Part shown: in pieces, positions 1 to 64,000 of the stretch
How positions within the stretch are numbered: the first letter of the stretch is position 1
How the letters are laid out: every line of letters begins with the position of its first letter
Assembly: GCF_006439355.1 (NCBI RefSeq)
Contig: NZ_VFTG01000024.1
Span: 1-64,000, forward strand
Reading direction: 5' to 3'
DNA length: 64,000 bases
From: Mesorhizobium sp. B4-1-3
Lineage (GTDB): Bacteria > Pseudomonadota > Alphaproteobacteria > Rhizobiales > Rhizobiaceae
The notes under the pieces: generated by a model
The model's input: only the letters and a program-made list of their open reading frames with translations
Database searches by the model: none
What the model was told of the DNA's origin: nothing
Translations under genes and position numbers: made by a program

Positions 1-111
1 GTCTCCAAGGCGATGACCGATGCCGCCAAGGCCGGCCGCAAGGCCGTGCTGATGCAGATCACCCGCGACGACTCGAATCGCTTCGTGGCGCTGCCGGTCG
101 GCAAGGGCTGA
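1..111 (+). CDS. degP: DegP/HtrA-type periplasmic serine protease, C-terminal end only
   Basis: The reading frame is open from the first base and stops with TGA at 109-111, giving the last 36 residues of a protein that begins left of the window. The tail (AAKAGRKAVLMQITRDD, then RFVALPVGKG) looks like the end of the second PDZ domain of a Do-family protease, which degrades or refolds damaged envelope proteins in the periplasm. The catalytic domain is outside the window, so the call rests on this short tail and on the neighbouring genes: in rhizobia a degP gene commonly precedes this response regulator/kinase pair and glnE. Family placement is likely, not proven. Confidence 0.6.
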   Translation, partial: VSKAMTDAAKAGRKAVLMQITRDDSNRFVALPVGKG

Positions 112-127
112 TCTTTAGGATCTCAAC

Positions 128-173
128 TTTTCCCTGCGGCGGTATCAACACCCCCGAGCCGCCGCCGGGAAAA
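128..173. other. Hairpin in the degP-response regulator gap
   Basis: TTTTCCC at 128-134 pairs with GGGAAAA at 167-173, and GCGGCGG just inside pairs with CCGCCGC, leaving a loop of about 15 bases. It lies 17 bases after the degP stop. No run of T follows on the plus strand, so it may be an mRNA-stabilising hairpin rather than a terminator. Confidence 0.35.
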
Positions 174-216
174 CATGGGGCCGAGCACGTAAGTCAGTCA
201 CCGTGTTTTGCTCCTG

Positions 217-248
217 GCGGCAGCGGGTTTCCCATCACCCGCTGCCGC
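217..248 (+). terminator. Probable terminator after degP
   Basis: A perfect 12-base stem (GCGGCAGCGGGT at 217-228 with ACCCGCTGCCGC at 237-248) with an 8-base loop is followed by TTTAACTT. It ends 22 bases before the response regulator start, so it could separate the regulator's transcription from degP or act as a leaky terminator between them. Confidence 0.5.
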
Positions 249-270
249 TTTAACTTGAAAGCAAGAAGAT

Positions 271-990
271 ATGGCTGCCCCTCAATCTTCCAGTGAAATC
301 GCGTATAACGGTCCCATGAAGATTCTCGTCATGGAAGACGATCGCGAGGCGGCGGACTACTTGCAGAAAGCCTTTGCCGAAGCGGGCCACACTGCCCATG
401 TCGCTGGCGACGGCGAGACCGGCTTCGCGCTCGCCGATGCCGGCGACTATGACGTGATGGTGGTCGACCGCCTGATGCCGCGCCGTGACGGCCTGTCGGT
501 GATCGCCGCCCTTCGCTCGCGCGGCAACACCACGCCGGTGCTGATCCTGTCGGCGCTGGGCGAGGTCGACGACCGCGTCACGGGCTTGCGGGCCGGCGGC
601 GACGATTATCTCACCAAGCCCTACGCCTTTTCCGAATTGCTCGCCCGCGTCGAGGTGCTGAACCGCCGCGCCAGCGCGCGCGAGTCCGAGACCGTTTACC
701 GCGTTGGCGATCTCGAGCTCGACCGGCTGTCGCATTCGGTCAAGCGCGCCGGCCGTGAGATCACGCTGCAGCCGCGCGAGTTCCGCCTGCTCGAATATCT
801 GATGCGCCATGCCGGCCAGGTGGTCACGCGCACCATGCTTCTGGAAAATGTCTGGGACTATCATTTCGACCCGCAGACCAACGTCATCGATGTCCATGTC
901 TCGCGCCTGCGCGGCAAGATCGAGAAAGGTTTCAACAAGCCGATCCTGCACACGATCCGCGGCGCCGGCTACATGCTGAAAGGCGGCTAG
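271..990 (+). CDS. OmpR/PhoB-family response regulator
   Basis: DNA-binding response regulator, the partner of the histidine kinase that starts 8 bases downstream. The receiver domain begins at the internal Met at base 316 (MKILVMEDD). The acidic pair and the phospho-acceptor Asp in VMVVDRLMP (Asp51 counted from that Met) are present, as are the conserved Lys in YLTKPY and a C-terminal winged helix (LQPREFRLLEYL, then DVHVSRLRGKI). The first ATG at 271 has a weak AAGAAG upstream; homology supports the ATG at 316, which lacks a clear ribosome site, so the first 15 residues are doubtful. Target genes are unknown; the linkage to degP hints at an envelope-related role, which is inference. Confidence 0.9.
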   Translation: MAAPQSSSEIAYNGPMKILVMEDDREAADYLQKAFAEAGHTAHVAGDGETGFALADAGDYDVMVVDRLMPRRDGLSVIAALRSRGNTTPVLILSALGEVDDRVTGLRAGGDDYLTKPYAFSELLARVEVLNRRASARESETVYRVGDLELDRLSHSVKRAGREITLQPREFRLLEYLMRHAGQVVTRTMLLENVWDYHFDPQTNVIDVHVSRLRGKIEKGFNKPILHTIRGAGYMLKGG

Positions 991-998
991 GGAGCAAG

Positions 999-2480
999 AT
1001 GGCTCTTTCCCTGCCGGCCATCATGAAGACGACGGCCGCCCGGCTTTCGGCGCTTTATCTTCTGCTTTTTGCGCTCTGCGCGGTGCTGCTCGTCCTCTAC
1101 ATGACGTCGCTGTCGGCGCGCATGCTGACCGCGCAGACGCAGGAGACCATCAACGACGAGGTGCTGGGCCTGGCCCGCGCCTATCAGCGCGGCGGCCTGC
1201 CGGTGCTGGTGCGCGTCGTCGAAGCCCGCTCGCGCCAGCCCGGCGCCAATCTCTATCTGATCGCTGATGCCAATGGCCAGATCCTGACCGGCAATGTCCA
1301 GAGCCTGGAGCCGGGGGTGATCGAGACCGAGGGCTGGACGACGCAGCCCTTTTCCTACCAGCGCTTCGGCGAGGGCGAGCTCGACCGGATGCGTAGTGGG
1401 GCGACCGACCAGCCGGCGCCCCAGGCCGGCGACAGCGGCAACACTCCCCAATCCCAGGGAGAAAAGGGCCACAACGCCATCGCGCTGGTGCTTAGGCTGC
1501 CCAACCAGATGATCATGCTGGTCGGTCGCGACCTCGGCGAGCCGGAGCGCTTCCGCGCCGTCATCAGCCGTGCGCTGACGCTGGCGCTGGGCATGATGGG
1601 GCTCGGTGGCATCCTGATCTGGTTCTTTGTCGGGCGCGCGGCGCTGAAGCGCATCGACAGCGTCTCGGACGCCAGCCGCCGCATCATGGGCGGCGATTTG
1701 TCCGGACGGCTGCCGGTCACCGGCGCCGGCGACGAATTCGACCGTCTGTCCGAAAACCTCAACGCGATGCTGGCCAGGATCGCCATGCTGAACGAGGGGC
1801 TGAAGCAGGTCTCCGACAACATTGCCCACGATCTGAAGACGCCGCTGACCAGACTGCGCAACCGCGCCGAGGCGACGCTCGCCGGCAGGCACAAGACCGA
1901 GGATTACCGCCAGGCGCTGGAAGGCACGATCGCGGAATCCGACCAGCTGATCAAGACGTTCAACGCCATCCTGATGATCTCGCGCCTCGAGGCCGGCTAT
2001 TCCTCGGAACAGACAGGTCCCGTCGATCTCGCCGCCACGGTAAGCGACGTCGTCGAGCTCTACGAGCCGGTGGCGGAGGAAGCGGGCGTCGCGCTGGAGG
2101 CGACCGTACCCGAGGCCTTGACGATCAACGGCAACCGCGAGCTGATCGGTCAGGCGCTGTCCAACATCGTCGACAATGCCATCAAATATTCGACCGATGC
2201 CGCCGAGGCGCCGAAAGTGCGTGTGGCGTTGGAGCGCGCCGGAAGCGAAATCAAGCTTACCGTCACCGACAATGGCCACGGCATTCCCGACGACGCCGAT
2301 CGAGCCCGCGCCACCGAGCGTTTCGTGCGCCTGGAAAAGAGCCGCTCGCAGCCGGGCTCGGGCCTTGGCCTCAGCCTGGCCAAGGCAATCATGACTTTCC
2401 ACAACGGAAGGCTTGATCTTTTACCCGCCGATCCCGGATTGTCCGTGGTCATGAGTTTCCCGCAGCGGGAGACGCACTGA
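999..2480 (+). CDS. Sensor histidine kinase paired with the response regulator
   Basis: Inner-membrane sensor kinase of 493 residues. A first membrane helix lies at about residues 15-37, a periplasmic sensor region of about 150 residues follows, and a second helix lies around 190-212. A HAMP linker leads to the dimerisation helix with the phospho-accepting His in NIAHDLKTPLTRLR. The ATP-binding domain has its N box (NIVDNAIKYS), G1 (DNGHGIPD) and G2 (GSGLGLSL). GGAG precedes the start, and the gene lies 8 bases after the response regulator, so the two form an operon. The signal sensed cannot be read from the sequence. The domain layout resembles heavy-metal or envelope-stress kinases. Confidence 0.92.
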   Translation: MALSLPAIMKTTAARLSALYLLLFALCAVLLVLYMTSLSARMLTAQTQETINDEVLGLARAYQRGGLPVLVRVVEARSRQPGANLYLIADANGQILTGNVQSLEPGVIETEGWTTQPFSYQRFGEGELDRMRSGATDQPAPQAGDSGNTPQSQGEKGHNAIALVLRLPNQMIMLVGRDLGEPERFRAVISRALTLALGMMGLGGILIWFFVGRAALKRIDSVSDASRRIMGGDLSGRLPVTGAGDEFDRLSENLNAMLARIAMLNEGLKQVSDNIAHDLKTPLTRLRNRAEATLAGRHKTEDYRQALEGTIAESDQLIKTFNAILMISRLEAGYSSEQTGPVDLAATVSDVVELYEPVAEEAGVALEATVPEALTINGNRELIGQALSNIVDNAIKYSTDAAEAPKVRVALERAGSEIKLTVTDNGHGIPDDADRARATERFVRLEKSRSQPGSGLGLSLAKAIMTFHNGRLDLLPADPGLSVVMSFPQRETH

Positions 2481-2492
2481 TGGCGCGGATGA

Positions 2493-5471
2493 ATGGCGAA
2501 GAAGAAAATCGAATCCGAGTTGCGGCTTAGCCCGAGACTGGCGCTCCAGCCTCTGGACGCGGACCATGCCCGGCGCGAATTGTCGGAAATCGCCGATGCC
2601 GCCGAGGAAGCGGAGCTTTCCCGTCTCGCTGCCTTTCTGGCAGGCGAGGGGCCGTTGCAGGACCTGCTGGCGGCCGTCTTCGATCTGTCGCCCTTCCTGC
2701 GCGATGTGGCGCGCCGGCGGCCGGCAATCCTCGAGACGCTGTTCGACGGGACGGTCGAAGCGCGACTCGCCGCCATCGGCGCGGCGATCGGCAGCGCGGC
2801 CATGGCGGACGATGCCTCGGAATCCGGCCTGATGATGGCGCTGCGGCAATGGAAGACCGAAGCCCATTTCCTGATCGCGCTGGCTGATCTTTCGGGCGAG
2901 GCGGAGACCGCGGTAACGGTGCGCCGCCTCAGCGATCTCGCGGACGCCTGTACAAACGCCGCGGTCGATTTCCTGCTGCTCGACGCGCACCGCCAAGGCA
3001 AGCTCAAGCTGCCGAATCCGGCGGAACCGGCCAAGGATTCTGGCTGGATCCTGCTCGGCATGGGCAAGCTCGGCGCGCATGAGCTGAATTTTTCCTCCGA
3101 CATTGACCTCGTCGTCTTCTTCGACCCAGAGGCGCCGGCCGTCATCGATCCGCTCGACGCGACCGAGCTGTTCTCCAGGCTCACCCGCCGGCTCGTACCC
3201 ATCCTGCAGGACCGCACCGAGCATGGCTATGTCTTCCGCACCGATCTGAGGCTGCGCCCCGATCCCGGTTCGACGCCGCTGGCGATTCCCGTCGAGGCTG
3301 CGCTTCGCTACTACGAGGCGCGCGGCCAGAACTGGGAGCGGGCGGCCATGATCAAGGCGCGGCCGGTTGCCGGCGACCTTGCTGCCGGCGCGGCCTTCCT
3401 CAAGGAGTTGCTGCCCTATGTCTGGCGCAAATACATGGACTATGCTGCGATCGCCGACGTTCACTCGATCAAGCGCCAGATCCATGCCCACAAGGGGCAT
3501 GGCGAGATCGCCGTGAAGGGCCATAACGTCAAGCTCGGCCGTGGCGGCATCCGCGAGATCGAGTTCTTCGTCCAGACCCAACAGCTCATCGCCGGCGGCC
3601 GCTTCCCGGAACTGCGCGGCCGCGAGACGGTGCCGATGCTCGCAACGCTCGCCGCGCGCGGCTGGATCACCGCCGACGCGCGCGATGCGCTCACCCGCCA
3701 ATACTGGTTCCTGCGTCGCGTCGAGCACGCCATCCAGATGGTGGCGGACGAGCAGACGCATATCCTGCCGGAAGAAGACGAGGAACTGAAACGCATCGCG
3801 CTGATGCTGGGCTTTGCCGGCGAGGCCGACTTCACGCAGGCCTTCCGTGCCTCGCTGCAGCAGGTCGAGCGCCATTATGCGGCGCTGTTCGAGACGGCGC
3901 CCGAGCTTTCGGCCGGCATTGGCAATCTGGTCTTCACCGGCGATGTCGACGATCCCGACACGCTGCAGACGCTGCATGGCCTGGGCTTCCACCGGCCGAG
4001 CGATATCTGCCGCGTCATCCGCGGCTGGCATTTCGGACGCTATCGCGTCACGCAGTCGGCCGAAGCGCGCGAGCGGCTGACCGAACTGACGCCGGCGCTG
4101 CTCAAAGCATTCGGCCAGACGCGGCGCGCCGACGAGGCGCTGATGCGCTTCGACGAGTTCCTCGCCGGCCTGCCGGCCGGTATCCAGCTTTTTTCGCTGC
4201 TGCAGTCGAATCCGGCGCTGCTCAAGCTGATGGCGACGATCATGGGCGCTGCGCCGCGGCTGGCGGCCATCATCACGCGCCGCCCGCACGTCTTCGACGG
4301 GCTGCTCGATCCGGCTCTGCTCACCGAATTGCCTGACCGCGCCTATCTCTCGGCGCGGCTTGCGGCATTCATCGAAGGCGACCGCGCCTATGAGGATGTG
4401 CTGGATCGGCTGCGCATCTTCGCTTCCGAGCAGAAATTCCTGATCGGCGTGCGCCTGCTTGCCGGCTCGATCGATCCCGCGCGCGCCGGCCGCGCCTTCT
4501 CCGATCTCGCCGACCTCACCATAGAGGCCGCACTTCAAGCGGTGATCGCCGAATTCGCGCTGCGCCATGGCAGGATCGCCGGCGGCAGGGTGGCGCTGCT
4601 CGGCATGGGCAAGCTCGGCAGCCGCGAACTCACCGCGGGCTCGGACGTCGATCTCATCCTGCTCTACGACCATAATGACGCCGAGGACTCCGACGGCGAG
4701 AAGCCGCTGGCGCCTTCGCATTACTACACTCGCATGACGCAGCGTCTGATCGCCGCCGTCTCGGCGCCGACCGCCGAAGGCGTGCTCTACGAGTTGGACC
4801 TGCGCCTGCGCCCCTCCGGCAACAAGGGGCCGGTCGCCACCCATATCGACTCATTCAAGAAATATCAGCGCCAGGATGCCTGGACCTGGGAGCACATGGC
4901 GCTGGCACGGGCCCGCGCCATCGGCGGCGACGCCGAGCTCTGCGCCGAGCTAGAGATGGAAGTGGCGGCGGTGCTGGCGCAGCCGCGCGATGCCGCCAAG
5001 GTGAAAGCAGAAGCCGCGCACATGCGGGCGCTGATCGAAAAGGAGAAGCAGCCACGCGACCTCTGGGACATCAAGCTGATCCCCGGCGGGCTCATCGATC
5101 TCGAATTCATCGCCCAGGTCGCTGTCATCACAGGCAATGTCGAGGCCGGCCGCCGGGTCACCGCGACGGCCGACATTCTGGCGCGGCTAGCCCCCGTTTT
5201 CGCGGGCGGCGATGTCCGTGAAGAGCTTGGCGAGGCCTACCGGCTCTATCTGGCGCTGACCCAGATGATCAGGCTTTGCCTCACCGGCGAGTTCCAGCGC
5301 GACGATGTCCCGCCAGGACTTTCGGACCTGCTTCTTGCGGTCACCGACCTGCCGGATTTCGCTGTGCTGGAGGCGCATCTCAAGGAGACGTCGCGGAAGG
5401 TCAGGCTGGACTTCGACCAACTGCTTCGCGCGGGCGCGCAGAGACGCGAGCCGGGTTACTCGGAGCGTTGA
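2493..5471 (+). CDS. glnE: Bifunctional glutamine synthetase adenylyltransferase/deadenylylase
   Basis: GlnE adds or removes AMP on glutamine synthetase and so switches it off or on with nitrogen status, under control of PII and glutamine. Its 992 residues are typical. There are two nucleotidyltransferase domains, each opened by GMGKLG: the N-terminal one near residue 187 (HELNFSSDIDLVVFFD) and the C-terminal one near 703 (RELTAGSDVDLILLYD). Both keep the paired Asp residues that bind metal. The start lies 12 bases after the kinase stop. A competing ATG at 2480 overlaps that stop in another frame and ends within 17 codons. The 3' end overlaps the convergent toxin gene by 16 bases. Confidence 0.97.
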   Translation: MAKKKIESELRLSPRLALQPLDADHARRELSEIADAAEEAELSRLAAFLAGEGPLQDLLAAVFDLSPFLRDVARRRPAILETLFDGTVEARLAAIGAAIGSAAMADDASESGLMMALRQWKTEAHFLIALADLSGEAETAVTVRRLSDLADACTNAAVDFLLLDAHRQGKLKLPNPAEPAKDSGWILLGMGKLGAHELNFSSDIDLVVFFDPEAPAVIDPLDATELFSRLTRRLVPILQDRTEHGYVFRTDLRLRPDPGSTPLAIPVEAALRYYEARGQNWERAAMIKARPVAGDLAAGAAFLKELLPYVWRKYMDYAAIADVHSIKRQIHAHKGHGEIAVKGHNVKLGRGGIREIEFFVQTQQLIAGGRFPELRGRETVPMLATLAARGWITADARDALTRQYWFLRRVEHAIQMVADEQTHILPEEDEELKRIALMLGFAGEADFTQAFRASLQQVERHYAALFETAPELSAGIGNLVFTGDVDDPDTLQTLHGLGFHRPSDICRVIRGWHFGRYRVTQSAEARERLTELTPALLKAFGQTRRADEALMRFDEFLAGLPAGIQLFSLLQSNPALLKLMATIMGAAPRLAAIITRRPHVFDGLLDPALLTELPDRAYLSARLAAFIEGDRAYEDVLDRLRIFASEQKFLIGVRLLAGSIDPARAGRAFSDLADLTIEAALQAVIAEFALRHGRIAGGRVALLGMGKLGSRELTAGSDVDLILLYDHNDAEDSDGEKPLAPSHYYTRMTQRLIAAVSAPTAEGVLYELDLRLRPSGNKGPVATHIDSFKKYQRQDAWTWEHMALARARAIGGDAELCAELEMEVAAVLAQPRDAAKVKAEAAHMRALIEKEKQPRDLWDIKLIPGGLIDLEFIAQVAVITGNVEAGRRVTATADILARLAPVFAGGDVREELGEAYRLYLALTQMIRLCLTGEFQRDDVPPGLSDLLLAVTDLPDFAVLEAHLKETSRKVRLDFDQLLRAGAQRREPGYSER

Positions 5472-5893
5472 ACCTGGCGGAGCTTGCGCCGCGCATGCGC
5501 CTGCAGGATCCGATCGCGCAAATGGGCGTAGAAGTGAGGCGGTAGCATGCCGTAGTGGAAGCGGGCAGGACCGCTTCCCGGGATGGGCCGGAGATCGGGA
5601 CCCGGCCACAGGAAATCATTGGTTTCGCTCACCAAAACCCAGGACCGCATGTCGTCGAGCTCAAGATGCGCCTTGAGCGGCGCCGGCAGTTCCATCGCAT
5701 CGGCCGGGTCTACCGGAGGTGTATGAGTGATTGGAACGACCGTCACGACTTCGCGACCTTCCACGATCCGGCGCGCCGCAACGATGGCGCAGGGCCTGTT
5801 CTTGCGACCCTCTTCGAGGCCCTGCCTGTCCTCATCCGACCACAGGTAGGAATAGGAAATCACCAGGCCGGGAACAGGCTTGGGCAGGCTCAC
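5456..5893 (-). CDS. PemK/MazF-like type II toxin
   Basis: A 145-residue protein resembling the PemK/MazF-like growth inhibitors that rhizobia pair with Phd-type antitoxins. The fold is suggested by PVPGLVISYSYLW near the N-terminus, the strand RPCAIVAARRI and the later VVTVVPITHTPP. If it acts like known members it would be an mRNA-cleaving endoribonuclease. It starts with GTG at 5893, four bases inside the antitoxin gene (GTGA overlap), which is classic toxin-antitoxin coupling. Its 3' end overlaps the end of glnE on the other strand. The catalytic residues could not be assigned by eye. Confidence 0.75.
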   Translation of the reverse strand: MSLPKPVPGLVISYSYLWSDEDRQGLEEGRKNRPCAIVAARRIVEGREVVTVVPITHTPPVDPADAMELPAPLKAHLELDDMRSWVLVSETNDFLWPGPDLRPIPGSGPARFHYGMLPPHFYAHLRDRILQAHARRKLRQVQRSE

Positions 5894-6150
5894 GGCGTCC
5901 AGTCTTTGAGCATCTGGTCCAGTTCGTCATGCTGGGAAGGGACCGCGCTCTCGGCAATGGCTTTCAACGTCTCGTCATCGAGTTCCTCGACGGGCCGGGC
6001 AACCCGTCCCTTGACCAGCACGTCGAACATCGCGGCTGAAAGAAGCACCGTGTGGGTTCGGCCATTCTTCGTAATCGCGACCGGCGCCCGCTGCGCGGCG
6101 TCCTGGAAGCGGCCGACATTCTGCTGGAATTCCGTTGATGTCACGCGCAT
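5890..6150 (-). CDS. Phd/YefM-family antitoxin
   Basis: An 86-residue antitoxin that would neutralise the downstream toxin and repress its own promoter. The N-terminal part (MRVTSTEFQQNVGRFQDAA, then PVAITKNGRTHTVLLS) is the typical Phd/YefM DNA-binding fold. The acidic C-terminal third (VEELDDETLKAIAESAV) would be the toxin-binding tail. It is first in the operon and overlaps the toxin by four bases. AGAGGTGAC just upstream of the ATG is a reasonable ribosome site. The pair lies between glnE and the PleC-like kinase, two genes that are otherwise neighbours in rhizobia as far as I recall, which suggests insertion. Confidence 0.88.
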   Translation of the reverse strand: MRVTSTEFQQNVGRFQDAAQRAPVAITKNGRTHTVLLSAAMFDVLVKGRVARPVEELDDETLKAIAESAVPSQHDELDQMLKDWTP

Positions 6151-6171
6151 GGAAAGTCACCTCTTATCCAA

Positions 6172-6190
6172 AATAGATAAAGTAGATAAC
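6172..6190 (-). promoter_or_regulatory. Probable operator/promoter of the toxin-antitoxin pair
   Basis: Two direct copies of TAGATAA (6174-6180 and 6183-6189; TTATCTA on the coding strand) lie 24-40 bases upstream of the antitoxin start in an AT-rich patch. Repeated half-sites here are what an autoregulating Phd-type antitoxin would bind. Assignment is by position and repetition only. Confidence 0.5.
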
Positions 6191-6228
6191 TTTTTCAAGT
6201 TTGCTCGGGCAGCTGAGGATTTGCTTGA

Positions 6229-8559
6229 TCAGGCCGCCGCCTTCACCATCGGCGGCGCTTTCTTCAGCGGAATGCGCACCGACACGATCGTGCCGACGCC
6301 TTCGGTCGAGCGGATCTTCAGCGCGCCGCCCTGCAGCTCGGCCAGTGAGCGCGAGATCGCGAGCCCGAGGCCCGAGCCGGTGTGGTTCTTGGAGAACTGG
6401 TTCTGGACCTGCTCGAAGGGCCGGCCGAGCTTGCTCAACGCCTCCTTGGGGATGCCGCAGCCATTGTCCTCGATGGTAAGCAGCAGCGCGCCCGACGTGT
6501 TGCGCGCCCTGACCGTGATCTTGCCGCCCTGTCCGGTGAATTTCACCGCGTTGGAAAGAAGGTTGATGGCGATCTGCTTGATGGCGCGGCGATCGGCGTA
6601 GACGCGCATCGCGTCGGCGATGCGCGTCTCGACATTGATCGACTTCTCCGCCGCCTGCAGCGAGATCACCCGCACGGTCTCCTTGATCAGCGGGCAGAGG
6701 TCGATCTCCTCGCGGTCGAGCGAGAACTGGCCGGCCTCGATCTTCGACATGTCGAGGATGTCGTTGATGACGCCGAGCAGATATTTGCCGCTGCCGTTGA
6801 TGTCGGTTGCGTATTCCTCGTAGCGCTCCGAGCCGAGCGGCCCGAACAGACCCTGCTGCATCAATTCGGAGAAGCCGATGATGGCGTTGAGCGGCGTGCG
6901 CAGCTCATGCGACATATTGGCCAGGAACTCCGACTTGGCGCGGTTGGCCGCCTCCGCGCGCTCCGTTTCCTTCATGTATTTGCGGTTGAGCTCCACCAGT
7001 TCGCTGGCGCGTTCCTCTTCGGCGCGACGGGCGAGGCTGAGATCGTGGATCGTCGCCATCAGCCGGCGCTCGCTGTCGACCAGCTTTTCCTGGTGCAGCT
7101 TGATCTGGGTGATGTCGGAGCCGACCGAGACGATGCCGCCGTCGCGGGTCCTCAGCTCGTTGACCTGCAGCCAGCGGCCATCCGCGAGCTGGCGCTCGAA
7201 GCTGACGCCTCCCTGCGGCCCGTTGGCGTTGGCGAGCCTGCGCTCCGAGGCGAAGGCCAGCATCCGCTCCTCCACCGCGTCGCGGAGAATGCCGGGCACG
7301 ACGTCGCGGTCCGACAGGCCGTTGTCCTTCTGGAACTTCGAATTGCACATGATCAGCCGCTCGGCGGCATCCCACAGCACGAAGGATTCATTGATGTTCT
7401 CGATCGCGGTCCTGAGCCGCATGTCCGCTGCTTCCGAACGCAGCGCCAGATGCCGCTGCTCGGTGACGTCGACGGCAATGCCGATCAGCTGGATCTCCGG
7501 CGCTTCCGGATCGATCACCTGGGCGCGAGCCCGCATCCACACCCACTGTCCGTCGGCGTGGCGCATGCGGAAGACCTGGTCGATATGATCGATCTCGCGC
7601 TCAATGATGCGGTTGGCAAGCTCGAACAGATCGCCGTCGTCGGGGTGGATGATCTCGTCGACTTCGCCGAAGGAAAGCATCGTGTCGCAGGGCTCGTAGC
7701 CCAGCATGTCGTACATCGAGCGCGACCAGTACATCTTGCCGCGCACCATGTCCCAGTCCCACAGGCCGCAACGGCCGCGCACCAGCGCCATGTCGATGCG
7801 CTGATGCGCCTCGAGATAGATGCGGTCCGCAGCCTGGGCGCGCGCCGCCTGGCCGAAATAGGCGTAGAGGATGACGATCAGCACGCCCGCCGTCAGCACG
7901 AACAATGTGACGTTGAGCGACATCGACTTGCGCCAGCTTTCGAACACCGCTTCCTGCGGCACCAGCACGGCGGCCGCGTGTTTGCGATCGCCGCTGAGGC
8001 TGACGGCGGCCAACCAGTCCTGTCCTGAGATGCTGACATCCATCACGCCGGCACGGTCGCCGAACATGAACAGCGGCTGGCCGCCCAGGACCAAACTGTC
8101 CAGCGTGCGGCCCTGCCAGCCCGTCGACAGCGGCGAGACGGCGATGACCTTGAAGCTGGCGTCGGTGATGGCGAGCACATGGGCGCGGCTCATGGCGCCC
8201 TGGCGGCTGGTGTTTTCCAGGAGGCTTACCGCGTTGGCGCCGGCCACTGTTGGGTCGGCGGTGATGGCCTGCGCCATCTGGCCGGCGCCCAGCGCCAGCA
8301 CGGCCTTGGCGTCGCGCTCGATCTCGTCATGCTCGTTCATCAGCGACAGGAAGCGCAGCGCGGCGATGACGATCAGGAAGATGATGATCAGAGCCGGGAT
8401 CGAACGGCGCAGAAAGGGCTCGGCGGCCAAGAGCCGCTGATAGGCAGGTTCGGCGATCAGGCGCGTATTTCCGGCAAGCCCATCGCTCCTTGCCTTGCGA
8501 CGCGCAAAAGCCTTCCCTCCGGGCGCGCCCCACGCGTCCGCCTTGGCCATAAATGGCAC
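6229..8559 (-). CDS. Membrane-bound PAS sensor histidine kinase of the PleC/PdhS class
   Basis: A 776-residue kinase. Two membrane helices (about 50-72 and 215-237) bracket a periplasmic domain of about 140 residues. At least two PAS domains follow; the first contains WDWDMVRGKMYWSRSMYDML. The kinase core has the phospho-accepting His551 in FLANMSHELRTPLNAIIGF, then the stretch FGPLGSERYEEYATDI that marks the DivJ/PleC/PdhS group acting on the cell-cycle regulator DivK. N box (NLLSNAVKFT), G1 (DNGCGIP) and G2 (GSGLGLAIS) are intact. As I recall, PleC lies next to glnE in Sinorhizobium, so this is probably pleC, though not proven. The start is GTG at 8559, or ATG at 8550 giving MAKADAWG. Confidence 0.88.
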   Translation of the reverse strand: MPFMAKADAWGAPGGKAFARRKARSDGLAGNTRLIAEPAYQRLLAAEPFLRRSIPALIIIFLIVIAALRFLSLMNEHDEIERDAKAVLALGAGQMAQAITADPTVAGANAVSLLENTSRQGAMSRAHVLAITDASFKVIAVSPLSTGWQGRTLDSLVLGGQPLFMFGDRAGVMDVSISGQDWLAAVSLSGDRKHAAAVLVPQEAVFESWRKSMSLNVTLFVLTAGVLIVILYAYFGQAARAQAADRIYLEAHQRIDMALVRGRCGLWDWDMVRGKMYWSRSMYDMLGYEPCDTMLSFGEVDEIIHPDDGDLFELANRIIEREIDHIDQVFRMRHADGQWVWMRARAQVIDPEAPEIQLIGIAVDVTEQRHLALRSEAADMRLRTAIENINESFVLWDAAERLIMCNSKFQKDNGLSDRDVVPGILRDAVEERMLAFASERRLANANGPQGGVSFERQLADGRWLQVNELRTRDGGIVSVGSDITQIKLHQEKLVDSERRLMATIHDLSLARRAEEERASELVELNRKYMKETERAEAANRAKSEFLANMSHELRTPLNAIIGFSELMQQGLFGPLGSERYEEYATDINGSGKYLLGVINDILDMSKIEAGQFSLDREEIDLCPLIKETVRVISLQAAEKSINVETRIADAMRVYADRRAIKQIAINLLSNAVKFTGQGGKITVRARNTSGALLLTIEDNGCGIPKEALSKLGRPFEQVQNQFSKNHTGSGLGLAISRSLAELQGGALKIRSTEGVGTIVSVRIPLKKAPPMVKAAA

Positions 8560-8696
8560 TCCCCGATCTGCCGTATCTACTGGATGATCCGGTTACGCCG
8601 CACGCCCCGAATCGTCAGTAAAGAATCAAAGGTGATTCGCGTTGTCCAGAGGGCCGGGCGAAAAAGATTAAAAGTTGATTGAAATTTCTCCTTTTC

Positions 8697-8719
8697 CCTT
8701 CTCCCACCAGGGGAGAAGG
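8697..8719. repeat. CCTTCTCCC/GGGAGAAGG hairpin repeat, copy 1
   Basis: A 9-base perfect inverted repeat (8697-8705 and 8711-8719) ten bases beyond the pepN stop codon. An identical pair of arms occurs at 41521-41542, also just after a stop codon, so this is a dispersed hairpin that may mark or protect 3' ends. Confidence 0.65.
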
Positions 8720-8728
8720 CAGAGAGCG

Positions 8729-11374
8729 CTAAGCCAGTGTCCGCTCCACGATATCGCGCAGATCCGCCGACAGGTTCTCGACCTTGGCCATGTCGAGCAG
8801 CGCCTGCTTGGCCCTGGCCTGGCGTCCGGGCTCCAGCGAGCGCCAGGACCTGAGCGCCGTCGCCAGCCGCGCCGCCACTTGCGGGTTGCGCTTTTCCATT
8901 TCCAGCACCGTCTCGGCGAACAGGTGGTAGCCTTCGCCGTCGGCGCGGTGGAAGCCGGTCTGGTTGGCGCTGGAGAAGGTGCCGATCAGGGAACGCACCC
9001 GGTTCGGGTTGGCGATCGAGAAGGCCGGATGCCGCATCAACTCGCGCACCTTGTCGACGGTCTTCGCGCCCGGCACACCGGCCTGGATCTGGAACCATTT
9101 GTCAAGCACCAGCGCGTCGCTTCGATAGCGCGCCTCGAAGGCTGCCAGCGCCTCTTCGGCCTCGGCCCGGCCTGGATGGCGATGCGCCAATACGGCAAGC
9201 GCCGCGGCGCGGTCTGTCATGTTGGTGGCGGCGTTGAAGTGCCGCGCGGCAAGGGTGGCGCCTTCCGGCAGCAGCGACAGATAATCGAGCAGGATGTTGC
9301 GGAGCGCCCTGCGCCCTGCGCTCGCCGCGTCCGGGCTGAACGGACCCTTGTCGGCAAGGCTGTCATAGAGCGCCGAAAAGGCGTCGCTGTTTGCCTCGGC
9401 GATCGTCCGCGCCAGCGCCCCGCGCGCGGCAAAGATGGCGTCGGGGTCGATGCCCTTGCCGATGTCGCGGGCAATGTCGGATTCGCCGGGCAGCGACAGC
9501 GCCAGCGCCCGGTAGGCCGGCTCGAGCGCCTCGTCACCGGCGATCCTGCCGGCAAGCTCGGCGAGCTTTGGCGCGAAGACCGGCTGCTTGCCGCCGAGGA
9601 TCTGGCGGAAAGCCGCGATCAGGGCATCGGTCAAAAGCATGTTGAACGCCTGCCAGCGCGAGAAGGCGTCGCTGTCATGCGCGGCGAGGAAGAACTGGTC
9701 GTCCGCCTTCTGCTGCACCGAAAGCGTGATCGGCGCCGAGAAGCCGCGGTTGAGCGACACCACGGGCCGCTCGGCGACACCGGTGAAGCGCACCGTGTGC
9801 CGGCGCTTGCGGATATGGATGACGCCGTCATCCACCGCCGCGCCCTCGACGGCCGCCCAGGTGACGGGCTTGCCGTCGGCGCCGACAAGTCCGAACGCAA
9901 GGGGAATATGCATCAGCCGCTTCCGGCTTTCCGAGGGCGTCGGCGGCACCGATTGCTCGATCTCCAGCGTGAACTCCCTGGCCGCTGCATTGTGGGATGA
10001 ACTCACCGTCAGGTTCGGCGTGCCGGCCTGGTGATACCAGAGCGCGAATTGCGCGAGGTCGCGGCCCGAGACGTCCTCGAAGACTTTCAAGAAGTCTTCG
10101 ATCGTCGCGGCTTCGCCGTCATGCCGCTCGAAATAGAGGTCCATGCCGGCACGGAAGGTCTCCGGCCCGAGGATGGTGCGGATCATGCGCACCACTTCCG
10201 AGCCCTTCTCGTAGACGGTCGCCGTGTAGAAGTTGTTGATCTCGCGGTAACGGCGCGGCCTGACCGGATGCGCCAGCGGCCCCTGGTCTTCCGGGAACTG
10301 GTGCGCGCGCAGCGTGCGTACTTCCGCGATGCGCCTCACAGCCCGCGAACGCTGGTCGGCCGAGAATTCGTGGTCGCGGTAAACCGTCAGCCCTTCCTTC
10401 AGGCAGAGCTGGAACCAGTCGCGGCAAGTGATTCTGTTGCCTGTCCAATTGTGGAAATATTCGTGCGCGATGATCGCCTCGATATTGGCGAAGTCGGCGT
10501 CCGTCGCGGTCTCCTCGTCGGCCAGCACATATTTGTCGTTGAAGACGTTGAGGCCCTTGTTCTCCATCGCCCCCATGTTGAAGTCCGACACGGCGACGAT
10601 ATTGAAGACGTCGAGGTCGTATTCGCGGCCGAAGGCGTCCTCGTCCCATTTCATCGAGCGCTTCAGCGCGTCCATCGCATAGCCGGCAAGCCGCTCCTTG
10701 CCGGGCTCGACATAGATGCCGAGCTCGACCTCGCGGCCGGACATGGTGGTGAAGCAGTCCGCCACCTTGCCGAGCGCTCCCGCCACCAACGCAAAGAGAT
10801 AGGAGGGCTTGGGGAAGGGGTCGTGCCAGACCGCGTAGTGCCTGCCGTTGGCGAGCGTGCCGCGTCCGACGGGATTGCCGTTGGAGAGCAGGAGCGGCGC
10901 CTCGTTGTGTGGGGCTTCGATGCGCACGGTGTAGACCGAGAGGATATCGGGCCGGTCGAGGAAATAGGTGATGCGGCGAAAGCCTTCAGCCTCGCACTGC
11001 GTGCAATAGACATTGTTGGAGCGATAGAGGCCCATCAGCGCCTCGTTGCGCGACGGCGCGATCTCCGTCTCCAGACGAAGCTCAAAGCGCTGTGCCGCCG
11101 GCGGCTTCAGGATCGTCAGCCGGTCCGGCGTCGCCTCATAATCGCCGGCCTGCAGCGCCTGCCCGTCTATCGCCGCGCCAAGCAGCGTCAGCCCGTCCCC
11201 GTCGAGCACCAGCGGCGCTGAGGCGGCGACGCCCTCGCGCCGCTCTATGGTGAGCAGCGCGGTGACATGGGTGGCTTCCGGCGACAGGCGGAAGTCGAGG
11301 CTGGTCCTCGGGATGAGATAGTCGCTGGGGCGATAGTCTTCGAGCTTGAAGACATGGCCGGTATCGGTGCGCAT
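8729..11374 (-). CDS. pepN: Aminopeptidase N (M1 family zinc metallopeptidase)
   Basis: Cytoplasmic zinc aminopeptidase that removes N-terminal residues from peptides in the final stage of protein turnover. The substrate-binding motif GAMENKGLNVF and the zinc site HEYFHNWTGNR (HExxH) are present with the usual spacing, and the length of 881 residues matches bacterial PepN. The start is set at the ATG at 11374 (MRTDTGHVFKLEDYRPSDY), which matches the usual N-terminus. The frame stays open 50 codons further up, but that extension runs through a palindromic repeat at 11495-11539 and looks non-coding. Transcribed alone, divergent from the DMT transporter. Confidence 0.96.
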   Translation of the reverse strand: MRTDTGHVFKLEDYRPSDYLIPRTSLDFRLSPEATHVTALLTIERREGVAASAPLVLDGDGLTLLGAAIDGQALQAGDYEATPDRLTILKPPAAQRFELRLETEIAPSRNEALMGLYRSNNVYCTQCEAEGFRRITYFLDRPDILSVYTVRIEAPHNEAPLLLSNGNPVGRGTLANGRHYAVWHDPFPKPSYLFALVAGALGKVADCFTTMSGREVELGIYVEPGKERLAGYAMDALKRSMKWDEDAFGREYDLDVFNIVAVSDFNMGAMENKGLNVFNDKYVLADEETATDADFANIEAIIAHEYFHNWTGNRITCRDWFQLCLKEGLTVYRDHEFSADQRSRAVRRIAEVRTLRAHQFPEDQGPLAHPVRPRRYREINNFYTATVYEKGSEVVRMIRTILGPETFRAGMDLYFERHDGEAATIEDFLKVFEDVSGRDLAQFALWYHQAGTPNLTVSSSHNAAAREFTLEIEQSVPPTPSESRKRLMHIPLAFGLVGADGKPVTWAAVEGAAVDDGVIHIRKRRHTVRFTGVAERPVVSLNRGFSAPITLSVQQKADDQFFLAAHDSDAFSRWQAFNMLLTDALIAAFRQILGGKQPVFAPKLAELAGRIAGDEALEPAYRALALSLPGESDIARDIGKGIDPDAIFAARGALARTIAEANSDAFSALYDSLADKGPFSPDAASAGRRALRNILLDYLSLLPEGATLAARHFNAATNMTDRAAALAVLAHRHPGRAEAEEALAAFEARYRSDALVLDKWFQIQAGVPGAKTVDKVRELMRHPAFSIANPNRVRSLIGTFSSANQTGFHRADGEGYHLFAETVLEMEKRNPQVAARLATALRSWRSLEPGRQARAKQALLDMAKVENLSADLRDIVERTLA

Positions 11375-11494
11375 TCCTTGGGCTTTTCCTGTCGATTTCG
11401 GGCGGAGGGCCAGCGTGGCTGGTCCAAGAATTTTGAGGTGCGCGCTCTTTACACGAAACGGCCACTCGACAAAACTGCGGCATAGGTTGTGTTT

Positions 11495-11539
11495 CGCAAT
11501 TCCGGACGGAAAACCGTTACGCACTTTCCTGGAATTGCT
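11495..11539. repeat. Rhizobial palindromic intergenic element (GCAATTCC type), copy 1
   Basis: GCAATTCC (11496-11503) and GGAATTGC (11531-11538) are perfect inverted arms around a core GGACGGAAAACCGTTACGC. It sits between the divergent pepN and DMT transporter genes. A diverged copy is at 18914-18955. This type is common in rhizobial intergenic DNA; its presence argues against the longer start codons of both flanking genes. Confidence 0.7.
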
Positions 11540-11587
11540 CTTGGCCTATTTCACGGCTTCGTTCTCCGACCATCACCACGAGGCAAG

Positions 11588-12535
11588 ATGACCGTCGATC
11601 ATGCCGTCGGCCACAGCGCGCTGCGCGGCATCACTCTGAAGATCGTCTCGGTGACGGTTTTCGTCGGCATGCAGACCTGCATCAAGGCGGCCGGCGACGT
11701 GCCCGCCGGGCAGATCGTCTTCTTCCGCTCCTTCTTCGCCATCTTCCCGATCATCGCCTTCCTGGCTTTCAAGGGCGAGCTCGCCACCGCCTTCACGACC
11801 AGGCGCCCGTTCAACCACATCGCGCGCGGCCTGGTCGGTGTCGGCGCCATGGGGCTCGGCTTCTTTGCGCTGACCAGGCTGCCGCTTCCCGAGGCGATCA
11901 CGCTGAACTATGCGCAGCCGCTGCTGGTCGTGGTGTTCTCCTCGGTTTTCCTCGGCGAGACGATCCGCGTCTATCGCTGGAGCGCGGTCGCGGTCGGTCT
12001 TGCCGGCGTATTGATCATCTCCTGGCCGGAACTGACGCTGCTCAATTCCGGCGCGGGCCTCGACGACCAGGAGGTGCTGGGCGTCATGGCCGCGCTGATC
12101 GCCGCGGCGACCTCGGCCGTTGCCATGCTTCTGGTGCGCAATCTCGTGCAGACGGAGAAGACGGCGACCATCGTGCTGTGGTTCTCCTCGACGGCTTCGG
12201 TGCTGTCGCTCTTTACGCTGCCCTTCGGCTGGCAGGCACTGACGCTGATGCAGGCGGCACTGCTTGTTTTCGCCGGTTTTTGCGGCGGACTCGGCCAGAT
12301 CCTGATGACGGCGGCCTATCGCCACGCCGAAGCCTCGGTCGTGGCGCCCTTCGAATACACCTCGATGATTTTGGGCGTCGTCGTCGGCTATTTCGTCTTC
12401 GGCGACGTGACCTCGTTCAACACGCTGATCGGCGGCATGGTCGTGGTCGCCGCGGGCATTTTTATCATCTGGCGCGAGCGGCAGCTCGGCCTGGAGCGCA
12501 CGCGCACCAGGACGGCCGCGCCGCCGCAGGGGTAA
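11588..12535 (+). CDS. DMT-superfamily (EamA) permease
   Basis: A 315-residue integral membrane protein with about ten hydrophobic helices arranged as two EamA repeats; the second begins near VLGVMAALIAAATSAVAML. The family exports or imports small metabolites, and the substrate cannot be inferred. The ATG at 11588 follows GGCAAG. An earlier ATG at 11489 in the same frame lies in the palindromic repeat and gives a non-membrane leader, so it is rejected. The gene runs toward the XRE regulator with two bases between the stops. Confidence 0.9.
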   Translation: MTVDHAVGHSALRGITLKIVSVTVFVGMQTCIKAAGDVPAGQIVFFRSFFAIFPIIAFLAFKGELATAFTTRRPFNHIARGLVGVGAMGLGFFALTRLPLPEAITLNYAQPLLVVVFSSVFLGETIRVYRWSAVAVGLAGVLIISWPELTLLNSGAGLDDQEVLGVMAALIAAATSAVAMLLVRNLVQTEKTATIVLWFSSTASVLSLFTLPFGWQALTLMQAALLVFAGFCGGLGQILMTAAYRHAEASVVAPFEYTSMILGVVVGYFVFGDVTSFNTLIGGMVVVAAGIFIIWRERQLGLERTRTRTAAPPQG

Positions 12536-12537
12536 GG

Positions 12538-13350
12538 CTACGAGGCTGACACTCGCTCTTTCGCCAGCCGCACTAGCACGGCGCGGGTCTGCTCATCGGC
12601 GGGGAAAAAGGATTCGATCGCCAGTTCCGACAGCGTGACATCGAGCGGTGTGCCGAACACGGTGATCGTGCTGATGAAGGAGAGCACCTGATCGCCATGC
12701 GCCAGCCTGAGCGGGTGCACGATGCCGCTCGGCTCGACCGGTGCCGGACGTCCGCTCTTCAAGCCGGACGGATAGGCGCGCAATTCGCGTTCGAGCTCGA
12801 TCAGCACCGGATCGCCGGTGGCGTCGTTCTGCTGCTTCAGTCGCTCCAGAAGATGCGCGCGCCATTCCGCCAGATTAACGATACGGGGCGCGACACCGCC
12901 TGGATGCAGGCTGAGCCGCAGCACATTGACCGGTGACTGGAGCAGGGACGGCTCGGAAATATCGGAGAGGAATGGGGCGATCGCGGCATTCGCGGAAACG
13001 AGGTTCCAGTGCCGGTCCACTGCCAGCGCCGGAAAGGGCTCGTGGCCCTTGAGCACAGTCTCGACGGCGGCCATCGCCGGCGCTAACGTGGCGTCGGTCA
13101 GTGGTCTCTCGCTGAAGCTCGGCGCGAAGCCCGCCGCGAGCAGCAACTGGTTGCGTTGCCTGAGCGGGATCGACAGCTGCTCGGCCAGATGCAGCACCAT
13201 CTCCCGCGACGGCTGGGCGCGGCCGCTCTCGACGAACGAGAGATGCCGTTGCGAGATATCGGCCTCCATGGCGAGATCGAGCTGGCTCATGCGGCGACGC
13301 GTGCGCCATTCGCGGATGAGGCTGCCGGCGGACGGTTCGGATGTGGTCAT
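12538..13350 (-). CDS. XRE-family transcriptional regulator with MmyB-like C-terminal domain
   Basis: A 270-residue regulator. The N-terminal helix-turn-helix (residues about 10-65) reads LIREWRTRRRMSQLDLAME, then ISQRHLSFVESGRAQPSREM. The C-terminal part (EPFPALAVDRHWNLVSANAA, then FLSDI) resembles the PAS-like MmyB ligand-binding domain found in many actinobacterial and rhizobial regulators. An upstream in-frame start at 13386 adds 12 residues of low-complexity leader; the ATG at 13350 (MTTSEPSAG) is preferred. Ligand and targets are unknown. Confidence 0.88.
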   Translation of the reverse strand: MTTSEPSAGSLIREWRTRRRMSQLDLAMEADISQRHLSFVESGRAQPSREMVLHLAEQLSIPLRQRNQLLLAAGFAPSFSERPLTDATLAPAMAAVETVLKGHEPFPALAVDRHWNLVSANAAIAPFLSDISEPSLLQSPVNVLRLSLHPGGVAPRIVNLAEWRAHLLERLKQQNDATGDPVLIELERELRAYPSGLKSGRPAPVEPSGIVHPLRLAHGDQVLSFISTITVFGTPLDVTLSELAIESFFPADEQTRAVLVRLAKERVSAS

Positions 13351-13434
13351 GGACGGATGAGTAGGGCGGCGGGCGGCGCAATTCAATTACCTGGGAGGTT
13401 ATAGCTCCCTTCTTCCAAGAAAGGTGAGGGCGCC

Positions 13435-14373
13435 TTATCCCAACGCCCGCAACTTCGCCTTGACCTCGAGAAAATCCCGCCAGGCCAGCTTCTTGTGCGC
13501 CGGCGTCCGCAAGAGATAGGCCGGATGCAGTGTCGGCATCGCAGGAATGGCAATTCCGGACGCCGTCATGTGCACCCGCCAGTTGCCGCGCAGTCGCAGA
13601 ATGCCTTCGGTCGTGTTGAGCAGCGTCTTGGCCGACGGGCCGCCGAGATTGACCAGCACTTTTGGATTGACCAGCTCGATCTGCCTTTCGATGAAGGGAC
13701 GGCAGATTTCGGTCTCGTGCGGCGTCGGCGTGCGGTTGCCCGGTGGGCGCCATGGGATGACGTTGGCGATATAGGCGGAGTTGCGGTCGAGGCCGATCGC
13801 CGCCAGCATGCGGTCGAGCAGCCGGCCGGACCGGCCGACGAAAGGCAAGCCTTCGAGGTCCTCGTCCCGTCCCGGCGCCTCGCCGACCAGCATCAGGTCG
13901 GCGTTGGGATTGCCGTCCGCGAACACCAGGTTCTTGGCGGTGAATTTGAGGTTGCAGCCATCGAAGGTGGCCATGAGTTGGCGCAGCTCGTCCAGCGTCG
14001 AAGCGCTCGCGGCAAGCTGCCGCGCCAGCAGGGCCTGTGCCTCGTCGGGAACGGCCGCGGCCGCCGGCATCCGGGTGGGTGCGTCCGGAATATTGCTGGC
14101 GTCGAGGCCGGATAAGGGAGCTGGCGGGTTCTCAACGCGTTCCGGAACCTGGTCTGGTGCCGTTCGGCTTTCGGGCCTGGTTTCGCGTAGTGGCGCTGCC
14201 GGCGCCCGCTCGGCAGGCCTGCGTTCGGCCGGCCCCCGTCCAACTGGCATTGCCGCCGCTTCGGCGAACCGGTTGATCGGCGCGTCCTGGAGCGCGTCGT
14301 CGACGCCGGCGCTGGCATAGAAGGCGAGCAGTTCTGCGATCTCGGCTGGTGTGCTGGGGGAGGCGGCAGTCAT
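13435..14373 (-). CDS. Uracil-DNA glycosylase, family-4-like, Fe-S ligands apparently lost
   Basis: Removes uracil from DNA at the start of base excision repair. Motif A (VGEAPGRDEDLEGLPFVG, residues 163-180) and the C-terminal motif (HPAYLLR, His283) are those of family 4. Family 4 enzymes hold a 4Fe-4S cluster on four cysteines. Here only Cys140 and Cys224 lie at such positions: the partner of the first CxxC is Lys (CNLK), and the Cys normally before RPPGNR is Trp208 (VIPWRPPGNR). The first 130 residues are a Pro/Ala-rich extension longer than in classical members. This matches what I recall of the Bradyrhizobium enzyme BdiUng, a related UDG without an Fe-S cluster. Confidence 0.88.
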   Translation of the reverse strand: MTAASPSTPAEIAELLAFYASAGVDDALQDAPINRFAEAAAMPVGRGPAERRPAERAPAAPLRETRPESRTAPDQVPERVENPPAPLSGLDASNIPDAPTRMPAAAAVPDEAQALLARQLAASASTLDELRQLMATFDGCNLKFTAKNLVFADGNPNADLMLVGEAPGRDEDLEGLPFVGRSGRLLDRMLAAIGLDRNSAYIANVIPWRPPGNRTPTPHETEICRPFIERQIELVNPKVLVNLGGPSAKTLLNTTEGILRLRGNWRVHMTASGIAIPAMPTLHPAYLLRTPAHKKLAWRDFLEVKAKLRALG

Positions 14374-14419
14374 GGCGCCACCATCGTCCGCGCGGCGAGG
14401 TTTTGCAACCGTGGAGAGA

Positions 14420-15058
14420 TCAGCCGGTTGGAATCCTTGGATCCTGCACGATGTAAAACGTCCAGCGCGGCGTGTAGTCGGTGACCAGGAAATCGAAGGT
14501 CGCCGTCTTCAGCGGGTCGATTTTGCCGTTTTTGAACAGCAGCCGGTCATAGGGTTCGAACCGGCGGTCGAAATCCGCGAAATTGCTCGACCAGATGTTG
14601 TCGGGCGTCTTGTTGCGCTGGTCGAAGGACAGGCCGTCGCCGAACACGCTGGGTTGGTCAAGAATCTCCTGCAACTCGAACTGGAACTCCACCCAGGGGA
14701 GCGCGCTGTTGTTGAGCACGTCGATGCGCATATACATCACGCCGTTGGCGACCTCGCCAGCCTTGCCGAAGGGCTCGATCGGCTTGGTCGCGCGGATGGT
14801 CAGCGTCACCGGCGTGGCCGTGTTCAGCTCCTCCTTGATGACCAGCGGGTCTTCCTTGGTGCCGATGCCGGAGGCTCCGGTGATGCGGAAGCCGCCCAGC
14901 TCGTCGGAGAAGGAATAGGCGCCCGTCGCCCACACCTTCACCGGATCGGCCTCAGCCGGCACGCTCAAAAAGAGGAGCGGAAGAACCGCGCGCCAGGCCG
15001 CGCCTGGCGTGAAGAGTAAGCGCTTAGATGGAAAGCCGGGCGGCTCTGGACTGCGCAT
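14420..15058 (-). CDS. Exported protein of unknown function
   Basis: A 212-residue protein with a signal peptide (ALAWR-like basic start, then AVLPLLFLSVPAEA) and a predicted beta-rich mature part with no family I recognise. The mature protein starts near DPVKVWATGAYSFSDELGG. Further on it has alternating polar/hydrophobic strands such as VMYMRIDVLNNSALPWVEFQ. The ATG at 15058 (MRSPEPPGF) is chosen; the frame is open for 33 more codons upstream but that part shows no coding character. It stands alone, 46 bases after the glycosylase start on the same strand. Confidence 0.72.
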   Translation of the reverse strand: MRSPEPPGFPSKRLLFTPGAAWRAVLPLLFLSVPAEADPVKVWATGAYSFSDELGGFRITGASGIGTKEDPLVIKEELNTATPVTLTIRATKPIEPFGKAGEVANGVMYMRIDVLNNSALPWVEFQFELQEILDQPSVFGDGLSFDQRNKTPDNIWSSNFADFDRRFEPYDRLLFKNGKIDPLKTATFDFLVTDYTPRWTFYIVQDPRIPTG

Positions 15059-15307
15059 GGCGCCAAGTATTGCCGATAACCAAGCCGTCGAACAATTAAA
15101 AACATTCCGGGGCCGCCTGGTCTGCCAACCAATTGGCGCTGGCCTATGCTTGGCCATGGCCTGTGCTGCTGCCTTTTCGTAGGAAACCGCGACTTTTTGT
15201 CGAAATCGGCGTTGTCACGTCCGCGCCGGTTTCGCGTCGCGAATTGATGCGCTATGCAGCGCATGAGCCAGCACAATGCGAGAATGCGGCAAGCTATAGA
15301 GGGGCCG

Positions 15308-16987
15308 ATGAGCGAAATCGAACGCGAAAGCATGGAATTCGACGTGGTGATCGTCGGCGCCGGTCCCGCCGGCCTTGCCGCGGCGATCCGTCTGAAGCAA
15401 GTCAATCCGGACCTCTCGGTGGTCGTCCTGGAGAAGGGCGGCGAGGTCGGCGCGCATATCCTCTCCGGTGCGGTCGTCGACCCGATCGGCATCGACCGGC
15501 TGCTGCCCGGCTGGCGCGAGGAAGAGGGTCATCCGTTCAAGACGCCTGTCACGGCGGACCATTTCCTGGTGCTTGGCCCGGCCGGTTCGTTCCGCCTGCC
15601 CAACTTCCTGATGCCGCCGCTGATGAACAATCACGGCAATTACATCGTGTCGCTCGGCAATGTCTGCCGCTGGCTGGCGGCCAAGGCCGAAGCGCTGGGC
15701 GTCGAGATCTATCCGGGCTTCGCCGCCGCAAGCCTCGTCTACAACGATGCCGGCGCCGTCACCGGCGTCATCACCGGCGACATGGGCGTCGAGAAGGACG
15801 GCACGCATGGCCCGGCCTACGCGCCCGGCATGGCGCTGATGGGCAAATATGTGCTGATCGGCGAGGGCGCGCGGGGCTCCTTGGCCAAGCAGCTCATCGC
15901 CAAATACCAGCTTGCCGATGGCCGCGAGCCCGGCAAGTTCGGCATCGGCCTCAAGGAACTCTGGCAGGTCAAGCCGGAGAACCACAAGCCGGGCCTGGTG
16001 CAGCACTCCTTCGGCTGGCCGCTCGACATGAAGACCGGCGGCGGCTCCTTCCTCTACCATCTCGAGGACAACCAGGTGGCGGTCGGCTTCGTCGTCCACC
16101 TGAACTACAAGAACCCCTATCTCTCGCCCTTCGAGGAGTTCCAGCGTTTCAAGACGCATCCGGCGATCGCCGGCACCTTCGAAGGCGCCAAGCGCATCGG
16201 CTATGGCGCGCGCGCCATCACCGAGGGCGGCTGGCAGTCCGTGCCGAAGCTGTCTTTCCCGGGCGGCGTGCTGATGGGCTGTGCGGCCGGCTTCGTCAAC
16301 GTGCCGCGCATCAAGGGCTCGCACAATGCGGTGCTGTCCGGCATGCTGGCGGCCGAGCATGTGGCCGAGGCGATCGCCGGCGGGCGCGCCAATGACGAGC
16401 TTGCGTCCTACGAAGAAGCCTGGCGCGGCAGCGACATCGGCAAGGACCTGAAAAAGGTGCGCAACGTCAAGCCGCTGTGGTCGCGCTTCGGCACCATCGT
16501 CGGCGTCGGCATCGGCGGGCTCGACATGTGGCTGAACACGCTGTTCGGCTTCTCGCCCTTCGGCACCATGAAGCACGGCAAGGCAGACTATGCGACGCTC
16601 GAGCCGGCATCCAAGCATCAGAAGATCGCCTATCCGAAGCCGGACGGCGTGTTGACCTTCGACCGTCTCTCCTCGGTGTTCCTCTCCAACACCAACCATG
16701 AGGAAAACGAGCCGGTGCATCTGATCGTCGGCGACATGGCGCTGCAGCAGCGTTCCGAGCACGATGTCTTCGCAGGCCCGTCGACCCGCTATTGCCCGGC
16801 CGGCGTCTATGAATGGGTGGACAAGGACGGCAACGCCGCCGCCGATCCGTCGGCCAAGGACGTGCGCTTCGTCATCAACGCGCAGAACTGCGTCCACTGC
16901 AAGACATGCGACATCAAGGATCCGAACCAGAACATCAACTGGGTGCCGCCACAAGGCGGCGAAGGCCCGGTCTACCAAGGCATGTGA
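15308..16987 (+). CDS. Electron transfer flavoprotein-ubiquinone oxidoreductase
   Basis: Inner-membrane ETF-QO passes electrons from ETF (loaded by acyl-CoA dehydrogenases such as the Ivd encoded at 28.6-29.8 kb) to ubiquinone. The FAD site VVIVGAGPAGLAAAIRL is near residue 15. The C-terminal 4Fe-4S ferredoxin part shows the four cysteines in RYCPAGVYEW and NCVHCKTCDIKDPNQ, and the total of 559 residues is typical. The ATG at 15308 (MSEIERESMEFD) has GAGGGG seven bases upstream; an earlier in-frame ATG at 15254 is not supported. The last codons (GGEGPVYQGM) are copied again 73 bases downstream. Confidence 0.96.
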   Translation: MSEIERESMEFDVVIVGAGPAGLAAAIRLKQVNPDLSVVVLEKGGEVGAHILSGAVVDPIGIDRLLPGWREEEGHPFKTPVTADHFLVLGPAGSFRLPNFLMPPLMNNHGNYIVSLGNVCRWLAAKAEALGVEIYPGFAAASLVYNDAGAVTGVITGDMGVEKDGTHGPAYAPGMALMGKYVLIGEGARGSLAKQLIAKYQLADGREPGKFGIGLKELWQVKPENHKPGLVQHSFGWPLDMKTGGGSFLYHLEDNQVAVGFVVHLNYKNPYLSPFEEFQRFKTHPAIAGTFEGAKRIGYGARAITEGGWQSVPKLSFPGGVLMGCAAGFVNVPRIKGSHNAVLSGMLAAEHVAEAIAGGRANDELASYEEAWRGSDIGKDLKKVRNVKPLWSRFGTIVGVGIGGLDMWLNTLFGFSPFGTMKHGKADYATLEPASKHQKIAYPKPDGVLTFDRLSSVFLSNTNHEENEPVHLIVGDMALQQRSEHDVFAGPSTRYCPAGVYEWVDKDGNAAADPSAKDVRFVINAQNCVHCKTCDIKDPNQNINWVPPQGGEGPVYQGM

Positions 16988-17064
16988 GCCGTTCCGACCG
17001 GGCCGTCTCGACCGCCGCTCCAACAAAGCCGGCGAGGGTCCGGTCTACCAGGGCATGTGAGCCG
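16953..17064 (+). repeat. Direct duplication of the ETF-QO 3' end
   Basis: Bases 16953-16991, covering the last codons and TGA of ETF-QO, recur at 17026-17064 with 35 of 39 identical. The second copy still reads AGEGPVYQGM and stop. Three of the four differences are synonymous third-position changes, so the copy looks like the tail of a diverged allele rather than a fresh slippage product. Confidence 0.8.
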
Positions 17065-17170
17065 CTCCTCCGATCGGCAACCATCCGCGGTTCCGGTCGG
17101 CTGGGTTCCTTACGCTTGAAATTGCAGCTTGCTTATAGTTCCTTCTCTGCGGATAAGGAGCAAATGGGCC

Positions 17171-17773
17171 ATGCGCCTGGCGGTTCTTACATGTCTCATC
17201 ATGGTTGGTGGCCTGTGCGGCGGTGCCCCGCAGGCCCTGGCCGGCACCAAGGTGCTGGTCACGACGCGCAGCTATGACATCGCCGGTGCGACAGGCGCCG
17301 CGCTGGTCGAAGCGATGAACCGCAAAGGTCCCAAGCACGGCTTCATGACCCGCGCCATCGCCGACACCAGCTACATCGTGAACTGGAAGCTCGACGTGGG
17401 CCGCGCCGACGGGATCTGCAGGTTGCGGGGCGCCGACGGAACGATGGAACTCACCTACACTTTTCCTCGCCTGGCTTCGCCGCCGAAACCCGAGCTCGAG
17501 CGGCGCTGGCGGCGCTTTCTCGCCGGCGTCCACGCCCACGAGCACCAGCACGGCCGCATCGCCAAGGCCATGATGCGCGCCACCGATAAGTCCATTGCCG
17601 GCCTTAAGCTGGCCGACAACTGGTTCTGCACTGCCACCCATCGCGAGGCCAGGCGCCGGATCGACGCCGTCTACACGCAATATGAAGCGAAACAGAACGC
17701 CTTCGATGCGCGCGAGCATCGCGACGGCGGCCATGTCGACCGGCTGGTCAATGCATTGATGGGGAAGAACTGA
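17171..17773 (+). CDS. Exported DUF922-type putative zinc protease
   Basis: A 200-residue protein with a signal peptide (MRLAVLTCLIMVGGLCGG, then PQALA) and a central HAHEHQHGRIAKAMM that contains an HExxH zinc site (HEHQH). This arrangement, with aromatic YDIAGATGAALVEAM near the mature N-terminus, fits the DUF922 family of predicted secreted Zn-dependent proteases; substrates are unknown. The start at 17171 has GGAG ten bases upstream; the frame opens 14 codons earlier without support. It lies after the duplicated ETF-QO tail and is convergent with the next gene. Confidence 0.8.
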   Translation: MRLAVLTCLIMVGGLCGGAPQALAGTKVLVTTRSYDIAGATGAALVEAMNRKGPKHGFMTRAIADTSYIVNWKLDVGRADGICRLRGADGTMELTYTFPRLASPPKPELERRWRRFLAGVHAHEHQHGRIAKAMMRATDKSIAGLKLADNWFCTATHREARRRIDAVYTQYEAKQNAFDAREHRDGGHVDRLVNALMGKN

Positions 17774-17805
17774 AGCTTCGGCCCATTCGCTTAAGAGACG
17801 AAGTG

Positions 17806-18843
17806 TCAGCCCTGCGGTTTGTCCGGCGCCTCATTCGCCGCCAGCGCCGACTTATGCTCGTCCTCGGGCGGGTCGCTGGCGGGTGGCAGCGTGAATTCGA
17901 TCAGCACCGGCAGATGGTCGGAGCCGGTATCCTCCAGCCGGGCCGACGACAGGATCGTCACCCCGCCCTTGCTGAACACCTGGTCGATCGGCAGGCCCGC
18001 GTAGCGGCGCAGGAAGTCAGGCAGCGTGCGGTGGATCCAGGTCGGGCCGGCCGAGGGCATCAGCGTCATGCCGCTGAGCCGCGCCACCCGTCGCACCGCC
18101 GCGCTCCACGGCACGGCATTGCAATCGCCGGCCATGATGGCGGTCTCGCCGAGTCCGGCCAGCGGTTCGGCCAGCTCGCCGATCTGCCACGACTGTTCCT
18201 TCGGCCACGGCCAGCTGAGATGGATCGCGGCGACGTCGACGGGGACGCCGTTGAAGTCGACGGTGGCGGTCGCCATCGCGCCGCGCGGCTCGCAACGCGG
18301 CGCGGTGCCGGCGGCGAAGGGACGGCGCGACAGCAGCGCGACGCCGAATATGCCGTTGGGGTAGTCGCAAAGGATGCGATAGGGATAGGCGCTGGCAATA
18401 TAGCCGAGCTCCTTCGACCACATCCCCGACACTTCATCGAGCGTGATGACGTCCGGATTGGTCCGGCCGATCAGCGACAGCACCTTCTTCGGCGTCGGAT
18501 TGTTGAAGCGCAGGTTCATCTGCAGCAGGCTGTAGACCATCCGGTCTGCCGGCTTCGCGAGCGCCTGCTGCGTCGACAATTTGGGCAGCGCGCTAGTCGT
18601 CGTGGCGAAGCAGCCGATGGTGAAGACCAGCGCCGCGACGGCCTGCAGCCGGTGGGGACCGGCAAGCAGCGCCAGCGCGAGCAGCACCGTCAGCACGCTC
18701 AGATGCATGCGGAAATGCGAGAAGGAATCGAAGGCCGGATGCAGCGCGCCGAAGAACCCGGCCAGCAGCGCGGCCGAGCATGCCATCATCGCCAGGAATG
18801 TCAGCTGAGCCATCATGCTCAAGCGCGCGCCGCCCGTAGTCAT
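17806..18843 (-). CDS. Membrane-anchored endonuclease/exonuclease/phosphatase-fold protein
   Basis: 345 residues. Three hydrophobic helices in the first 85 residues anchor it. The rest is an EEP domain with the expected active-site series: QMNLRFNN, the Glu in LDEVSG, GDCNAVPWS and the terminal GSDHLP. Members hydrolyse phosphodiester or phosphate bonds in nucleic acids, lipids or inositols. The three-helix layout resembles YafD-like proteins with an external domain, so a periplasmic substrate is plausible but not shown. The start ATG is at 18843. The gene is monocistronic, 190 bases downstream of amn, and that gap holds a palindromic repeat. Confidence 0.87.
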   Translation of the reverse strand: MTTGGARLSMMAQLTFLAMMACSAALLAGFFGALHPAFDSFSHFRMHLSVLTVLLALALLAGPHRLQAVAALVFTIGCFATTTSALPKLSTQQALAKPADRMVYSLLQMNLRFNNPTPKKVLSLIGRTNPDVITLDEVSGMWSKELGYIASAYPYRILCDYPNGIFGVALLSRRPFAAGTAPRCEPRGAMATATVDFNGVPVDVAAIHLSWPWPKEQSWQIGELAEPLAGLGETAIMAGDCNAVPWSAAVRRVARLSGMTLMPSAGPTWIHRTLPDFLRRYAGLPIDQVFSKGGVTILSSARLEDTGSDHLPVLIEFTLPPASDPPEDEHKSALAANEAPDKPQG

Positions 18844-18913
18844 CTGCTCCGACCCGCCCAGGACATTTCACCGTTTCACGGAACGCCGAAAGGCCCTGTT
18901 TCCTTGTTCCGAC

Positions 18914-18955
18914 GCGATTTCGAACGGAAACCGCTCGCGTTCTTCCTGAATTTGC
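18914..18955. repeat. Rhizobial palindromic intergenic element (GCAATTCC type), diverged copy 2
   Basis: GCGATTTC (18914-18921) and GAATTTGC (18948-18955) form imperfect arms around GAACGGAAACCGCTCGCG, matching the core of the element at 11495-11539 at most positions. It lies in the gap between amn and the EEP gene. Confidence 0.5.
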
Positions 18956-19033
18956 TCCAGCTTCCCGTTCTGACCGCTTATCGGCCAAATTACGGCTCAA
19001 GCAAGACGACCGATTGCCCCGCCGGCGGCTGGC

Positions 19034-20536
19034 CTACTGGAACGCTGTCTCGGAAAAGCTTCTGAGCTTGCGCGAATGCAGCCGCTCCATCGGCATTTCG
19101 GCGAGCTTCTCCATCGCCCTGATGCCGATGGTGAGATGCTGCGCCACCTGCCGCTTGTAGAATTCGGTGGCCATGCCGGGTAGCTTCAGCTCCCCGTGCA
19201 GCGGCTTGTCGGAGACGCACAGCAGCGTCCCGTAGGGCACACGGAAGCGGAAGCCGTTGGCGGCGATGGTGGCCGATTCCATGTCGAGCGCGATGGCGCG
19301 CGACTGCGACAGACGCTGCACCGGTCCGCGCTGGTCGCGTAGCTCCCAGTTGCGGTTGTCGATGGTGGCGACGGTGCCGGTGCGCATGATGCGCTTGAGA
19401 TCGTAGCCGGACAGGCCGGTGACTTCGGCGACCGCTTCCTGCAGCGCCACCTGGATCTCGGCCAGCGGCGGGATCGGCACCCAGACAGGCAGGTCGTCGT
19501 CCAGCACATGGTCTTCGCGCACATAGGCGTGCGCCAGCACATAGTCGCCCAGCGCCTGCGTGTTGCGCAGGCCCGCGCAATGGCCGAGCATGACCCAGGC
19601 ATGCGGCCTCAGCACAGCGATATGGTCGGTGATCGTCTTGGCGTTGGACGGGCCGACGCCGATATTGACCATAGTGATGCCGCCATGGCCGGGCTTCTTC
19701 AGGTGATAGGCCGGCATCTGCGGTAGGCGCTGCGGCGGCGTGCCTTCGCTCGGCGAGCCGGCTCCGGCCTTGGTCACGACATTGCCCGGCTCGACGAATT
19801 CACTGTAGCCGCCTCCACCGCTCTCCATCAGTTCGCGAGCCCGCGCGACGAATTCGTCGATGTAGAACTGGTAATTGGTGAACAGCACGAAATTCTGGAA
19901 ATGTTGCGGGCTGGTCGCCGTGTAATGCGTCATGCGGTGCAGCGAATAGTCGATGCGTTGCGCGGTGAACGGCGCCAGCGGCCGCGGCTCGCCGAACGCC
20001 ACCTCGAAGGTGCCGTTGGCGATCTGGTCGTCGGTGCCGTCGAGATCCGGCACGTCGAACAGGTCGCGAATCGGCCGCTTGATGCGCTCGGCGGCCGCGC
20101 CGTCGACATAGGTGCCTTCCAGAAAGGCGAAATGCAGTGGGATCGGCGTGGTCGATTCCGACACCGTCACCATCACGCCGTGATTGCGCATGATGAGCTG
20201 TAGCTGCTCGACGAGATAGTTCTCGAACAGTTGCGGCTGGGTGATGGTGGTGGCGAAATGCCCGGGCGTCGGCATGTGGCCATAGGCCTGGCGCGAGTCG
20301 ATCTGGCTGAACGAGGTCGTGGTGACGCCGATCTGCGGATAGAAGGCCCGGTAGCGCTTGCTCTCGTCACCGCCCGCGGCAAGGGCCGCGAAAGAATCGC
20401 GCAGGAACTTGGTGTTGCGGTCGTAGAGCGTCTGGAGCGCCGCAACCGCCTTCTTGGCGCCGTGGAACTCCTGCTTGCCGAAGGGCTCCGGCATGACGAC
20501 CGATTCGATGGCTTGGGGGTAGATTCGCTTTTCCAT
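19034..20536 (-). CDS. amn: AMP nucleosidase
   Basis: Hydrolyses AMP to adenine and ribose 5-phosphate, adjusting the adenylate pool. At 500 residues it has the full two-domain form: an N-terminal regulatory domain (IYPQAIESVVMPEPFGKQEF, then YRAFYPQIGVTTTSFSQID) and a C-terminal nucleoside-phosphorylase-like domain with ITMVNIGVGPSNAKT and VMLGHCAGLRNTQ. ALDMESATIAANGFRFRVP carries the Met-Glu pair that binds the ribose in this fold. The start is ATG at 20536. It appears to be a single-gene unit. Confidence 0.95.
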   Translation of the reverse strand: MEKRIYPQAIESVVMPEPFGKQEFHGAKKAVAALQTLYDRNTKFLRDSFAALAAGGDESKRYRAFYPQIGVTTTSFSQIDSRQAYGHMPTPGHFATTITQPQLFENYLVEQLQLIMRNHGVMVTVSESTTPIPLHFAFLEGTYVDGAAAERIKRPIRDLFDVPDLDGTDDQIANGTFEVAFGEPRPLAPFTAQRIDYSLHRMTHYTATSPQHFQNFVLFTNYQFYIDEFVARARELMESGGGGYSEFVEPGNVVTKAGAGSPSEGTPPQRLPQMPAYHLKKPGHGGITMVNIGVGPSNAKTITDHIAVLRPHAWVMLGHCAGLRNTQALGDYVLAHAYVREDHVLDDDLPVWVPIPPLAEIQVALQEAVAEVTGLSGYDLKRIMRTGTVATIDNRNWELRDQRGPVQRLSQSRAIALDMESATIAANGFRFRVPYGTLLCVSDKPLHGELKLPGMATEFYKRQVAQHLTIGIRAMEKLAEMPMERLHSRKLRSFSETAFQ

Positions 20537-20627
20537 GGCCCAATATAGAGATTTGGAAGAGCGGTTGGGAGGGGTGAGCGGACGGGAACCGTAGCCCAGC
20601 AGGAGATTTTTGTTATCGCTCGGATTG

Positions 20628-20771
20628 AAGGTGTGTCGAGATTCAGGTCAGGCCGAGTCGAGAATGGTGGTTTCCGAGAACCGGAGCGGAGCGTACTCAA
20701 TGTACGTGAGCACCGGAAGCGCAGGAAGCCGCCTTTCGCAGGCCGGCCTCACCTGAATCTCGACACACCTT
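20628..20771. repeat. 144-bp palindromic intergenic element
   Basis: Perfect 21-base inverted arms (20628-20648 and 20751-20771, opening AAGGTGTGTCGAGATTCAGG) enclose further complementary segments and a central CGTAC-TCAAT-GTACG hairpin (20692-20706). The centre of the outer arms and of the inner hairpin coincide at about 20699, so the whole element folds into one long cruciform or RNA hairpin. It has no coding capacity and looks like a MITE or REP-type element. The stop codon of the small gene at 20770-20940 overlaps its right end. Confidence 0.8.
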
Positions 20772-20940
20772 ACCCGCGCTGCAGGCTGATCAGCAGCACA
20801 AAGCCCACGCTGGTGTTCTTGTGGGCCGGCGCCTCGATCGTGTGGCCCGTATCGGCGCGCATCATAGGCACCGCCAGCACCGGCGCGGCGAGCAGCATCA
20901 GGATGAGCATCGCCCGCGGCAGCAGCCTGAGGATATTCAT
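20770..20940 (-). CDS. Small exported or membrane protein, 56 residues
   Basis: Begins with a basic residue pair and a hydrophobic stretch (LPRAMLILMLLAAPVLAVP) that is either a signal peptide or a membrane anchor, and ends with a second hydrophobic patch (SVGFVLLISLQRG). No family is recognised. The ATG at 20940 is chosen; an in-frame ATG at 20964 adds eight polar residues. It follows another small membrane protein gene (21030-21164) on the same strand 89 bases upstream, possibly one transcript. Its TAA overlaps the end of the 144-bp palindrome, so the element's insertion may have set its C-terminus. Confidence 0.5.
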   Translation of the reverse strand: MNILRLLPRAMLILMLLAAPVLAVPMMRADTGHTIEAPAHKNTSVGFVLLISLQRG

Positions 20941-21029
20941 TGCGGTGGCGCCGGTGCGGTTCATTTTGGTGGTATCCGATTCTCAACGTGGTCGATTTTC
21001 AGCTTTGTCGTTTCGGCGCGTCATTTGGT

Positions 21030-21164
21030 TCACGGAGCCGAGAACGAAGCCACGGGCCGTTCCCACAAGCGGGCCGAGTGGCCGCCCTCGGCCACCAGGA
21101 TGGCGAAGAACATGCCGAACAAGCTCATCAGCAGGCAGACGATGGTGAAGCGACGCGCGAGCAT
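21030..21164 (-). CDS. Small membrane protein, 44 residues
   Basis: Very short gene supported by a strong ribosome site: AAGGAGAGGG lies just before the ATG at 21164. The product starts MLARRFTIVCLLMSLFGMFF, a basic N-terminus followed by one hydrophobic helix, then a short polar tail (HSARLWERPVASFSAP) before TGA. This could be an uncleaved signal anchor or a small exported peptide. No family is recognised. It is followed on the same strand by another small hydrophobic protein gene. Confidence 0.55.
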   Translation of the reverse strand: MLARRFTIVCLLMSLFGMFFAILVAEGGHSARLWERPVASFSAP

Positions 21165-21316
21165 TTCCCTCTCCTTCAATGCGGGAGAAAATGCCTGACG
21201 GCCTCTGAACCGGTTCTGAGACCGGTATTCATCTGCGGTTCAAATTGATTGACAAGGACTTGAAAGGGCGCGGGAGACTTGGTGCGGGTCAGCGAAAGCG
21301 CTGACGCTGCAAAGAA

Positions 21317-21341
21317 AAACGGGGCCGCTTAGACCCCGTTT
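21317..21341 (-). terminator. Rho-independent terminator of the DUF2147-like gene
   Basis: AAACGGGG (21317-21324) pairs with CCCCGTTT (21334-21341) over a 9-base loop. Read leftward, the stem is followed by a T-rich run (GTTTTTCTTTG). It lies 21 bases beyond the stop of the leftward gene at 21362-21703. Confidence 0.85.
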
Positions 21342-21361
21342 GGACGATCTGAGATTGGCGA

Positions 21362-21703
21362 TCAGAGCTTGTGCCAGGTCTGGCTCTTGCAGATCAGGCC
21401 GCCGAGCACGCAACCGCTCATCTTGAGCGTCGTGCCTGTAAGGGTCGCCTTGCCGGAATAGGTCTTGTCGTTCGCCGGGTCGGTGATGCTGCCGGCATAT
21501 TTGTTGTCGCCGGCCGCTTTCAGAGAGCCGATGGTCTTGCCGGCATATTTGCCTGTCTTGAGCGTGATGGAGAATGAGCCGCCGCCGCCGATCGTCGCGG
21601 TCTCGCCGGATTGCGTCTTCCAACTGCCTTCGATCGGGTCGGCCCACGCGGCACCCGCCATTATCAAGGTGGCAGCCAGGGCCAGGCTCATCGTTCGAAA
21701 CAT
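21362..21703 (-). CDS. Exported DUF2147-like protein
   Basis: A 113-residue protein with a clean signal peptide (MSLALAATLIMAGAAWA) and a mature part that starts DPIEGSWKTQSGETATI. It contains TYSGKATLTGTTLKMSGC and ends CKSQTWHKL, the pattern of small DUF2147 beta-barrel proteins in which an opening W and a late Cys-Cys pair are conserved. Function in the envelope is unknown. GGGAGGAGG upstream of the ATG at 21703 is a strong ribosome site. Monocistronic, closed by the terminator at 21317-21341. Confidence 0.8.
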   Translation of the reverse strand: MFRTMSLALAATLIMAGAAWADPIEGSWKTQSGETATIGGGGSFSITLKTGKYAGKTIGSLKAAGDNKYAGSITDPANDKTYSGKATLTGTTLKMSGCVLGGLICKSQTWHKL

Positions 21704-22136
21704 CTTGTCCTCCTCCCAATGGGCATGCGGCGGGCTCCGGTCCGCCTTCCCTTACGCAAAGGTAAAGCTAATCCAGCTCCGGCCAAAACGAAAGCGGTGC
21801 CGCCACGGAAGGTCGTAAGGATTTTCGCGCCGGCTATCGCCCGAAATAAACGAAACCCGAAAAGCGCTTTGGTTTCCGTGGTTAGCGAAGTCTTGATTCC
21901 GATCGCGGCAATTTTCGTCGAATTTGATGCAAAATGGCTGAAACGCTGGATTCCCATGCTTAACGAATTTCTGCGTTTACCTCTTGTTTTAGCTTTGTTT
22001 TCCTCAAATTAAGCACGCCATTTAACGACGGATTCAAAGCCAGGCTTCATCCTCGAAAGCATCGAAAGAGCGGCTCGCCCCGAGGGACACCAAGGGAAAA
22101 AGGAGGCAGCTCTCGGGAGCCAGACAGGGGATTGAA
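21704..22136. other. AT-richer intergenic region between divergent genes
   Basis: About 430 bases with lower GC than the surroundings, notably 21830-22030 with runs such as TGTTTTAGCTTTGTTTTCC. It must hold the promoters of the leftward DUF2147-like gene and the rightward SEL1-like gene. No convincing open frame, RNA gene or paired regulatory site was recognised. Confidence 0.5.
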
Positions 22137-22403
22137 ATGGCACGCTTTGAAATGCTCGAAGACGGCTTCGGCGCCATGGGGGCGACCGCCCAGGCCGACA
22201 TTCTTTTCGAACTGGGCATGATGTATGCGACCGGCCGCGATTGCGAGACCGACGTCGTTGCCGCCCACAAATGGTTCAACATCGCCGCAATCAAGGGCTC
22301 GGTCCGCGCCGCCGAGCTACGCTCGGAACTGTCGGCCACCATGTCGAAGCTCGAGATCGCCAAGGCGCTGCGCGAAGCGCGCGAATGGATGACGATGCAC
22401 TGA
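22137..22403 (+). CDS. Small SEL1-repeat-like protein
   Basis: An 88-residue protein conserved in type with rhizobial one-repeat SEL1 proteins. FELGMMYATGR and VVAAHKWFNIAAIKGS together form a SEL1/TPR-like helix pair with the typical Gly, Ala and Trp positions. The rest is helical, and the end reads EWMTMH. Such repeats mediate protein-protein contacts; no partner is evident. There is no signal peptide, so it is probably cytoplasmic. AGGGG six bases before the ATG supports the start. It precedes a 370-base gap with a strong terminator. Confidence 0.78.
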   Translation: MARFEMLEDGFGAMGATAQADILFELGMMYATGRDCETDVVAAHKWFNIAAIKGSVRAAELRSELSATMSKLEIAKALREAREWMTMH

Positions 22404-22776
22404 TCCCGCGGGTGTAGCGCTCGAAAGTCTTCAGGGGAAAAGGCCGCGATAAGACGGCCGATCAACAACAACAAGAATGCAGAGGGCGAACTCGCCCGAC
22501 TGCGCGACAAGACAGGGAAGCGAGCGGGTTTCAGGCGTGGGGCCGTCTGGGGAGCTCGACTGCAAAAGCCGCGACCGGCCGAAAACAAGGCCGGCGCGGC
22601 TTTTTGCATTACGCGAGGTAATCACGGGGCGCGTGGCCCAAGCAATCCCGGCCGAAATGAACCAAAAGCTTCTGAATTGTCCTCTCGACAGTTTCAGCGA
22701 AGGGTGAAATTGTCCCGGCTCTGTGAAGGAAGCGCGGCCGGGATGGCCATGCGCAAGTGGAGGAGTTCTTATAGTC
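22404..22776 (+). other. Structured intergenic region before the amino acid binding protein
   Basis: No protein frame is convincing. It contains several short hairpins in a row: GGCCG/CGGCC (22442-22459), GGGCGA/TCGCCC (22484-22497), and the strong terminator at 22562-22607. The region could be the 3' UTR of the SEL1-like gene, an attenuated leader of the transporter gene, or a small RNA that ends at the terminator. GGAGGAG near 22760 serves as the ribosome site of the next gene. Confidence 0.45.
22562..22607 (+). terminator. Strong rho-independent terminator
   Basis: GCAAAAGCCGCG then CCGGCC pairs with GGCCGG then CGCGGCTTTTTGC across a short GAAAACAA loop, and the right arm itself ends in five T. 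It is the strongest terminator in the window and lies 160 bases after the SEL1-like stop and 170 bases before the next start. Confidence 0.88.
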
Positions 22777-23898
22777 ATGAAAAAATTGGGTATTTTGAGC
22801 GCGGCCGCATTTGGTCTGATGATGAGCGCGCCGGTTGCCTTCGCCGACGACATCACCATTTCGGTGGTCGGCCCGATGACCGGCCAACTCGCCACCATCG
22901 GTGACCAGTTCAAGCAGGGCGCGCAGGCTGCCGCCGATGCGATCAATGCCGCCGGCGGCGTCAACGGCTCCAAGATCAAGCTCGACATCGAGGATGACCA
23001 GTGCGATCCGAAGCAGGCTGTGTCGGTGGCCAACCGCATCGTCGCCAATGGCGTCAAGTTCGTCGACGGCCATGCCTGTTCGGGCTCGAGCATTCCGGCC
23101 TCGGCCGTCTATGCCGAAGCCGGCACGTTGATGATGAGCCCCGCCTCGTCCAACCCGGTGCTGACCGACGCCGCCGCCAAGGCGGGCTGGCCGACCATCA
23201 TGCGCCTTTACACGCGTGACGACGCGCAGGGCGCCTTCATCGGCCCGTGGATCGCCAAGAAATATGCCGGCAAGAACGTCGTCATCCTGCACGACAAGAG
23301 TGCTTACGGCCAGGGCGTCGCCGATGCCGTGAAGGCGACGATGAATGCCGGCGGCCTCAAGGAAGTCGACTACGAAGGCATCAATGCCGGCGAGAAGGAC
23401 TATTCGGCTCTGGTCACCAAGCTGAAGCAGCTCAAGGCCGACGTCGTGTATTTCGGCGGCTACCACCCGGAGGCGGGGTTGATCCTGCGTCAGTCGGCCG
23501 AGCAGAACGTCAAGTTCCAGCTGATCATGCCGGACTCGATCGCCTCGCCGGAATTCTGGCAGGTCGCTGGCCCGGCCGGCGAAGGCACCATGTTCGTCTT
23601 CCCGTCGGACCCGCAGGCCAAGCCGGAAGCGAAGGACGCGGTCGCCAAGATCAAGGCCGGCGGCTTCACGCCTGAAGGCTTCACGTTGTTCTCCTATGCC
23701 GTGATCCAGGCCGTGGCCGAAGGCGTCAAGCGCGCCGGCAGCGACGATCCGGCCAAGGTCGCGGAGGCGCTCAAGGACGGCAAGCCGATCAGCACCGTCG
23801 TCGGCGACGTCATCTTCGACGAGAAGGGCGACCTGAAGAACGCCAGCTACGACATCAACCAGTGGCACGACGGCAAATACGCGCCGATCAAGCCGTAA
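22777..23898 (+). CDS. Branched-chain amino acid ABC transporter, periplasmic binding protein
   Basis: A LivJ/LivK-type protein of 373 residues that captures branched-chain amino acids (or related amides) in the periplasm for an ABC importer. The signal peptide MKKLGILSAAAFGLMMSAPV ends near AFA|DD. The mature start DITISVVGPMTGQLATIGDQ and the ligand-pocket segment SGSSIPASAVYAEAG are typical. No permease or ATPase genes are beside it, so it works with a transporter encoded elsewhere. The ATG at 22777 is chosen over an upstream in-frame start because it begins the signal peptide. It is followed by its own terminator, next to the leucine-catabolism operon. Confidence 0.94.
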   Translation: MKKLGILSAAAFGLMMSAPVAFADDITISVVGPMTGQLATIGDQFKQGAQAAADAINAAGGVNGSKIKLDIEDDQCDPKQAVSVANRIVANGVKFVDGHACSGSSIPASAVYAEAGTLMMSPASSNPVLTDAAAKAGWPTIMRLYTRDDAQGAFIGPWIAKKYAGKNVVILHDKSAYGQGVADAVKATMNAGGLKEVDYEGINAGEKDYSALVTKLKQLKADVVYFGGYHPEAGLILRQSAEQNVKFQLIMPDSIASPEFWQVAGPAGEGTMFVFPSDPQAKPEAKDAVAKIKAGGFTPEGFTLFSYAVIQAVAEGVKRAGSDDPAKVAEALKDGKPISTVVGDVIFDEKGDLKNASYDINQWHDGKYAPIKP

Positions 23899-23920
23899 GT
23901 CGGTTCTGCAGCTATCGAGG

Positions 23921-23947
23921 AAATGGCCGGGCTCGTCCCGGCCATTT
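23921..23947 (+). terminator. Rho-independent terminator between the binding protein gene and mccA
   Basis: AAATGGCCGGG (23921-23931) pairs perfectly with CCCGGCCATTT (23937-23947) over the loop CTCGT, followed by TCTTT. It serves the rightward binding-protein gene and lies eight bases from the leftward mccA stop, so it may work for both. Confidence 0.9.
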
Positions 23948-23955
23948 TCTTTAAA

Positions 23956-25920
23956 TCAGGTCTGACTGTCCTCGACAAAGCGCACCAGCACCGTGCCGTC
24001 GCTGACCTGCGCGCCTTCGGCCATGATCTCGGCGATCACGCCGTCATGCGGGGCGGCGATCGTGTGCTCCATTTTCATCGCTTCGAGGATCAGAAGCGGT
24101 TGGCCCTTGATCACGGCATCGCCCGCTGCGGCCCGCACCAGCTTGACCAGCCCCGGCATCGGCGCGCGCAGGCTGCCCGAAGCGGCTCCGGCTTCGTCGG
24201 CCTTTGCGAGAGGATCGGGAACCGTGAAGGTGTAACCGACCGCGCCCTCGAAGACGGTGACGTGGCCGGGCCAGCGGACGGCGCGCGGCATGGTCCTCAG
24301 ATCATGCGTGTTCACCGCGTCATGCGGCACTTCCAGCGCCACCTGGAAGCGGCCGTCCGGCCGTGCCGAAACCCTGGCCAGAATGTTCTCCTCGCCGTGG
24401 CGCAGGTGGATGCGGCGCGCGAGCGTGTGGAAATGGGCGTAGCCTGAAAGCGTGGACCACGGATCGGCGGCGGGACCGGGCGCGCCGGCATCCGTCGCGG
24501 CAAGCGCCGCAGCTGCGATCGTCTCATCGCGCGGCGCGGGAACGGCGGTGAGCGCTTCCTGATGCCGGCCGATCAACCCGGTATCGACATCGCCGGCGGC
24601 GAAATCGGCATCGGCGGCGAGCGCCGCCAGGAAGGCGGTGTTGACGGTCGAACCGGCCACTTCCGTCCGCGCCAGCATCTCGCGCAGGGCATTGAGCGCC
24701 GAGGCCCTGTCCTTGGCATGCACGACCAGCTTGGCGATCATCGGATCGTAGAAAGGCGAGATCGCATCGCCGGCGCGTACGCCGGTCTCGATGCGCATCG
24801 CGGCGTTTTCCGGCGCCGCGTCGGGGAATTTGAGATGGTGCAGGGTGCCGGTCGCCGGCAGGAAGCCTTTCGCGGCGTCCTCGGCATAGAGGCGCGCCTC
24901 GAAAGTGTGGCCCGACAGAGTGATTTCATCCTGCGTCTTCGGCAGTTTTTCGCCAGACGCGACGCGCAACTGCCATTCGACCAGATCGACGCCGGTGACC
25001 ATCTCGGTGACGGGGTGTTCGACCTGCAGCCGCGTGTTCATCTCCATGAACCAGAAGCGGTCGGCTTTCAGTCCTTCGGAAGCATCGACGATGAATTCGA
25101 TCGTGCCAGCGCCCGAATAATGGATCGCCTTTGCGGCCTTCACGGCCGCTTCCGTCATCGCCTTGCGCAGTTCCGGCGTCATGCCGGGGGCGGGCGCCTC
25201 CTCGATCACCTTCTGGTGGCGGCGTTGCGCCGAGCAGTCGCGTTCGAAAAGATGCACCGCATTGCCGAAATTGTCGCCGAACACTTGGCACTCGATATGG
25301 CGCGGCTTGTCGACATATTTTTCGACGAGCACGCGATCGTCGCCGAACGCAGCTTTCGCTTCGCGCCGCGCTCCGGAAAGTGCTTCCGAGAAATCGTCGG
25401 GGTGGTCGACGCGCCGCATGCCCTTGCCGCCGCCGCCGGCGCGCGCCTTGATCAGAACGGGGTAGCCGATCTCGCGCGCCTTGGAGGCAAGCAACACGAT
25501 TTCCTGCGCTTCGCCGTGATAGCCGGGCACCACCGGCACGCCGGCCGTTTCCATCAGCCGCTTGGCGGCGTCCTTCAATCCCATGGCACGGATCGAGGCG
25601 GCGGAAGGGCCGATGAAGACGAGGCCTGCCGCCGTCACCCGGTCGACGAAGTCGGGATTTTCCGACAGGAAACCGTAGCCGGGATGGATGGCTTCGGCAC
25701 CGGTGGCGAGTGCCGCGGCCACGATCCTGTCGCCCCGCAGATAGCTTTCTGCGACGGGCGAGGGGCCGATATGCACCGCTTCGTCGGCCATCTGGACATG
25801 CAAAGCCTTGGCGTCGGCGTCGGAATAGACGGCCACGGTGCGCACGCCGAGCTTGCGGGCAGTGCGGATGACGCGGCAGGCGATCTCGCCGCGATTGGCG
25901 ATCAGGATCTTGCCGAACAT
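23956..25920 (-). CDS. mccA: Methylcrotonyl-CoA carboxylase, biotin-containing alpha subunit
   Basis: Carboxylates 3-methylcrotonyl-CoA in leucine breakdown, together with MccB. The N-terminal biotin carboxylase starts FGKILIANRGEIACRVIRTA. The ATP-grasp domain has the glycine loop GGGGKGMR, then EMNTRLQVEHPVTEMVTG. The biotin carrier domain ends the protein with the biotinyl-lysine motif EAMKMEH, near residue 618 of 654. Very similar alpha subunits carboxylate propionyl- or acetyl-CoA, but the partner mccB and ivd in the same operon point to methylcrotonyl-CoA. The start is the ATG at 25920 after GGGAGG. Confidence 0.93.
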   Translation of the reverse strand: MFGKILIANRGEIACRVIRTARKLGVRTVAVYSDADAKALHVQMADEAVHIGPSPVAESYLRGDRIVAAALATGAEAIHPGYGFLSENPDFVDRVTAAGLVFIGPSAASIRAMGLKDAAKRLMETAGVPVVPGYHGEAQEIVLLASKAREIGYPVLIKARAGGGGKGMRRVDHPDDFSEALSGARREAKAAFGDDRVLVEKYVDKPRHIECQVFGDNFGNAVHLFERDCSAQRRHQKVIEEAPAPGMTPELRKAMTEAAVKAAKAIHYSGAGTIEFIVDASEGLKADRFWFMEMNTRLQVEHPVTEMVTGVDLVEWQLRVASGEKLPKTQDEITLSGHTFEARLYAEDAAKGFLPATGTLHHLKFPDAAPENAAMRIETGVRAGDAISPFYDPMIAKLVVHAKDRASALNALREMLARTEVAGSTVNTAFLAALAADADFAAGDVDTGLIGRHQEALTAVPAPRDETIAAAALAATDAGAPGPAADPWSTLSGYAHFHTLARRIHLRHGEENILARVSARPDGRFQVALEVPHDAVNTHDLRTMPRAVRWPGHVTVFEGAVGYTFTVPDPLAKADEAGAASGSLRAPMPGLVKLVRAAAGDAVIKGQPLLILEAMKMEHTIAAPHDGVIAEIMAEGAQVSDGTVLVRFVEDSQT

Positions 25921-25969
25921 GGGGCCTCCCGGCTTTGCTTGGGGCGGCACCAGTCCTGCAGGCGCCGGC

Positions 25970-26347
25970 CTATTTCGAAGCGGCGATGGCGCAGCCGCCG
26001 CTCGCGGTTCTGACCTTCCACTTTTTCAGGCCGTATTGGCAGTTGCGCAAGGCGATCTCTTCCGCCGCCTTCTGGGTCGGCGCGTTGAGTTTCGCGCCGC
26101 AGATTATGTAAAGATCGACGACGCGCGAATAGAAGGTCGTCGCATAGGCCGAATGCCCGCTCGCCGCTTTGTAAGCGAGATAGGCTTTGTAGCAAGCTTC
26201 CTTTGGATCCAGCGACAAATTCGGAGCAAACCGTTTGTTGCCGATCTTGCCCGCCAACGATTCTGCCGCCACGGGGGCAGGCACCGCAAATATTAGAAGT
26301 CCGAAAAGTATCCAGGCAATCGACTTGCCGCAATATTTCAAGATCAT
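25970..26347 (-). CDS. Small secreted cysteine-containing protein inside the leucine operon
   Basis: A 125-residue protein with a signal peptide (SIAWILFGLLIFAVPAPVAA) and four cysteines in the mature part: EACYKAYLAYK, LYIICGAK, RNCQYG and GGCAIA. These could make two disulfide bonds. No family is recognised. The mature domain is predicted helical (FSRVVDLYIICGAKLNAPT). A TTG at 26371 would add eight residues; the ATG at 26347 (MILKYCGK) is preferred. It lies between the macro-domain gene and mccA, 49 bases from mccA, all on one strand. Its presence in a CoA-ester catabolic operon is unexplained. Confidence 0.7.
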   Translation of the reverse strand: MILKYCGKSIAWILFGLLIFAVPAPVAAESLAGKIGNKRFAPNLSLDPKEACYKAYLAYKAASGHSAYATTFYSRVVDLYIICGAKLNAPTQKAAEEIALRNCQYGLKKWKVRTASGGCAIAASK

Positions 26348-26466
26348 TTCCACCCAACCCCATTCGCCCAATGCAAGATGAGGAATAACGAATATCTTTC
26401 ACCTGCGCCACCAGGCGTCTGGAAATTCGCATTTGCCTGCATTGAGGAATCGGTTGGCCCATAAGT

Positions 26467-27000
26467 TCAGCCTTCACCTGTATCAGCAACGGTCCGCCGG
26501 TAAACCTCCGCCGTCTGCTCATCGAAGCAGCAGAAAGTAATGACATCCGGCACCGCGTTTTCCCGCAGGAAGGTGCTTACGGTGCCGACGGCGATCTCCG
26601 TAGCCTGGTCTTTCGGATAGCCGTAAATACCGGTCGAGATCGCCGGAAATGCCACCGTCTGGCAATCATGGTCACGCGCGATTTCGAGCGAGCGCCGGTA
26701 ACAGGAGGCGAGCAGCTCGGCTTCGCCCTTGCTACCGCCTTGCCAAACCGGGCCCACCGTGTGGATGACATAGCGCGCCGGCAGGCGATAGGCTTTGGTC
26801 AGCTTGGCGTCGCCGGTCTTGCAGCCGTGAAGCGTGCGGCATTCGGCAACCAGCTCGGGCCCTGCCGCGCGGTGAATAGCGCCGTCGACACCGCCGCCAC
26901 CGAGCAGCGAGGAATTCGCTGCGTTGACGATCGCGTCGACCGCGAGCCTGGTGATGTCGCCGGTGTGGATGCGGATCCTGTCGCCGAGAGCGCTCATCAT
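26467..27000 (-). CDS. Macro-domain protein (O-acetyl-ADP-ribose deacetylase, YmdB-like)
   Basis: A 177-residue single macro domain. It shows [20 protein letters not shown], then [10 protein letters not shown], and [17 protein letters not shown], the two loops that bind ADP-ribose and hold the Asn-Gly-Gly catalytic region of the YmdB/MacroD type. These enzymes deacetylate O-acetyl-ADP-ribose or remove ADP-ribose from proteins. The gene overlaps the mccB stop (a GTG at 27003 and ATGs at 27000 and 26997 are all possible starts), so it is translationally coupled to mccB. A link between sirtuin or ADP-ribose metabolism and acyl-CoA catabolism is suggested by position only. Confidence 0.9.
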
Positions 27001-28607
27001 CACATCCTGAACACGCCGAACTTCGTCTCCTCGACCTCCGCATTGAGCGCCGCCGAGAGGCTGAGCGCCAGCACGTCGCGGGTCCTGGCCGGATCGATGA
27101 TGCCGTCGTCCCAGAGCCGCGCCGAGGAATAGAGCGGGTGGCCCTCATGCTCGTATTTCATCAGGATCGGCTTCTTGAACTTCGCTTCCTCCTCGGCGCT
27201 CCATGCACCACCCTTGCGTTCGATGCCCTCGCGCTTGACCATGGCGAGCACCGTCGCCGCCTGCTCGCCGCCCATCACGGAGATGCGCGCGTTCGGCCAC
27301 ATCCACAGGAAGCGGGGCGAATAGGCGCGGCCGCACATACCGTAATTGCCGGCGCCGAACGAGCCGCCGATGATCACCGTGAGCTTCGGCACCTTCGCGG
27401 TGGCGACCGCCATCACCAGCTTGGCGCCGTCCTTGGCTATGCCGCCGGCCTCGTATTTGCGGCCGACCATGAAGCCGGTGATGTTCTGCAGGAAGACCAG
27501 TGGAATGCCACGCTGGCAGCAGAGCTCGATGAAATGAGCGCCCTTCAGCGCGCTTTCGGAAAACAGCACGCCGTTGTTGCCGAGAATGCCGACCGGCATA
27601 CCGTGCAGATGCGCGAAGCCGGTGACCAACGTCGTGCCGTAGTTCTGCTTGAACTCGTCGAACTCCGAGCCGTCGACGAGACGCGCGATCACTTCGCGCA
27701 CGTCATAGGGCTGGCGCAAATCCGTCGGCACGACGCCGTAGAGTTCCCGCGGATCGTAAAGCGGTTGAATCGGCTTCTGCAAATTCAGGCTTAGGGCCTT
27801 GTTCCGATTCAGGTTCCGGATGATGCGCCGGCAAATGGCCAAGGCATGTTCGTCGTCCATGGCGTAGTGGTCGGCGACGCCGGAAAGCCTAGTGTGGACA
27901 TCGGCGCCGCCGAGTTCCTCGGCGCTGACATCCTCGCCGGTCGCGGCCTTCACCAGCGGCGGGCCGCCGAGAAAAATGGTCGCCTGGTTGCGCACCATGA
28001 TCGTCTCGTCCGACATCGCCGGCACATAGGCGCCGCCCGCCGTGCAGGAACCCATCACGCAGGCGATCTGCGGGATGCCGGCCGCCGACATGTTGGCCTG
28101 GTTGTAGAAGATGCGGCCGAAATGCTCTCGGTCGGGGAAGACCTCGTCCTGGTTCGGCAGATTGGCGCCGCCGCTGTCGACCAGGTAGACGCAGGGCAGG
28201 TTGTTCTGCAGCGCGATCTCCTGTGCCCTGAGATGCTTCTTCACCGTCAGCGGATAATAGGTGCCGCCCTTCACCGTGGCGTCGTTGACGACGACCATCA
28301 CCTCGGTGTCCTCGACCCGGCCGACGCCGGTGATGATGCCGGCCGCTGGAATGTCCTCGCCATACATCGACCACGCCGCGAACTGACCGATCTCGAGGAA
28401 AGGCGAGCCGGTGTCGAGCAATTGCGCCAGCCGCTCGCGCGGCAGAAGCTTGCCGCGCGAGACGTGGCGTTCACGCGCCTCATCCGAGCCGCCGCGCTCG
28501 ACGCTTGCAGCCTTCTCGGCGATGTCGTCGACCAGCGCCCGCATGCGCTCGGCATTGACTCGGAAGGTGTCGGAGGAGGGGGAGATTTGGGTTTGCAGTG
28601 TGGCCAC
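27000..28607 (-). CDS. mccB: Methylcrotonyl-CoA carboxylase, carboxyltransferase beta subunit
   Basis: Transfers the carboxyl group from biotin on MccA to 3-methylcrotonyl-CoA. Its 535 residues match MccB. Diagnostic stretches include [20 protein letters not shown], the CoA-site loop [18 protein letters not shown], and [20 protein letters not shown] with [20 protein letters not shown] near the C-terminus. The latter Gly-rich loop is typical of MccB rather than propionyl-CoA carboxylase. It starts with GTG one base after the ivd stop, with GGAGGGGG inside the end of ivd as ribosome site, so the two are tightly coupled. Confidence 0.96.
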
Positions 28608-28608
28608 G

Positions 28609-29772
28609 TTAAACCCCCTCCGCCATGATCTCGCGTCCGATCAGCCAGCGGCGGATCTCGCTGGTGCCGGCGCCGATCTCGTAGAGCTTGGCGTCGCGCA
28701 GCAGCCGTCCCGTCGGGTAATCGTTGATATAGCCGTTGCCGCCGAGCAGCTGGATGGCGTCGAGAGCCATCTGCGTCGCCTTTTCTGCGGCGAAGAGCAC
28801 GCAGCCGGCGGCGTCCTTGCGCGTGGTCTCGCCGCGGTCGCAGGCGGCGGCCACCGCATAGACGTAAGCGCGCGCAGCGTTCATCGTCGAATACATGTCG
28901 GCGAGCTTACCCTGTACCAGCTGGAACGTGCCGATCGGCTGGCCGAACTGCTTGCGCTCATGCACGTAAGGCACAGCGACGTCCAGGCAGGCCGCCATCA
29001 GCCCGATCGGTCCACCGGAAAGCACTGCCCGCTCATAGTCGAGCCCCGACATCAGCACCTCGACGCCGCGTCCTTCTTCATGCAGCACGTTCTCGAACGG
29101 CACCTCGACATCCTTGAACACCAGCTCGCCGGTATTGGAGCCGCGCATGCCGAGCTTGTCGAGCTTCTGCGCCACCGAAAAGCCGGCCATCGTCTTTTCC
29201 ACGATGAAAGCGGTGATCCCGCGCGAATGGCGCTCCGGATCGGTCTTGGCATAGACCACCATCGTTCCGGCGTCGGGGCCATTGGTGATCCACATTTTCG
29301 AGCCGTTGAGCACATAGCGGTCATTGCGCTTTTCGGCGCGCAGCCTGAGCGACACCACGTCCGAGCCGGCGCCCGGTTCCGACATCGCCAGCGCGCCGAC
29401 GGTCTCGCCCGAGCAAAGGGTAGGCAGATACTTCTCCTTCTGCGCTGGCGTGGCCCAGCGGTTGATCTGGTTGACGCAGAGATTCGAGTGCGCGCCATAG
29501 GAGAGGCCGACCGAGGCGGACGCGCGCGAAATCTCCTCCATCGCCACGACATGCGCGAGATAGCCCATGCCGCTGCCGCCGAAATCGGGGTCGGCCGTGA
29601 TGCCGAGTAGGCCGAGCGCCCCGAGTTCGGTCCACAGATGCGCGGGAAACTCGTTGGAGCGGTCGATCTCGGCCGCGATCGGCGCGATCCTGTCCTGGGC
29701 GAAGCGCCGCACCGTATCGCGCAACGCCTCGATATCCGGATCAAGTCCGAAGCTGAGCGTGTTCGTGTACAT
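28609..29772 (-). CDS. ivd: Isovaleryl-CoA dehydrogenase
   Basis: FAD enzyme that oxidises isovaleryl-CoA to 3-methylcrotonyl-CoA, the substrate of MccAB, handing electrons to ETF. Its 387 residues include the FAD/substrate signature [18 protein letters not shown]. The catalytic Glu lies in [17 protein letters not shown], the position used by Ivd and not by other acyl-CoA dehydrogenases, which supports the specific name. The C-terminal [20 protein letters not shown] and [10 protein letters not shown] complete the family pattern. The ATG at 29772 ([13 protein letters not shown]) is chosen; the frame extends 14 codons upstream without support. Confidence 0.96.
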
Positions 29773-29821
29773 GCCGTTCCTCCCTGCGCACCCCCCGGTC
29801 TTCGCGGGGACCATGCCTCAA

Positions 29822-30490
29822 TCAGAGCGCCACGGCGGCGCGCCCGGAAGGACGCGCGGTGCCATGGCTGATTGTCGCGCCGACAAGGCGCATTGTCATC
29901 GAAAGATATGATGCCGTGACTTCGGCGATCGACAGCCGCGCGCCCGGACGGAACCAGACGATGACGCCGGTCATCATCTGGATCAGCGCCATGGCGGTTA
30001 GCCCGGTGTCGTCGACCTGAAAGACACCGGCCTCGGCGCCGTCGCGCAGGATCATGCGCAGCTCCTTTTCATAGGCCGTGCGCATCTTGAGGATCTGCGT
30101 CAGCCTTTCATGCGACAGGCTGCGCAACTCCATGTTGGAGACATGGGTGGCGTGGCGCCGCTCGATGTGGAAGGCGATGTGGTTCTCGACATAGGCTGCA
30201 AGCCGGGTGACCGGATCGGCGTTGGCCGGTCGCGCCGCGCTCCAGGCCTCGAGCAGACCTTCCATATGCTCACGCATCAGCGTGAACAGAAGATCCTCCT
30301 TGGTTGGAAAATAGCGGTAGAGCGCGGCCGCCTGCACGCCGACCTCCGCCGCCAGCTGTCGCATCGACATCGCCTCGTAGCCCAGCCGCGCGATCAGGCT
30401 GACTGCCGCTTCGCGGACGGCGGCCTCGGTCTTTTCCCCATCGGAACCTGTAGTGCGCGCCACGCTTACCTCCGGTACCCGCCGCGGCAT
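29822..30490 (-). CDS. TetR-family regulator of the leucine-catabolism operon
   Basis: A 222-residue repressor-type protein, first gene of the leftward operon and 49 bases before ivd. The TetR helix-turn-helix spans about residues 20-65: AAVSLIARLGYEAMSMRQLA, then VGVQAAALYRYFPTKEDLLF. The C-terminal domain would bind an effector, plausibly an acyl-CoA of the pathway by analogy with other TetR regulators of acyl-CoA genes; this is inference. A palindrome in its promoter region fits autoregulation together with the downstream genes. The ATG is at 30490 (MPRRVPEVSVART); a later GTG-type start near VARTTGSDG is possible. Confidence 0.9.
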   Translation of the reverse strand: MPRRVPEVSVARTTGSDGEKTEAAVREAAVSLIARLGYEAMSMRQLAAEVGVQAAALYRYFPTKEDLLFTLMREHMEGLLEAWSAARPANADPVTRLAAYVENHIAFHIERRHATHVSNMELRSLSHERLTQILKMRTAYEKELRMILRDGAEAGVFQVDDTGLTAMALIQMMTGVIVWFRPGARLSIAEVTASYLSMTMRLVGATISHGTARPSGRAAVAL

Positions 30491-30495
30491 TAATA

Positions 30496-30511
30496 AAACG
30501 AACGTTCAATT
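30496..30511 (-). promoter_or_regulatory. Probable operator of the TetR-led leucine operon
   Basis: The 8-base palindrome GAACGTTC (30500-30507) lies in an AT-rich stretch (AAAACGAACGTTCAATTAAT) just 10 bases upstream of the regulator's start codon. Palindromes with a central CG and AT flanks are typical TetR/AcrR-type sites. The assignment rests on position and symmetry. Confidence 0.5.
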
Positions 30512-30567
30512 AATTCAAGATGTGCCATGCACTTGTCCCCCGCTATGGTTTGCAGGACAAGATGAGG

Positions 30568-30672
30568 CTAGAGCATGATCCCGAAAAGTGGGAACCCGTT
30601 TTCGGAGAAAGATCATGCTCCAACAAAGAGTTAGATCGTGAGGGCGATTCAACGAAACGCCATCACGTCTAG
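30568..30672. repeat. Rhizobial intergenic palindromic element (GAGCATGATC type)
   Basis: GAGCATGATC (30571-30580) and GATCATGCTC (30611-30620) are perfect arms, with CCGAAAA/TTTTCGG nested inside around GTGGGAACCCG. This hairpin is a familiar dispersed element in Rhizobiales. The outer CTAGA (30568-30572) and TCTAG (30668-30672) may mark the ends of the full 105-bp unit. If so, its right end supplies the TAG stop codon of the acylphosphatase gene. Confidence 0.8.
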
Positions 30673-30950
30673 ACGATGATCCTGAAATCCACGGGCGCGT
30701 CGTCGGCCGCTTCCTCGATCTCGACCTTCGAGACAAGCGCGCCCCGCGGCCCTTGCCACAGGCGTTCAATCATTGCCGTGACGGCGCCATCGGCGCCGGC
30801 GATCAGTGCGGTGACCGAGCCGTCGCGCTCGTTGCGCACCCAACCCGTCAGCCCAAGACGCACGGCTTCGCCTCGTGCCCAGACGCGGTAGCTCACGCCT
30901 TGCACCGCACCGGAAACGCGCGCCCGAACGATTCTGTGTTCGCCCTGCAT
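30669..30950 (-). CDS. acyP: Acylphosphatase
   Basis: A 93-residue enzyme that hydrolyses acyl phosphates such as 1,3-bisphosphoglycerate. The active-site loop [18 protein letters not shown] carries the Arg, and [11 protein letters not shown] carries the Asn of the standard GxVQGVxFR...GxVxN pattern; Tyr replaces the usual Phe. The ATG at 30950 ([12 protein letters not shown]) is chosen and the long upstream extension is ignored as it overlaps the promoter area. The stop TAG falls in the terminal TCTAG of the intergenic repeat, so the last residues (DFRIIV) may have been set by that insertion. Confidence 0.9.
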
Positions 30951-31017
30951 TGCCTTATTCCGCGTTGCACTTGGCGGAATCTGGCACGGCAAAGGGCAAA
31001 GGCAACAAGGGACTGGA

Positions 31018-32130
31018 TCAGTTCCCCCGCGCCGCCGCCAGGGCGCCCGGCAGTTCCTCGGCGAAGATGTCGAGCTCATGGTCTAGGCCGACGCTCACCC
31101 TTATGCAGCGGTCGAGCCGTGGCGCCATCGGCTTGCGGATGAACACGTCGCGCGACAAGAGGTTCTGCATGACCTTCAGCGCGAAGGCGCCGTCGCGGCC
31201 GCAGTCGATGGTGACGAAATTGGTCGCAGACGGCAACGGCTTGAGATCGTTCTGCCTGGCGATGGTTGAAATGCGCTCGCGGCCCGCCGCCACGCGCGCC
31301 ACCACCGACCGCAAATAGTCCTGGTCGGCAAGCGCCTCGAGGCCGGCGATCTGCGCCATGCGGCTGACGCCGTAATGATTGCGGATCTTCTCGAAATCGC
31401 GGATCACCTCCGCTTCCGCGACCGCATAGCCGCAGCGTATGCCGGCCAGTCCGTAAGCCTTGGAGAAGGTGCGCATGCGGATGACGTTCGGCCGCGCGAC
31501 ATCGATCGCCGGCAGCGCGGAGGCCGGTCCCAATTCGCCATAGGCCTCGTCGAGCACCAGCATGGTGGTTTCCGGCAGCGCTTCGATGAAGCGGACGACA
31601 TCCGGTGCCTCCCACCAGCTTCCCATCGGATTGTCGGGATTGGAGAGATAGACCAGCGGCGCCTTTTCGCTCGCGACCTTGGCGAGAAGCCCGTCGAGAT
31701 ATTCCTTATCGTTGGCATAGGGGACCGTCACCAGCCGGCCGCCGACGCCGGCAATGTGGAAGTTGAAGGTGGGATAGGCGCCGAGCGAGGTGACCACGGC
31801 TTCGCCGGGACCGACATACATGCGCGCTACCAGGCCGAGCAGGCCGTCGATGCCTTCGCCCACGACCACGTTTTCGACGGCCACGCCGTGATGCGCGGCG
31901 GCCGCCACCTTGAGTTCGTAATTGTCGGGATCGCAATACATCCACTGGTCGCGGGCAACGCTCTCCATCCGGGCGATGACGCGCGGCGAGGGGCCGAAAC
32001 TGCTTTCATTGGCGCCGATGCGGGCGCGGAACGGCCGCCCGCGCTCACGCTCCTGCGCCTCCGGACCGACGAACGGCACCGTGGTGGGAAGCGCGCCGAT
32101 GATCGGCGTGAGGGAAGGGCGACGAAGCAT
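31018..32130 (-). CDS. HisC-like pyridoxal-phosphate aminotransferase
   Basis: A class I/II aminotransferase of 370 residues related to histidinol-phosphate aminotransferase. The PLP lysine lies in [19 protein letters not shown]. The preceding [10 protein letters not shown], the Asn in [11 protein letters not shown] and the C-terminal Arg in [10 protein letters not shown] follow the HisC pattern. Rhizobia often carry two or three HisC paralogues, and with no his genes beside it this may act on another amino acid (for example aromatic) rather than in histidine synthesis. The ATG at 32130 ([15 protein letters not shown]) gives a family-length protein; the frame runs on upstream into the antisense of the neighbouring gene and is rejected there. 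Confidence 0.88.
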
Positions 32131-32265
32131 GGCACAGGCTCGCGTAGAAAGGGGCGTTCTTGCTAGCGTGATCCCCCGACCGGCGCAAGCTTGGGTGGGA
32201 CCCGCTGGCGAGGCATGGTCTCGAGCGGGCTGGATTCCGGCGGCTTCTTTTGCTAGCGAAACGCC

Positions 32266-33927
32266 ATGAACAACCGTCTCCCACCCGCCTGGGCCAAACA
32301 CATCAAGTCCGGTCCGGCGCCCAAACCCCGATTGCCGCAAGCGAATCCCTCGAGACCGGACGCACGCGCGCAGTCCGACGACCTGCTGCTGAAGCAAGCT
32401 TATGAGCATAAGCAGGCCAAGCGTCCGGAGCAGGCTCAGGATCTGTGCCTGCAGGTTCTGGCGCGCACGCCGAACCATCCGGGCGCCCTTTTTATCATGG
32501 GAACTATATGCCTGGGCTATGACGACGAGACGGCGTTGCAATATTTTGCCCGCGCCATCGCGGAGGAGCCGCGCAATGCCTATTATCACCTCAGCCTGGG
32601 CGACGCCTATCTTAAGGTCGGCGAACACTCGCCGGCGATCGAGCATATGCGATACGCCCTGGAACTGCAGCCCGATCTTGTCGCGGCTCTTTGTGCCTTG
32701 GGCCGTGCCTATGTGGAATCCGATAAGCCAGACCTGGCTTTGCCGCTTTACGAGAAAGCGCTGAAAATCGACCCCGATCACCCCGAGATCAGAGTGGGGA
32801 TGGCCAATGCCCTCAGCAGCGTGGGCCGCATGGATGAAGCCGCCGCCTGTCTGAACCAGGCGATAGAGCGGCGCATGGACCTGCCGGGCGCCTATTACCG
32901 TCTTGCGCATACGCGGAAGTTCACTCAGGAGCCTCCGGAACTCCGGGCCATTCTTCGTGAACTTGGCAATGCGAAACTCGGACCGGACGGCGCTCGGCTG
33001 CTCCACCATGCCGCCGGCAAGATGCTCAACGATCTCAAACGCTACGATGAAGCGTTCGATCATTTCCGGAAGGCGAGACAGGCTTCTCAACCATTCGACA
33101 TCGACCGGTATCGTCGGTGGGTCGACGCGCTGATCGAGGTCTTCACACCGGGGCTATTTGCCGCCGCCGAGCACAGCTTTGGCGATTCCTCCGAACAGCC
33201 GGTTTTCGTGGTCGGCATGCCGCGCTCCGGGACGACGCTGACGGAACAGATCCTGGCCAGTCATCCCGATGTCTACGGCGCGGGGGAGCTTGCCAAATTG
33301 GGGCGAGTTGCGAATGCCATCGGCCTCAAGCCCTCATTGGCTGGCAAGTTAAGCGGGATTGTCGATTCGATCACGCCGGAACTGTCGAAAACGCTCGCCA
33401 TGGAGCATTTGTCTTATCTTGCGAAACGGTCGGCCACGGCGCTGCGTATCGTCGACAAGATGCCGCACAATTTTGAGCTAATCGGCCTTATTGGCCTGCT
33501 CTTTCCCAAGGCGCGCATCATTCACTGTCGTCGCGACGCCATCGACAATTGCATTTCCTGCTTCGTTCTGCCGTTCAATGGTTATCACAGCTACAGCAAT
33601 GACCTGAGAACCCTGGGCTTGTACTATCGCGAATATGACCGCTTGATGCGGCATTGGAATGAAGTGCTTCCAGGCCGCATCTTCGAGAATCGCTATGAGA
33701 CGCTCGTTGACGACCAGGAGGCACAGTCGCGCCGGCTGATCGACTACATCGGCTTGCCGTGGGACGATGCCTGCCTGCGCTTTTTCGACAAGGAGGGTTC
33801 CGTGACCACGGCGAGCCGTTGGCAGGTCCGGCAGCCGATCTACAAGACATCGGTCAAGCGCTGGAAGAACTATGAAAACGAAATTCAGCCGCTGATCGAG
33901 GCGCTTGGCGATCTCGCGGATACTTGA
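32266..33927 (+). CDS. TPR-repeat sulfotransferase, first of a tandem pair
   Basis: A 553-residue two-part protein. Residues about 35-270 are tetratricopeptide repeats (YYHLSLGDAYLKVGEHSPAI, then LVAALCALGRAYVESDKPDL). Residues about 310-540 are a sulfotransferase domain with the PAPS-binding loop VFVVGMPRSGTTLTEQIL and a second site near IHCRRDAIDNCISC. Such proteins may transfer sulfate from PAPS to protein, glycan or small-molecule acceptors; the acceptor is unknown. There is no signal peptide, so it is probably cytoplasmic. The next gene is a close paralogue, including its leader sequence. Confidence 0.9.
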   Translation: MNNRLPPAWAKHIKSGPAPKPRLPQANPSRPDARAQSDDLLLKQAYEHKQAKRPEQAQDLCLQVLARTPNHPGALFIMGTICLGYDDETALQYFARAIAEEPRNAYYHLSLGDAYLKVGEHSPAIEHMRYALELQPDLVAALCALGRAYVESDKPDLALPLYEKALKIDPDHPEIRVGMANALSSVGRMDEAAACLNQAIERRMDLPGAYYRLAHTRKFTQEPPELRAILRELGNAKLGPDGARLLHHAAGKMLNDLKRYDEAFDHFRKARQASQPFDIDRYRRWVDALIEVFTPGLFAAAEHSFGDSSEQPVFVVGMPRSGTTLTEQILASHPDVYGAGELAKLGRVANAIGLKPSLAGKLSGIVDSITPELSKTLAMEHLSYLAKRSATALRIVDKMPHNFELIGLIGLLFPKARIIHCRRDAIDNCISCFVLPFNGYHSYSNDLRTLGLYYREYDRLMRHWNEVLPGRIFENRYETLVDDQEAQSRRLIDYIGLPWDDACLRFFDKEGSVTTASRWQVRQPIYKTSVKRWKNYENEIQPLIEALGDLADT

Positions 33928-33991
33928 ACGACAGGCTCGCGCTCACCAAGCTTTGACTGGATTCCTTCGGCGGTTATTGATAGCAGACCGG

Positions 33992-35671
33992 ATGAGCAAT
34001 CGTCTGCCGCCTGCCTGGTCAAAACACCTCAAATCCGGCGCTGCGCCGAAACCCAGATGGCCCCAGGCAAACCCGCCACAGCCAGGCCTGCCGAAAGCAA
34101 ATTCGTTCGCGCGCGCGCAGGCCGATGATGCGCTGCTGAAGAAAGCTTATGAGCATCAACAGGCCAAACGGTTTGCTGAAGCGCAGGATTTATGCCTTCA
34201 GGTGCTGGCGCGGACGCCGAACCATCCGCTGGCCCTATACATCATGGGCACGGTTTGTCTGGGCTATGACGACGAGGCGGCTCTGCGCTATTTCGCGCGC
34301 GCGGTCGCCGAAGACCCGAAAAATGCATATTACCATCTCAGCTTCGGCGAAGCCTATGCGAGAGTGAGTGAATTCTCGGCAGCCATCAGGTACATCCGGC
34401 ATGCCCTGGAAATACAGCCCGATCTTGTCGAGGCCCTTTGCGCCCTGGGGCGTGTTTATACCGAGTTCGACAAACCTGACCTGGCATTGCCGCTTTATGA
34501 GAAGGCGCTGAAGATCAACCGTGACCATCCCAAGGCGCGTATCGGGATGGCTGCTACGCTAACCGGCCTGGGACGTATGGACGAGGCCGGCGCCTATCTC
34601 AATGAGGCCATCGAACGACGCGTCGACGTAGCGGCCGCTTACTACGAGCTCGTGCAGAGCCGGAAATATAGCGAGGAGCCCCCGGAACTCCAATCGATCC
34701 TTCGAGAGCTCGACCGTCCGGGGCTCAACGCGGAGGCGGTGCAGAGCCTTCACTATGCCGCCGGTAAAGTGCAGAACGACCTCAAGCGCTACGCGGAAGC
34801 ATTCGACCATTTCAACAAGGCCAAGCAGGCCGCCGGCCACAAGTTCGACATCGATCAGTATCGTCGTTTCGTGGACTCGATGATTGAAATCTTCACGCCC
34901 GGCCTGTTTGCTGCCGCGTCCGGCTTTGGCAATCCTTCCGATCTCCCTGTGTTCGTGGTTGGCATGCCTCGTTCCGGAACGACGCTGACGGAACAGATCC
35001 TGGCCAGTCATCCTGGGGTTCATGGCGCGGGAGAACTTGAAAAATTAAGGCGGGTGGCAAATGCAATCGACCTCAAATCGTCGGCTGACGATTTGGGCAA
35101 GGCCGTCAATTCTCTTACGCCGGAGCTGGCCAGGACGCTGGCCGAAGAGCATCTATCCTACCTCAGGGAACGGGCGCCTGCCGCGCTCCGGGTCGTCGAC
35201 AAGCAGCCGCACAATTTTGAGCTGATCGGTCTTATCGCCCTCCTGTTCCCCAATGCGCGAATCGTTCAGTGTCGTCGCGATGCCATCGACAATTGCGTGT
35301 CATGCTATGTCTTGCCGTTTAGCCCGGCGCACAGCTACAATACCGACCTGAAGGTACTCGGCCAATACTATCGGGAATATGACCGCCTGATGCATCACTG
35401 GAACGAGGTTTTGCCAGGTAGTATCTTCGAAAATCGCTATGAGACGCTTGTCGAGAATCAAGAGCCACAGTCGCGCCGGCTCATCGATCATCTCGGCCTG
35501 CCTTGGGACGACGCATGCCTGCGCTTCTTCGATAGGGAAGGGGCGGTCACCACGCCCAGTCGCTGGCAGGTCCGCCAGCCGATCTACAAATCGTCCGTGA
35601 AGCGGTGGAAGAATTACGAAAGTGAGATCCAGCCCTTGATTGAAGCCTTGGGCGACCTCGCCGAGGTTTGA
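33992..35671 (+). CDS. TPR-repeat sulfotransferase, second of a tandem pair
   Basis: A 559-residue paralogue of the preceding gene, closely similar over the whole length: MSNRLPPAWSKHLKSGAAPK against MNNRLPPAWAKHIKSGPAPK at the start, and the same PAPS loop (VFVVGMPRSGTTLTEQIL). It carries about eleven extra residues near position 30 (PGLPKANSFARA). The ATG at 33992 aligns with the first copy's start; the open frame 29 codons upstream is leader DNA. The 30 bases before both starts also match (CTGGATTCC, CGGCGG and TAGC at equal spacing), so the duplicated unit included the leader. Confidence 0.9.
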   Translation: MSNRLPPAWSKHLKSGAAPKPRWPQANPPQPGLPKANSFARAQADDALLKKAYEHQQAKRFAEAQDLCLQVLARTPNHPLALYIMGTVCLGYDDEAALRYFARAVAEDPKNAYYHLSFGEAYARVSEFSAAIRYIRHALEIQPDLVEALCALGRVYTEFDKPDLALPLYEKALKINRDHPKARIGMAATLTGLGRMDEAGAYLNEAIERRVDVAAAYYELVQSRKYSEEPPELQSILRELDRPGLNAEAVQSLHYAAGKVQNDLKRYAEAFDHFNKAKQAAGHKFDIDQYRRFVDSMIEIFTPGLFAAASGFGNPSDLPVFVVGMPRSGTTLTEQILASHPGVHGAGELEKLRRVANAIDLKSSADDLGKAVNSLTPELARTLAEEHLSYLRERAPAALRVVDKQPHNFELIGLIALLFPNARIVQCRRDAIDNCVSCYVLPFSPAHSYNTDLKVLGQYYREYDRLMHHWNEVLPGSIFENRYETLVENQEPQSRRLIDHLGLPWDDACLRFFDREGAVTTPSRWQVRQPIYKSSVKRWKNYESEIQPLIEALGDLAEV

Positions 35672-36023
35672 CTTCGATCACGGGGTGCGGCTGCTCCGGT
35701 TTGCCGTCTAACGGAATCCAAAGCTTTCCACCGCCGCTGCGCCGCAATCGGGTCGAACGCCTGGTGGCACTGCACAGGGACTTTGACCGCCCAGCTCGGT
35801 TTGCGCTGGCAGGTGGCACGCCCTGGAGATTGGCCGAAACGCCCATCGCGATCGTTATTCTGTGGTCTGCGCCGCGTAGCTTTGCTCCTTGCTCCACCAT
35901 TGACGAGATTGGGGCGGCTTCGACCACCCGAACCGCGCAGCGCTTTTGAGACACCCATCCAAACAAAAAGAAAACCCGGCGGTTGCCCGCCGGGTTCTCC
36001 CGTCTCTCCAGAGATATCTGGTC
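35672..36023. other. Intergenic region between the sulfotransferase pair and the first porin
   Basis: About 350 bases. Apart from the porin terminator at its right end, no gene is convincing. Short open frames occur on both strands but none has a ribosome site, recognisable motif or the codon pattern of neighbouring genes. It may be decayed coding DNA. Confidence 0.4.
35973..35996 (-). terminator. Rho-independent terminator of the leftward porin
   Basis: AACCCGGCGG (35973-35982) pairs with CCGCCGGGTT (35987-35996) over a 4-base loop. Leftward, the stem runs into TTTCTTTTTG. It lies 28 bases beyond the porin stop codon. Confidence 0.92.
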
Positions 36024-37199
36024 CTAGAAGTCGCGCTGGAAGCGGATGATGCCGCCGACGGAGTTCTTCTTCTCGGCGCCAGCCCAAACGTTGCCGGCGG
36101 CAATGGCGCCCGAACCGACGTGCTGGTAATCGACTTCGGGCGTGATCGTGAAGCCAGGAACGACGGTGTAAGCCACGTTGGCGGCGATACCGTAGTCCTT
36201 CCACTGGTCACCCGACACCTGAAGGTTGAACGACGCCTTGTCGCTGAACTTGTAGGTGCCGCCAGCCCAGAAGCCCCAGTGACCGCCCCACGGCTTGTAG
36301 AAGCCGCGACCGAACGCCGGGTCTGCGCCGAGATCGTTAAGCTTTCCTTCGCTGGCGTAGCCGAACATGCCGAACAGCGACAGCTGGTTGTTGATGTTCA
36401 CATCCAGGCGAACCTTGCCGGACACATATTCGTAGTTGCTGTCGTAGGCGACGACGCCGACGACATCACCCCAGCCCTGCGTGTACTTCACGCCGCCCAC
36501 GACATGCGGAACATAGCTGTCGATCGTGCTGCGGCCATAACCGTAGGTGCCAGTACCCCGGGCGAGCGCGCCGCCGCCGGAACCCTCTTCGAGAGAGGCC
36601 ATCGCCGAGAAGCCGTTGCCGGCGTCGAAGTAGTACTGAACGACACCGGTCTTGAACCCGCCATAGGGAACGATAGTGTCGTTGATGACGTTGCCGGCGT
36701 AGCCGACGAACGTGTCGAATGCCGATTCGTCCAGGCCCACCCGCAGGCCGCCAAGCTGAATCCAGGCAAAGTGCATATCGAAGCTGTTATGAGCACTATT
36801 GCCAGCCCCGTTGTCGAAGGGCGAATTTTGGAAGTTCATGCGCGTTTCGGTATAGGTCTTCAACGTGCCGAGTTCCGTTTCCTGGCCGGTCCAGGTCTTC
36901 AGCGTGAAGCGGGCGTCCTTGTACCAGGTGCCCTGGTTCTTGCCGGTGACGACGTCGTCGGCGCGTGCGCCGGTGAAGGTGCCGACATCGCCGAAGCCGG
37001 CGTCATAGCGGACATAACCGCCGATGCGCAGGCAGGTCTCTGTGCCCGGGATGTAGAAGTAGCCGGAGCCGTACACGTCGCAGATCTTGACGTATTCGGC
37101 GGGTTCCGGCTCGGCGACGGTCACCGCGTCGGCGGCGCGAGCACCGGAAACTGCGATCAGGGCCGCAGCTGAGCCGAGAAGAAGGCTCTTGATGTTCAT
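36024..37199 (-). CDS. Porin, outer-membrane general diffusion type (copy 1)
   Basis: A 391-residue outer-membrane porin of the rhizobial/Brucella Omp2-like family, a trimeric channel for small solutes. The signal peptide MNIKSLLLGSAAALIAVSGA ends near ARA|AD. The mature N-terminus (YVKICDVYGSGYFYIPGTET) has the two conserved cysteines, and the C-terminus ends in the outer-membrane insertion signal FQRDF with a terminal Phe. GGAGG lies ten bases before the ATG. A paralogue with a nearly identical 5' end lies 816 bases away in the opposite direction at 38016-39152, with tRNA-Ser between them. Confidence 0.95.
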   Translation of the reverse strand: MNIKSLLLGSAAALIAVSGARAADAVTVAEPEPAEYVKICDVYGSGYFYIPGTETCLRIGGYVRYDAGFGDVGTFTGARADDVVTGKNQGTWYKDARFTLKTWTGQETELGTLKTYTETRMNFQNSPFDNGAGNSAHNSFDMHFAWIQLGGLRVGLDESAFDTFVGYAGNVINDTIVPYGGFKTGVVQYYFDAGNGFSAMASLEEGSGGGALARGTGTYGYGRSTIDSYVPHVVGGVKYTQGWGDVVGVVAYDSNYEYVSGKVRLDVNINNQLSLFGMFGYASEGKLNDLGADPAFGRGFYKPWGGHWGFWAGGTYKFSDKASFNLQVSGDQWKDYGIAANVAYTVVPGFTITPEVDYQHVGSGAIAAGNVWAGAEKKNSVGGIIRFQRDF

Positions 37200-37536
37200 T
37201 TTCTGACCTCCAGTCAGAATCGAGTGGAAGCGTTAGGCGTCCTCCGTCGAAATCACCATCAATGCTTTGTTATTGCTTTCTTTTTCGCCTTAGGCAGCGA
37301 AGCCAAAGGTATTTGCTCGGGCGATTGCGCGTCCGGTTCCCGGTGTGCGACGGGAGTTTGAATGAGTCGCCGGGACTTGGCTCGAAAAGGCTGCGCAAGC
37401 CCCGATCTGCCGCTCATGATCCGATGTCATGCCGGTACGGCGCCCGCTGTCGCAGCTGCCGGACCAAGGATTTTTCGGCGATTATGGCCCCGGCTTGTTG
37501 ATTGTCCCCGCGCTTTTCTTTATCCAGCGGCGCAAC
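37200..37536. other. Promoter region of porin 1 and upstream of tRNA-Ser
   Basis: The first 16 bases carry the porin leader with its ribosome site, identical to that of porin 2 in reverse. AT-rich DNA around 37255-37310 (TTGTTATTGCTTTCTTTTTC) probably holds the porin promoter. Towards 37530 the tRNA promoter must lie. No gene was recognised. Confidence 0.45.
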
Positions 37537-37627
37537 GGAGAGGTGGCCGAGTGGTCGAAGGCGCTCCCCTGCTAAGGGAGTAGAGGTCAAAAGCTTCTCG
37601 TGGGTTCGAATCCCATCCTCTCCGCCA
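37537..37627 (+). tRNA. tRNA-Ser (anticodon GCU)
   Basis: A complete class II tRNA of 91 bases. GGAGAGG (37537-37543) pairs with CCTCTCC (37617-37623), followed by the discriminator G and an encoded CCA. The anticodon arm CTCCC-CTGCTAA-GGGAG gives anticodon GCT, which reads AGC and AGU serine codons. The long variable arm and the T loop GGTTCGAATCC are as expected for serine. Confidence 0.97.
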
Positions 37628-37999
37628 TCTTCCCCCGCGCCGCGCGCGACAAATCTTCCCTTGCAAGGCGATTCTCTGGCAACAACCTGGCAGCGCGACT
37701 CGCCAGACCGCCACAATGCAGCCAGTTGATCGCCGGATTCGCCCGGATTCAGGGCCCAAGGGCCTCGATGGTTAACGAGAGCTTTCTGAGTGAGGCCAAA
37801 TCGTGTCATTTGTGCAACAACGCCCGGCGATAGCGCCCGGACAGCCCTTGCGGCGGTACGATCGTGGTTGAACGGCGCCGGCTCATGGGTAATGTCAGCT
37901 TCGAAGGAGCGGCGCGGTGCGCATCTTTTTCGGTAGTGGGGATGGGGCAGGGAACGCTGTCCTTCAGCAAAAAATACCCAGACCCGTTTTTTAACTTTT
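37628..37999. other. Region between tRNA-Ser and porin 2
   Basis: About 370 bases without a recognisable gene. The AT-rich end (CAGCAAAAAATACCCAGACC, then GTTTTTTAAC) just upstream of 38000 probably contains the porin 2 promoter and leader. No copy of the tRNA 3' end, which would mark an integration site, was seen here. Confidence 0.45.
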
Positions 38000-38015
38000 G
38001 ACTGGAGGTCAGAAA

Positions 38016-39152
38016 ATGAACATCAAGAGCCTTCTTCTCGGCTCAGCTGCGGCACTGATCGCAGTTTCCGGTGCTCGCGCCGCCGACGCAGTGACCGTCG
38101 CCGAGCCGGAACCGGCCGAATACGTCAAGATCTGCGACGTCTACGGCGCTGGCTACTTCTACATCCCGGGCACCGAAACCTGCCTGCGCATCGGCGGCTA
38201 TGTTCGCTATGACGCTTCGGCTGGTGAGCGGGGCTCGTTCACCGGTCGCGGCACCACCGACGTCATGGACGGCGACTCGCAGCGTTCGTGGCACAAGAAC
38301 GCCCGCTTCGCGCTGAAGACCTGGACCGGTCAGGAAACCGAGCTCGGCACCCTGAAGACCTACACGGAGACCCGCTTCGACTTCAGCGACGGTGCTTCGT
38401 CGGTCAATACCCACTTTGCTTGGGTCCAGCTCGGCGGTCTGCGTATCGGCGCTGACGAATCGGCCTTCGATACCTTCCAGGGCTATGCCGGCGCGGTCAT
38501 CAACGATACGATCGTGCCTTACGGCGGCTTCGACACCAACCTGATCAGCTACACCTTCGATGCTGGCAACGGCTTCTCGGCGATCATCTCGTTCGAAGAG
38601 GGCAATTCGTACGGTGGCTATCACGACGCAAGCCCTCGTACCACTGACGGCACCGGGACGTTCCCGGGTAGCGAACTCATCGACAGCTACGTGCCGCATA
38701 TCGTCGGCGGCGTGAAGTGGACGCAAGGCTGGGGCGGCATCAGCGGTGTCGTCGCTTACAACAGCAACTGGGAAGAGTGGGCCGGCAAGGTTCGCTTGGA
38801 CGTGAACGTCAACGATGCCTTCTCGCTGTTTGTCATCGGCGGCTACGGCACGGACGACAACGCTCCACGCAACTTCTACAAGCCGTGGGGCGGCAATTGG
38901 GCTGTGTGGGGCGGTGGCACCTACAAGTTCAACGAGAAGACGTCGTTCAACCTGCAGGTTTCGTATGACGAAGCCAAGGAGTTCGGTCTGGCGGCGAACG
39001 TTGCCTACACGATCGTTCCTGGCTTCTCGGTCATCACCGAACTCGACTGGGCTCACAACGACCACGACAACAACGACTACAACTGGACGAACATCGCTCC
39101 GGGCAAGAAGAACGCCCTCGGTGGTTTCGTCCGCTTCCAGCGCGACTTCTAA
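38016..39152 (+). CDS. Porin, outer-membrane general diffusion type (copy 2)
   Basis: A 378-residue paralogue of the porin at 36024-37199 on the opposite strand. Signal peptide and the first 65 residues are almost identical (EPAEYVKICDVYGAGYFYIP), while surface-loop regions differ, for example after RYDA and in the stretch EEGNSYGGYHDASPRTTDG. The C-terminus ends FQRDF with the terminal Phe needed for outer-membrane assembly. The start ATG at 38016 has the same GGAGGTCAGAAA leader as copy 1; an in-frame start six codons earlier lies inside the leader. A strong terminator follows. Confidence 0.95.
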   Translation: MNIKSLLLGSAAALIAVSGARAADAVTVAEPEPAEYVKICDVYGAGYFYIPGTETCLRIGGYVRYDASAGERGSFTGRGTTDVMDGDSQRSWHKNARFALKTWTGQETELGTLKTYTETRFDFSDGASSVNTHFAWVQLGGLRIGADESAFDTFQGYAGAVINDTIVPYGGFDTNLISYTFDAGNGFSAIISFEEGNSYGGYHDASPRTTDGTGTFPGSELIDSYVPHIVGGVKWTQGWGGISGVVAYNSNWEEWAGKVRLDVNVNDAFSLFVIGGYGTDDNAPRNFYKPWGGNWAVWGGGTYKFNEKTSFNLQVSYDEAKEFGLAANVAYTIVPGFSVITELDWAHNDHDNNDYNWTNIAPGKKNALGGFVRFQRDF

Positions 39153-39177
39153 GGGCTGGTATCCTACAGGTGAAATC

Positions 39178-39210
39178 CGGCCCGGGCGCTTCCACGCCCG
39201 GGCCGTTTTT
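39178..39210 (+). terminator. Rho-independent terminator of porin 2
   Basis: CGGCCCGGGCG (39178-39188) pairs with CGCCCGGGCCG (39195-39205) over a six-base loop and is followed by TTTTTGTTTT. It lies 25 bases after the porin stop. Confidence 0.95.
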
Positions 39211-39395
39211 GTTTTCGCGATTGCTGCAATCAACGAAAGGATGGGGGTGAATACGGTAAGCTGACGATCCCGTAGGGCGGTTTCGTGGGATTCGCCTCCT
39301 GGCGGATGGAATCACAACTGCGTGATCAAAACTCTTGAAAGGATGCTCCCGAGCGGTTAGGGCTGGTCCCTTAACCACAGGGGGTGTGGCTAGAA

Positions 39396-40472
39396 ATGTC
39401 GAACGAAGCGGTTCAAGAGGCCGAGGCCTCTGGTCATTTTGCGTTCTTTTCTTCTCAGAATTCGAAGTTTAACTACACGTATAACAAGGTCAGAGAAGTA
39501 AGATCGTATAGGGTCGGAGAGCTTTTCGCAGCTTATCGAGATATACTCTGGGATGATGGGCGGCATAAATACAATGTCAGCTCTTTCATCGGTGAAATAG
39601 ACGAGATCCTGCTCGGAGAGCGTTTCAGCACCTTTGACCAGAACACCCTGGACAATCTTATCGGTACATTGCGCCAGCGCGGCAACAGCAACGCAACCAT
39701 CAATCGCAAGATGGCTGCCCTCAGCAAATTGCTGCGTAAGGCGCATAAGATGGGAGATATCCACAGCCTGCCCGAGTTCCGCCGCCAGAAGGAGCGGGCG
39801 GGACGGATTCGTTTCCTCGAAAGGGACGAAGAGGCGAGGCTGTTCGCGGCAATCAGGAGCCGCAGCGAGGATGCCTATAGGCTTTCCGTCTTCCTGATCG
39901 ATACCGGCTGTCGTCTCGGCGAGGCACTCGGCCTGATCTGGAACGACATCCAGGAACACCGGGTCTCCTTCTGGATCACCAAATCCGGGCGCAGCCGCAC
40001 CATTCCGATGACCGAACGCGTCAAGGAAGTGATCAAGCTTCCGCCGAACACGGAAGGGCGCCGACCGAAAGGCCCGTTCACCAAGCTGACCCAGGCGCAG
40101 TACCGTGCGATCTGGAACGAAGCGAAGACGGAAGTCGGTCTCGGCGCCGATGAACAGGTGGTGCCGCATATCTTGCGTCACACTTGCGCTTCACGCCTCG
40201 TCCAGGGCGGTATCGACATAAGGCGCGTCCAGATGTGGCTGGGCCACCAGACATTATCGATGACCATGCGTTACGCGCATCTGGCCACCAACGATCTCGA
40301 CGGCTGCGTCGTCGTTCTGGAAAAGCCGCGCGGCGGTGAAGCCTCGCCGCGGTCGGCGGAGAACTCTGTGTTCGCGTCGCCCCTCACCACGCCGACCTCT
40401 GCCCCATCGTCTCGGAAAGCGAAAGGGTCGGAACCGGTCAAGGCGTCCCGCAAGCGCTCGAAAGGCGAATAG
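39396..40472 (+). CDS. Tyrosine recombinase/phage-type integrase, solitary
   Basis: A 358-residue site-specific recombinase. The N-terminal SAM-like DNA-binding domain (FSTFDQNTLDNLIGTLRQRG, then SNATINRKMAALSKLL) precedes the catalytic domain. The catalytic residues are seen as Arg in DTGCRLGEALGLIW, the HxxR box in HILRHTCASRL, and GH before the Tyr in SMTMRYAHLA, so the enzyme looks intact. The Ser/Lys-rich tail after residue 315 is extra. A GTG at 39384 is an alternative start. It has no excisionase, phage or cargo genes beside it, and its codon use at the 5' end is more AT-rich than neighbours. It lies 1.8 kb from tRNA-Ser. Confidence 0.9.
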   Translation: MSNEAVQEAEASGHFAFFSSQNSKFNYTYNKVREVRSYRVGELFAAYRDILWDDGRHKYNVSSFIGEIDEILLGERFSTFDQNTLDNLIGTLRQRGNSNATINRKMAALSKLLRKAHKMGDIHSLPEFRRQKERAGRIRFLERDEEARLFAAIRSRSEDAYRLSVFLIDTGCRLGEALGLIWNDIQEHRVSFWITKSGRSRTIPMTERVKEVIKLPPNTEGRRPKGPFTKLTQAQYRAIWNEAKTEVGLGADEQVVPHILRHTCASRLVQGGIDIRRVQMWLGHQTLSMTMRYAHLATNDLDGCVVVLEKPRGGEASPRSAENSVFASPLTTPTSAPSSRKAKGSEPVKASRKRSKGE

Positions 40473-40520
40473 GCTGTCGGATCGGCGCCGCTGGCGCGTA
40501 AAAATTCTATACTTCAGCAC

Positions 40521-40551
40521 AAAGCCCGGGGGCCGATAAGTCTCGGGCTTT
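40521..40551. terminator. Bidirectional terminator between integrase and hydrolase
   Basis: AAAGCCCG (40521-40528) pairs with CGGGCTTT (40544-40551) over a 15-base loop that can pair further. The right arm overlaps the stop codon of the leftward hydrolase gene, and the T run that follows serves the rightward integrase. Confidence 0.7.
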
Positions 40552-41446
40552 ACTTTTCGTTGACCTGATTTTCTTCTCGATCGAGGAATGCGGCGATCTT
40601 CTCCGGCAAATCGCCGGTTTCGAGGAAGGGCGCGTGGCCCTGACCTTCGGCGGTGATCGTTTCCATGCCGGGATGCCGCTTCTGCATCTCGTTAAGCGTT
40701 GCCGTGGAAAGCAGCTTCGAGTTTGCGCCGCGAATGGCAAGCAGCGGAATGGCCGCAAGCGGGTCGAATTGCGGCCACAGATCCGGCAGTGGCTTGCCGA
40801 AGTCGATGCCGGCCAGCGTGTCGACCAGGGCCGGATCGAAATCCGGCACCCAGCCGACCTCCGTCTCGCGGCAGATTGCCCGGACCATTCGCGCCCAGTC
40901 GGCGTCGGCTAGCGCCGAGAAGTCGGCGCCATGCACGCGCCGCTGCGCATCCACCGCCCCGGCGAAGGTCTTCGGTTTCGGCGCGCGGTCGAGATAGGAG
41001 CGGATATGGGCAAGGCCCTCCGCCTCGATCACCGGGCCGATGTCGTTCAGCACGATGGCCTTCAGCACGGCAGGCTTCAATGCGCCGAGCACATGGATGA
41101 TGAGGCCGCCGCGCGAGGTGCCGATGAAGGCGGCCTGCTCGACGTCGAGCGCGGACAGTCCGGCAAGCACGTCGCCGGCTTCAACCCCGACATTATAGTG
41201 GCCGATATCGGGATCGTGGTCCGATTGCCCGCGTCCGCGATAGTCGAAGGCGACGACCTTGCGCGGATTCTTGGCCCCATTGGAAAGATAGAGGGCCAGT
41301 TCATGGAAGTCGCGCGCGTTACGCGTGAGGCCGGGCAGGCAAACGACCGGCCAGCCCTTGCCATTCGCCTCGCCATAAATCCGGGCGTGGAGCTTCAGGC
41401 CGTCAGGCGCGGCGTAGAAAAAGTCAGAAAAGCCGTCGCTCGCCAT
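40550..41446 (-). CDS. Alpha/beta hydrolase
   Basis: A 298-residue alpha/beta-hydrolase fold enzyme. The oxyanion strand VVCLPGLTRNARDFHELA is followed by VVAFDYRGRGQSDHD. The nucleophile elbow is FIGTSRGGLI (Gly-x-Ser-x-Gly), and the catalytic His lies in EGQGHAPFLE. This set fits esterases, lactonases and dehalogenase-like hydrolases, so the substrate is open. The ATG at 41446 (MASDGFSDFFYAAPDG) is preferred over an open frame 29 codons upstream, which runs into the hairpin repeat at 41521. Downstream of the lytic transglycosylase on the same strand, probably a separate unit. Confidence 0.9.
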   Translation of the reverse strand: MASDGFSDFFYAAPDGLKLHARIYGEANGKGWPVVCLPGLTRNARDFHELALYLSNGAKNPRKVVAFDYRGRGQSDHDPDIGHYNVGVEAGDVLAGLSALDVEQAAFIGTSRGGLIIHVLGALKPAVLKAIVLNDIGPVIEAEGLAHIRSYLDRAPKPKTFAGAVDAQRRVHGADFSALADADWARMVRAICRETEVGWVPDFDPALVDTLAGIDFGKPLPDLWPQFDPLAAIPLLAIRGANSKLLSTATLNEMQKRHPGMETITAEGQGHAPFLETGDLPEKIAAFLDREENQVNEK

Positions 41447-41520
41447 CGGAATACCGCTCCTCGCTGGGGATGGCCGACAGCTACAGGCGAGGGCGGGAAT
41501 CGTCAAATGAGTAGTTCTTT

Positions 41521-41542
41521 CCTTCTCCCCCAAGGGAGAAGG
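41521..41542. repeat. CCTTCTCCC/GGGAGAAGG hairpin repeat, copy 2
   Basis: The same 9-base arms as at 8697-8719 (41521-41529 and 41534-41542), again 14 bases downstream of a leftward gene's stop codon. It is a dispersed hairpin probably acting at mRNA 3' ends. Confidence 0.65.
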
Positions 41543-41555
41543 GAATGGCGCTGCC

Positions 41556-43589
41556 TCAGCTGCGTCCGTTCACAAGGTCCCCTACGATGTCGTATTTCCC
41601 CGAAATGCGCATCCTGTAGACCTCGTAATTCTCCATCACGCGCTGCACGTAACTTCTTGTTTCCGTGTACGGAATCCGCTCGATCCAATCGACGACGGCG
41701 TCCACGTCCTTGCCACGCGGATCGCCGTATTTCGCTACCCATTGGGCGGCGCGGTTCGGGCCCGCATTGTAGCCGGCGAAGGTCAGCACATAGGAGCCGC
41801 CGAAGCGGTCGAGCTGCTCGCCGAGGAAAGCCGAGCCCAACGTCGCGTTGTAGCCGGCATCGCTCGTCAGCCGCGCCTGCGAGAAACTCATGCCGGCCTT
41901 CTTCGCCAGCTGCTTGGCCGTGCCCGGCATCAACTGCAGCAGGCCGCGCGCGCCGGCGCTGGAAACGGCGCCGACGTTGAACTCGCTTTCCTGGCGGGCG
42001 ATCGCATAGGCAAGCGCCTTACCCGACCCCGAAATATTGGCCGAATCGGGAATGACGCCCAGCGGATGCGACAGCGCGCCGACATCTATGCCGCGCTGGG
42101 CGGCGATCTTGCCGACCTTCAGCGCCATGAAATGGTTGCCCTGACTTTCGGCCAGCACCGCAAGCAGCGCCAGTTCGCCCGGGCTGGTCAACTGTCCGGC
42201 AAGGTCGCGGTAGAGCGTTTCGGCGTAGCGGTCATAGCCCGCCTCCTGCAGCCGCTTGATCGCGGCGACCGCCTCGCGGCCGTCAAAGCTCTGGCGGTCG
42301 GCGGCGCTCGGTTTCGGATAGACGATGTTGAGCGTCCTCAAGCCCACGCGCTCGCCCGCGAGCTGGCCGTAGAAGGTGGTGCCGTAGCTGGCCGCGCGCG
42401 TGAAATAATCCTTGGCGCTGCCCGGGCCGCCGACTTCCGCCGCGCGGCCGAGCCAGTAATAGGCGCGCGACAGCGACACCGGTCCCTGCGCGAGCTCGGC
42501 GATGCGCTTGAAGTGGATGGCGGCGGTCGCCGGATCGTTGAGGCCGCGCAGTGCGTACCAGCCGGCATGGAATTCAGCCTCGGCGGCATTGGCCGGGCTT
42601 TCGGCCGCGTGCATGGAGACGATTTTGTAGGCGGTTTTCATGTCGCCCTGGTCGACCAGCTCGCGCGAGAGCACGCGGCGTTCGACCCACCAGGCATCGG
42701 GATCGACCAGCGCATCGCGGTCCGCCGGCGCCTTCATCACGACAGCGGCGGCATCGGCGAATTTCTGCTGCCTGCGCAGATATTCCGCCTCGGCGAAGAA
42801 ATAGCCTGCCGAGCGCTGCGCAGCGGGCACCGCCCTCAACAGCTTGGCGGCGTTTTTGTCGCCCTTGTCGACTGCCGCCCACGCATCCGCCAGCGGCTGC
42901 GCGCCGGCGAGGCCGGCGACCCGTAGCGCCGAGGACGGCCGGTCGGCATAGAACATGCGCTCCATGCGGTAGCGATGGTCGGCCGCCGGGATAAGCGTGC
43001 CGAACTCCTTGATGATGGCGTTCTCATCCTTGGCTTCCAGCTTCTCGCTGCGCCAAAACGGCACCAGCACCGCGCGAGCGGCGGCCTGGTTGCCAAGCGC
43101 CACCTGCGAGCGGGCAAGGATGATGACGCCCTCCGGCGTCAGTGGCTGGCTGCGGCCGAAAGCTTGCACCACCACTTGCGGCGGTGGATTCTCGCGATAG
43201 AGCGCGCGCTCGCTGTTCTTGCGCAGCGCGATGGTGCCCGGCCACCCGGGAAGCATCTTGGCGGCGTCGGCAATCTCGCCGCTCGGCACCTGGTCGCCGC
43301 CATAAAGCGCGATCGCCCAGGCCAGGATATGCCGGTCGAGCGAAATGGCGGGCAGCGTGTCGCGCGCATTGCGCGCCCCGACGATGTTGTTGGCGGCGAG
43401 CGCGTCGAGGCCGCTCTTCAGTTGCGCTATATCGGCGGACGGAGCGGTGGGGCCGGGCGCCGGCGGTGCATCGGGAGCCGGGATCGAGGCAGTCACGCGC
43501 GCGTCGACGCTGCCGCCGATCGCCATGCCTGGCATCAGCGCGACGATCGCGCCCAAAAGCGCGAAGAGATGAGGCCGCCTCGTCGGCAT
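41556..43589 (-). CDS. Soluble lytic murein transglycosylase
   Basis: A periplasmic enzyme of 677 residues that cleaves peptidoglycan glycan strands with formation of anhydromuramic ends. The signal peptide is at the N-terminus (HLFALLGAIVALMPGMAIGG). A long helical superhelix domain spans most of the protein (for example AYYWLGRAAEVGGPGSAKDY). The C-terminal SLT domain has the catalytic Glu in AIARQESEFNVGAVSSAGAR, then GLLQLMPGTAKQLAKKAG, and AGYNAGPNRAAQW. This is the Slt70 arrangement. Upstream, the divergent dapA gene lies across a 290-base gap that holds a repeat. Confidence 0.94.
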   Translation of the reverse strand: MPTRRPHLFALLGAIVALMPGMAIGGSVDARVTASIPAPDAPPAPGPTAPSADIAQLKSGLDALAANNIVGARNARDTLPAISLDRHILAWAIALYGGDQVPSGEIADAAKMLPGWPGTIALRKNSERALYRENPPPQVVVQAFGRSQPLTPEGVIILARSQVALGNQAAARAVLVPFWRSEKLEAKDENAIIKEFGTLIPAADHRYRMERMFYADRPSSALRVAGLAGAQPLADAWAAVDKGDKNAAKLLRAVPAAQRSAGYFFAEAEYLRRQQKFADAAAVVMKAPADRDALVDPDAWWVERRVLSRELVDQGDMKTAYKIVSMHAAESPANAAEAEFHAGWYALRGLNDPATAAIHFKRIAELAQGPVSLSRAYYWLGRAAEVGGPGSAKDYFTRAASYGTTFYGQLAGERVGLRTLNIVYPKPSAADRQSFDGREAVAAIKRLQEAGYDRYAETLYRDLAGQLTSPGELALLAVLAESQGNHFMALKVGKIAAQRGIDVGALSHPLGVIPDSANISGSGKALAYAIARQESEFNVGAVSSAGARGLLQLMPGTAKQLAKKAGMSFSQARLTSDAGYNATLGSAFLGEQLDRFGGSYVLTFAGYNAGPNRAAQWVAKYGDPRGKDVDAVVDWIERIPYTETRSYVQRVMENYEVYRMRISGKYDIVGDLVNGRS

Positions 43590-43801
43590 TTTACGACCCT
43601 AGCACATTGTCAGCAGGCGCGGGCACTCGAGAACCCGATGCGAAGCCTAAACTTAGGTCGTGAAGGGCTCGTAAACAAAAGGTTATCAAGGCCGTTCGAA
43701 TTGCGCTTGCTGGCACCATAGTGATCCTTGCCGCTGAACAATGTCGAGACTATGGTGCGCGGCTTCGCTTTCGGTTAGAAGGCGCGCGCACAAGATACCG
43801 A

Positions 43802-43846
43802 CGTATGTCGCCCAAAGTGGAAACCGGTTTTGGGATGAAGACATGC
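43802..43846. repeat. Rhizobial palindromic element, variant form, upstream of dapA
   Basis: ATGTC...GACAT (43804-43808 and 43840-43844) and CCCAAA/TTTGGG (43811-43816 and 43829-43834) nest around AAACCGGTTT. The layout parallels the GAGCATGATC element at 30571, with changed arms. It lies 19 bases before the ribosome site of dapA, inside its probable 5' leader. Confidence 0.6.
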
Positions 43847-43880
43847 ATAAACAAACGAAGTTCCAAGGAGTTTGGACGAT

Positions 43881-44762
43881 ATGCTGAGAGGCTCGCTCAC
43901 CGCGCTCGTGACACCGTTCGAAAAGAGCGGGCGCTTCGACGAGAAAGCCTTTCGCGCTTTCGTCGAATGGCAGATCGCCGAGGGCACCAAGGGCCTCGTC
44001 CCGGTCGGCACCACCGGCGAGTCGCCGACGCTCTCGCATGAGGAGCACCGCCATGTCGTGAAGGTCGCCATCGAGGTGGTCAAGGGCAGGGTTCCGGTCG
44101 TGGCCGGCGCGGGCTCCAACAACACCGAGGAAGCGGTAGGCCTGGTGAAGTATGCCGAACAGGCCGGCGCCGATGCCGCCCTTGTCGTCACGCCTTATTA
44201 CAACAAGCCCACGCAGCGCGGCCTTTATGAGCATTTCGCCGCCGTCGCCCGCGCGACCAGGCTGCCGATCATCATCTACAACATCCCGCCGCGCTCGGTG
44301 ATCGACATGTCGCCCGAGACGATGGGCCGCCTGGCGCATGACTTCAAGAACATCGCCGGCGTCAAGGATGCCACCGGCAAGGTCGAGCGTGTCTCCGAGC
44401 AGCGCATGACCTGCGGCAAGGACTTCATCCAGCTCTCCGGCGAGGATGCTTCTGCGCTAGGCTTCAACGCCCATGGCGGAGTCGGCTGCATCTCGGTGAC
44501 GTCCAACGTCGCGCCGCGGCTCTGCGCCGAGTTCCAGGAAGCCACGCTCTCCGGCGACAGCGCCAAGGCGCTCGAGCTGCAGGACCGGCTCCTGCCGCTG
44601 CACAAGGCGATCTTCATGGAGCCCGGCGTTTCGGGGTCGAAATATGCGTTGTCGAAGCTGGGCAAGATCGAGAACGTGGTGCGCTCGCCGCTAGTGACGG
44701 TCGAGCCCTCGACCGCGGAAAAGATCGACGCGGCGCTGAAGCACGCCGGCTTGATTAATTAG
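43881..44762 (+). CDS. dapA: 4-hydroxy-tetrahydrodipicolinate synthase
   Basis: Condenses pyruvate with aspartate semialdehyde in the lysine/diaminopimelate pathway, feeding peptidoglycan synthesis. The 293 residues show the family signature [18 protein letters not shown], the active-site Tyr in [17 protein letters not shown], and the Schiff-base Lys162 in [14 protein letters not shown]. The ATG at 43881 ([13 protein letters not shown]) has AAGGAG ten bases upstream; an in-frame TTG at 43872 is less likely. smpB follows after 25 bases on the same strand. Confidence 0.97.
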
Positions 44763-44787
44763 TGATGAGGCGCCACCTCTCCGCATT

Positions 44788-45267
44788 ATGAATCAAGTCA
44801 AGAAAGCCGACCCGAACAACAGGACGGTCGCCGAAAACCGCAAGGCGCGCTTCTCCTACGAGGTGCTCGACACGATCGAGACCGGCCTGGTGCTGACCGG
44901 CACCGAGGTCAAGTCGCTGCGTCAGGGCCAGGCCAACATCCAGGAGAGCTACGCCTCGGCCGAGGGCGGCGAGATCTGGCTGATCAACTCCTATCTGCCG
45001 GAATATCTGCAGGCCAACCGCTTCAACCACGAGCCGCGCCGGCGCCGCAAGTTGCTGGTCTCCAAGCGCGAGATGGCGAAACTCTCGCAAAGCGTCGAGC
45101 GCGAGGGCATGACGCTGGTGCCGCTGAAGATCTATTTCAACGATCGCGGCCGCGCCAAGCTGCTGCTCGCGATTGCCCGCGGCAAGAAGCTGCACGACAA
45201 GCGCGAGACCGAAAAGCAGCGCGATTGGTCGCGCGAGAAGGGCCGGCTCTTGAAGGAGCGCGGCTGA
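44788..45267 (+). CDS. smpB: SsrA-binding protein
   Basis: SmpB binds tmRNA and brings it to stalled ribosomes for trans-translation. At 159 residues it has the OB-fold core ([20 protein letters not shown]), the conserved [19 protein letters not shown], and the basic C-terminal tail rich in Lys/Arg ([17 protein letters not shown]) that enters the mRNA channel. It is 25 bases from dapA, a pairing common in alphaproteobacteria. The next gene begins beyond its end, with a longer alternative frame overlapping it. Confidence 0.97.
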
Positions 45268-45356
45268 GCCTCCAGGGCTGGCAGCGCCGGCCGCCCGAAA
45301 AAGCCGCCGGGCGGTTCTCTGGTCCGGCGCGTACGCGCCTTCCGACGGGGGATGTC

Positions 45357-46061
45357 TTGGGCAAGCGGATTGTATTCTGGTGCCTTGCCGGCGTGGTTGT
45401 CGTCTGTGCCGTAGCGGCGGGTGCGTTCTTCTGGTTCCGTGGCTTTTCGCCGGACCGCGCCGAGTTCCCGATCCGGGGCATCGACGTTTCCCATCATCAG
45501 GGAAAGATCGACTGGCCCCGCGTCGCGGCCGACGATGTCGCCTTCGCCATCATCAAGGCGACCGAAGGCGGCACCCATGTCGACACCCTGTTTGCGACCA
45601 ATCTGCGAGAGGCGCGCGCGGCCGGCCTGGCGGTCGGCGCCTATCACTTCTTCACCTTCTGCCGCCCAGGCGCCGATCAGGCGAAGAATTTCATGGCGGT
45701 GGTGCCGCGCGGCGAACCGCTTCTGCCGCCGGTGGTCGACATCGAATTCGGCGGCAACTGCCCGCAACGGCCGTCGCCCGAGCAGTTGAACGCGGAGCTT
45801 GCCGCTTTCCTCGGCCCTGTCGAGGCGGCGTTCGGGAAGCAGGCGATCTTCTACCTGACCGACGAGGCGGCCGACGCTTATTCCGGCACTATCATAACCC
45901 GTCAGCGCTGGCTGCGTTCGCTGGCGCTGAGGCCGCGCGAGAACGACTGGATCTACTGGCAATATCACAATATGGGCCGCGTCGACGGCATCGCCGGCGA
46001 TGTCGATCTGAACGTTCTGAAGGGCAGCCGCGAGACCCTGGCGGCGTTGTTCGCGCCCTGA
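45357..46061 (+). CDS. GH25 muramidase (lysozyme family)
   Basis: A glycoside hydrolase family 25 enzyme of 234 residues that would cut peptidoglycan glycan chains. A hydrophobic N-terminal helix (IVFWCLAGVVVVCAVAAGAF) is a signal anchor. The GH25 core starts PIRGIDVSHHQGKIDWPRV and has the catalytic acids in GIDVSHHQ and VVDIEFGG, plus the late WIYWQYHNMGRVDGI. No ATG fits: the chosen start is TTG at 45357 just after GGGG; a GTG at 45225 in the same frame overlaps smpB and gives a long arginine-rich leader. Use in chromosomal envelope remodelling is inferred; no phage genes are near. Confidence 0.82.
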   Translation: MGKRIVFWCLAGVVVVCAVAAGAFFWFRGFSPDRAEFPIRGIDVSHHQGKIDWPRVAADDVAFAIIKATEGGTHVDTLFATNLREARAAGLAVGAYHFFTFCRPGADQAKNFMAVVPRGEPLLPPVVDIEFGGNCPQRPSPEQLNAELAAFLGPVEAAFGKQAIFYLTDEAADAYSGTIITRQRWLRSLALRPRENDWIYWQYHNMGRVDGIAGDVDLNVLKGSRETLAALFAP

Positions 46062-46063
46062 AT

Positions 46064-46720
46064 CTAGTTCTTCAGGAACGTCGCGATCTCGCTGAACACG
46101 TTGACGAACATCTCTTCCGTCAGCACGCCCGTATTGGTGTTGTAGCGCGAGCAGTGATAGCTGGAGAACAAGGCGATGCCGCCGGCTTCTTGCCTTCCGC
46201 CATGGCGGAACGGCAATGCGGCGACGCGCCCGCCCAGCGCCCGCACGGTCGCCTGATGCGCGATCGAACCCAGCGTCAGTATGGCGCGCAGATTGGGGAA
46301 GCGTGCAATCGTCGGCTTTAGAAAAGTCCGGCAGGTGGCGATCTCGGCGCCCACCGGCTTGTTCTCCGGCGGCACGCAGCGCACCGCATTGGTGATGGCT
46401 GTGCCGACAAGCTCGAGTCCGTCATCCGGCCTTGCCTTGAACTCCCCGCGCGCCAGGGCATGCTTAATCATCGTGCCGTAGAGCAGGTCGCCGGCATAGT
46501 CGCCGGTGAAGGGGCGTCCTGTGCGGTTGGCACCGCGCAGGCCAGGCGCCAGCCCGACGATCAGGAGTTTGACTGCATTCTCGCCTTCCGGCGGCAGGAA
46601 AGTCGGCACCGGCGCGTTGAACCACCCCGGCTCACGCTCGCGCCAGGCGGCGATGAAATCATGCAGCCGCGGGCAAAGCGGACAGTCACGGCTGGGTTCG
46701 GGGGAGGGCGCGGCGCTCAA
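46064..46720 (-). CDS. Uracil-DNA glycosylase, family 5 (UdgB-like)
   Basis: A 218-residue DNA repair enzyme. Motif A LIVGLAPGLRGANRTGRPF (residues about 53-71) is the GLAPG form of family 5, which also removes other deaminated bases. Four cysteines suited to a 4Fe-4S cluster are present: Cys13 and Cys16 (DCPLC), one in NAVRCVPPENKP and one in EIATCRTF. The C-terminal SSYHCSRYNTNTG is also typical. This contrasts with the first glycosylase at 13.4-14.4 kb. The start appears to be TTG at 46720, 12 bases after the NYN gene's stop, suggesting a two-gene operon; no better start is visible. Confidence 0.87.
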   Translation of the reverse strand: MSAAPSPEPSRDCPLCPRLHDFIAAWREREPGWFNAPVPTFLPPEGENAVKLLIVGLAPGLRGANRTGRPFTGDYAGDLLYGTMIKHALARGEFKARPDDGLELVGTAITNAVRCVPPENKPVGAEIATCRTFLKPTIARFPNLRAILTLGSIAHQATVRALGGRVAALPFRHGGRQEAGGIALFSSYHCSRYNTNTGVLTEEMFVNVFSEIATFLKN

Positions 46721-46732
46721 GGCCGCCGCCCG

Positions 46733-47314
46733 TCAATAATCGTCCTCGTCGACTTCGGCGGGTTCCGGCCGCCGCGCCGGCCGCTCGGACGGGTCGCGGC
46801 CGACTTCGCTCTTCAGCGTCATCAGGTCGATGAAATGGTCAGCCTGGCGGCGCAGATCGTCGGAGATCATCGGCGGCTGCGAGGCCATGGTCGAGATGAT
46901 CGACACCTTGCGGCCGCGCCGCTGCAGCGCCTCGACGAGCGTGCGGAAGTCGCCGTCGCCGGAGAAGATCACATAATGGTCGACGACATCGGCGAGCTCC
47001 AGCGCGTCGACCGTCAGCTCGATATCCATATTGCCCTTGATCTTGCGGCGGCCGGTCGAGTCGGTGAATTCCTTGGCGGGCTTCGTCACCACCTTGAAGC
47101 CGTTATAGTCGAGCCAGTCGATCAGCGGCCGGATCGAGGAATATTCCTGATCTTCGACCAGCGCGGTGTAATAATAAGCGCGCAAGAGATAGCCGCGCTT
47201 CTGGAAGCTCGACAGGAGCTTGCGGTAGTCGATGTCGAAGCCCAGCGCGCGGGACGTGGCGTAGAGATTGGCACCGTCGATGAAAAGGGCGATCTTTTCA
47301 CGGGGATCGAACAT
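46733..47314 (-). CDS. NYN-domain (LabA/PIN-like) putative RNase
   Basis: A 193-residue protein made of one NYN domain, a PIN-like nuclease fold. The acidic metal-binding residues are seen in IALFIDGANLYATSR (Asp), in KGNMDIELTVDALEL (Asp and Glu) and in VIFSGDGDFRTLVEALQ (two Asp). Members of the LabA group are thought to process RNA; targets are unknown. The C-terminal tail is Arg/Pro/acidic and probably disordered. The ATG is at 47314 after GAAAGGGATG. It is followed by the family 5 glycosylase on the same strand. Confidence 0.9.
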   Translation of the reverse strand: MFDPREKIALFIDGANLYATSRALGFDIDYRKLLSSFQKRGYLLRAYYYTALVEDQEYSSIRPLIDWLDYNGFKVVTKPAKEFTDSTGRRKIKGNMDIELTVDALELADVVDHYVIFSGDGDFRTLVEALQRRGRKVSIISTMASQPPMISDDLRRQADHFIDLMTLKSEVGRDPSERPARRPEPAEVDEDDY

Positions 47315-47615
47315 TGAAAAACATCCCTTTCAAAAATTTCTGTCGTCTAAAAGCGTTGACGAATAGGTCCGTTAAATGGACCCCGATACCGTCGCATCCG
47401 AGATAACGCGCAATTTGTGGATATCCAAGGGCAGCGCCGGCATTGCAAGCAATTGTGATCGCGACTATCTAAGCCCACCAAGGCGCGCTCAGATGATGAG
47501 CCGGGTTAGGGGCGGTCAAGCTTGCGCCGGCGCCATAAAGCTTGTGTTTCGTCCGCGCCCGCGTTATGGAGCGCGCCAGCTTTCCACTAAATCCATCGCA
47601 TGAAAGGGGCAGTCC
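47315..47615. other. Intergenic region between the NYN gene and rpoZ
   Basis: About 300 bases holding the divergent promoters of the NYN/glycosylase pair and of rpoZ. GAAAGGGGCAG just before 47616 is the rpoZ ribosome site. No RNA gene or paired site was recognised. Confidence 0.45.
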
Positions 47616-48011
47616 ATGGCCCGCGTAACCGTTGAAGATTGCATCGACAAGGTCGACAACCGTTTTGAACTCGTGCTGCTCGCCGGCCATCGCGCCCGCC
47701 AGATCAGCCAGGGCGCGCAGATCACCGTTCCGCGCGACAATGACAAGAACCCGGTCATCGCGCTGCGCGAGATCGCCGACGAGACGCTCTCTCCCGACGA
47801 CCTCAAGGAAGACCTGATTCACTCGCTGCAGAAGCATGTCGAGGTCGACGAGCCGGAGGCCGAGGGCGAGGCGATCACCGACCAGACCGGCACGACCGCT
47901 GTCGCGGCCGACGACGCCGAGGAGAACATCGCTTTCGACCGCATGAGCGAGGAAGACCTGCTCGCCGGCATCGAAGGCCTGGTACCCCCGGAAAAGAGCG
48001 ACGACTACTAA
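47616..48011 (+). CDS. rpoZ: RNA polymerase omega subunit
   Basis: The small omega subunit supports assembly of the RNA polymerase core and contributes to the ppGpp binding site. At 131 residues it has the typical start [20 protein letters not shown] and the conserved [14 protein letters not shown], followed by a long acidic tail ([17 protein letters not shown]) found in alphaproteobacteria. It is followed by rsh, whose product makes ppGpp, an association widely conserved in alphaproteobacteria. Confidence 0.97.
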
Positions 48012-48183
48012 GAGCTTTTGATAATTCTGCTCAGCCGGTTGTTGAGCGGATTCTGAAAAAGCTTCCGAGTTCGCCTGGATCAAGCATCCGGTACTTCCGT
48101 CTGGTAAGTTTCGTGGCTATCTATGAGATGCGTCGCACGTCGGTGCGGCGCATCAATCATTTCAGCACCGCGAGATCCCGCCC

Positions 48184-50415
48184 ATGATGCGTCAGTATGA
48201 GCTTGTCGAGCGCGTGCAGCGCTACAAGCCTGACGTCAACGAGGCGCTGCTCAACAAGGCCTACGTCTATGCCATGCAGAAGCATGGCCATCAGAAGCGC
48301 GCCTCGGGCGATCCCTATTTCTCGCACCCCCTCGAAGTCGCCGCCATCCTCACCGACATGCACATGGACGAGGCGACCATCGCCGTCGCGCTGCTGCACG
48401 ACACGATCGAGGATACGACGGCGACCCGGGCAGAGATCGACGAGCTCTTCGGCCCCGAAATGGGCAAGCTGGTCGAGGGCCTCACCAAGCTGAAGAAGCT
48501 CGATCTGGTCTCCAAGAAGGCCGAGCAGGCCGAGAATCTGCGCAAGCTTCTGCTCGCGATCTCCGAGGACATTCGCGTTCTCCTGGTCAAGCTCGCCGAC
48601 CGCCTGCACAACATGCGTACGCTCGACCATATGCCCGAGTCCAAGCGCCTGCGCATCGCCGAGGAGACGATGGACATCTATGCGCCGCTGGCCGGGCGCA
48701 TGGGAATGCAAGGCATGCGCGAGGAGCTGGAGGAGATCGCCTTCCGCTACATCAATCCGGAGGCTTATCGTGCCGTCACGGCAAGGCTTGCCGAGATTTT
48801 CGAGCGCAACAAGGGCGTCCTGCAGGAGATCGAGACGGCGCTGTCGGGCTTGTTCGAAAAACACGCCATCAAGGCGAGCGTGAAGAGCCGGCAGAAGAAG
48901 CCGTGGTCGGTGTTCCGCAAGATGGAGGCCAAGGCGCTCTCCTTCGAGCAACTCTCCGATATTTTCGGCTTTCGCGTTATTGTCGACACGGTCGACGACT
49001 GCTACCGCGCGCTTGGCGCCATTCACACCACCTGGTCGATGGTGCCAGGCCGCTTCAAGGACTACATCTCGACGCCGAAGCAGAACGACTACCGTTCCAT
49101 CCACACCACCATCGTCGGGCCGTCGCGCCAGCGCGTCGAATTGCAGATCCGCACCAAGGAGATGAACAAGATCGCCGAATATGGCGTCGCCGCGCATTCG
49201 ATCTACAAGGATACAGGCGGTAAGATGAACGGTGCCGCCCATGCGATCTCCAGGGAGACCAACGCCTATGCCTGGCTGCGGCGCACCATCGAGCAACTGG
49301 CCGAGGGCGACAATCCGGAGGATTTCCTCGAGAACACCAAGCTGGAGCTGTTCCAGGACCAGGTGTTCTGCTTCACGCCCAAAGGCATGCTGATCGCGCT
49401 ACCGCGCGGCGCCACCCCGATCGACTTCGCCTATGCCGTCCACACCGATGTCGGCGACACCTGCGTCGGCGCCAAAGTCAATGGCCGCATCATGCCGCTG
49501 ATGACGGAGCTGAAGAATGGCGACGAGGTCGAGATCATCCGCTCCAAGGCGCAGGTGCCGCCTGCCGCCTGGGAATCGGTCGTGGTCACCGGCAAGGCGC
49601 GCGCAGCCATCCGCCGCGCCACCAAGAACGCGATCCGCAAGCAATATTCCGGCCTTGGCGCCCGCATCCTCGAACGCGCCTTCGAGCGCGCCGGCAAGAC
49701 CTTCACCAAGGAAAGCCTGAAACCGGTGCTGCACCGGCTGGCGCGCAAGGATATCGAGGACGTGTTGGCTTCCGTCGGTCGCGGCGAATTGAGCTCAACC
49801 GACGTGATGAAAGCCGTCTTCCCCGACTATAAGGACGAGCGCGTCACCGTCGCCCCGCCCAAGCCGCGCGAGGAAGGTTGGTCGAAGATCCGCAACGCCG
49901 CCGGCATGCTGTTCCAGATGCCCGGCACGCGCGCCGCGCGCAAAGGCAAGGACCAGCTGCGCGACGGCGCGGTGCCGATCCGCGGCGTGCGCGGCGACCT
50001 GCCGGTGCGCTTCGCCCCGGAAGGTGCCGTGCCGGGCGACCGCATCGTCGGCATCATCCAGCCGGGGACCGGCATCACCATCTATCCGATCCAGTCGCCG
50101 GCGCTGCAGGCCTTCGACGACCAGCCCGAGCGCTGGATCGACGTGCGCTGGGATATCGACGAACGCACCAAGGAGCGGTTCCCGGCGCGCATCTCGGTCA
50201 CCGCCATCAATGCCCCCGGTTCGTTGGCCGACATCGCCCAGGTGGTGGCGTCCAACGACGCCAACATCCACACGCTGTCGATGATACGCACGGCGCCCGA
50301 TTTCACCGAGATGCTGATCGACCTCGAGGTCTGGGATTTGAAGCACCTCAACCGGCTGCTGTCGCAGCTCAAGGACAATTCGAGCGTCAGCGATGCGCGG
50401 CGTGTTAACGGCTAA
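48184..50415 (+). CDS. rsh: Bifunctional (p)ppGpp synthetase/hydrolase (RelA/SpoT homologue)
   Basis: The single long RSH enzyme of alphaproteobacteria, which makes and degrades (p)ppGpp in the stringent response. Its 743 residues contain in order: the HD hydrolase domain (FSHPLEVAAIL, then ALLHDTIEDT, about 45-150), the synthetase domain (FGFRVIVDTVDDCY, then GRFKDYISTPKQNDYRSIHT, about 250-370), the TGS domain (FCFTPKGMLIALPRGATPID), and a C-terminal ACT domain (ISVTAINAPGSLADIAQVVA). Both catalytic halves look intact. The ATG at 48184 is followed at once by a second ATG. It lies 172 bases after rpoZ, and pyrE follows. Confidence 0.97.
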   Translation: MMRQYELVERVQRYKPDVNEALLNKAYVYAMQKHGHQKRASGDPYFSHPLEVAAILTDMHMDEATIAVALLHDTIEDTTATRAEIDELFGPEMGKLVEGLTKLKKLDLVSKKAEQAENLRKLLLAISEDIRVLLVKLADRLHNMRTLDHMPESKRLRIAEETMDIYAPLAGRMGMQGMREELEEIAFRYINPEAYRAVTARLAEIFERNKGVLQEIETALSGLFEKHAIKASVKSRQKKPWSVFRKMEAKALSFEQLSDIFGFRVIVDTVDDCYRALGAIHTTWSMVPGRFKDYISTPKQNDYRSIHTTIVGPSRQRVELQIRTKEMNKIAEYGVAAHSIYKDTGGKMNGAAHAISRETNAYAWLRRTIEQLAEGDNPEDFLENTKLELFQDQVFCFTPKGMLIALPRGATPIDFAYAVHTDVGDTCVGAKVNGRIMPLMTELKNGDEVEIIRSKAQVPPAAWESVVVTGKARAAIRRATKNAIRKQYSGLGARILERAFERAGKTFTKESLKPVLHRLARKDIEDVLASVGRGELSSTDVMKAVFPDYKDERVTVAPPKPREEGWSKIRNAAGMLFQMPGTRAARKGKDQLRDGAVPIRGVRGDLPVRFAPEGAVPGDRIVGIIQPGTGITIYPIQSPALQAFDDQPERWIDVRWDIDERTKERFPARISVTAINAPGSLADIAQVVASNDANIHTLSMIRTAPDFTEMLIDLEVWDLKHLNRLLSQLKDNSSVSDARRVNG

Positions 50416-50481
50416 ATGATTGGAGCCCGGCTCCGAAAACTGATTTTCGGAAGGCTGCAGTCAAAGATAACGGGGGACGAA

Positions 50482-51060
50482 ATGAACACCGACGAAGTGC
50501 TTGGCATTTTCCGCGAGGCCGGCGCCGTTCTTGAAGGCCATTTCATCCTGACGTCGGGCCTGCGCAGCCCGGTCTTTCTACAGAAGGCGCGCGTCTTCAT
50601 GCATGCCGACAAGACCGAGCGTCTCTGCAAGGCGCTGGCCGAGAAGATCCGCGAGGCTGTGCCCGGCAGGATCGACTATATCGTCGGTCCGGCCATCGGT
50701 GGCCTGATCCCGGCCTATGAAACCTCGCGTCATTTGGGCGTCCCGGCGATCTGGGTCGAGCGGGAAGGCGGCGAGTTCAGGCTGCGCCGCTTCGAGATCG
50801 CCAAGGGCGCGCGCGTCGTCATCGTCGAGGACATCGTCACCACTGGCCTGTCGATCCGCGAGACCATCGATTGCCTGCGCGAGCTTGGCGCCGAAGTCGT
50901 GGCGGCCGCCTGCATCATCGACCGTTCGGCCGGCAAGACCGATGTCGGCGTGCCGTTGATCGCGCTTGCCGAATATGAAGTGCCGGCCTATCCCGCCGAC
51001 CGCCTGCCGCCGGAACTTGCCGCCATTCCAGCCGTTAAGCCGGGAAGCCGCAACATCTGA
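50482..51060 (+). CDS. pyrE: Orotate phosphoribosyltransferase
   Basis: Joins orotate to PRPP to form OMP in pyrimidine synthesis. The 192 residues include the substrate loop [19 protein letters not shown] and the PRPP-binding motif [19 protein letters not shown] with its acidic pair. The ATG at 50482 ([16 protein letters not shown]) follows CGGGGGACGA; the frame is open for 22 more codons upstream to the rsh stop but is not typical there. The gene probably shares the rsh transcript. Confidence 0.96.
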
Positions 51061-51135
51061 CTCCGCAATGTATGAAAACAAGCACTTGGGCGCGCCGCTT
51101 GAATCTCTCTGGCAGCGGCCCGCGCCCGGGGCGCG

Positions 51136-51519
51136 ATGATCGCCGGTATCGACCATTTCGTGCTGACGGTCCGCTCGGTCGAAGCGACCTGCGACTTCTA
51201 CGGGCGCGTGCTCGGCATGCGGCGGCTCGATGAACCCAGCCGGCCGACCGCGCTTCTGTTCGGCTCGCAGAAGATCAACCTGCACCAAATCGACCGCACG
51301 TTCGAGCCTAAGGCGAAGACCCCGACGCCCGGCTCCGGCGATTTCTGCCTCGTCGCCGCCGTGCCGCTTGCCGAGATCCAGGCCAGCCTAGCGGCCAATG
51401 GCGTGGCGGTAGAAGTCGGCCCGGTCTCACGCGCCGGCGCGCGCGGCCCGATGATCTCAGTCTATTTCCGCGACCCGGACGGCAATCTGGTCGAGGTCAG
51501 CGAGTACCCGTTCGACTGA
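51136..51519 (+). CDS. VOC-family (glyoxalase/bleomycin-resistance fold) protein
   Basis: A 127-residue single VOC domain made of two beta-alpha-beta modules: IAGIDHFVLTVRSVEATCDF at the start and FRDPDGNLVEVSEYPFD at the end. His and Glu at these positions are the usual metal ligands. Members are glyoxalases, dioxygenases or resistance proteins; the substrate here is unknown. Its last 23 bases overlap the convergent acetyltransferase gene. Confidence 0.88.
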   Translation: MIAGIDHFVLTVRSVEATCDFYGRVLGMRRLDEPSRPTALLFGSQKINLHQIDRTFEPKAKTPTPGSGDFCLVAAVPLAEIQASLAANGVAVEVGPVSRAGARGPMISVYFRDPDGNLVEVSEYPFD

Positions 51520-52027
51520 GATCGAGCCGCATGGCGCAGCGCTGGTCCAAAGCCATGCCGTGCTCGGCCTCGTCGCTGAGCAGCCTGGCCAACCGTGCGT
51601 CGATCTCGGCGCCTCCCAGGATACGAAAGCCGAACTTACGATAGAAGGGCGCGTTCCAGGTAATGGCGCGAAACGTGGTCAGCGTCATCGCGGCCAGACC
51701 GCGCCGCCTGGCGTGCGCGACCGACCGTTCGAGCAAAGCGCGGCCGATGCCCTGGCCCTGCCGGTCGAGGCGCACGTCCAATTCCCAGACATGCAGCGCA
51801 TCGCCCTCGACCCCGGCGCTCAGGAAGCCGACCGGCCGGTCATCTTCGTCCGCGGCAACCCAACATGCGCCCGCGGCGATCAGCGCGCGGTGTCGCTCGA
51901 CGCTGACATTGTCGCCGTCGGCTAGCCACGCCAGTTCCGGAATGGCGCGGAACGCCAGTCCGGCCGATTGCTCGATCGCCGGCAATGCCTCCGCGTCCTC
52001 GGCTCGCGCCGGTCGAATGGTGATCAT
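51497..52027 (-). CDS. GNAT-family N-acetyltransferase
   Basis: A 176-residue acetyltransferase of the GNAT fold. The acetyl-CoA binding motif A is in LDVRLDRQGQGIGRALLERS (R/QxxGxG/A), followed by AMTLTTFRAITWNAPFYRKF and GFRILGG. The substrate is not evident; similar rhizobial proteins are annotated only by fold. Convergent with the VOC gene and overlapping it by 23 bases. The start is ATG at 52027. Confidence 0.9.
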   Translation of the reverse strand: MITIRPARAEDAEALPAIEQSAGLAFRAIPELAWLADGDNVSVERHRALIAAGACWVAADEDDRPVGFLSAGVEGDALHVWELDVRLDRQGQGIGRALLERSVAHARRRGLAAMTLTTFRAITWNAPFYRKFGFRILGGAEIDARLARLLSDEAEHGMALDQRCAMRLDLSRTGTR

Positions 52028-52240
52028 TTGCTCCGCATTTCGGTTGTTTCCTCAGTTTCGCCAGAATGATGGCCTTGTTACAGCCTGCGGCAGACCATCG
52101 CGGCGACGTTTCGTTGTTACGATGCCCGCCCGTCTCTATATCAGAGACTTGTTGCCTTTCTGCGCCATCGAAGCGCAAGATATGTGTGGCGCGTCCCGGT
52201 GGGCAGGGGCAGCGCGTGTTGGACCGGGAACTGGAACAGA

Positions 52241-52828
52241 GTGCTTTTTCGACGCCGAGAGCCTGATGGCCTCCTGGAGCGGGTGCGTACTTATCTATGG
52301 CCGCGCCGCTCGTTCTCGCGTTCCGTGCAATATTTCTCCAAACGCATCCTGCGGCTGAAGGCGACGCCGCATTCGGTCGCCGCCGGCGTCGCCGCGGGTG
52401 TTTTTGCCTCCTTCTTCCCGCTTGGCGTCCATTTCGTGGTTGCTGCGGTGCTTTGTTGGGTGATCGCCGGCAATCTGGTCGCTGCGGCGCTCGGCGCGGT
52501 GTTTTTCGGCAATCCGCTGACCTCCCCGCTGCTGTGGGGCGCCTCCTGGGAAACCGGCAAACTGATCCTGCATGAGCATTTGCCGAAGCACGGCCCTCCC
52601 GAGCATCTCGGCGAAATGATGCACAAGCTCTCCTTCGCCAAGCTCTGGGTGCCCGTTCTGGAGCCGATGCTGATCGGCGCGGTGCTGCTCGGCCTGATAT
52701 TCGGGCTGGTGTTCTACGGCATCACCCGCTGGGGCATGACCGTGTTTCGCGAGCAGCGCCGGAAGCGCATGGCCGAGCGTGCCGAGAAGAAGGCGCGGCA
52801 GGGCGGGCGGGAAGTGCCGGCGGAATGA
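52241..52828 (+). CDS. DUF2062 membrane protein
   Basis: A 195-residue inner-membrane protein. An Arg-rich N-terminus ([20 protein letters not shown]) precedes the DUF2062 core [20 protein letters not shown] and two further hydrophobic helices near [19 protein letters not shown], ending in a basic, coiled tail. Function is unknown. The start is GTG at 52241 (VLFRRREP), which matches the usual N-terminus; the open frame 19 codons upstream is not used. It overlaps acpS by four bases (ATGA). Confidence 0.85.
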
Positions 52829-53238
52829 TCATCGGCATCGGCAGCGACCTGATCGACATCAGACGCATCGAAAAATCGCTGGAGCGCCACGGCCAGCGCT
52901 TCGTCCAGCGCATCTACACCGAGGTCGAACAGGCCAAGTCGGAAAAGCGCGCCGCCCGCGCCGCTTCCTATGCCAAGCGCTTTGCCGCCAAGGAGGCCTG
53001 CGCCAAGGCGTTGGGCACCGGCATGGCCGAGGGCGTGTTCTGGCGCGACATGGGCGTGGTCAACCTGCCGAGCGGCGCGCCGACCATGGCGCTGACCGGT
53101 GGCGCCGCGGCCAGGCTGGAGAAAATCCTGCCGAAAGGCCGCCGCGCGCTGATCCATCTCACCATCACCGACGATTTCCCGCTTGCTCAAGCCTTTGTGA
53201 TCATCGAGGCAGTGCCCGCCGAACAAGCGCCACATTGA
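52825..53238 (+). CDS. acpS: Holo-[acyl-carrier-protein] synthase
   Basis: Attaches 4'-phosphopantetheine from CoA to acyl carrier protein. At 137 residues the two signature motifs are clear: [20 protein letters not shown] with the metal-binding Asp, and [18 protein letters not shown] with the Glu. The start codon overlaps the DUF2062 stop, so translation is coupled; lepB follows after 79 bases, forming the acpS-lepB-rnc-era block common in alphaproteobacteria. Confidence 0.96.
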
Positions 53239-53317
53239 TTCCATCTGACCACCAGCGGCATGACGTTGCCCAGCGCGCGCCAAGACTCTATACCAACATC
53301 GCACAATTGAGGACGAC

Positions 53318-54067
53318 ATGAGCGTGGCTGAAAAATCGCAGAAGAAATCCGGCGGGCTTGGTGAAACCTTCTCCGTCATCATCCAGGCTCTGCTGCTCGC
53401 GCTCGTCATCCGCACGCTGCTTTTCCAGCCCTTCTCCATTCCGTCCGGCTCGATGCGGCCGACGCTGCTCGAAGGCGACTATCTCTTCGTCACCAAATGG
53501 GCCTATGGCTATTCGCGCTATTCGCTGCCTTTCGGTCCCGATCTCTTCTCGGGCCGCATCTGGGGCTCGGAGCCAAAGCGCGGCGACGTGGTGGTGTTCA
53601 AGTTCCCGCCGGATCCGTCGGTCGACTACATCAAGCGCGTCGTCGGCCTGCCCGGCGACAAGATCCAGATGAAGGACGGCCAACTCTTCATCAACGACGT
53701 CGGCGTGCCGCGCGTGAAGACCGGCCAGATCGACAATCCCGACGTCACCGAGGAAAACCGGCCGATCGATGTCTATCGTGAAACGCTGCCGAACGGCGTC
53801 AGCTACGACACGCTCGACATCAATTCCGATTCGATCGGCGACAACACGCGCGAATTCGTCGTGCCGGCCGGGCACTATTTCATGATGGGCGACAATCGCG
53901 ACAATTCCTCCGACAGCCGCTTCGCCGTCGGCTTTGTGCCGGCCGAGAATCTCGTCGGCCGCGCCAACCTCATCTTCTTCTCGATCGCCGGCAAGGCGAG
54001 CCCGCTCGAGATCTGGAAGTGGCCGTCGCTGATGCGCGCCGGGCGCCTGTTCCATTTCGTCCACTAG
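53318..54067 (+). CDS. lepB: Signal peptidase I
   Basis: Cleaves signal peptides of exported proteins at the outer face of the inner membrane. The 249 residues have one N-terminal membrane helix (about 17-34), the catalytic Ser45 in PSGSMRPTL, the Lys base in DYIKRVVGLPGDKI, and the C-terminal box GDNRDNSSDSR. It lies four bases from rnc, so the two are cotranscribed. Confidence 0.97.
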   Translation: MSVAEKSQKKSGGLGETFSVIIQALLLALVIRTLLFQPFSIPSGSMRPTLLEGDYLFVTKWAYGYSRYSLPFGPDLFSGRIWGSEPKRGDVVVFKFPPDPSVDYIKRVVGLPGDKIQMKDGQLFINDVGVPRVKTGQIDNPDVTEENRPIDVYRETLPNGVSYDTLDINSDSIGDNTREFVVPAGHYFMMGDNRDNSSDSRFAVGFVPAENLVGRANLIFFSIAGKASPLEIWKWPSLMRAGRLFHFVH

Positions 54068-54071
54068 AGCG

Positions 54072-54788
54072 ATGGCGGCCGGCAAGCGTTTGACCGCCGA
54101 TGCCCTGGCCGAAGCGCTTGTCGAGCGTACCGGCCATGCCTTCGCCGACCGCCAGCGCCTGCAGCGGGCGCTGACCCATGCCAGCGCCCGTTCGACCCAT
54201 GCCGGTGTCGACTACGAGCGCTTCGAATTCCTGGGCGACCGCGTTCTCGGCCTCGTCGTCGCCGACATGCTGTTGGCTACCTTTCCCGATGCCGCCGAGG
54301 GCGAGCTGTCGCTGCGCCTCAACGCGCTGGTCAATGCCGAGGCGCTGTCCGAAATCGCCGAGGAGATCGGCCTGCCGGAGCTGATCCGCGCCGGCTCCGA
54401 TGTGCGCAATCTCGACGGGCGCAAGCGCACCAATCTGCGCGCCGATGCGCTGGAATCCCTGATTGCCGTGCTTTACCTGGACGGTGGCCTTGAGGCTGCC
54501 CGCGCCTTCATCCATCGCTACTGGCAGCCGCGTTCGCAAGCGATCGGCGCTGCGCGGCGCGACGCCAAGACCGAGTTGCAGGAATGGGCGCATCAGGCCG
54601 CGGCCGGCGCCGTGCCGGCCTACCGCGTCGACGGCCGCGAGGGACCGGACCACGACCCGCTGTTCACCGTCAGCGTCAAGGTCGGCGCCTTCGCTCCGGC
54701 GACCGGCAGCGGCCGCTCCAAGCGCGAGGCCGAGCAGGCCGCGGCGGCTACTCTTTTGCTGCGCGAAGGCGTATGGAGCGCAGCATGA
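54072..54788 (+). CDS. rnc: Ribonuclease III
   Basis: Double-strand-specific RNase that processes rRNA precursors and some mRNAs. The catalytic signature YERFEFLGDRVLGLVVADML with its acidic residues, and the second acidic region LRADALESLIAVLYLDGG, are in the N-terminal domain (about 1-155). The double-stranded-RNA-binding domain (TELQEWAHQ, then AFAPATGSGRSKREAEQAAA) is C-terminal. The stop overlaps the era start by four bases. Confidence 0.97.
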   Translation: MAAGKRLTADALAEALVERTGHAFADRQRLQRALTHASARSTHAGVDYERFEFLGDRVLGLVVADMLLATFPDAAEGELSLRLNALVNAEALSEIAEEIGLPELIRAGSDVRNLDGRKRTNLRADALESLIAVLYLDGGLEAARAFIHRYWQPRSQAIGAARRDAKTELQEWAHQAAAGAVPAYRVDGREGPDHDPLFTVSVKVGAFAPATGSGRSKREAEQAAAATLLLREGVWSAA

Positions 54789-55705
54789 CAGAAATTGAAA
54801 CCTCTGAAGCCCCCCCGACGCGCTCCGGCTTCGTCGCGCTGATCGGTGCGCCTAATGCCGGCAAGTCGACGCTGGTCAACCAGCTTGTCGGCGCCAAGGT
54901 GTCGATCGTCACGCATAAGGTGCAGACCACCCGCGCCATCGTGCGCGGCATCGCCACGCATGCCAACGCGCAGATCGTCTTCGTCGACACGCCGGGCATC
55001 TTCAAGCCGAAGCGGCGGCTGGACACCGCGATGGTGACGACCGCCTGGGGCGGCGCCAAAGATGCCGATGTCGTCGTGCTTCTGATCGACGCCGAGCGCG
55101 GCATCAAGGGTGACGCCGATGCCATCCTCGACCGGCTGAAGGACGTCAAGCAGCCGATGCTGCTCGTCCTAAACAAGGTCGACCGCGTCAAGCCGGAGAC
55201 GCTTCTGGCTTTGGCCGCGACCGCGAACGAACGCGTGCCGTTCAAGCGCACTTTCATGGTCTCCGCGCTCACCGGCTCCGGCTGCAAGGACCTGCTCGAC
55301 TATCTCGCCGAGACGTTGCCCGCTGGCCCCTGGTACTATCCGGAGGATCAGATCTCCGATCTGCCGATGCGCCAGCTCGCGGCCGAGATCACGCGCGAAA
55401 AACTTTATCTGAGGCTGCATCAGGAACTTCCCTATTCCTCGCATATCGAAACCGAGAAATGGGAAGAGAAGAAGGACGGCTCGGTTCGCATCGAGCAGGT
55501 CATCTATGTCGAGCGAGACAGCCAGAAGAAGATCGTGCTCGGCCATAAGGGAGAGACGATCCGCGCCATCGGGCAGGCCGCGCGGATGGAGATTGCTGCC
55601 ATTCTGGAGCAGAAGGTGCATCTCTTCCTGTTCGTGAAGGTGCGCGAGAATTGGGGCGACGACCCCGAACGCTACCGCGAGATGGGGCTGGAGTTTCCGA
55701 ACTGA
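54785..55705 (+). CDS. era: GTPase Era
   Basis: Binds the 3' end of 16S rRNA and helps mature the small ribosomal subunit. The 306 residues show G1 (GAPNAGKSTLVN), the switch region KVQTTRAIVRGI, G3 (DTPGIFKPK) and G4 (NKVD), and the C-terminal KH RNA-binding domain (IVLGHKGETIRAIGQAARME). The ATG at 54785 overlaps the rnc stop (ATGA); the same frame is open far upstream inside rnc but has no role there. recO follows after 55 bases. Confidence 0.97.
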   Translation: MTEIETSEAPPTRSGFVALIGAPNAGKSTLVNQLVGAKVSIVTHKVQTTRAIVRGIATHANAQIVFVDTPGIFKPKRRLDTAMVTTAWGGAKDADVVVLLIDAERGIKGDADAILDRLKDVKQPMLLVLNKVDRVKPETLLALAATANERVPFKRTFMVSALTGSGCKDLLDYLAETLPAGPWYYPEDQISDLPMRQLAAEITREKLYLRLHQELPYSSHIETEKWEEKKDGSVRIEQVIYVERDSQKKIVLGHKGETIRAIGQAARMEIAAILEQKVHLFLFVKVRENWGDDPERYREMGLEFPN

Positions 55706-55760
55706 GCAGGTTTGCCTCACCGGCTTGATTTCGCCATCCAACAGGTGAAAAGCTCTGGCC

Positions 55761-56504
55761 ATGGAATGGCGCGACGAGGGAATAGTTCTCGGCACCCGCA
55801 AGCATGGCGAAACCAGCGCCATCCTCGAGGTGATGACGCGCACACATGGCCGCCATCTCGGCCTGGTGCGGGGCGGGCGCTCGCGCAAGCAGCAGCCGGT
55901 GCTGCAGCCCGGCAACCGCGTCGACCTTTTGTGGCGGGCGCGGCTCGACGAGCATCTCGGCGTCTTCCAGGCCGAGGCGATCGAGATGAATGCCGCGCGA
56001 CTGATGGACAGCGCGGTCGCCGTCTACGGCCTGCAGACCATGGCCGCGCATCTCAGGCTCCTGCCGGAACGGGACGCGCATGGCGGGCTTTACGAGGCGC
56101 TTGCCGTGATGATTTCTCATCTCGACGATGCCGATGCGGCCGGCGAGCTGGTGGCGCGCTTCGAACTGCTCATCCTCGATGAGCTGGGCTTCGGCCTCGA
56201 CCTCAGCCAATGCGCGGCGACCGGCACCAGGCAGGATCTCGCTTATGTCTCGCCGAAATCCGGACGCGCCGTGTCGCGCGAGGCCGGCGCGCCCTGGCGC
56301 GACAAGATGCTGGCGCTGCCGGCCTTTCTCCAACGCGGCTCCGGCCTGCGCGCCGATGCGGCAGCGCTGGAAGACGCGTTCCGGCTGAGCGGCTTCTTCT
56401 TCACCCGCCATGTCTATGAGCCGCGCGGCCTCGAGCCGCCCGACGCCCGCGCCGGGTTTCTCGCCGCGCTGCGTCGGCACCATGCCGCGGTGAGGGCCGG
56501 ATAG
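55761..56504 (+). CDS. recO: DNA repair protein RecO
   Basis: RecO helps load RecA on single-stranded DNA in the RecFOR gap-repair pathway. The 247-residue protein begins with the OB-fold ([20 protein letters not shown]), followed by [20 protein letters not shown], and has the helical C-terminal domain expected. It closes the lepB-rnc-era-recO block and converges on the NUDIX gene with a 14-base gap. Confidence 0.93.
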
Positions 56505-56518
56505 CAGAGACAGCGCGC

Positions 56519-56983
56519 CTAATCCGCGCTGCGCCGTTCCAGGAAATCGTCGAGCATGGGGCGCTGGCCTTTGAGGATCTTGAGGCCGGCTTCGGGCAGC
56601 GAAAACCAGCCGGCCTTGTCGACTTCAGGAAACTCCTTCATCGCGCCCGACTTTGGCGGCCACTCCATGGTGAACATATTGCTCCTGACGGCATCCGCAT
56701 CGATGTCCGCTTCGACACTCCATGCCACCACGATCTTGCCGCCGGGCTGCCTGTAGCTGCCGAGCGGCCGGAAGTCGCCTTCGATGGTGACGCCGAGCTC
56801 TTCCTTGGCTTCCCGTTTGGCGGCTTCGAGTTCATCCTCGGTGTCGTCGATCAATCCCTTCGGGATCGACCACGCGCCTTCATCCTTTCTGGCCCAGAAC
56901 GGTCCGCCGGGATGGACGAGCAGGAATTCGAACACACCGGCAATGCGCCTGTGGATCAGCAGGCCGGCGCTTTTCTGCGGCAT
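56519..56983 (-). CDS. NUDIX hydrolase
   Basis: A 154-residue NUDIX protein. The full box GX5EX7REUXEEXGU reads GLIDDTEDELEAAKREAKEE, then LGV, with all Glu residues for metal binding. The N-terminus (PQKSAGLLIHRRIAG) and PGGPFWARKDEGAWSIPKG upstream of the box fit the group of small NUDIX enzymes that resemble predicted Ap4A or nucleotide hydrolases; the substrate is not determined. Convergent with recO. Confidence 0.93.
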   Translation of the reverse strand: MPQKSAGLLIHRRIAGVFEFLLVHPGGPFWARKDEGAWSIPKGLIDDTEDELEAAKREAKEELGVTIEGDFRPLGSYRQPGGKIVVAWSVEADIDADAVRSNMFTMEWPPKSGAMKEFPEVDKAGWFSLPEAGLKILKGQRPMLDDFLERRSAD

Positions 56984-57123
56984 CGGTCACCTCGCGACAT
57001 TGTCTTCCTCCGCGCGAGAATAACACGAGTATTGCGCGGCAGAGGTCGCGCAATGCCGGCAGCCTCGGCGGCCCGCCATTGAATAATCAGGCAAGTTGCT
57101 GGCAATCAGCCGTGAAACATGCT

Positions 57124-57158
57124 CGATCTTGTTAGCCGGCCCGATCTTGTTAGCCGGC
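57124..57158 (+). repeat. Short tandem repeat upstream of the DUF2339 gene
   Basis: CGATCTTGTTAGCCGGC occurs twice (57124-57140 and 57142-57158) with an 18-base period. It is about 80 bases before the DUF2339 start, so it may sit in its promoter or leader. It could be a duplicated regulatory site or a slippage product. Confidence 0.75.
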
Positions 57159-57234
57159 AAGACGCTGATTTGCGACAGTCGTCCCATTGCCGCATTTGTT
57201 GGCCACGACTGGTCTGGTTTTGAGGGAAACCGCC

Positions 57235-60003
57235 ATGTTTTTCAGCCTGATCGCTATTGCCGCAGTCATAGCTCTTTTCGTCATTGTATCCCGACAGCAG
57301 AATCGCATCGCGCTGGTCGAGCGCGAGCTTGGCGTCCTGCGCGGCCTGGTGCAGGCTGTTTCGTTGTCCCCACCCTCGCCAGCGGACGCCGCGCAGAAAG
57401 GTCTTGCCGAGGAGGCCAAGGCAGCCGCGGCGCCTGCCGCGCCGCTGGCTGATGGCACGACTGTGGCCGAGGAGGCCACGCCCGAGGTCGCCGAAAGCGA
57501 GGCCGTGGCCGGGCCCTGGACGACGCGCAAGGCTGCCCCTGCGCAATCCGCCGGGCCGATCGAACCGGCGCAACCCGCCACCGTGGCCCAGACGCCCGCG
57601 GCAGGGTCCCCAGCGCCCGCCAAAGCGGCGCGCCAGACCGATGTCGAGACGGCGCTGGGCACGCGCTGGGCGGTCTGGGTCGGCGGCATCGCGCTGGCGC
57701 TAGGCGGCCTGTTTCTGATCCGCTACACCATCGAGGCCGGCATCTTCGGCCCCGGCGTGCGACTGACGATGGCCGGCATCCTCGGCCTGGCGCTGATTGC
57801 CGGCGCCGAATTCATTCGCCGCACTGGCTTCAAGGTGCCGGTGCAGGGCGCCGCCAGCGCCTATATCCCCTCGATCCTGACGGCGGCTGGCGCCTTCATC
57901 CTGTTCGGCACGGTCTACGCGGCGCACGGCATCCATGGCTTCATCGGGCCGGCGACGGCCTTTGTGCTGCTTGGCGTCGTCGGCGTCGCGACCATTGGCG
58001 CTTCGCTGGTGCACGGCTTGGCGCTGGCCGGCATCGGCCTCGTCGGTGCGATGGTCACGCCGGCGCTGGTCGCCTCGCAGGCGCCCAATCCCTGGGCCTT
58101 GTTCGTCTATTTGGCGATCGTGCTTGCGGCGACCGCGGCAACCGCCCGCATCCGCGACTGGAAGGCGCTGGTGGCGGCTGCCTTCGCCGGCACAGGCATC
58201 TGGACCATTCTCTACATGGTCGACGCTCCGGATGTGAACCTCGCCGCCGTCCTGTTCATCGGCCTTGCCACGCTCGCCGTGCTGGCCTTCGTCTGGCTCG
58301 GCCTTTTCTTGGCTACTGGCCGCGACACTGCGGTCAGCGGCTTCGACTGGCCGTCGATGGTGCCCGGCTTCTTCATCGCCCTGAGCGCGCTGGGCCTGTC
58401 CGTCGATCCGGCTTTTGCCGGCGCCGGCGGCACCGTCCACGGCGCGGTGCTTTTGGCCGCGCTGGTCGCGGTGGCGCTCTACCGGCCGCGCGCCCTTCCG
58501 CTGGTTTTCGCCGCCGGCATCGCCACCGTGTTGATCTATCTCGGCATCATCCCGCCCGCCACGATCGGCGCGAACGCGCTCGATGTCGGGTTGGACGCTC
58601 AGCCCCTGGCGTCGCCCGACGCCCTGACGTTCCGTATTGGCGTCGCGCTTGGGCTGATCTTCCTCGCCGCCGGCTTCTGGGCCGCGCGCCGCTTCGCCGC
58701 CGCCGCGCCGCGGCGCTCAGCCTGCTGGGCGGCTTGGGGCGTCATCGCCCCGCTGGTGGTGCTCACCGCGCTGTGGCTCACCTTCGGTGATATCGACCGC
58801 GACCTCGGCTACGCGCTGCCGGCGCTGTTGCTGGTGCTCGTCTTTGCGGCTGGCGGCGAGTGGATCGCGCGCGCCGAGGGGCCGCCGCTCAGTGGCGGCC
58901 CGGCCGTGTCCTTCGCGCTTGCCGGCGCCGGCGTCGCCGGTCTGCTGATGCTGCACATGGCCTTCGGTTCCGGCTGGACGACTGTGCTGCTTGGAGCCGC
59001 GGCGATCGTCCCGGCGCTGGCTACGCGCTGGCGCTCCTACTCCGTGCTTGGCTGGATCGCGGTGGGTGCGACGGTCGCCGTGCTCGGTCGTGTGGCCTTC
59101 GACCCGACCGTCGTCGGCGCGGCGTTTCTCTCCAGAACGCCGGTCTTCAACTGGCTGCTGCTTGGCTATGGCGTGCCGGCGCTCGCCTTCGGCTTTGCCG
59201 CCTGGCAGCTCGCCCGCACCACCAACGGCCGGCCGCGCCTTGCCATGGAGGCGGCCTCGGCGCTGTTTGCGCTGCTCACCATCGCCATGCTGGTGCGCCA
59301 TGCTATGCATGGCGGCGTCATCGACACCGGCACGGTCACGCTGGCCGAACAGGCGATCTACACGCTGATCGCGCTCGGCGCCGGCGCCATCCTCGTCGCC
59401 ATCGACATGCGCTCGCCGAGTTCGGTTCTGCGCTATGGCTCGATGGCTGCCGGGGTGGTCTCGGCAGGCTTGATCGCCGTTCAGCATTTCGTCGTGCTGA
59501 ACCCGCTGCTGACGGACGAGTCGACCGGTACGATCCCGGTCTTCAACCTCCTGTTCCTTGCCTATCTGCTACCGGCGGTCGCCGCCGGCGCGCTGGCGCT
59601 CTATGTCCGCGACAAGCGTCCGCGATGGTATGCGGCGATGCTGGCGCTGATCGCCGCGCTGCTTGCCTTCGCCTATGCGACGCTTTCGGTGCGCCGCCTG
59701 TTCAAGGGCGAGTTCATCGCCCTGTGGAGCGGGCTTGGCCAGCTTGAGACCTACACCTATTCGGCGCTCTGGCTGGTCATCGGCGTGGCGCTGCTCGCCG
59801 CCGGCGTCTGGCTGAAGTCGCAAGTGCTGCGCATCGCCTCTGCGGCGCTGATCGCGGTCGCGGTGGTCAAGGTCTTCCTCTTCGACATGTCGGAGCTTGA
59901 AGGCGTGCTGCGCGCGCTCTCCTTCATCGGCCTCGGCGCCGTGCTGATCGGCATCGGCCTGTTCTACCAGCGGCTGCTGACCAGGGCGGCGAGGCAAACG
60001 TAG
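57235..60003 (+). CDS. Large DUF2339 multi-pass membrane protein
   Basis: A 922-residue inner-membrane protein. The first helix (FFSLIAIAAVIALFVIVSRQ) is followed by a cytoplasmic or periplasmic Ala/Pro-rich linker (about 40-145) and then by about 25 hydrophobic helices (for example AVWVGGIALALGGLFLIRYT). This is the DUF2339 pattern; function is unknown. No enzyme motif is visible. The ATG at 57235 is preferred; the frame is open 16 codons further up without a ribosome site. It stands alone between the NUDIX and toxin-antitoxin genes. Confidence 0.87.
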   Translation: MFFSLIAIAAVIALFVIVSRQQNRIALVERELGVLRGLVQAVSLSPPSPADAAQKGLAEEAKAAAAPAAPLADGTTVAEEATPEVAESEAVAGPWTTRKAAPAQSAGPIEPAQPATVAQTPAAGSPAPAKAARQTDVETALGTRWAVWVGGIALALGGLFLIRYTIEAGIFGPGVRLTMAGILGLALIAGAEFIRRTGFKVPVQGAASAYIPSILTAAGAFILFGTVYAAHGIHGFIGPATAFVLLGVVGVATIGASLVHGLALAGIGLVGAMVTPALVASQAPNPWALFVYLAIVLAATAATARIRDWKALVAAAFAGTGIWTILYMVDAPDVNLAAVLFIGLATLAVLAFVWLGLFLATGRDTAVSGFDWPSMVPGFFIALSALGLSVDPAFAGAGGTVHGAVLLAALVAVALYRPRALPLVFAAGIATVLIYLGIIPPATIGANALDVGLDAQPLASPDALTFRIGVALGLIFLAAGFWAARRFAAAAPRRSACWAAWGVIAPLVVLTALWLTFGDIDRDLGYALPALLLVLVFAAGGEWIARAEGPPLSGGPAVSFALAGAGVAGLLMLHMAFGSGWTTVLLGAAAIVPALATRWRSYSVLGWIAVGATVAVLGRVAFDPTVVGAAFLSRTPVFNWLLLGYGVPALAFGFAAWQLARTTNGRPRLAMEAASALFALLTIAMLVRHAMHGGVIDTGTVTLAEQAIYTLIALGAGAILVAIDMRSPSSVLRYGSMAAGVVSAGLIAVQHFVVLNPLLTDESTGTIPVFNLLFLAYLLPAVAAGALALYVRDKRPRWYAAMLALIAALLAFAYATLSVRRLFKGEFIALWSGLGQLETYTYSALWLVIGVALLAAGVWLKSQVLRIASAALIAVAVVKVFLFDMSELEGVLRALSFIGLGAVLIGIGLFYQRLLTRAARQT

Positions 60004-60017
60004 TGCTTTGACTTGTC

Positions 60018-60048
60018 TGGATATTCAAAATGGATATATGAATATCCA
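60018..60048 (+). promoter_or_regulatory. Operator of the VapBC-type module
   Basis: TGGATATTCA (60018-60027) and TGAATATCCA (60039-60048) form a perfect 10-base inverted repeat with an 11-base spacer, 14 bases before the antitoxin start. A further GATATTCA half-site runs into the start codon. Palindromes here are typical binding sites for the antitoxin-toxin complex. Confidence 0.8.
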
Positions 60049-60061
60049 ATAGGAGATATTC

Positions 60062-60304
60062 ATGCCGCTCTACATTCGCGATGACGAGGTCGACGCGCTC
60101 GCCGCAAAATTGCAGCGCGAGACCAATGCGTCCAGCAAGACCGAGGCTGTGCGGACCGCGCTTTTGCACGAACTAGAACGCCATCGCACCAAGCTGCCGC
60201 TGCGCGATCGAATTGTTAAGCTTCAGGCGGAGGCGAAGAAGATCGGCCTGCCCAACCCCGATTTCGACATGAAGAAATTCACCAATGAGATGTGGGAAGA
60301 CTGA
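60062..60304 (+). CDS. vapB: VapB-like antitoxin (PSK/Rv0623 type)
   Basis: An 80-residue antitoxin. The N-terminal part (MPLYIRDDEVDALAAKLQRE, then SSKTEAVRTALLHEL) is the ribbon-helix-helix DNA-binding form of the Rv0623/PSK transcription-factor family. The C-terminal half (LPNPDFDMKKFTNEMWED) would wrap the toxin. AGGAG lies before the ATG. Its stop overlaps the toxin start (TGATG). It would repress its own promoter through the inverted repeat just upstream. Confidence 0.9.
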   Translation: MPLYIRDDEVDALAAKLQRETNASSKTEAVRTALLHELERHRTKLPLRDRIVKLQAEAKKIGLPNPDFDMKKFTNEMWED

Positions 60305-60717
60305 TGTTTGTCGACGCTTCGGTGCTCGTCGCCATTCTCAACCAGGAACCGGGCTGGGAAGAATTGTCCAAACAACTCTCAGGAGCTGTCGACTTCTATG
60401 TCTCCGCGATGGTCCGTTTTGAAGCGACGCAGGCACTGGCGCGGGCCGGCGCGGGCTCTCGCAAGCCCACTGCCGAAGCCCTCCTGAAGGCTCGCGATCT
60501 GGTGGATCAGCTGATTTTGGAAATTGGTGGAGAAAATGTGCCGATAGGCGAGGAGATCGGCTCACGCGCCATCGAGGCCAGCGCTCGCTATGGCAAGGCC
60601 GTCGGTCATCAAGCCGATCTGAATTTGGGCGATTGCTTTGCCTATGCCTGCGCCAAGGTGCTCGAGCTTCCGCTGCTCTACAAAGGCAATGATTTCCTGC
60701 TGACGGATTTGAAATAA
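60304..60717 (+). CDS. vapC: VapC-type PIN-domain toxin
   Basis: A 137-residue PIN-domain ribonuclease. The catalytic acidic residues are visible in MFVDASVLVAILNQE (Asp4), in the central Glu of MVRFEATQALARAG, and in DLNLGDCFAYACAK near the C-terminus. VapC toxins usually cleave tRNA or rRNA. The start codon overlaps the antitoxin stop, so the pair is translationally coupled. An in-frame alternative at 60292 lies inside the antitoxin gene. Confidence 0.92.
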   Translation: MFVDASVLVAILNQEPGWEELSKQLSGAVDFYVSAMVRFEATQALARAGAGSRKPTAEALLKARDLVDQLILEIGGENVPIGEEIGSRAIEASARYGKAVGHQADLNLGDCFAYACAKVLELPLLYKGNDFLLTDLK

Positions 60718-60876
60718 TTGGCTTTCTTTCCACTTGGCAGGAATAAATCGCCCTCCGCCATCGTTCTTCATGTGCTTGGGTAACCGCGGCGGTTCGGCCG
60801 CTTCGCGCTGACCGCTTGCACCGCGCCGGCAAGGCGCGTTCTATCGGGACGGAAAGCGACCTCGAAACAAGCGGTC

Positions 60877-61395
60877 ATGGACGACAAGAAGGCAGCGATC
60901 CTGAGCGAAATACCGCGGTTGCGACGCTATGCGCGCTCGTTGCTGCGCGAGCGCGATTCCGCCGACGATCTCGTCCAGGATTGCCTGGAGCGGGCGCTTG
61001 TTCGGCTCGACAACTGGCAGACTGGAGAGAGCCCCCGGAGGTGGCTGTTTACGATCATGCATCATTTGTTCATCGACCAGATGCGCAAGGTCAACCGGCG
61101 CGGCGAGGCGGCGATGCTGCCTCTCGAAGCCGGAGAAGCCCAAGCCGCGCCCGCCGATCAGGTCGAGACCATCGCCTCGCGCGAGATCATGGATGCCCTG
61201 CAGGCGATCAGCCCCGATCGCCGCGCGGCGTTGGTGATGATCGCCATCGAGGGCTTTTCCTATGCCGAGGCCGCCAACATCCTTGGGGTGCCGGCCGGCA
61301 CGCTGATGTCGCGCATCGCGCGCGGCCGCGAGGAATTGCGAGGATTGCTCGACGACACATCGCGCCGCCGCTCGATAAGGATCGTCGAGAAATGA
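60877..61395 (+). CDS. ECF-family RNA polymerase sigma factor
   Basis: A 172-residue ECF sigma factor. Region 2 (YARSLLRERDSADDLVQDCL, then NWQTGESPRRWLFTIMHHLF) would bind the -10 element. Region 4 (MIAIEGFSYAEAANILGVPA, then GTLMSRIARGREELR) would bind the -35. It overlaps its anti-sigma partner by four bases. The signal and regulon are unknown. Confidence 0.93.
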   Translation: MDDKKAAILSEIPRLRRYARSLLRERDSADDLVQDCLERALVRLDNWQTGESPRRWLFTIMHHLFIDQMRKVNRRGEAAMLPLEAGEAQAAPADQVETIASREIMDALQAISPDRRAALVMIAIEGFSYAEAANILGVPAGTLMSRIARGREELRGLLDDTSRRRSIRIVEK

Positions 61396-62183
61396 CCCAC
61401 CGCGATTTCACTGAACGCGATATCCATATGGCCCTTGACGGCGAACTGCCGGGCGAGGAGCGCATGGCTTACGACGCCTGGCTCGATGCCAATCCCGAGA
61501 TGAAGGCGAAGTCCACGCGCTACATCGCCGACCGCGCTGCCATGCGCGCCGCCGTGGCCGGCGTGATGGACGAGCCGGTGCCGGCAAGGTTGCGGCAGGT
61601 CGTGCTTGGCGAGGCGCCTGCAAAAGCATCGCCCTGGCGCTCGCGCTGGTGGCTGTCGGCTGCCGCGGCCGCGATGCTCGCGGTCGGCGGGCTCGGCGGC
61701 TATGTCGCCGGCATCGACAGCATCGCCCGTAGCGAAGGGGATGACCAACTCGCCGAACAGGCGATCGCAGCCCATGTCATCTACGCCGCGGAAAAGCGCC
61801 ACGCCGTCGAGGTTCCCGCAAGCGACAAGGATCATCTCCAGACCTGGCTGTCGAACCGTATCGGGTTGAAGCTGGTTGCGCCAGATCTTGCGGCCGAGGG
61901 CTTTGACCTCGTCGGCGGCCGGCTGCTGCCGGCCGGTGACCAGAGCAAGGCAGCGATGCTGCTCTACGAGGACGCCAAGGGCGAGCGCATCTCGCTCTAC
62001 GTTACCGCCGACTCGTCGGAGACATCCAAGGGCACCTACACGGCTGAGACCGGTGGGCCGGAGGCTGTCTACTGGCTCGACAAGGGCTATGCCTGCGCGG
62101 TCGTCGGCTCGTTGCCGCCGGAACGCCTGTCGGATGTCGCAAAGAGCGCCTATGGCCAGCTCGTGGCCGGCATATCGAGCTGA
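61392..62183 (+). CDS. Anti-sigma factor, membrane-anchored
   Basis: A 263-residue partner of the ECF sigma factor. The N-terminal domain (DIHMALDGELPGEERMAYDA) resembles the anti-sigma fold that holds the sigma factor, without the Cys/His zinc motif of the ZAS type. A membrane helix follows at about residues 90-112 (SAAAAAMLAVGGLGGYVAGI), and the C-terminal part is outside the cytoplasm. The start ATG at 61392 overlaps the sigma factor stop. The open frame running far upstream of it is the antiparallel-free shadow within the sigma gene and is not used. Confidence 0.88.
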   Translation: MTHRDFTERDIHMALDGELPGEERMAYDAWLDANPEMKAKSTRYIADRAAMRAAVAGVMDEPVPARLRQVVLGEAPAKASPWRSRWWLSAAAAAMLAVGGLGGYVAGIDSIARSEGDDQLAEQAIAAHVIYAAEKRHAVEVPASDKDHLQTWLSNRIGLKLVAPDLAAEGFDLVGGRLLPAGDQSKAAMLLYEDAKGERISLYVTADSSETSKGTYTAETGGPEAVYWLDKGYACAVVGSLPPERLSDVAKSAYGQLVAGISS

Positions 62184-62389
62184 ACCGGCTGCGGTTTTCG
62201 GCGGCCGGCAGTCCCTTGGACGGCAATTCTGTTCAAGTGCTAGGCCTTTCCTGTCGTGGCGGAAACTGTCACAATTCGGCCCTAATCAAGGAGCGATAGC
62301 GCTTGATGGATACTGGCGCTTCGGCCAGTATTCGCGACGCATCCACCGGGGCCGTTTCTTAAACCCAATCGAGGTTCTCCCAAGCCCGC

Positions 62390-63487
62390 ATGCCTGCCGA
62401 GATCCGCAAGGCCCGCGCGTCAGACGTCGATGACCTCGCCGCCATCGAGAAGGCTGTTTTTCCGGGCGACAGGCTCTCGCGCCGCTCCTTCCGCCAGTTC
62501 ATCGAACGCGAAACCGCCGAGATGCTGGTGGCCGAGAACGAGGGCCGCGTTGCCGGCTATGCCGTGGTCCTGTTCCGCAAGGGCAGCGGCGTGGCGCGGC
62601 TTTATTCCATCGCCGTTGGTCCCTTCTTCGGTCGCCTCGGCATCGGCCGGCTTCTGCTGGCCGCCGCCGAGGAAGCGGCCTTCGAGCATGACCGGCTGTT
62701 GCTGCGCCTCGAAGTGCGCGAGGACAATCAGCGCGCCATCCGCATCTACGAACAGGCCGGCTATCGGAAATTGGGCCGCGAGCTCGATTATTACGAAGAT
62801 GGTGCGACCGCGCTGCGCTATGAGAAGACGCTGCGTGGCGATACGCCGACCGCGACCAAGGTGCCGTTCTACCCGCAGACCTGCGAGTTCACCTGCGGCC
62901 CGTGCTGCCTGATGATGGCGATGGCCAATTTCGACCGTGGCTTCGTGCCTGACTCGGTCATGGAAATCCGCCTGTGGCGCGAGGCGACCACGGTCTTCAT
63001 GATGTCGGGTCCCGGCGGCTGCGAGCCCTTCGGCCTGGCCGTCGCCGGCTATGAGAGCGGGCTCGCCGCCGAGATATTCGTCTCCTTCTACGGCGCCCTG
63101 TTCCTGCAATCGGTGAGGAGCGAGGACAAGCGCCGGGTGATGGAGCTCGCACAGGTCGATTTCCGCCGCCGCGCCGAGCTTTACGGCATCTCCGTCAACT
63201 ACCGTCCGTTCGGCATCGGCGATATCCGGGACGCCTTGGCCGAGGGCAAGCTGGTGGTAGTGCTGATCAGCGGCTTCCTGATGTTCGGCAAGAAGGTGCC
63301 GCACTGGGTGCTGGCCATCGGCGACGATGGCGACCATATCCTGATCCACGACCCCTGGGTCGAGGATGAGAGGCAGGAGACGATCCTCGATGCCGCGAAC
63401 ATTCCGGTGCCCTACGACATCTTCATGAACATGGCGCAGTTCGGTCGAGACGGCTTGCGCGCGGCCATCACTCTGGGAAAACGCTGA
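62390..63487 (+). CDS. GNAT acetyltransferase fused to a C39-like cysteine peptidase
   Basis: A 365-residue two-domain protein. Residues about 1-150 are a RimI-like GNAT acetyltransferase with VGPFFGRLGIGRLLLAAAEE and LEVREDNQRAIRIYEQAGY. Residues about 160-360 are a papain-like C39 peptidase: TCEFTCGPCCLMMAMANF carries the catalytic Cys, VPHWVLAIGDDGDHILIHDP carries the His and Asp. It lies four bases before a RimK-like ATP-grasp gene. This fusion recurs in bacteria beside such ligases; together they suggest peptide or protein modification of unknown product. Start is ATG at 62390. Confidence 0.9.
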   Translation: MPAEIRKARASDVDDLAAIEKAVFPGDRLSRRSFRQFIERETAEMLVAENEGRVAGYAVVLFRKGSGVARLYSIAVGPFFGRLGIGRLLLAAAEEAAFEHDRLLLRLEVREDNQRAIRIYEQAGYRKLGRELDYYEDGATALRYEKTLRGDTPTATKVPFYPQTCEFTCGPCCLMMAMANFDRGFVPDSVMEIRLWREATTVFMMSGPGGCEPFGLAVAGYESGLAAEIFVSFYGALFLQSVRSEDKRRVMELAQVDFRRRAELYGISVNYRPFGIGDIRDALAEGKLVVVLISGFLMFGKKVPHWVLAIGDDGDHILIHDPWVEDERQETILDAANIPVPYDIFMNMAQFGRDGLRAAITLGKR

Positions 63488-63491
63488 GACA

Positions 63492-64000
63492 ATGACCTGG
63501 GTTATCCTGACAGGCAGGCAGAACGACATCGATCAGGTGGCCACACCCCACAAGATCATCACCAACCGCGATTATCTCGCGCATCCGGCGCTGTTTCGTG
63601 GCCAGCGGCCGAAAGTGATCAACCTGTCGAACAATTACGGCTACCAGAGCCGCGGCTACTATGCCTCGCTGCTCGCCGGCTCGCGCGGCCACAGGGTGAT
63701 CCCCACGGTCGAGACGATGATCGACCTTTCGGAGCGCAAACTCTACGAGCACGCGCTGCCGGAGCTCGAACTCGCCTTGAACAAATGCCGCAAGGATCTC
63801 GGCGGGGCGTTTCCGGCGAAGGCCGCGATCTTTTTCGGCATCGGTCCGTCGAAAGTGTGGGACCGTTTCGCCAAGCTGTTGTTCGACTGGTTCCGCGCGC
63901 CGGCACTCGAGGTCCACATCAAGGACAGCGCCGAATGGGCCTCGATCCGCAAGATCGGCTTCCTGCCGCTCGCCCGCATGACCGAGGATGAGGAAGAGTT
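63492..64000 (+). CDS. RimK-like ATP-grasp protein with RLAN-type N-terminal domain, truncated by window end
   Basis: Only the first 169 codons are in the window. The N-terminus (MTWVILTGRQNDIDQVATPH, then VINLSNNYGYQSRGYYASLL) matches the RimK-like ATP-grasp N-terminal (RLAN) domain. The ATP-grasp catalytic part would follow beyond the window. Such enzymes form amide bonds by ligating an amino acid to a carboxylate, as RimK does with glutamate on ribosomal protein S6. It lies four bases after the GNAT-C39 fusion, so the two are translationally linked. Start is ATG at 63492. Confidence 0.85.
   Translation, partial: MTWVILTGRQNDIDQVATPHKIITNRDYLAHPALFRGQRPKVINLSNNYGYQSRGYYASLLAGSRGHRVIPTVETMIDLSERKLYEHALPELELALNKCRKDLGGAFPAKAAIFFGIGPSKVWDRFAKLLFDWFRAPALEVHIKDSAEWASIRKIGFLPLARMTEDEEE

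Follow-up and report, generated by a model that had tools for sequence, protein, structure and literature searches.

What might an acetyltransferase, a papain-like peptidase and a RimK-like ATP-grasp ligase do together when the first two are fused in one protein and the third is encoded directly behind them? The question is raised by the end of the window, by which we mean the whole 64,000-nucleotide stretch of the Mesorhizobium sp. B4-1-3 contig analysed here. A preliminary description of this DNA had read the three activities as a triad for small-peptide or protein-tail modification. Below, we describe the two genes, their conservation and their surroundings, and weigh what the pair may make.

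Domain composition of the two genes

The coordinates of the locus are collected in Table 1. As the preliminary description had it, a single open reading frame (365 aa) carries both an acetyltransferase and a papain-like peptidase, and the gene of an RLAN/RimK-like ligase starts four bases further on (63487 to 63492). In the fusion protein, the GNAT half occupies approximately residues 1-150, with a Pfam Acetyltransf_1 match at residues 29-125 (E 9.2e-18), and the papain-type domain occupies residues 158-362, where it matches DUF3335, 'Peptidase_C39 like' (PF11814), at E 2e-74 (250 bits against a cut-off of 25). The fusion protein fell below the cut-off of the classic transporter-linked Peptidase_C39 (PF03412; 15.4 against 22 bits), and by these profile matches the peptidase half is strictly a C39-like domain, not Peptidase C39 proper. 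The ligase gene has 169 codons inside the window and the remainder downstream; as the contig extends to 78800, the gene could be read past position 64000 to its end (2493-3956 on the fetched segment L002, that is, 63492-64955 in window numbering). Its product combines RLAN (PF14401; E 4.1e-38, 130.8 bits against a cut-off of 25) with a RimK ATP-grasp domain behind it (E 9.4e-10, 38.8 bits against a cut-off of 21), and is 100% identical to a ligase of Mesorhizobium plurifarium STM8773.

Table 1 Coordinates of the pair and of the features upstream of it, in window numbering
Feature	Position	Strand	Remarks
Rv0623-like transcription factor and PIN-domain genes	60062-60717		VapBC-type toxin-antitoxin look
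ECF sigma factor gene	60877-61395		upstream of the pair
Anti-sigma-like gene	after the sigma factor gene, to 62183		named from position only; Pfam matches below cut-off
Conserved intergenic block GTCACAATTCGGCCCTAATCAAGGAGCGATAGCGC	62268..62302	+	candidate promoter or operator of the pair
GNAT-DUF3335 fusion gene	62390..63487	+	365 aa; ORF list and Pfam
RLAN and RimK-like ATP-grasp ligase gene	63492..64955 (window part 63492..64000)	+	487 aa; ORF list and Pfam

The residues expected of active enzymes are conserved in all three domains (numbers refer to the fetched segments, whose counting differs from that of the full-length proteins by 1-3 residues). Gln161, Cys167 and His303 of DUF3335 were kept in 68 of 68 aligned sequences, and the acidic residue 319 was Asp in 53 of them and Glu in the other 15; in the window's full-length fusion protein, they are Gln163, Cys169, His305 and Asp321. 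The Cys and His pointed out from the window's letters are the aligned positions, which was the second point on which the preliminary description could have failed, and the domain is a predicted peptidase with its catalytic residues kept. Lys283, Lys323, Asp437, Glu449 and Asn451 were invariant in all 93 aligned ligases. Among the 98 aligned GNATs, Glu111 in the 'LEV' stretch was invariant, and the 'YY' pair was kept at Tyr137 in 95 and at Tyr138 in 97. We take the roles of the conserved residues in all three domains, those of ATP-grasp enzymes included, to be the ones generally held for their superfamilies.

Among solved structures, the GNAT half is closest to protein N-terminal acetyltransferases of the RimI/Ard1 type, and the ligase is closest to RimK and LysX. 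A solved structure covering DUF3335 was found neither among all 37 matches of one search nor among the best 60 of 122 of another, and none of the matches listed covered the RLAN region. In the AlphaFold model of the GNAT-C39 protein, the GNAT half was usable and the C39 half was mostly below a pLDDT of 50; in Foldseek, whose outcome bears on the GNAT half only, the predicted fold of that half was nearest Ard1 and RimI. A ligase model built from 32 Mesorhizobium-type sequences had a mean pLDDT of 37 and was discarded.

At the family level, RimI (TIGR01575) matched 21 of 21 GNATs scanned at 1e-5 (chosen from 98), and all 12 ligases picked for scanning from the 93 matched the RimK and LysX families. 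The substrates of RimI and of the RimK/LysX types are proteins or carrier proteins, which these enzymes modify at an end or on a side chain. Residues 12-139 of the window's GNAT align to positions 1-126 of the 132 in the profile of RimI, the S18-alanine N-acetyltransferase, with the Glu and the Tyr-Tyr conserved, but they score 78.1 bits against a curated cut-off of 86.4. The window's ligase likewise stayed below the curated cut-offs of rimK_fam (TIGR00768; 87.5 against 143.4 bits) and LysX (TIGR02144; 88.6 against 275.6 bits). As the window's proteins lie under the RimI and rimK_fam cut-offs, homology does not fix the substrate. Furthermore, a second protein of the same genome outscored the window's GNAT for RimI (82.9 against 80.8 bits, neither reaching the cut-off), so the housekeeping RimI may be another protein than the window's GNAT.

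Co-conservation of the pair and variability of the peptidase

The two genes are co-conserved, which the preliminary description had named as a point on which it could fail. In a sample of 398 genomes of the phylum, RLAN was found in 72 and DUF3335 in 58, and 57 genomes had both (Fisher p ~1e-53, uncorrected for the kinship of the genomes). In a sample of 101 genomes of the family, RLAN occurred in 42 and DUF3335 in 31, all of them within those 42; by coordinates, DUF3335 lay directly beside RLAN on the same strand in 29 of the 31, the exceptions being a separate gene on the opposite strand (G062) and a gene on a different contig (G053). All nine genomes sampled from the window's genus had the pair. 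Among 14 well-known control genomes, none had RLAN and one, Methanosarcina acetivorans, had DUF3335. Nothing in the phage collection matched the ligase at 1e-10.

The coupling of the genes is also close. We inspected the best 80 of 305 matching loci, nearly all from Mesorhizobium, and in 79 of these named loci the end of the GNAT-C39 gene fell between a 4-nt overlap with the ligase start and a 6-nt gap before it (a 4-nt overlap in 34, a 1-nt overlap in 10 and gaps of 2-6 in 35). In L049, which is among the 79, a contig end truncates the locus, and its GNAT half was not seen. The 80th, from M. albiziae (L116), has a GNAT without the C39 domain.

To describe the pair beyond this genus, the surroundings of the 75 RLAN loci in the 72 genomes of the phylum sample were scanned with profiles built from these loci. 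A GNAT adjoins the ligase in 73 of the 75: as a GNAT-C39 fusion in 50, as a GNAT without fused DUF3335 in 19, and as one of each in 4. The two exceptions are G290, where the ligase stands alone and a GNAT-C39 gene lies on another contig, and G298, where the contig starts within the C39 domain. The nearest GNAT and ligase profile matches were 6 to 302 bases apart in 72 of the 73 loci and 1470 in one, and the genes occurred in four arrangements (with the GNAT first, with the ligase first, divergent and convergent). In the family sample, 18 of the 42 RLAN genomes were scanned, and 18 of 18 further RLAN loci had an adjacent GNAT; four of the other genomes (G000, G073, G067 and G020) were counted among the 75 loci, and 20 were judged by coordinates only. 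Of 11 plasmid records with the ligase, a GNAT-C39 gene adjoins it in eight (seven Azospirillum and one Tistrella) and three gave no GNAT-C39 match. In one of these three, from Pseudomonas aeruginosa, the plasmid ligase has SDR and aminotransferase genes as neighbours and no GNAT annotated alongside. PA1766-PA1768 of P. aeruginosa had been considered as a relative and were dropped; the plasmid RLAN gene of that species sits among other genes.

The core of the system is thus the acetyltransferase and the ligase, and the peptidase is optional. Acetyltransferase, peptidase and ligase are all present in the window as the triad proposal held, but the 19 loci with a GNAT and no fused DUF3335 leave the peptidase as no constant member. 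Fifteen of the 72 RLAN genomes had no DUF3335 match at all, and three genomes of family code f44 each carried the ligase twice, beside the fusion at one locus and beside a plain GNAT at the other. In a quickly built tree of the 93 ligases, which has SH-aLRT support only and some long branches, C39 presence changes about 13 times, with the starred branches forcing at least 9 changes. Given that the peptidase is absent from many RLAN loci and genomes and changes repeatedly, the function of the pair survives without DUF3335.

Within the window's family, we considered an exchange of the GNAT itself and do not claim it. Ligases there are 88-92% identical while their GNATs are 51-60% identical when C39 is present in only one of the two loci (13 pairs), and a quick GNAT tree splits fused from stand-alone GNATs (5 changes). 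On the other hand, at like ligase identity in the family-sample loci, stand-alone GNATs average 50-54% identity and C39-fused ones 76-77%, so that stand-alone GNATs also diverge strongly from one another. An AU test leaving out three long-branched rows rejected neither a single clade of all family GNATs (p 0.953, with the better likelihood) nor one of all fused GNATs (p 0.196). With the divergence of the stand-alone GNATs, these results do not tell swap and loss apart.

Neighbouring genes and the conserved upstream block

Downstream of the ligase gene lie a LysR regulator on the opposite strand, a fatty-acid desaturase and a GGDEF/EAL protein. GCS2 and transporter genes, which the preliminary description had suggested looking for beyond position 64000, did not appear among the neighbours of the pair scanned by Pfam; the only GCS2 match of the genome is on contig C4 and the pair is on C17. 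No precursor peptide gene was found beside the window's pair. When ORFs of at least 40 aa from 61 loci were clustered (blastp 1e-6, at which distant relatives may be missed), neither a third gene nor a small precursor-like family recurred broadly, and the recurring neighbours were mainly restricted to the window's own family. Two accessory families stood out within the fetched stretches, namely the RMND1-like DUF155, in 13 of 75 loci, and DUF2817, a member of an M14-like metallopeptidase clan, in 14 of 75 (e.g., L162, L171 and L175); many of these loci are of family code f38. Genomes with strong matches to them carried RLAN above chance (21 of 38 and 25 of 50, respectively), figures that are inflated by kinship, as many of the genomes come from family code f38.

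DUF3335 also occurs outside the pair: without RLAN in G108, and as extra copies in G294 and G370. At L187 (G294:C15), two extra DUF3335 proteins (6133-7194 and 14327-16397) have N-terminal halves without a Pfam GNAT match at 1e-3, and one of the two genes comes after a gene for an AstE/AspA-type deacylase and a solute-binding-protein/ABC row (permease and ATPase by eye). On plasmid pSINME02 of S. meliloti AK83 (L227), a stand-alone DUF3335-type gene (7953-8621) ends an ABC transporter row, with phosphonate metabolism genes near. The gene in G108 (L189, 8120-8821) has no GNAT and lies between sucB- and lpd-like genes, in what by eye is a sucAB-lpd row.

A block of approximately 35 bp beginning GTCACAATTCGGCC lies about 115-120 bases upstream of the GNAT and may serve the pair as promoter or operator. 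An exact 15-base core of it was present in 65 of the 80 named loci and, with 1-2 mismatches, in 14 more; L049 had no good match. Thirty further loci were compared: one from the same order and 29 from the window's family, among them that of the window itself. A 14-base core with at most one mismatch was found in 18 of the 30, ten with the C39 fusion and eight with no C39, at 103-126 bases before the GNAT match in 17 and at 221 in one; the other 12 loci, without the core, had 2-6 mismatches. In L019, the block is present and relatives of the sigma and anti-sigma-like genes were not detected, so that there the block goes with the pair. When the 6.1-Mb genome was searched with a 29-position pattern, allowing up to 3 mismatches, the block was the single match. 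A search of window positions 62100-64000 against Rfam gave no match up to E 1.

Candidate functions of the pair

Predicted amidoligase neighbourhoods with RLAN, GNAT and a papain-like peptidase were reportedly described by Iyer et al. in 2009 (Mol Biosyst). They hold the same domain set and the same fusion type as the window's pair, and RLAN and DUF3335 already have Pfam names; compared with those neighbourhoods, here the peptidase is optional, the GNAT is nearly constant and no GCS2 gene lies beside the window's pair. The neighbourhood type is already known, though uncharacterised; we correct its core and do not claim a new kind of system. For GNAT-DUF3335 fusions, the accessible part of a later paper (PMC10318531) cites Iyer et al. 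2009. The literature searched yielded no function, substrate or product for the pair, and the accessible parts of a study of the microviridin protease NosP and of a membrane-vesicle study citing the amidoligase work contain nothing on it.

We tentatively favour, with slightly less than even confidence, a terminus-modifying (writer-and-cap) module that acts on the end of a peptide or protein whose gene lies elsewhere in the genome; in this reading, the C39-like domain is an optional trimmer or eraser. The ligase would use ATP to activate a carboxylate, at the C-terminus of a peptide or protein or in an acidic side chain, and would join an amino acid or another amine to it; the RimI-like GNAT would acetylate an alpha-amine of the same substrate or of the added residue; and the C39-like domain, where present, would trim or remove the product. 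We infer these chemical steps, their order and the substrate, and the scheme of writing, capping and trimming or erasing follows by analogy the pairing of RimK with RimB. According to the accessible parts of two papers (PMC12239564, PMC11957791), RimK of Pseudomonas is opposed by the protease RimB, which trims its glutamate tails on RpsF. There too a RimK-type ATP-grasp enzyme is partnered with a protease, but RimB is a retropepsin and not papain-like, no GNAT is mentioned in those parts, and the window's ligase has the extra RLAN domain and scores under the rimK_fam cut-off. In P. aeruginosa, the rlo operon (protease RloA, RloB and ATP-grasp enzyme RloC), as far as the accessible part of PMC12239564 describes it, likewise joins an ATP-grasp enzyme to a protease with the product unknown; it differs in having a secreted retropepsin and an inactive transglutaminase membrane protein, with no GNAT among its three products.

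The adjacency of GNAT and RLAN in 73 of 75 loci, the presence of RLAN in 57 of 58 DUF3335 genomes, the RimI- and RimK-type matches, the RimK-RimB precedent and DUF2817 at 14 of 75 loci count for the terminus-modifying module. That the peptidase is optional is also easier to reconcile with an eraser than with a maturation step needed at every locus. The scores of the window's proteins below the RimI and rimK_fam cut-offs, and the ligases without an adjacent GNAT, in G290 and, by annotation, on the P. aeruginosa plasmid, count against the module. The stand-alone DUF3335 genes near ABC transporter, AstE/AspA-type deacylase or phosphonate genes hint at small molecules and, with the one in the sucAB-lpd-like row, speak against a protein substrate, and they make a free acetylated peptide a strong rival.

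Under that rival, the product would be a free small metabolite resembling the osmolyte N-acetylglutaminylglutamine amide (NAGGN): the ligase would couple amino acids or short peptides, the GNAT would cap the alpha-amine and the C39-like domain would degrade the product. NAGGN loci unite GNAT, ATP-grasp and peptidase in one pathway, and the NAGGN synthetase family (TIGR03103, N-acetylglutaminylglutamine synthetase) matched 14 of 21 scanned GNATs at 1e-5 or better; the metabolite reading also accords with the finding that no gene for a precursor or substrate recurs next to the pair. However, the sequence match is weak. The window's GNAT reaches 19.2 bits against a TIGR03103 cut-off of 569, in the GNAT part only, and fits RimI far better; TIGR03103 is absent from the 25 listed of 32 matches of the window's ligase and from the 25 listed of 30 families matched by the 12 ligases. 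Furthermore, the GNAT is fused to the ATP-grasp domain in NAGGN loci and to the peptidase here, and no asparagine-synthetase-like partner was found among the scanned neighbour genes. We regard a free metabolite as possible, on the unlikely side.

Alternatively, the two genes may form a loose operon whose products work apart: the GNAT-C39 protein could, for instance, detoxify compounds or scavenge peptides, and the ligase could add tails to a cofactor. Such an operon would account for the ligases without an adjacent GNAT, for DUF3335 without RLAN in G108 and for the extra copies in G294 and G370. It appears improbable, as GNAT and ligase remain neighbours in all four arrangements and in many of the phylum's family codes.

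In microviridin-type clusters, ATP-grasp ligases occur together with a GNAT and a C39 domain. In the manner of such graspetides, the ATP-grasp enzyme could cyclise or tail a short precursor, with the C39-like domain cutting it and the GNAT adding an acetyl group. In the accessible part of PMC8939145, double-glycine C39 peptidases rank first among the families near graspetide ATP-grasps. Such a RiPP pathway is nevertheless very improbable here, given that no small third family recurs broadly among the clustered ORFs of at least 40 aa from 61 loci, that the pair is in every sampled member of the genus where a peptide-product cluster would be expected to be patchily spread, and that the fused domain is DUF3335 and not the transporter-linked C39.

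Returning to the terminus-modifying module, a fuller version can be sketched as a widespread proteobacterial two-ended tagging system, in which the C-end of a specific cellular protein or ribosomal peptide would be extended by the RLAN ligase, an amine would be capped by the GNAT, a fused papain-like eraser would be kept in lineages where reversibility is needed, and the upstream block would be a dedicated cis-element controlling the operon in some members of the window's family. Taken as a whole, this version is rather unlikely. Modification of a small peptide or of a protein tail, as first proposed, is still the class of function that makes most sense, although no product was found to go with it.

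The RLAN ligase occurs in 72 of 398 genomes of the phylum sample and throughout the sampled genus, yet no known substrate was found in the literature searched. With a constant GNAT and a variable peptidase, the search for the substrate is narrowed, first of all, to an acetylated, ligase-extended terminus, and the natural relatives that lack the peptidase are ready controls. If the modification is indeed a mark on proteins, the RimK type would gain an acetylation-coupled form of tail modification.
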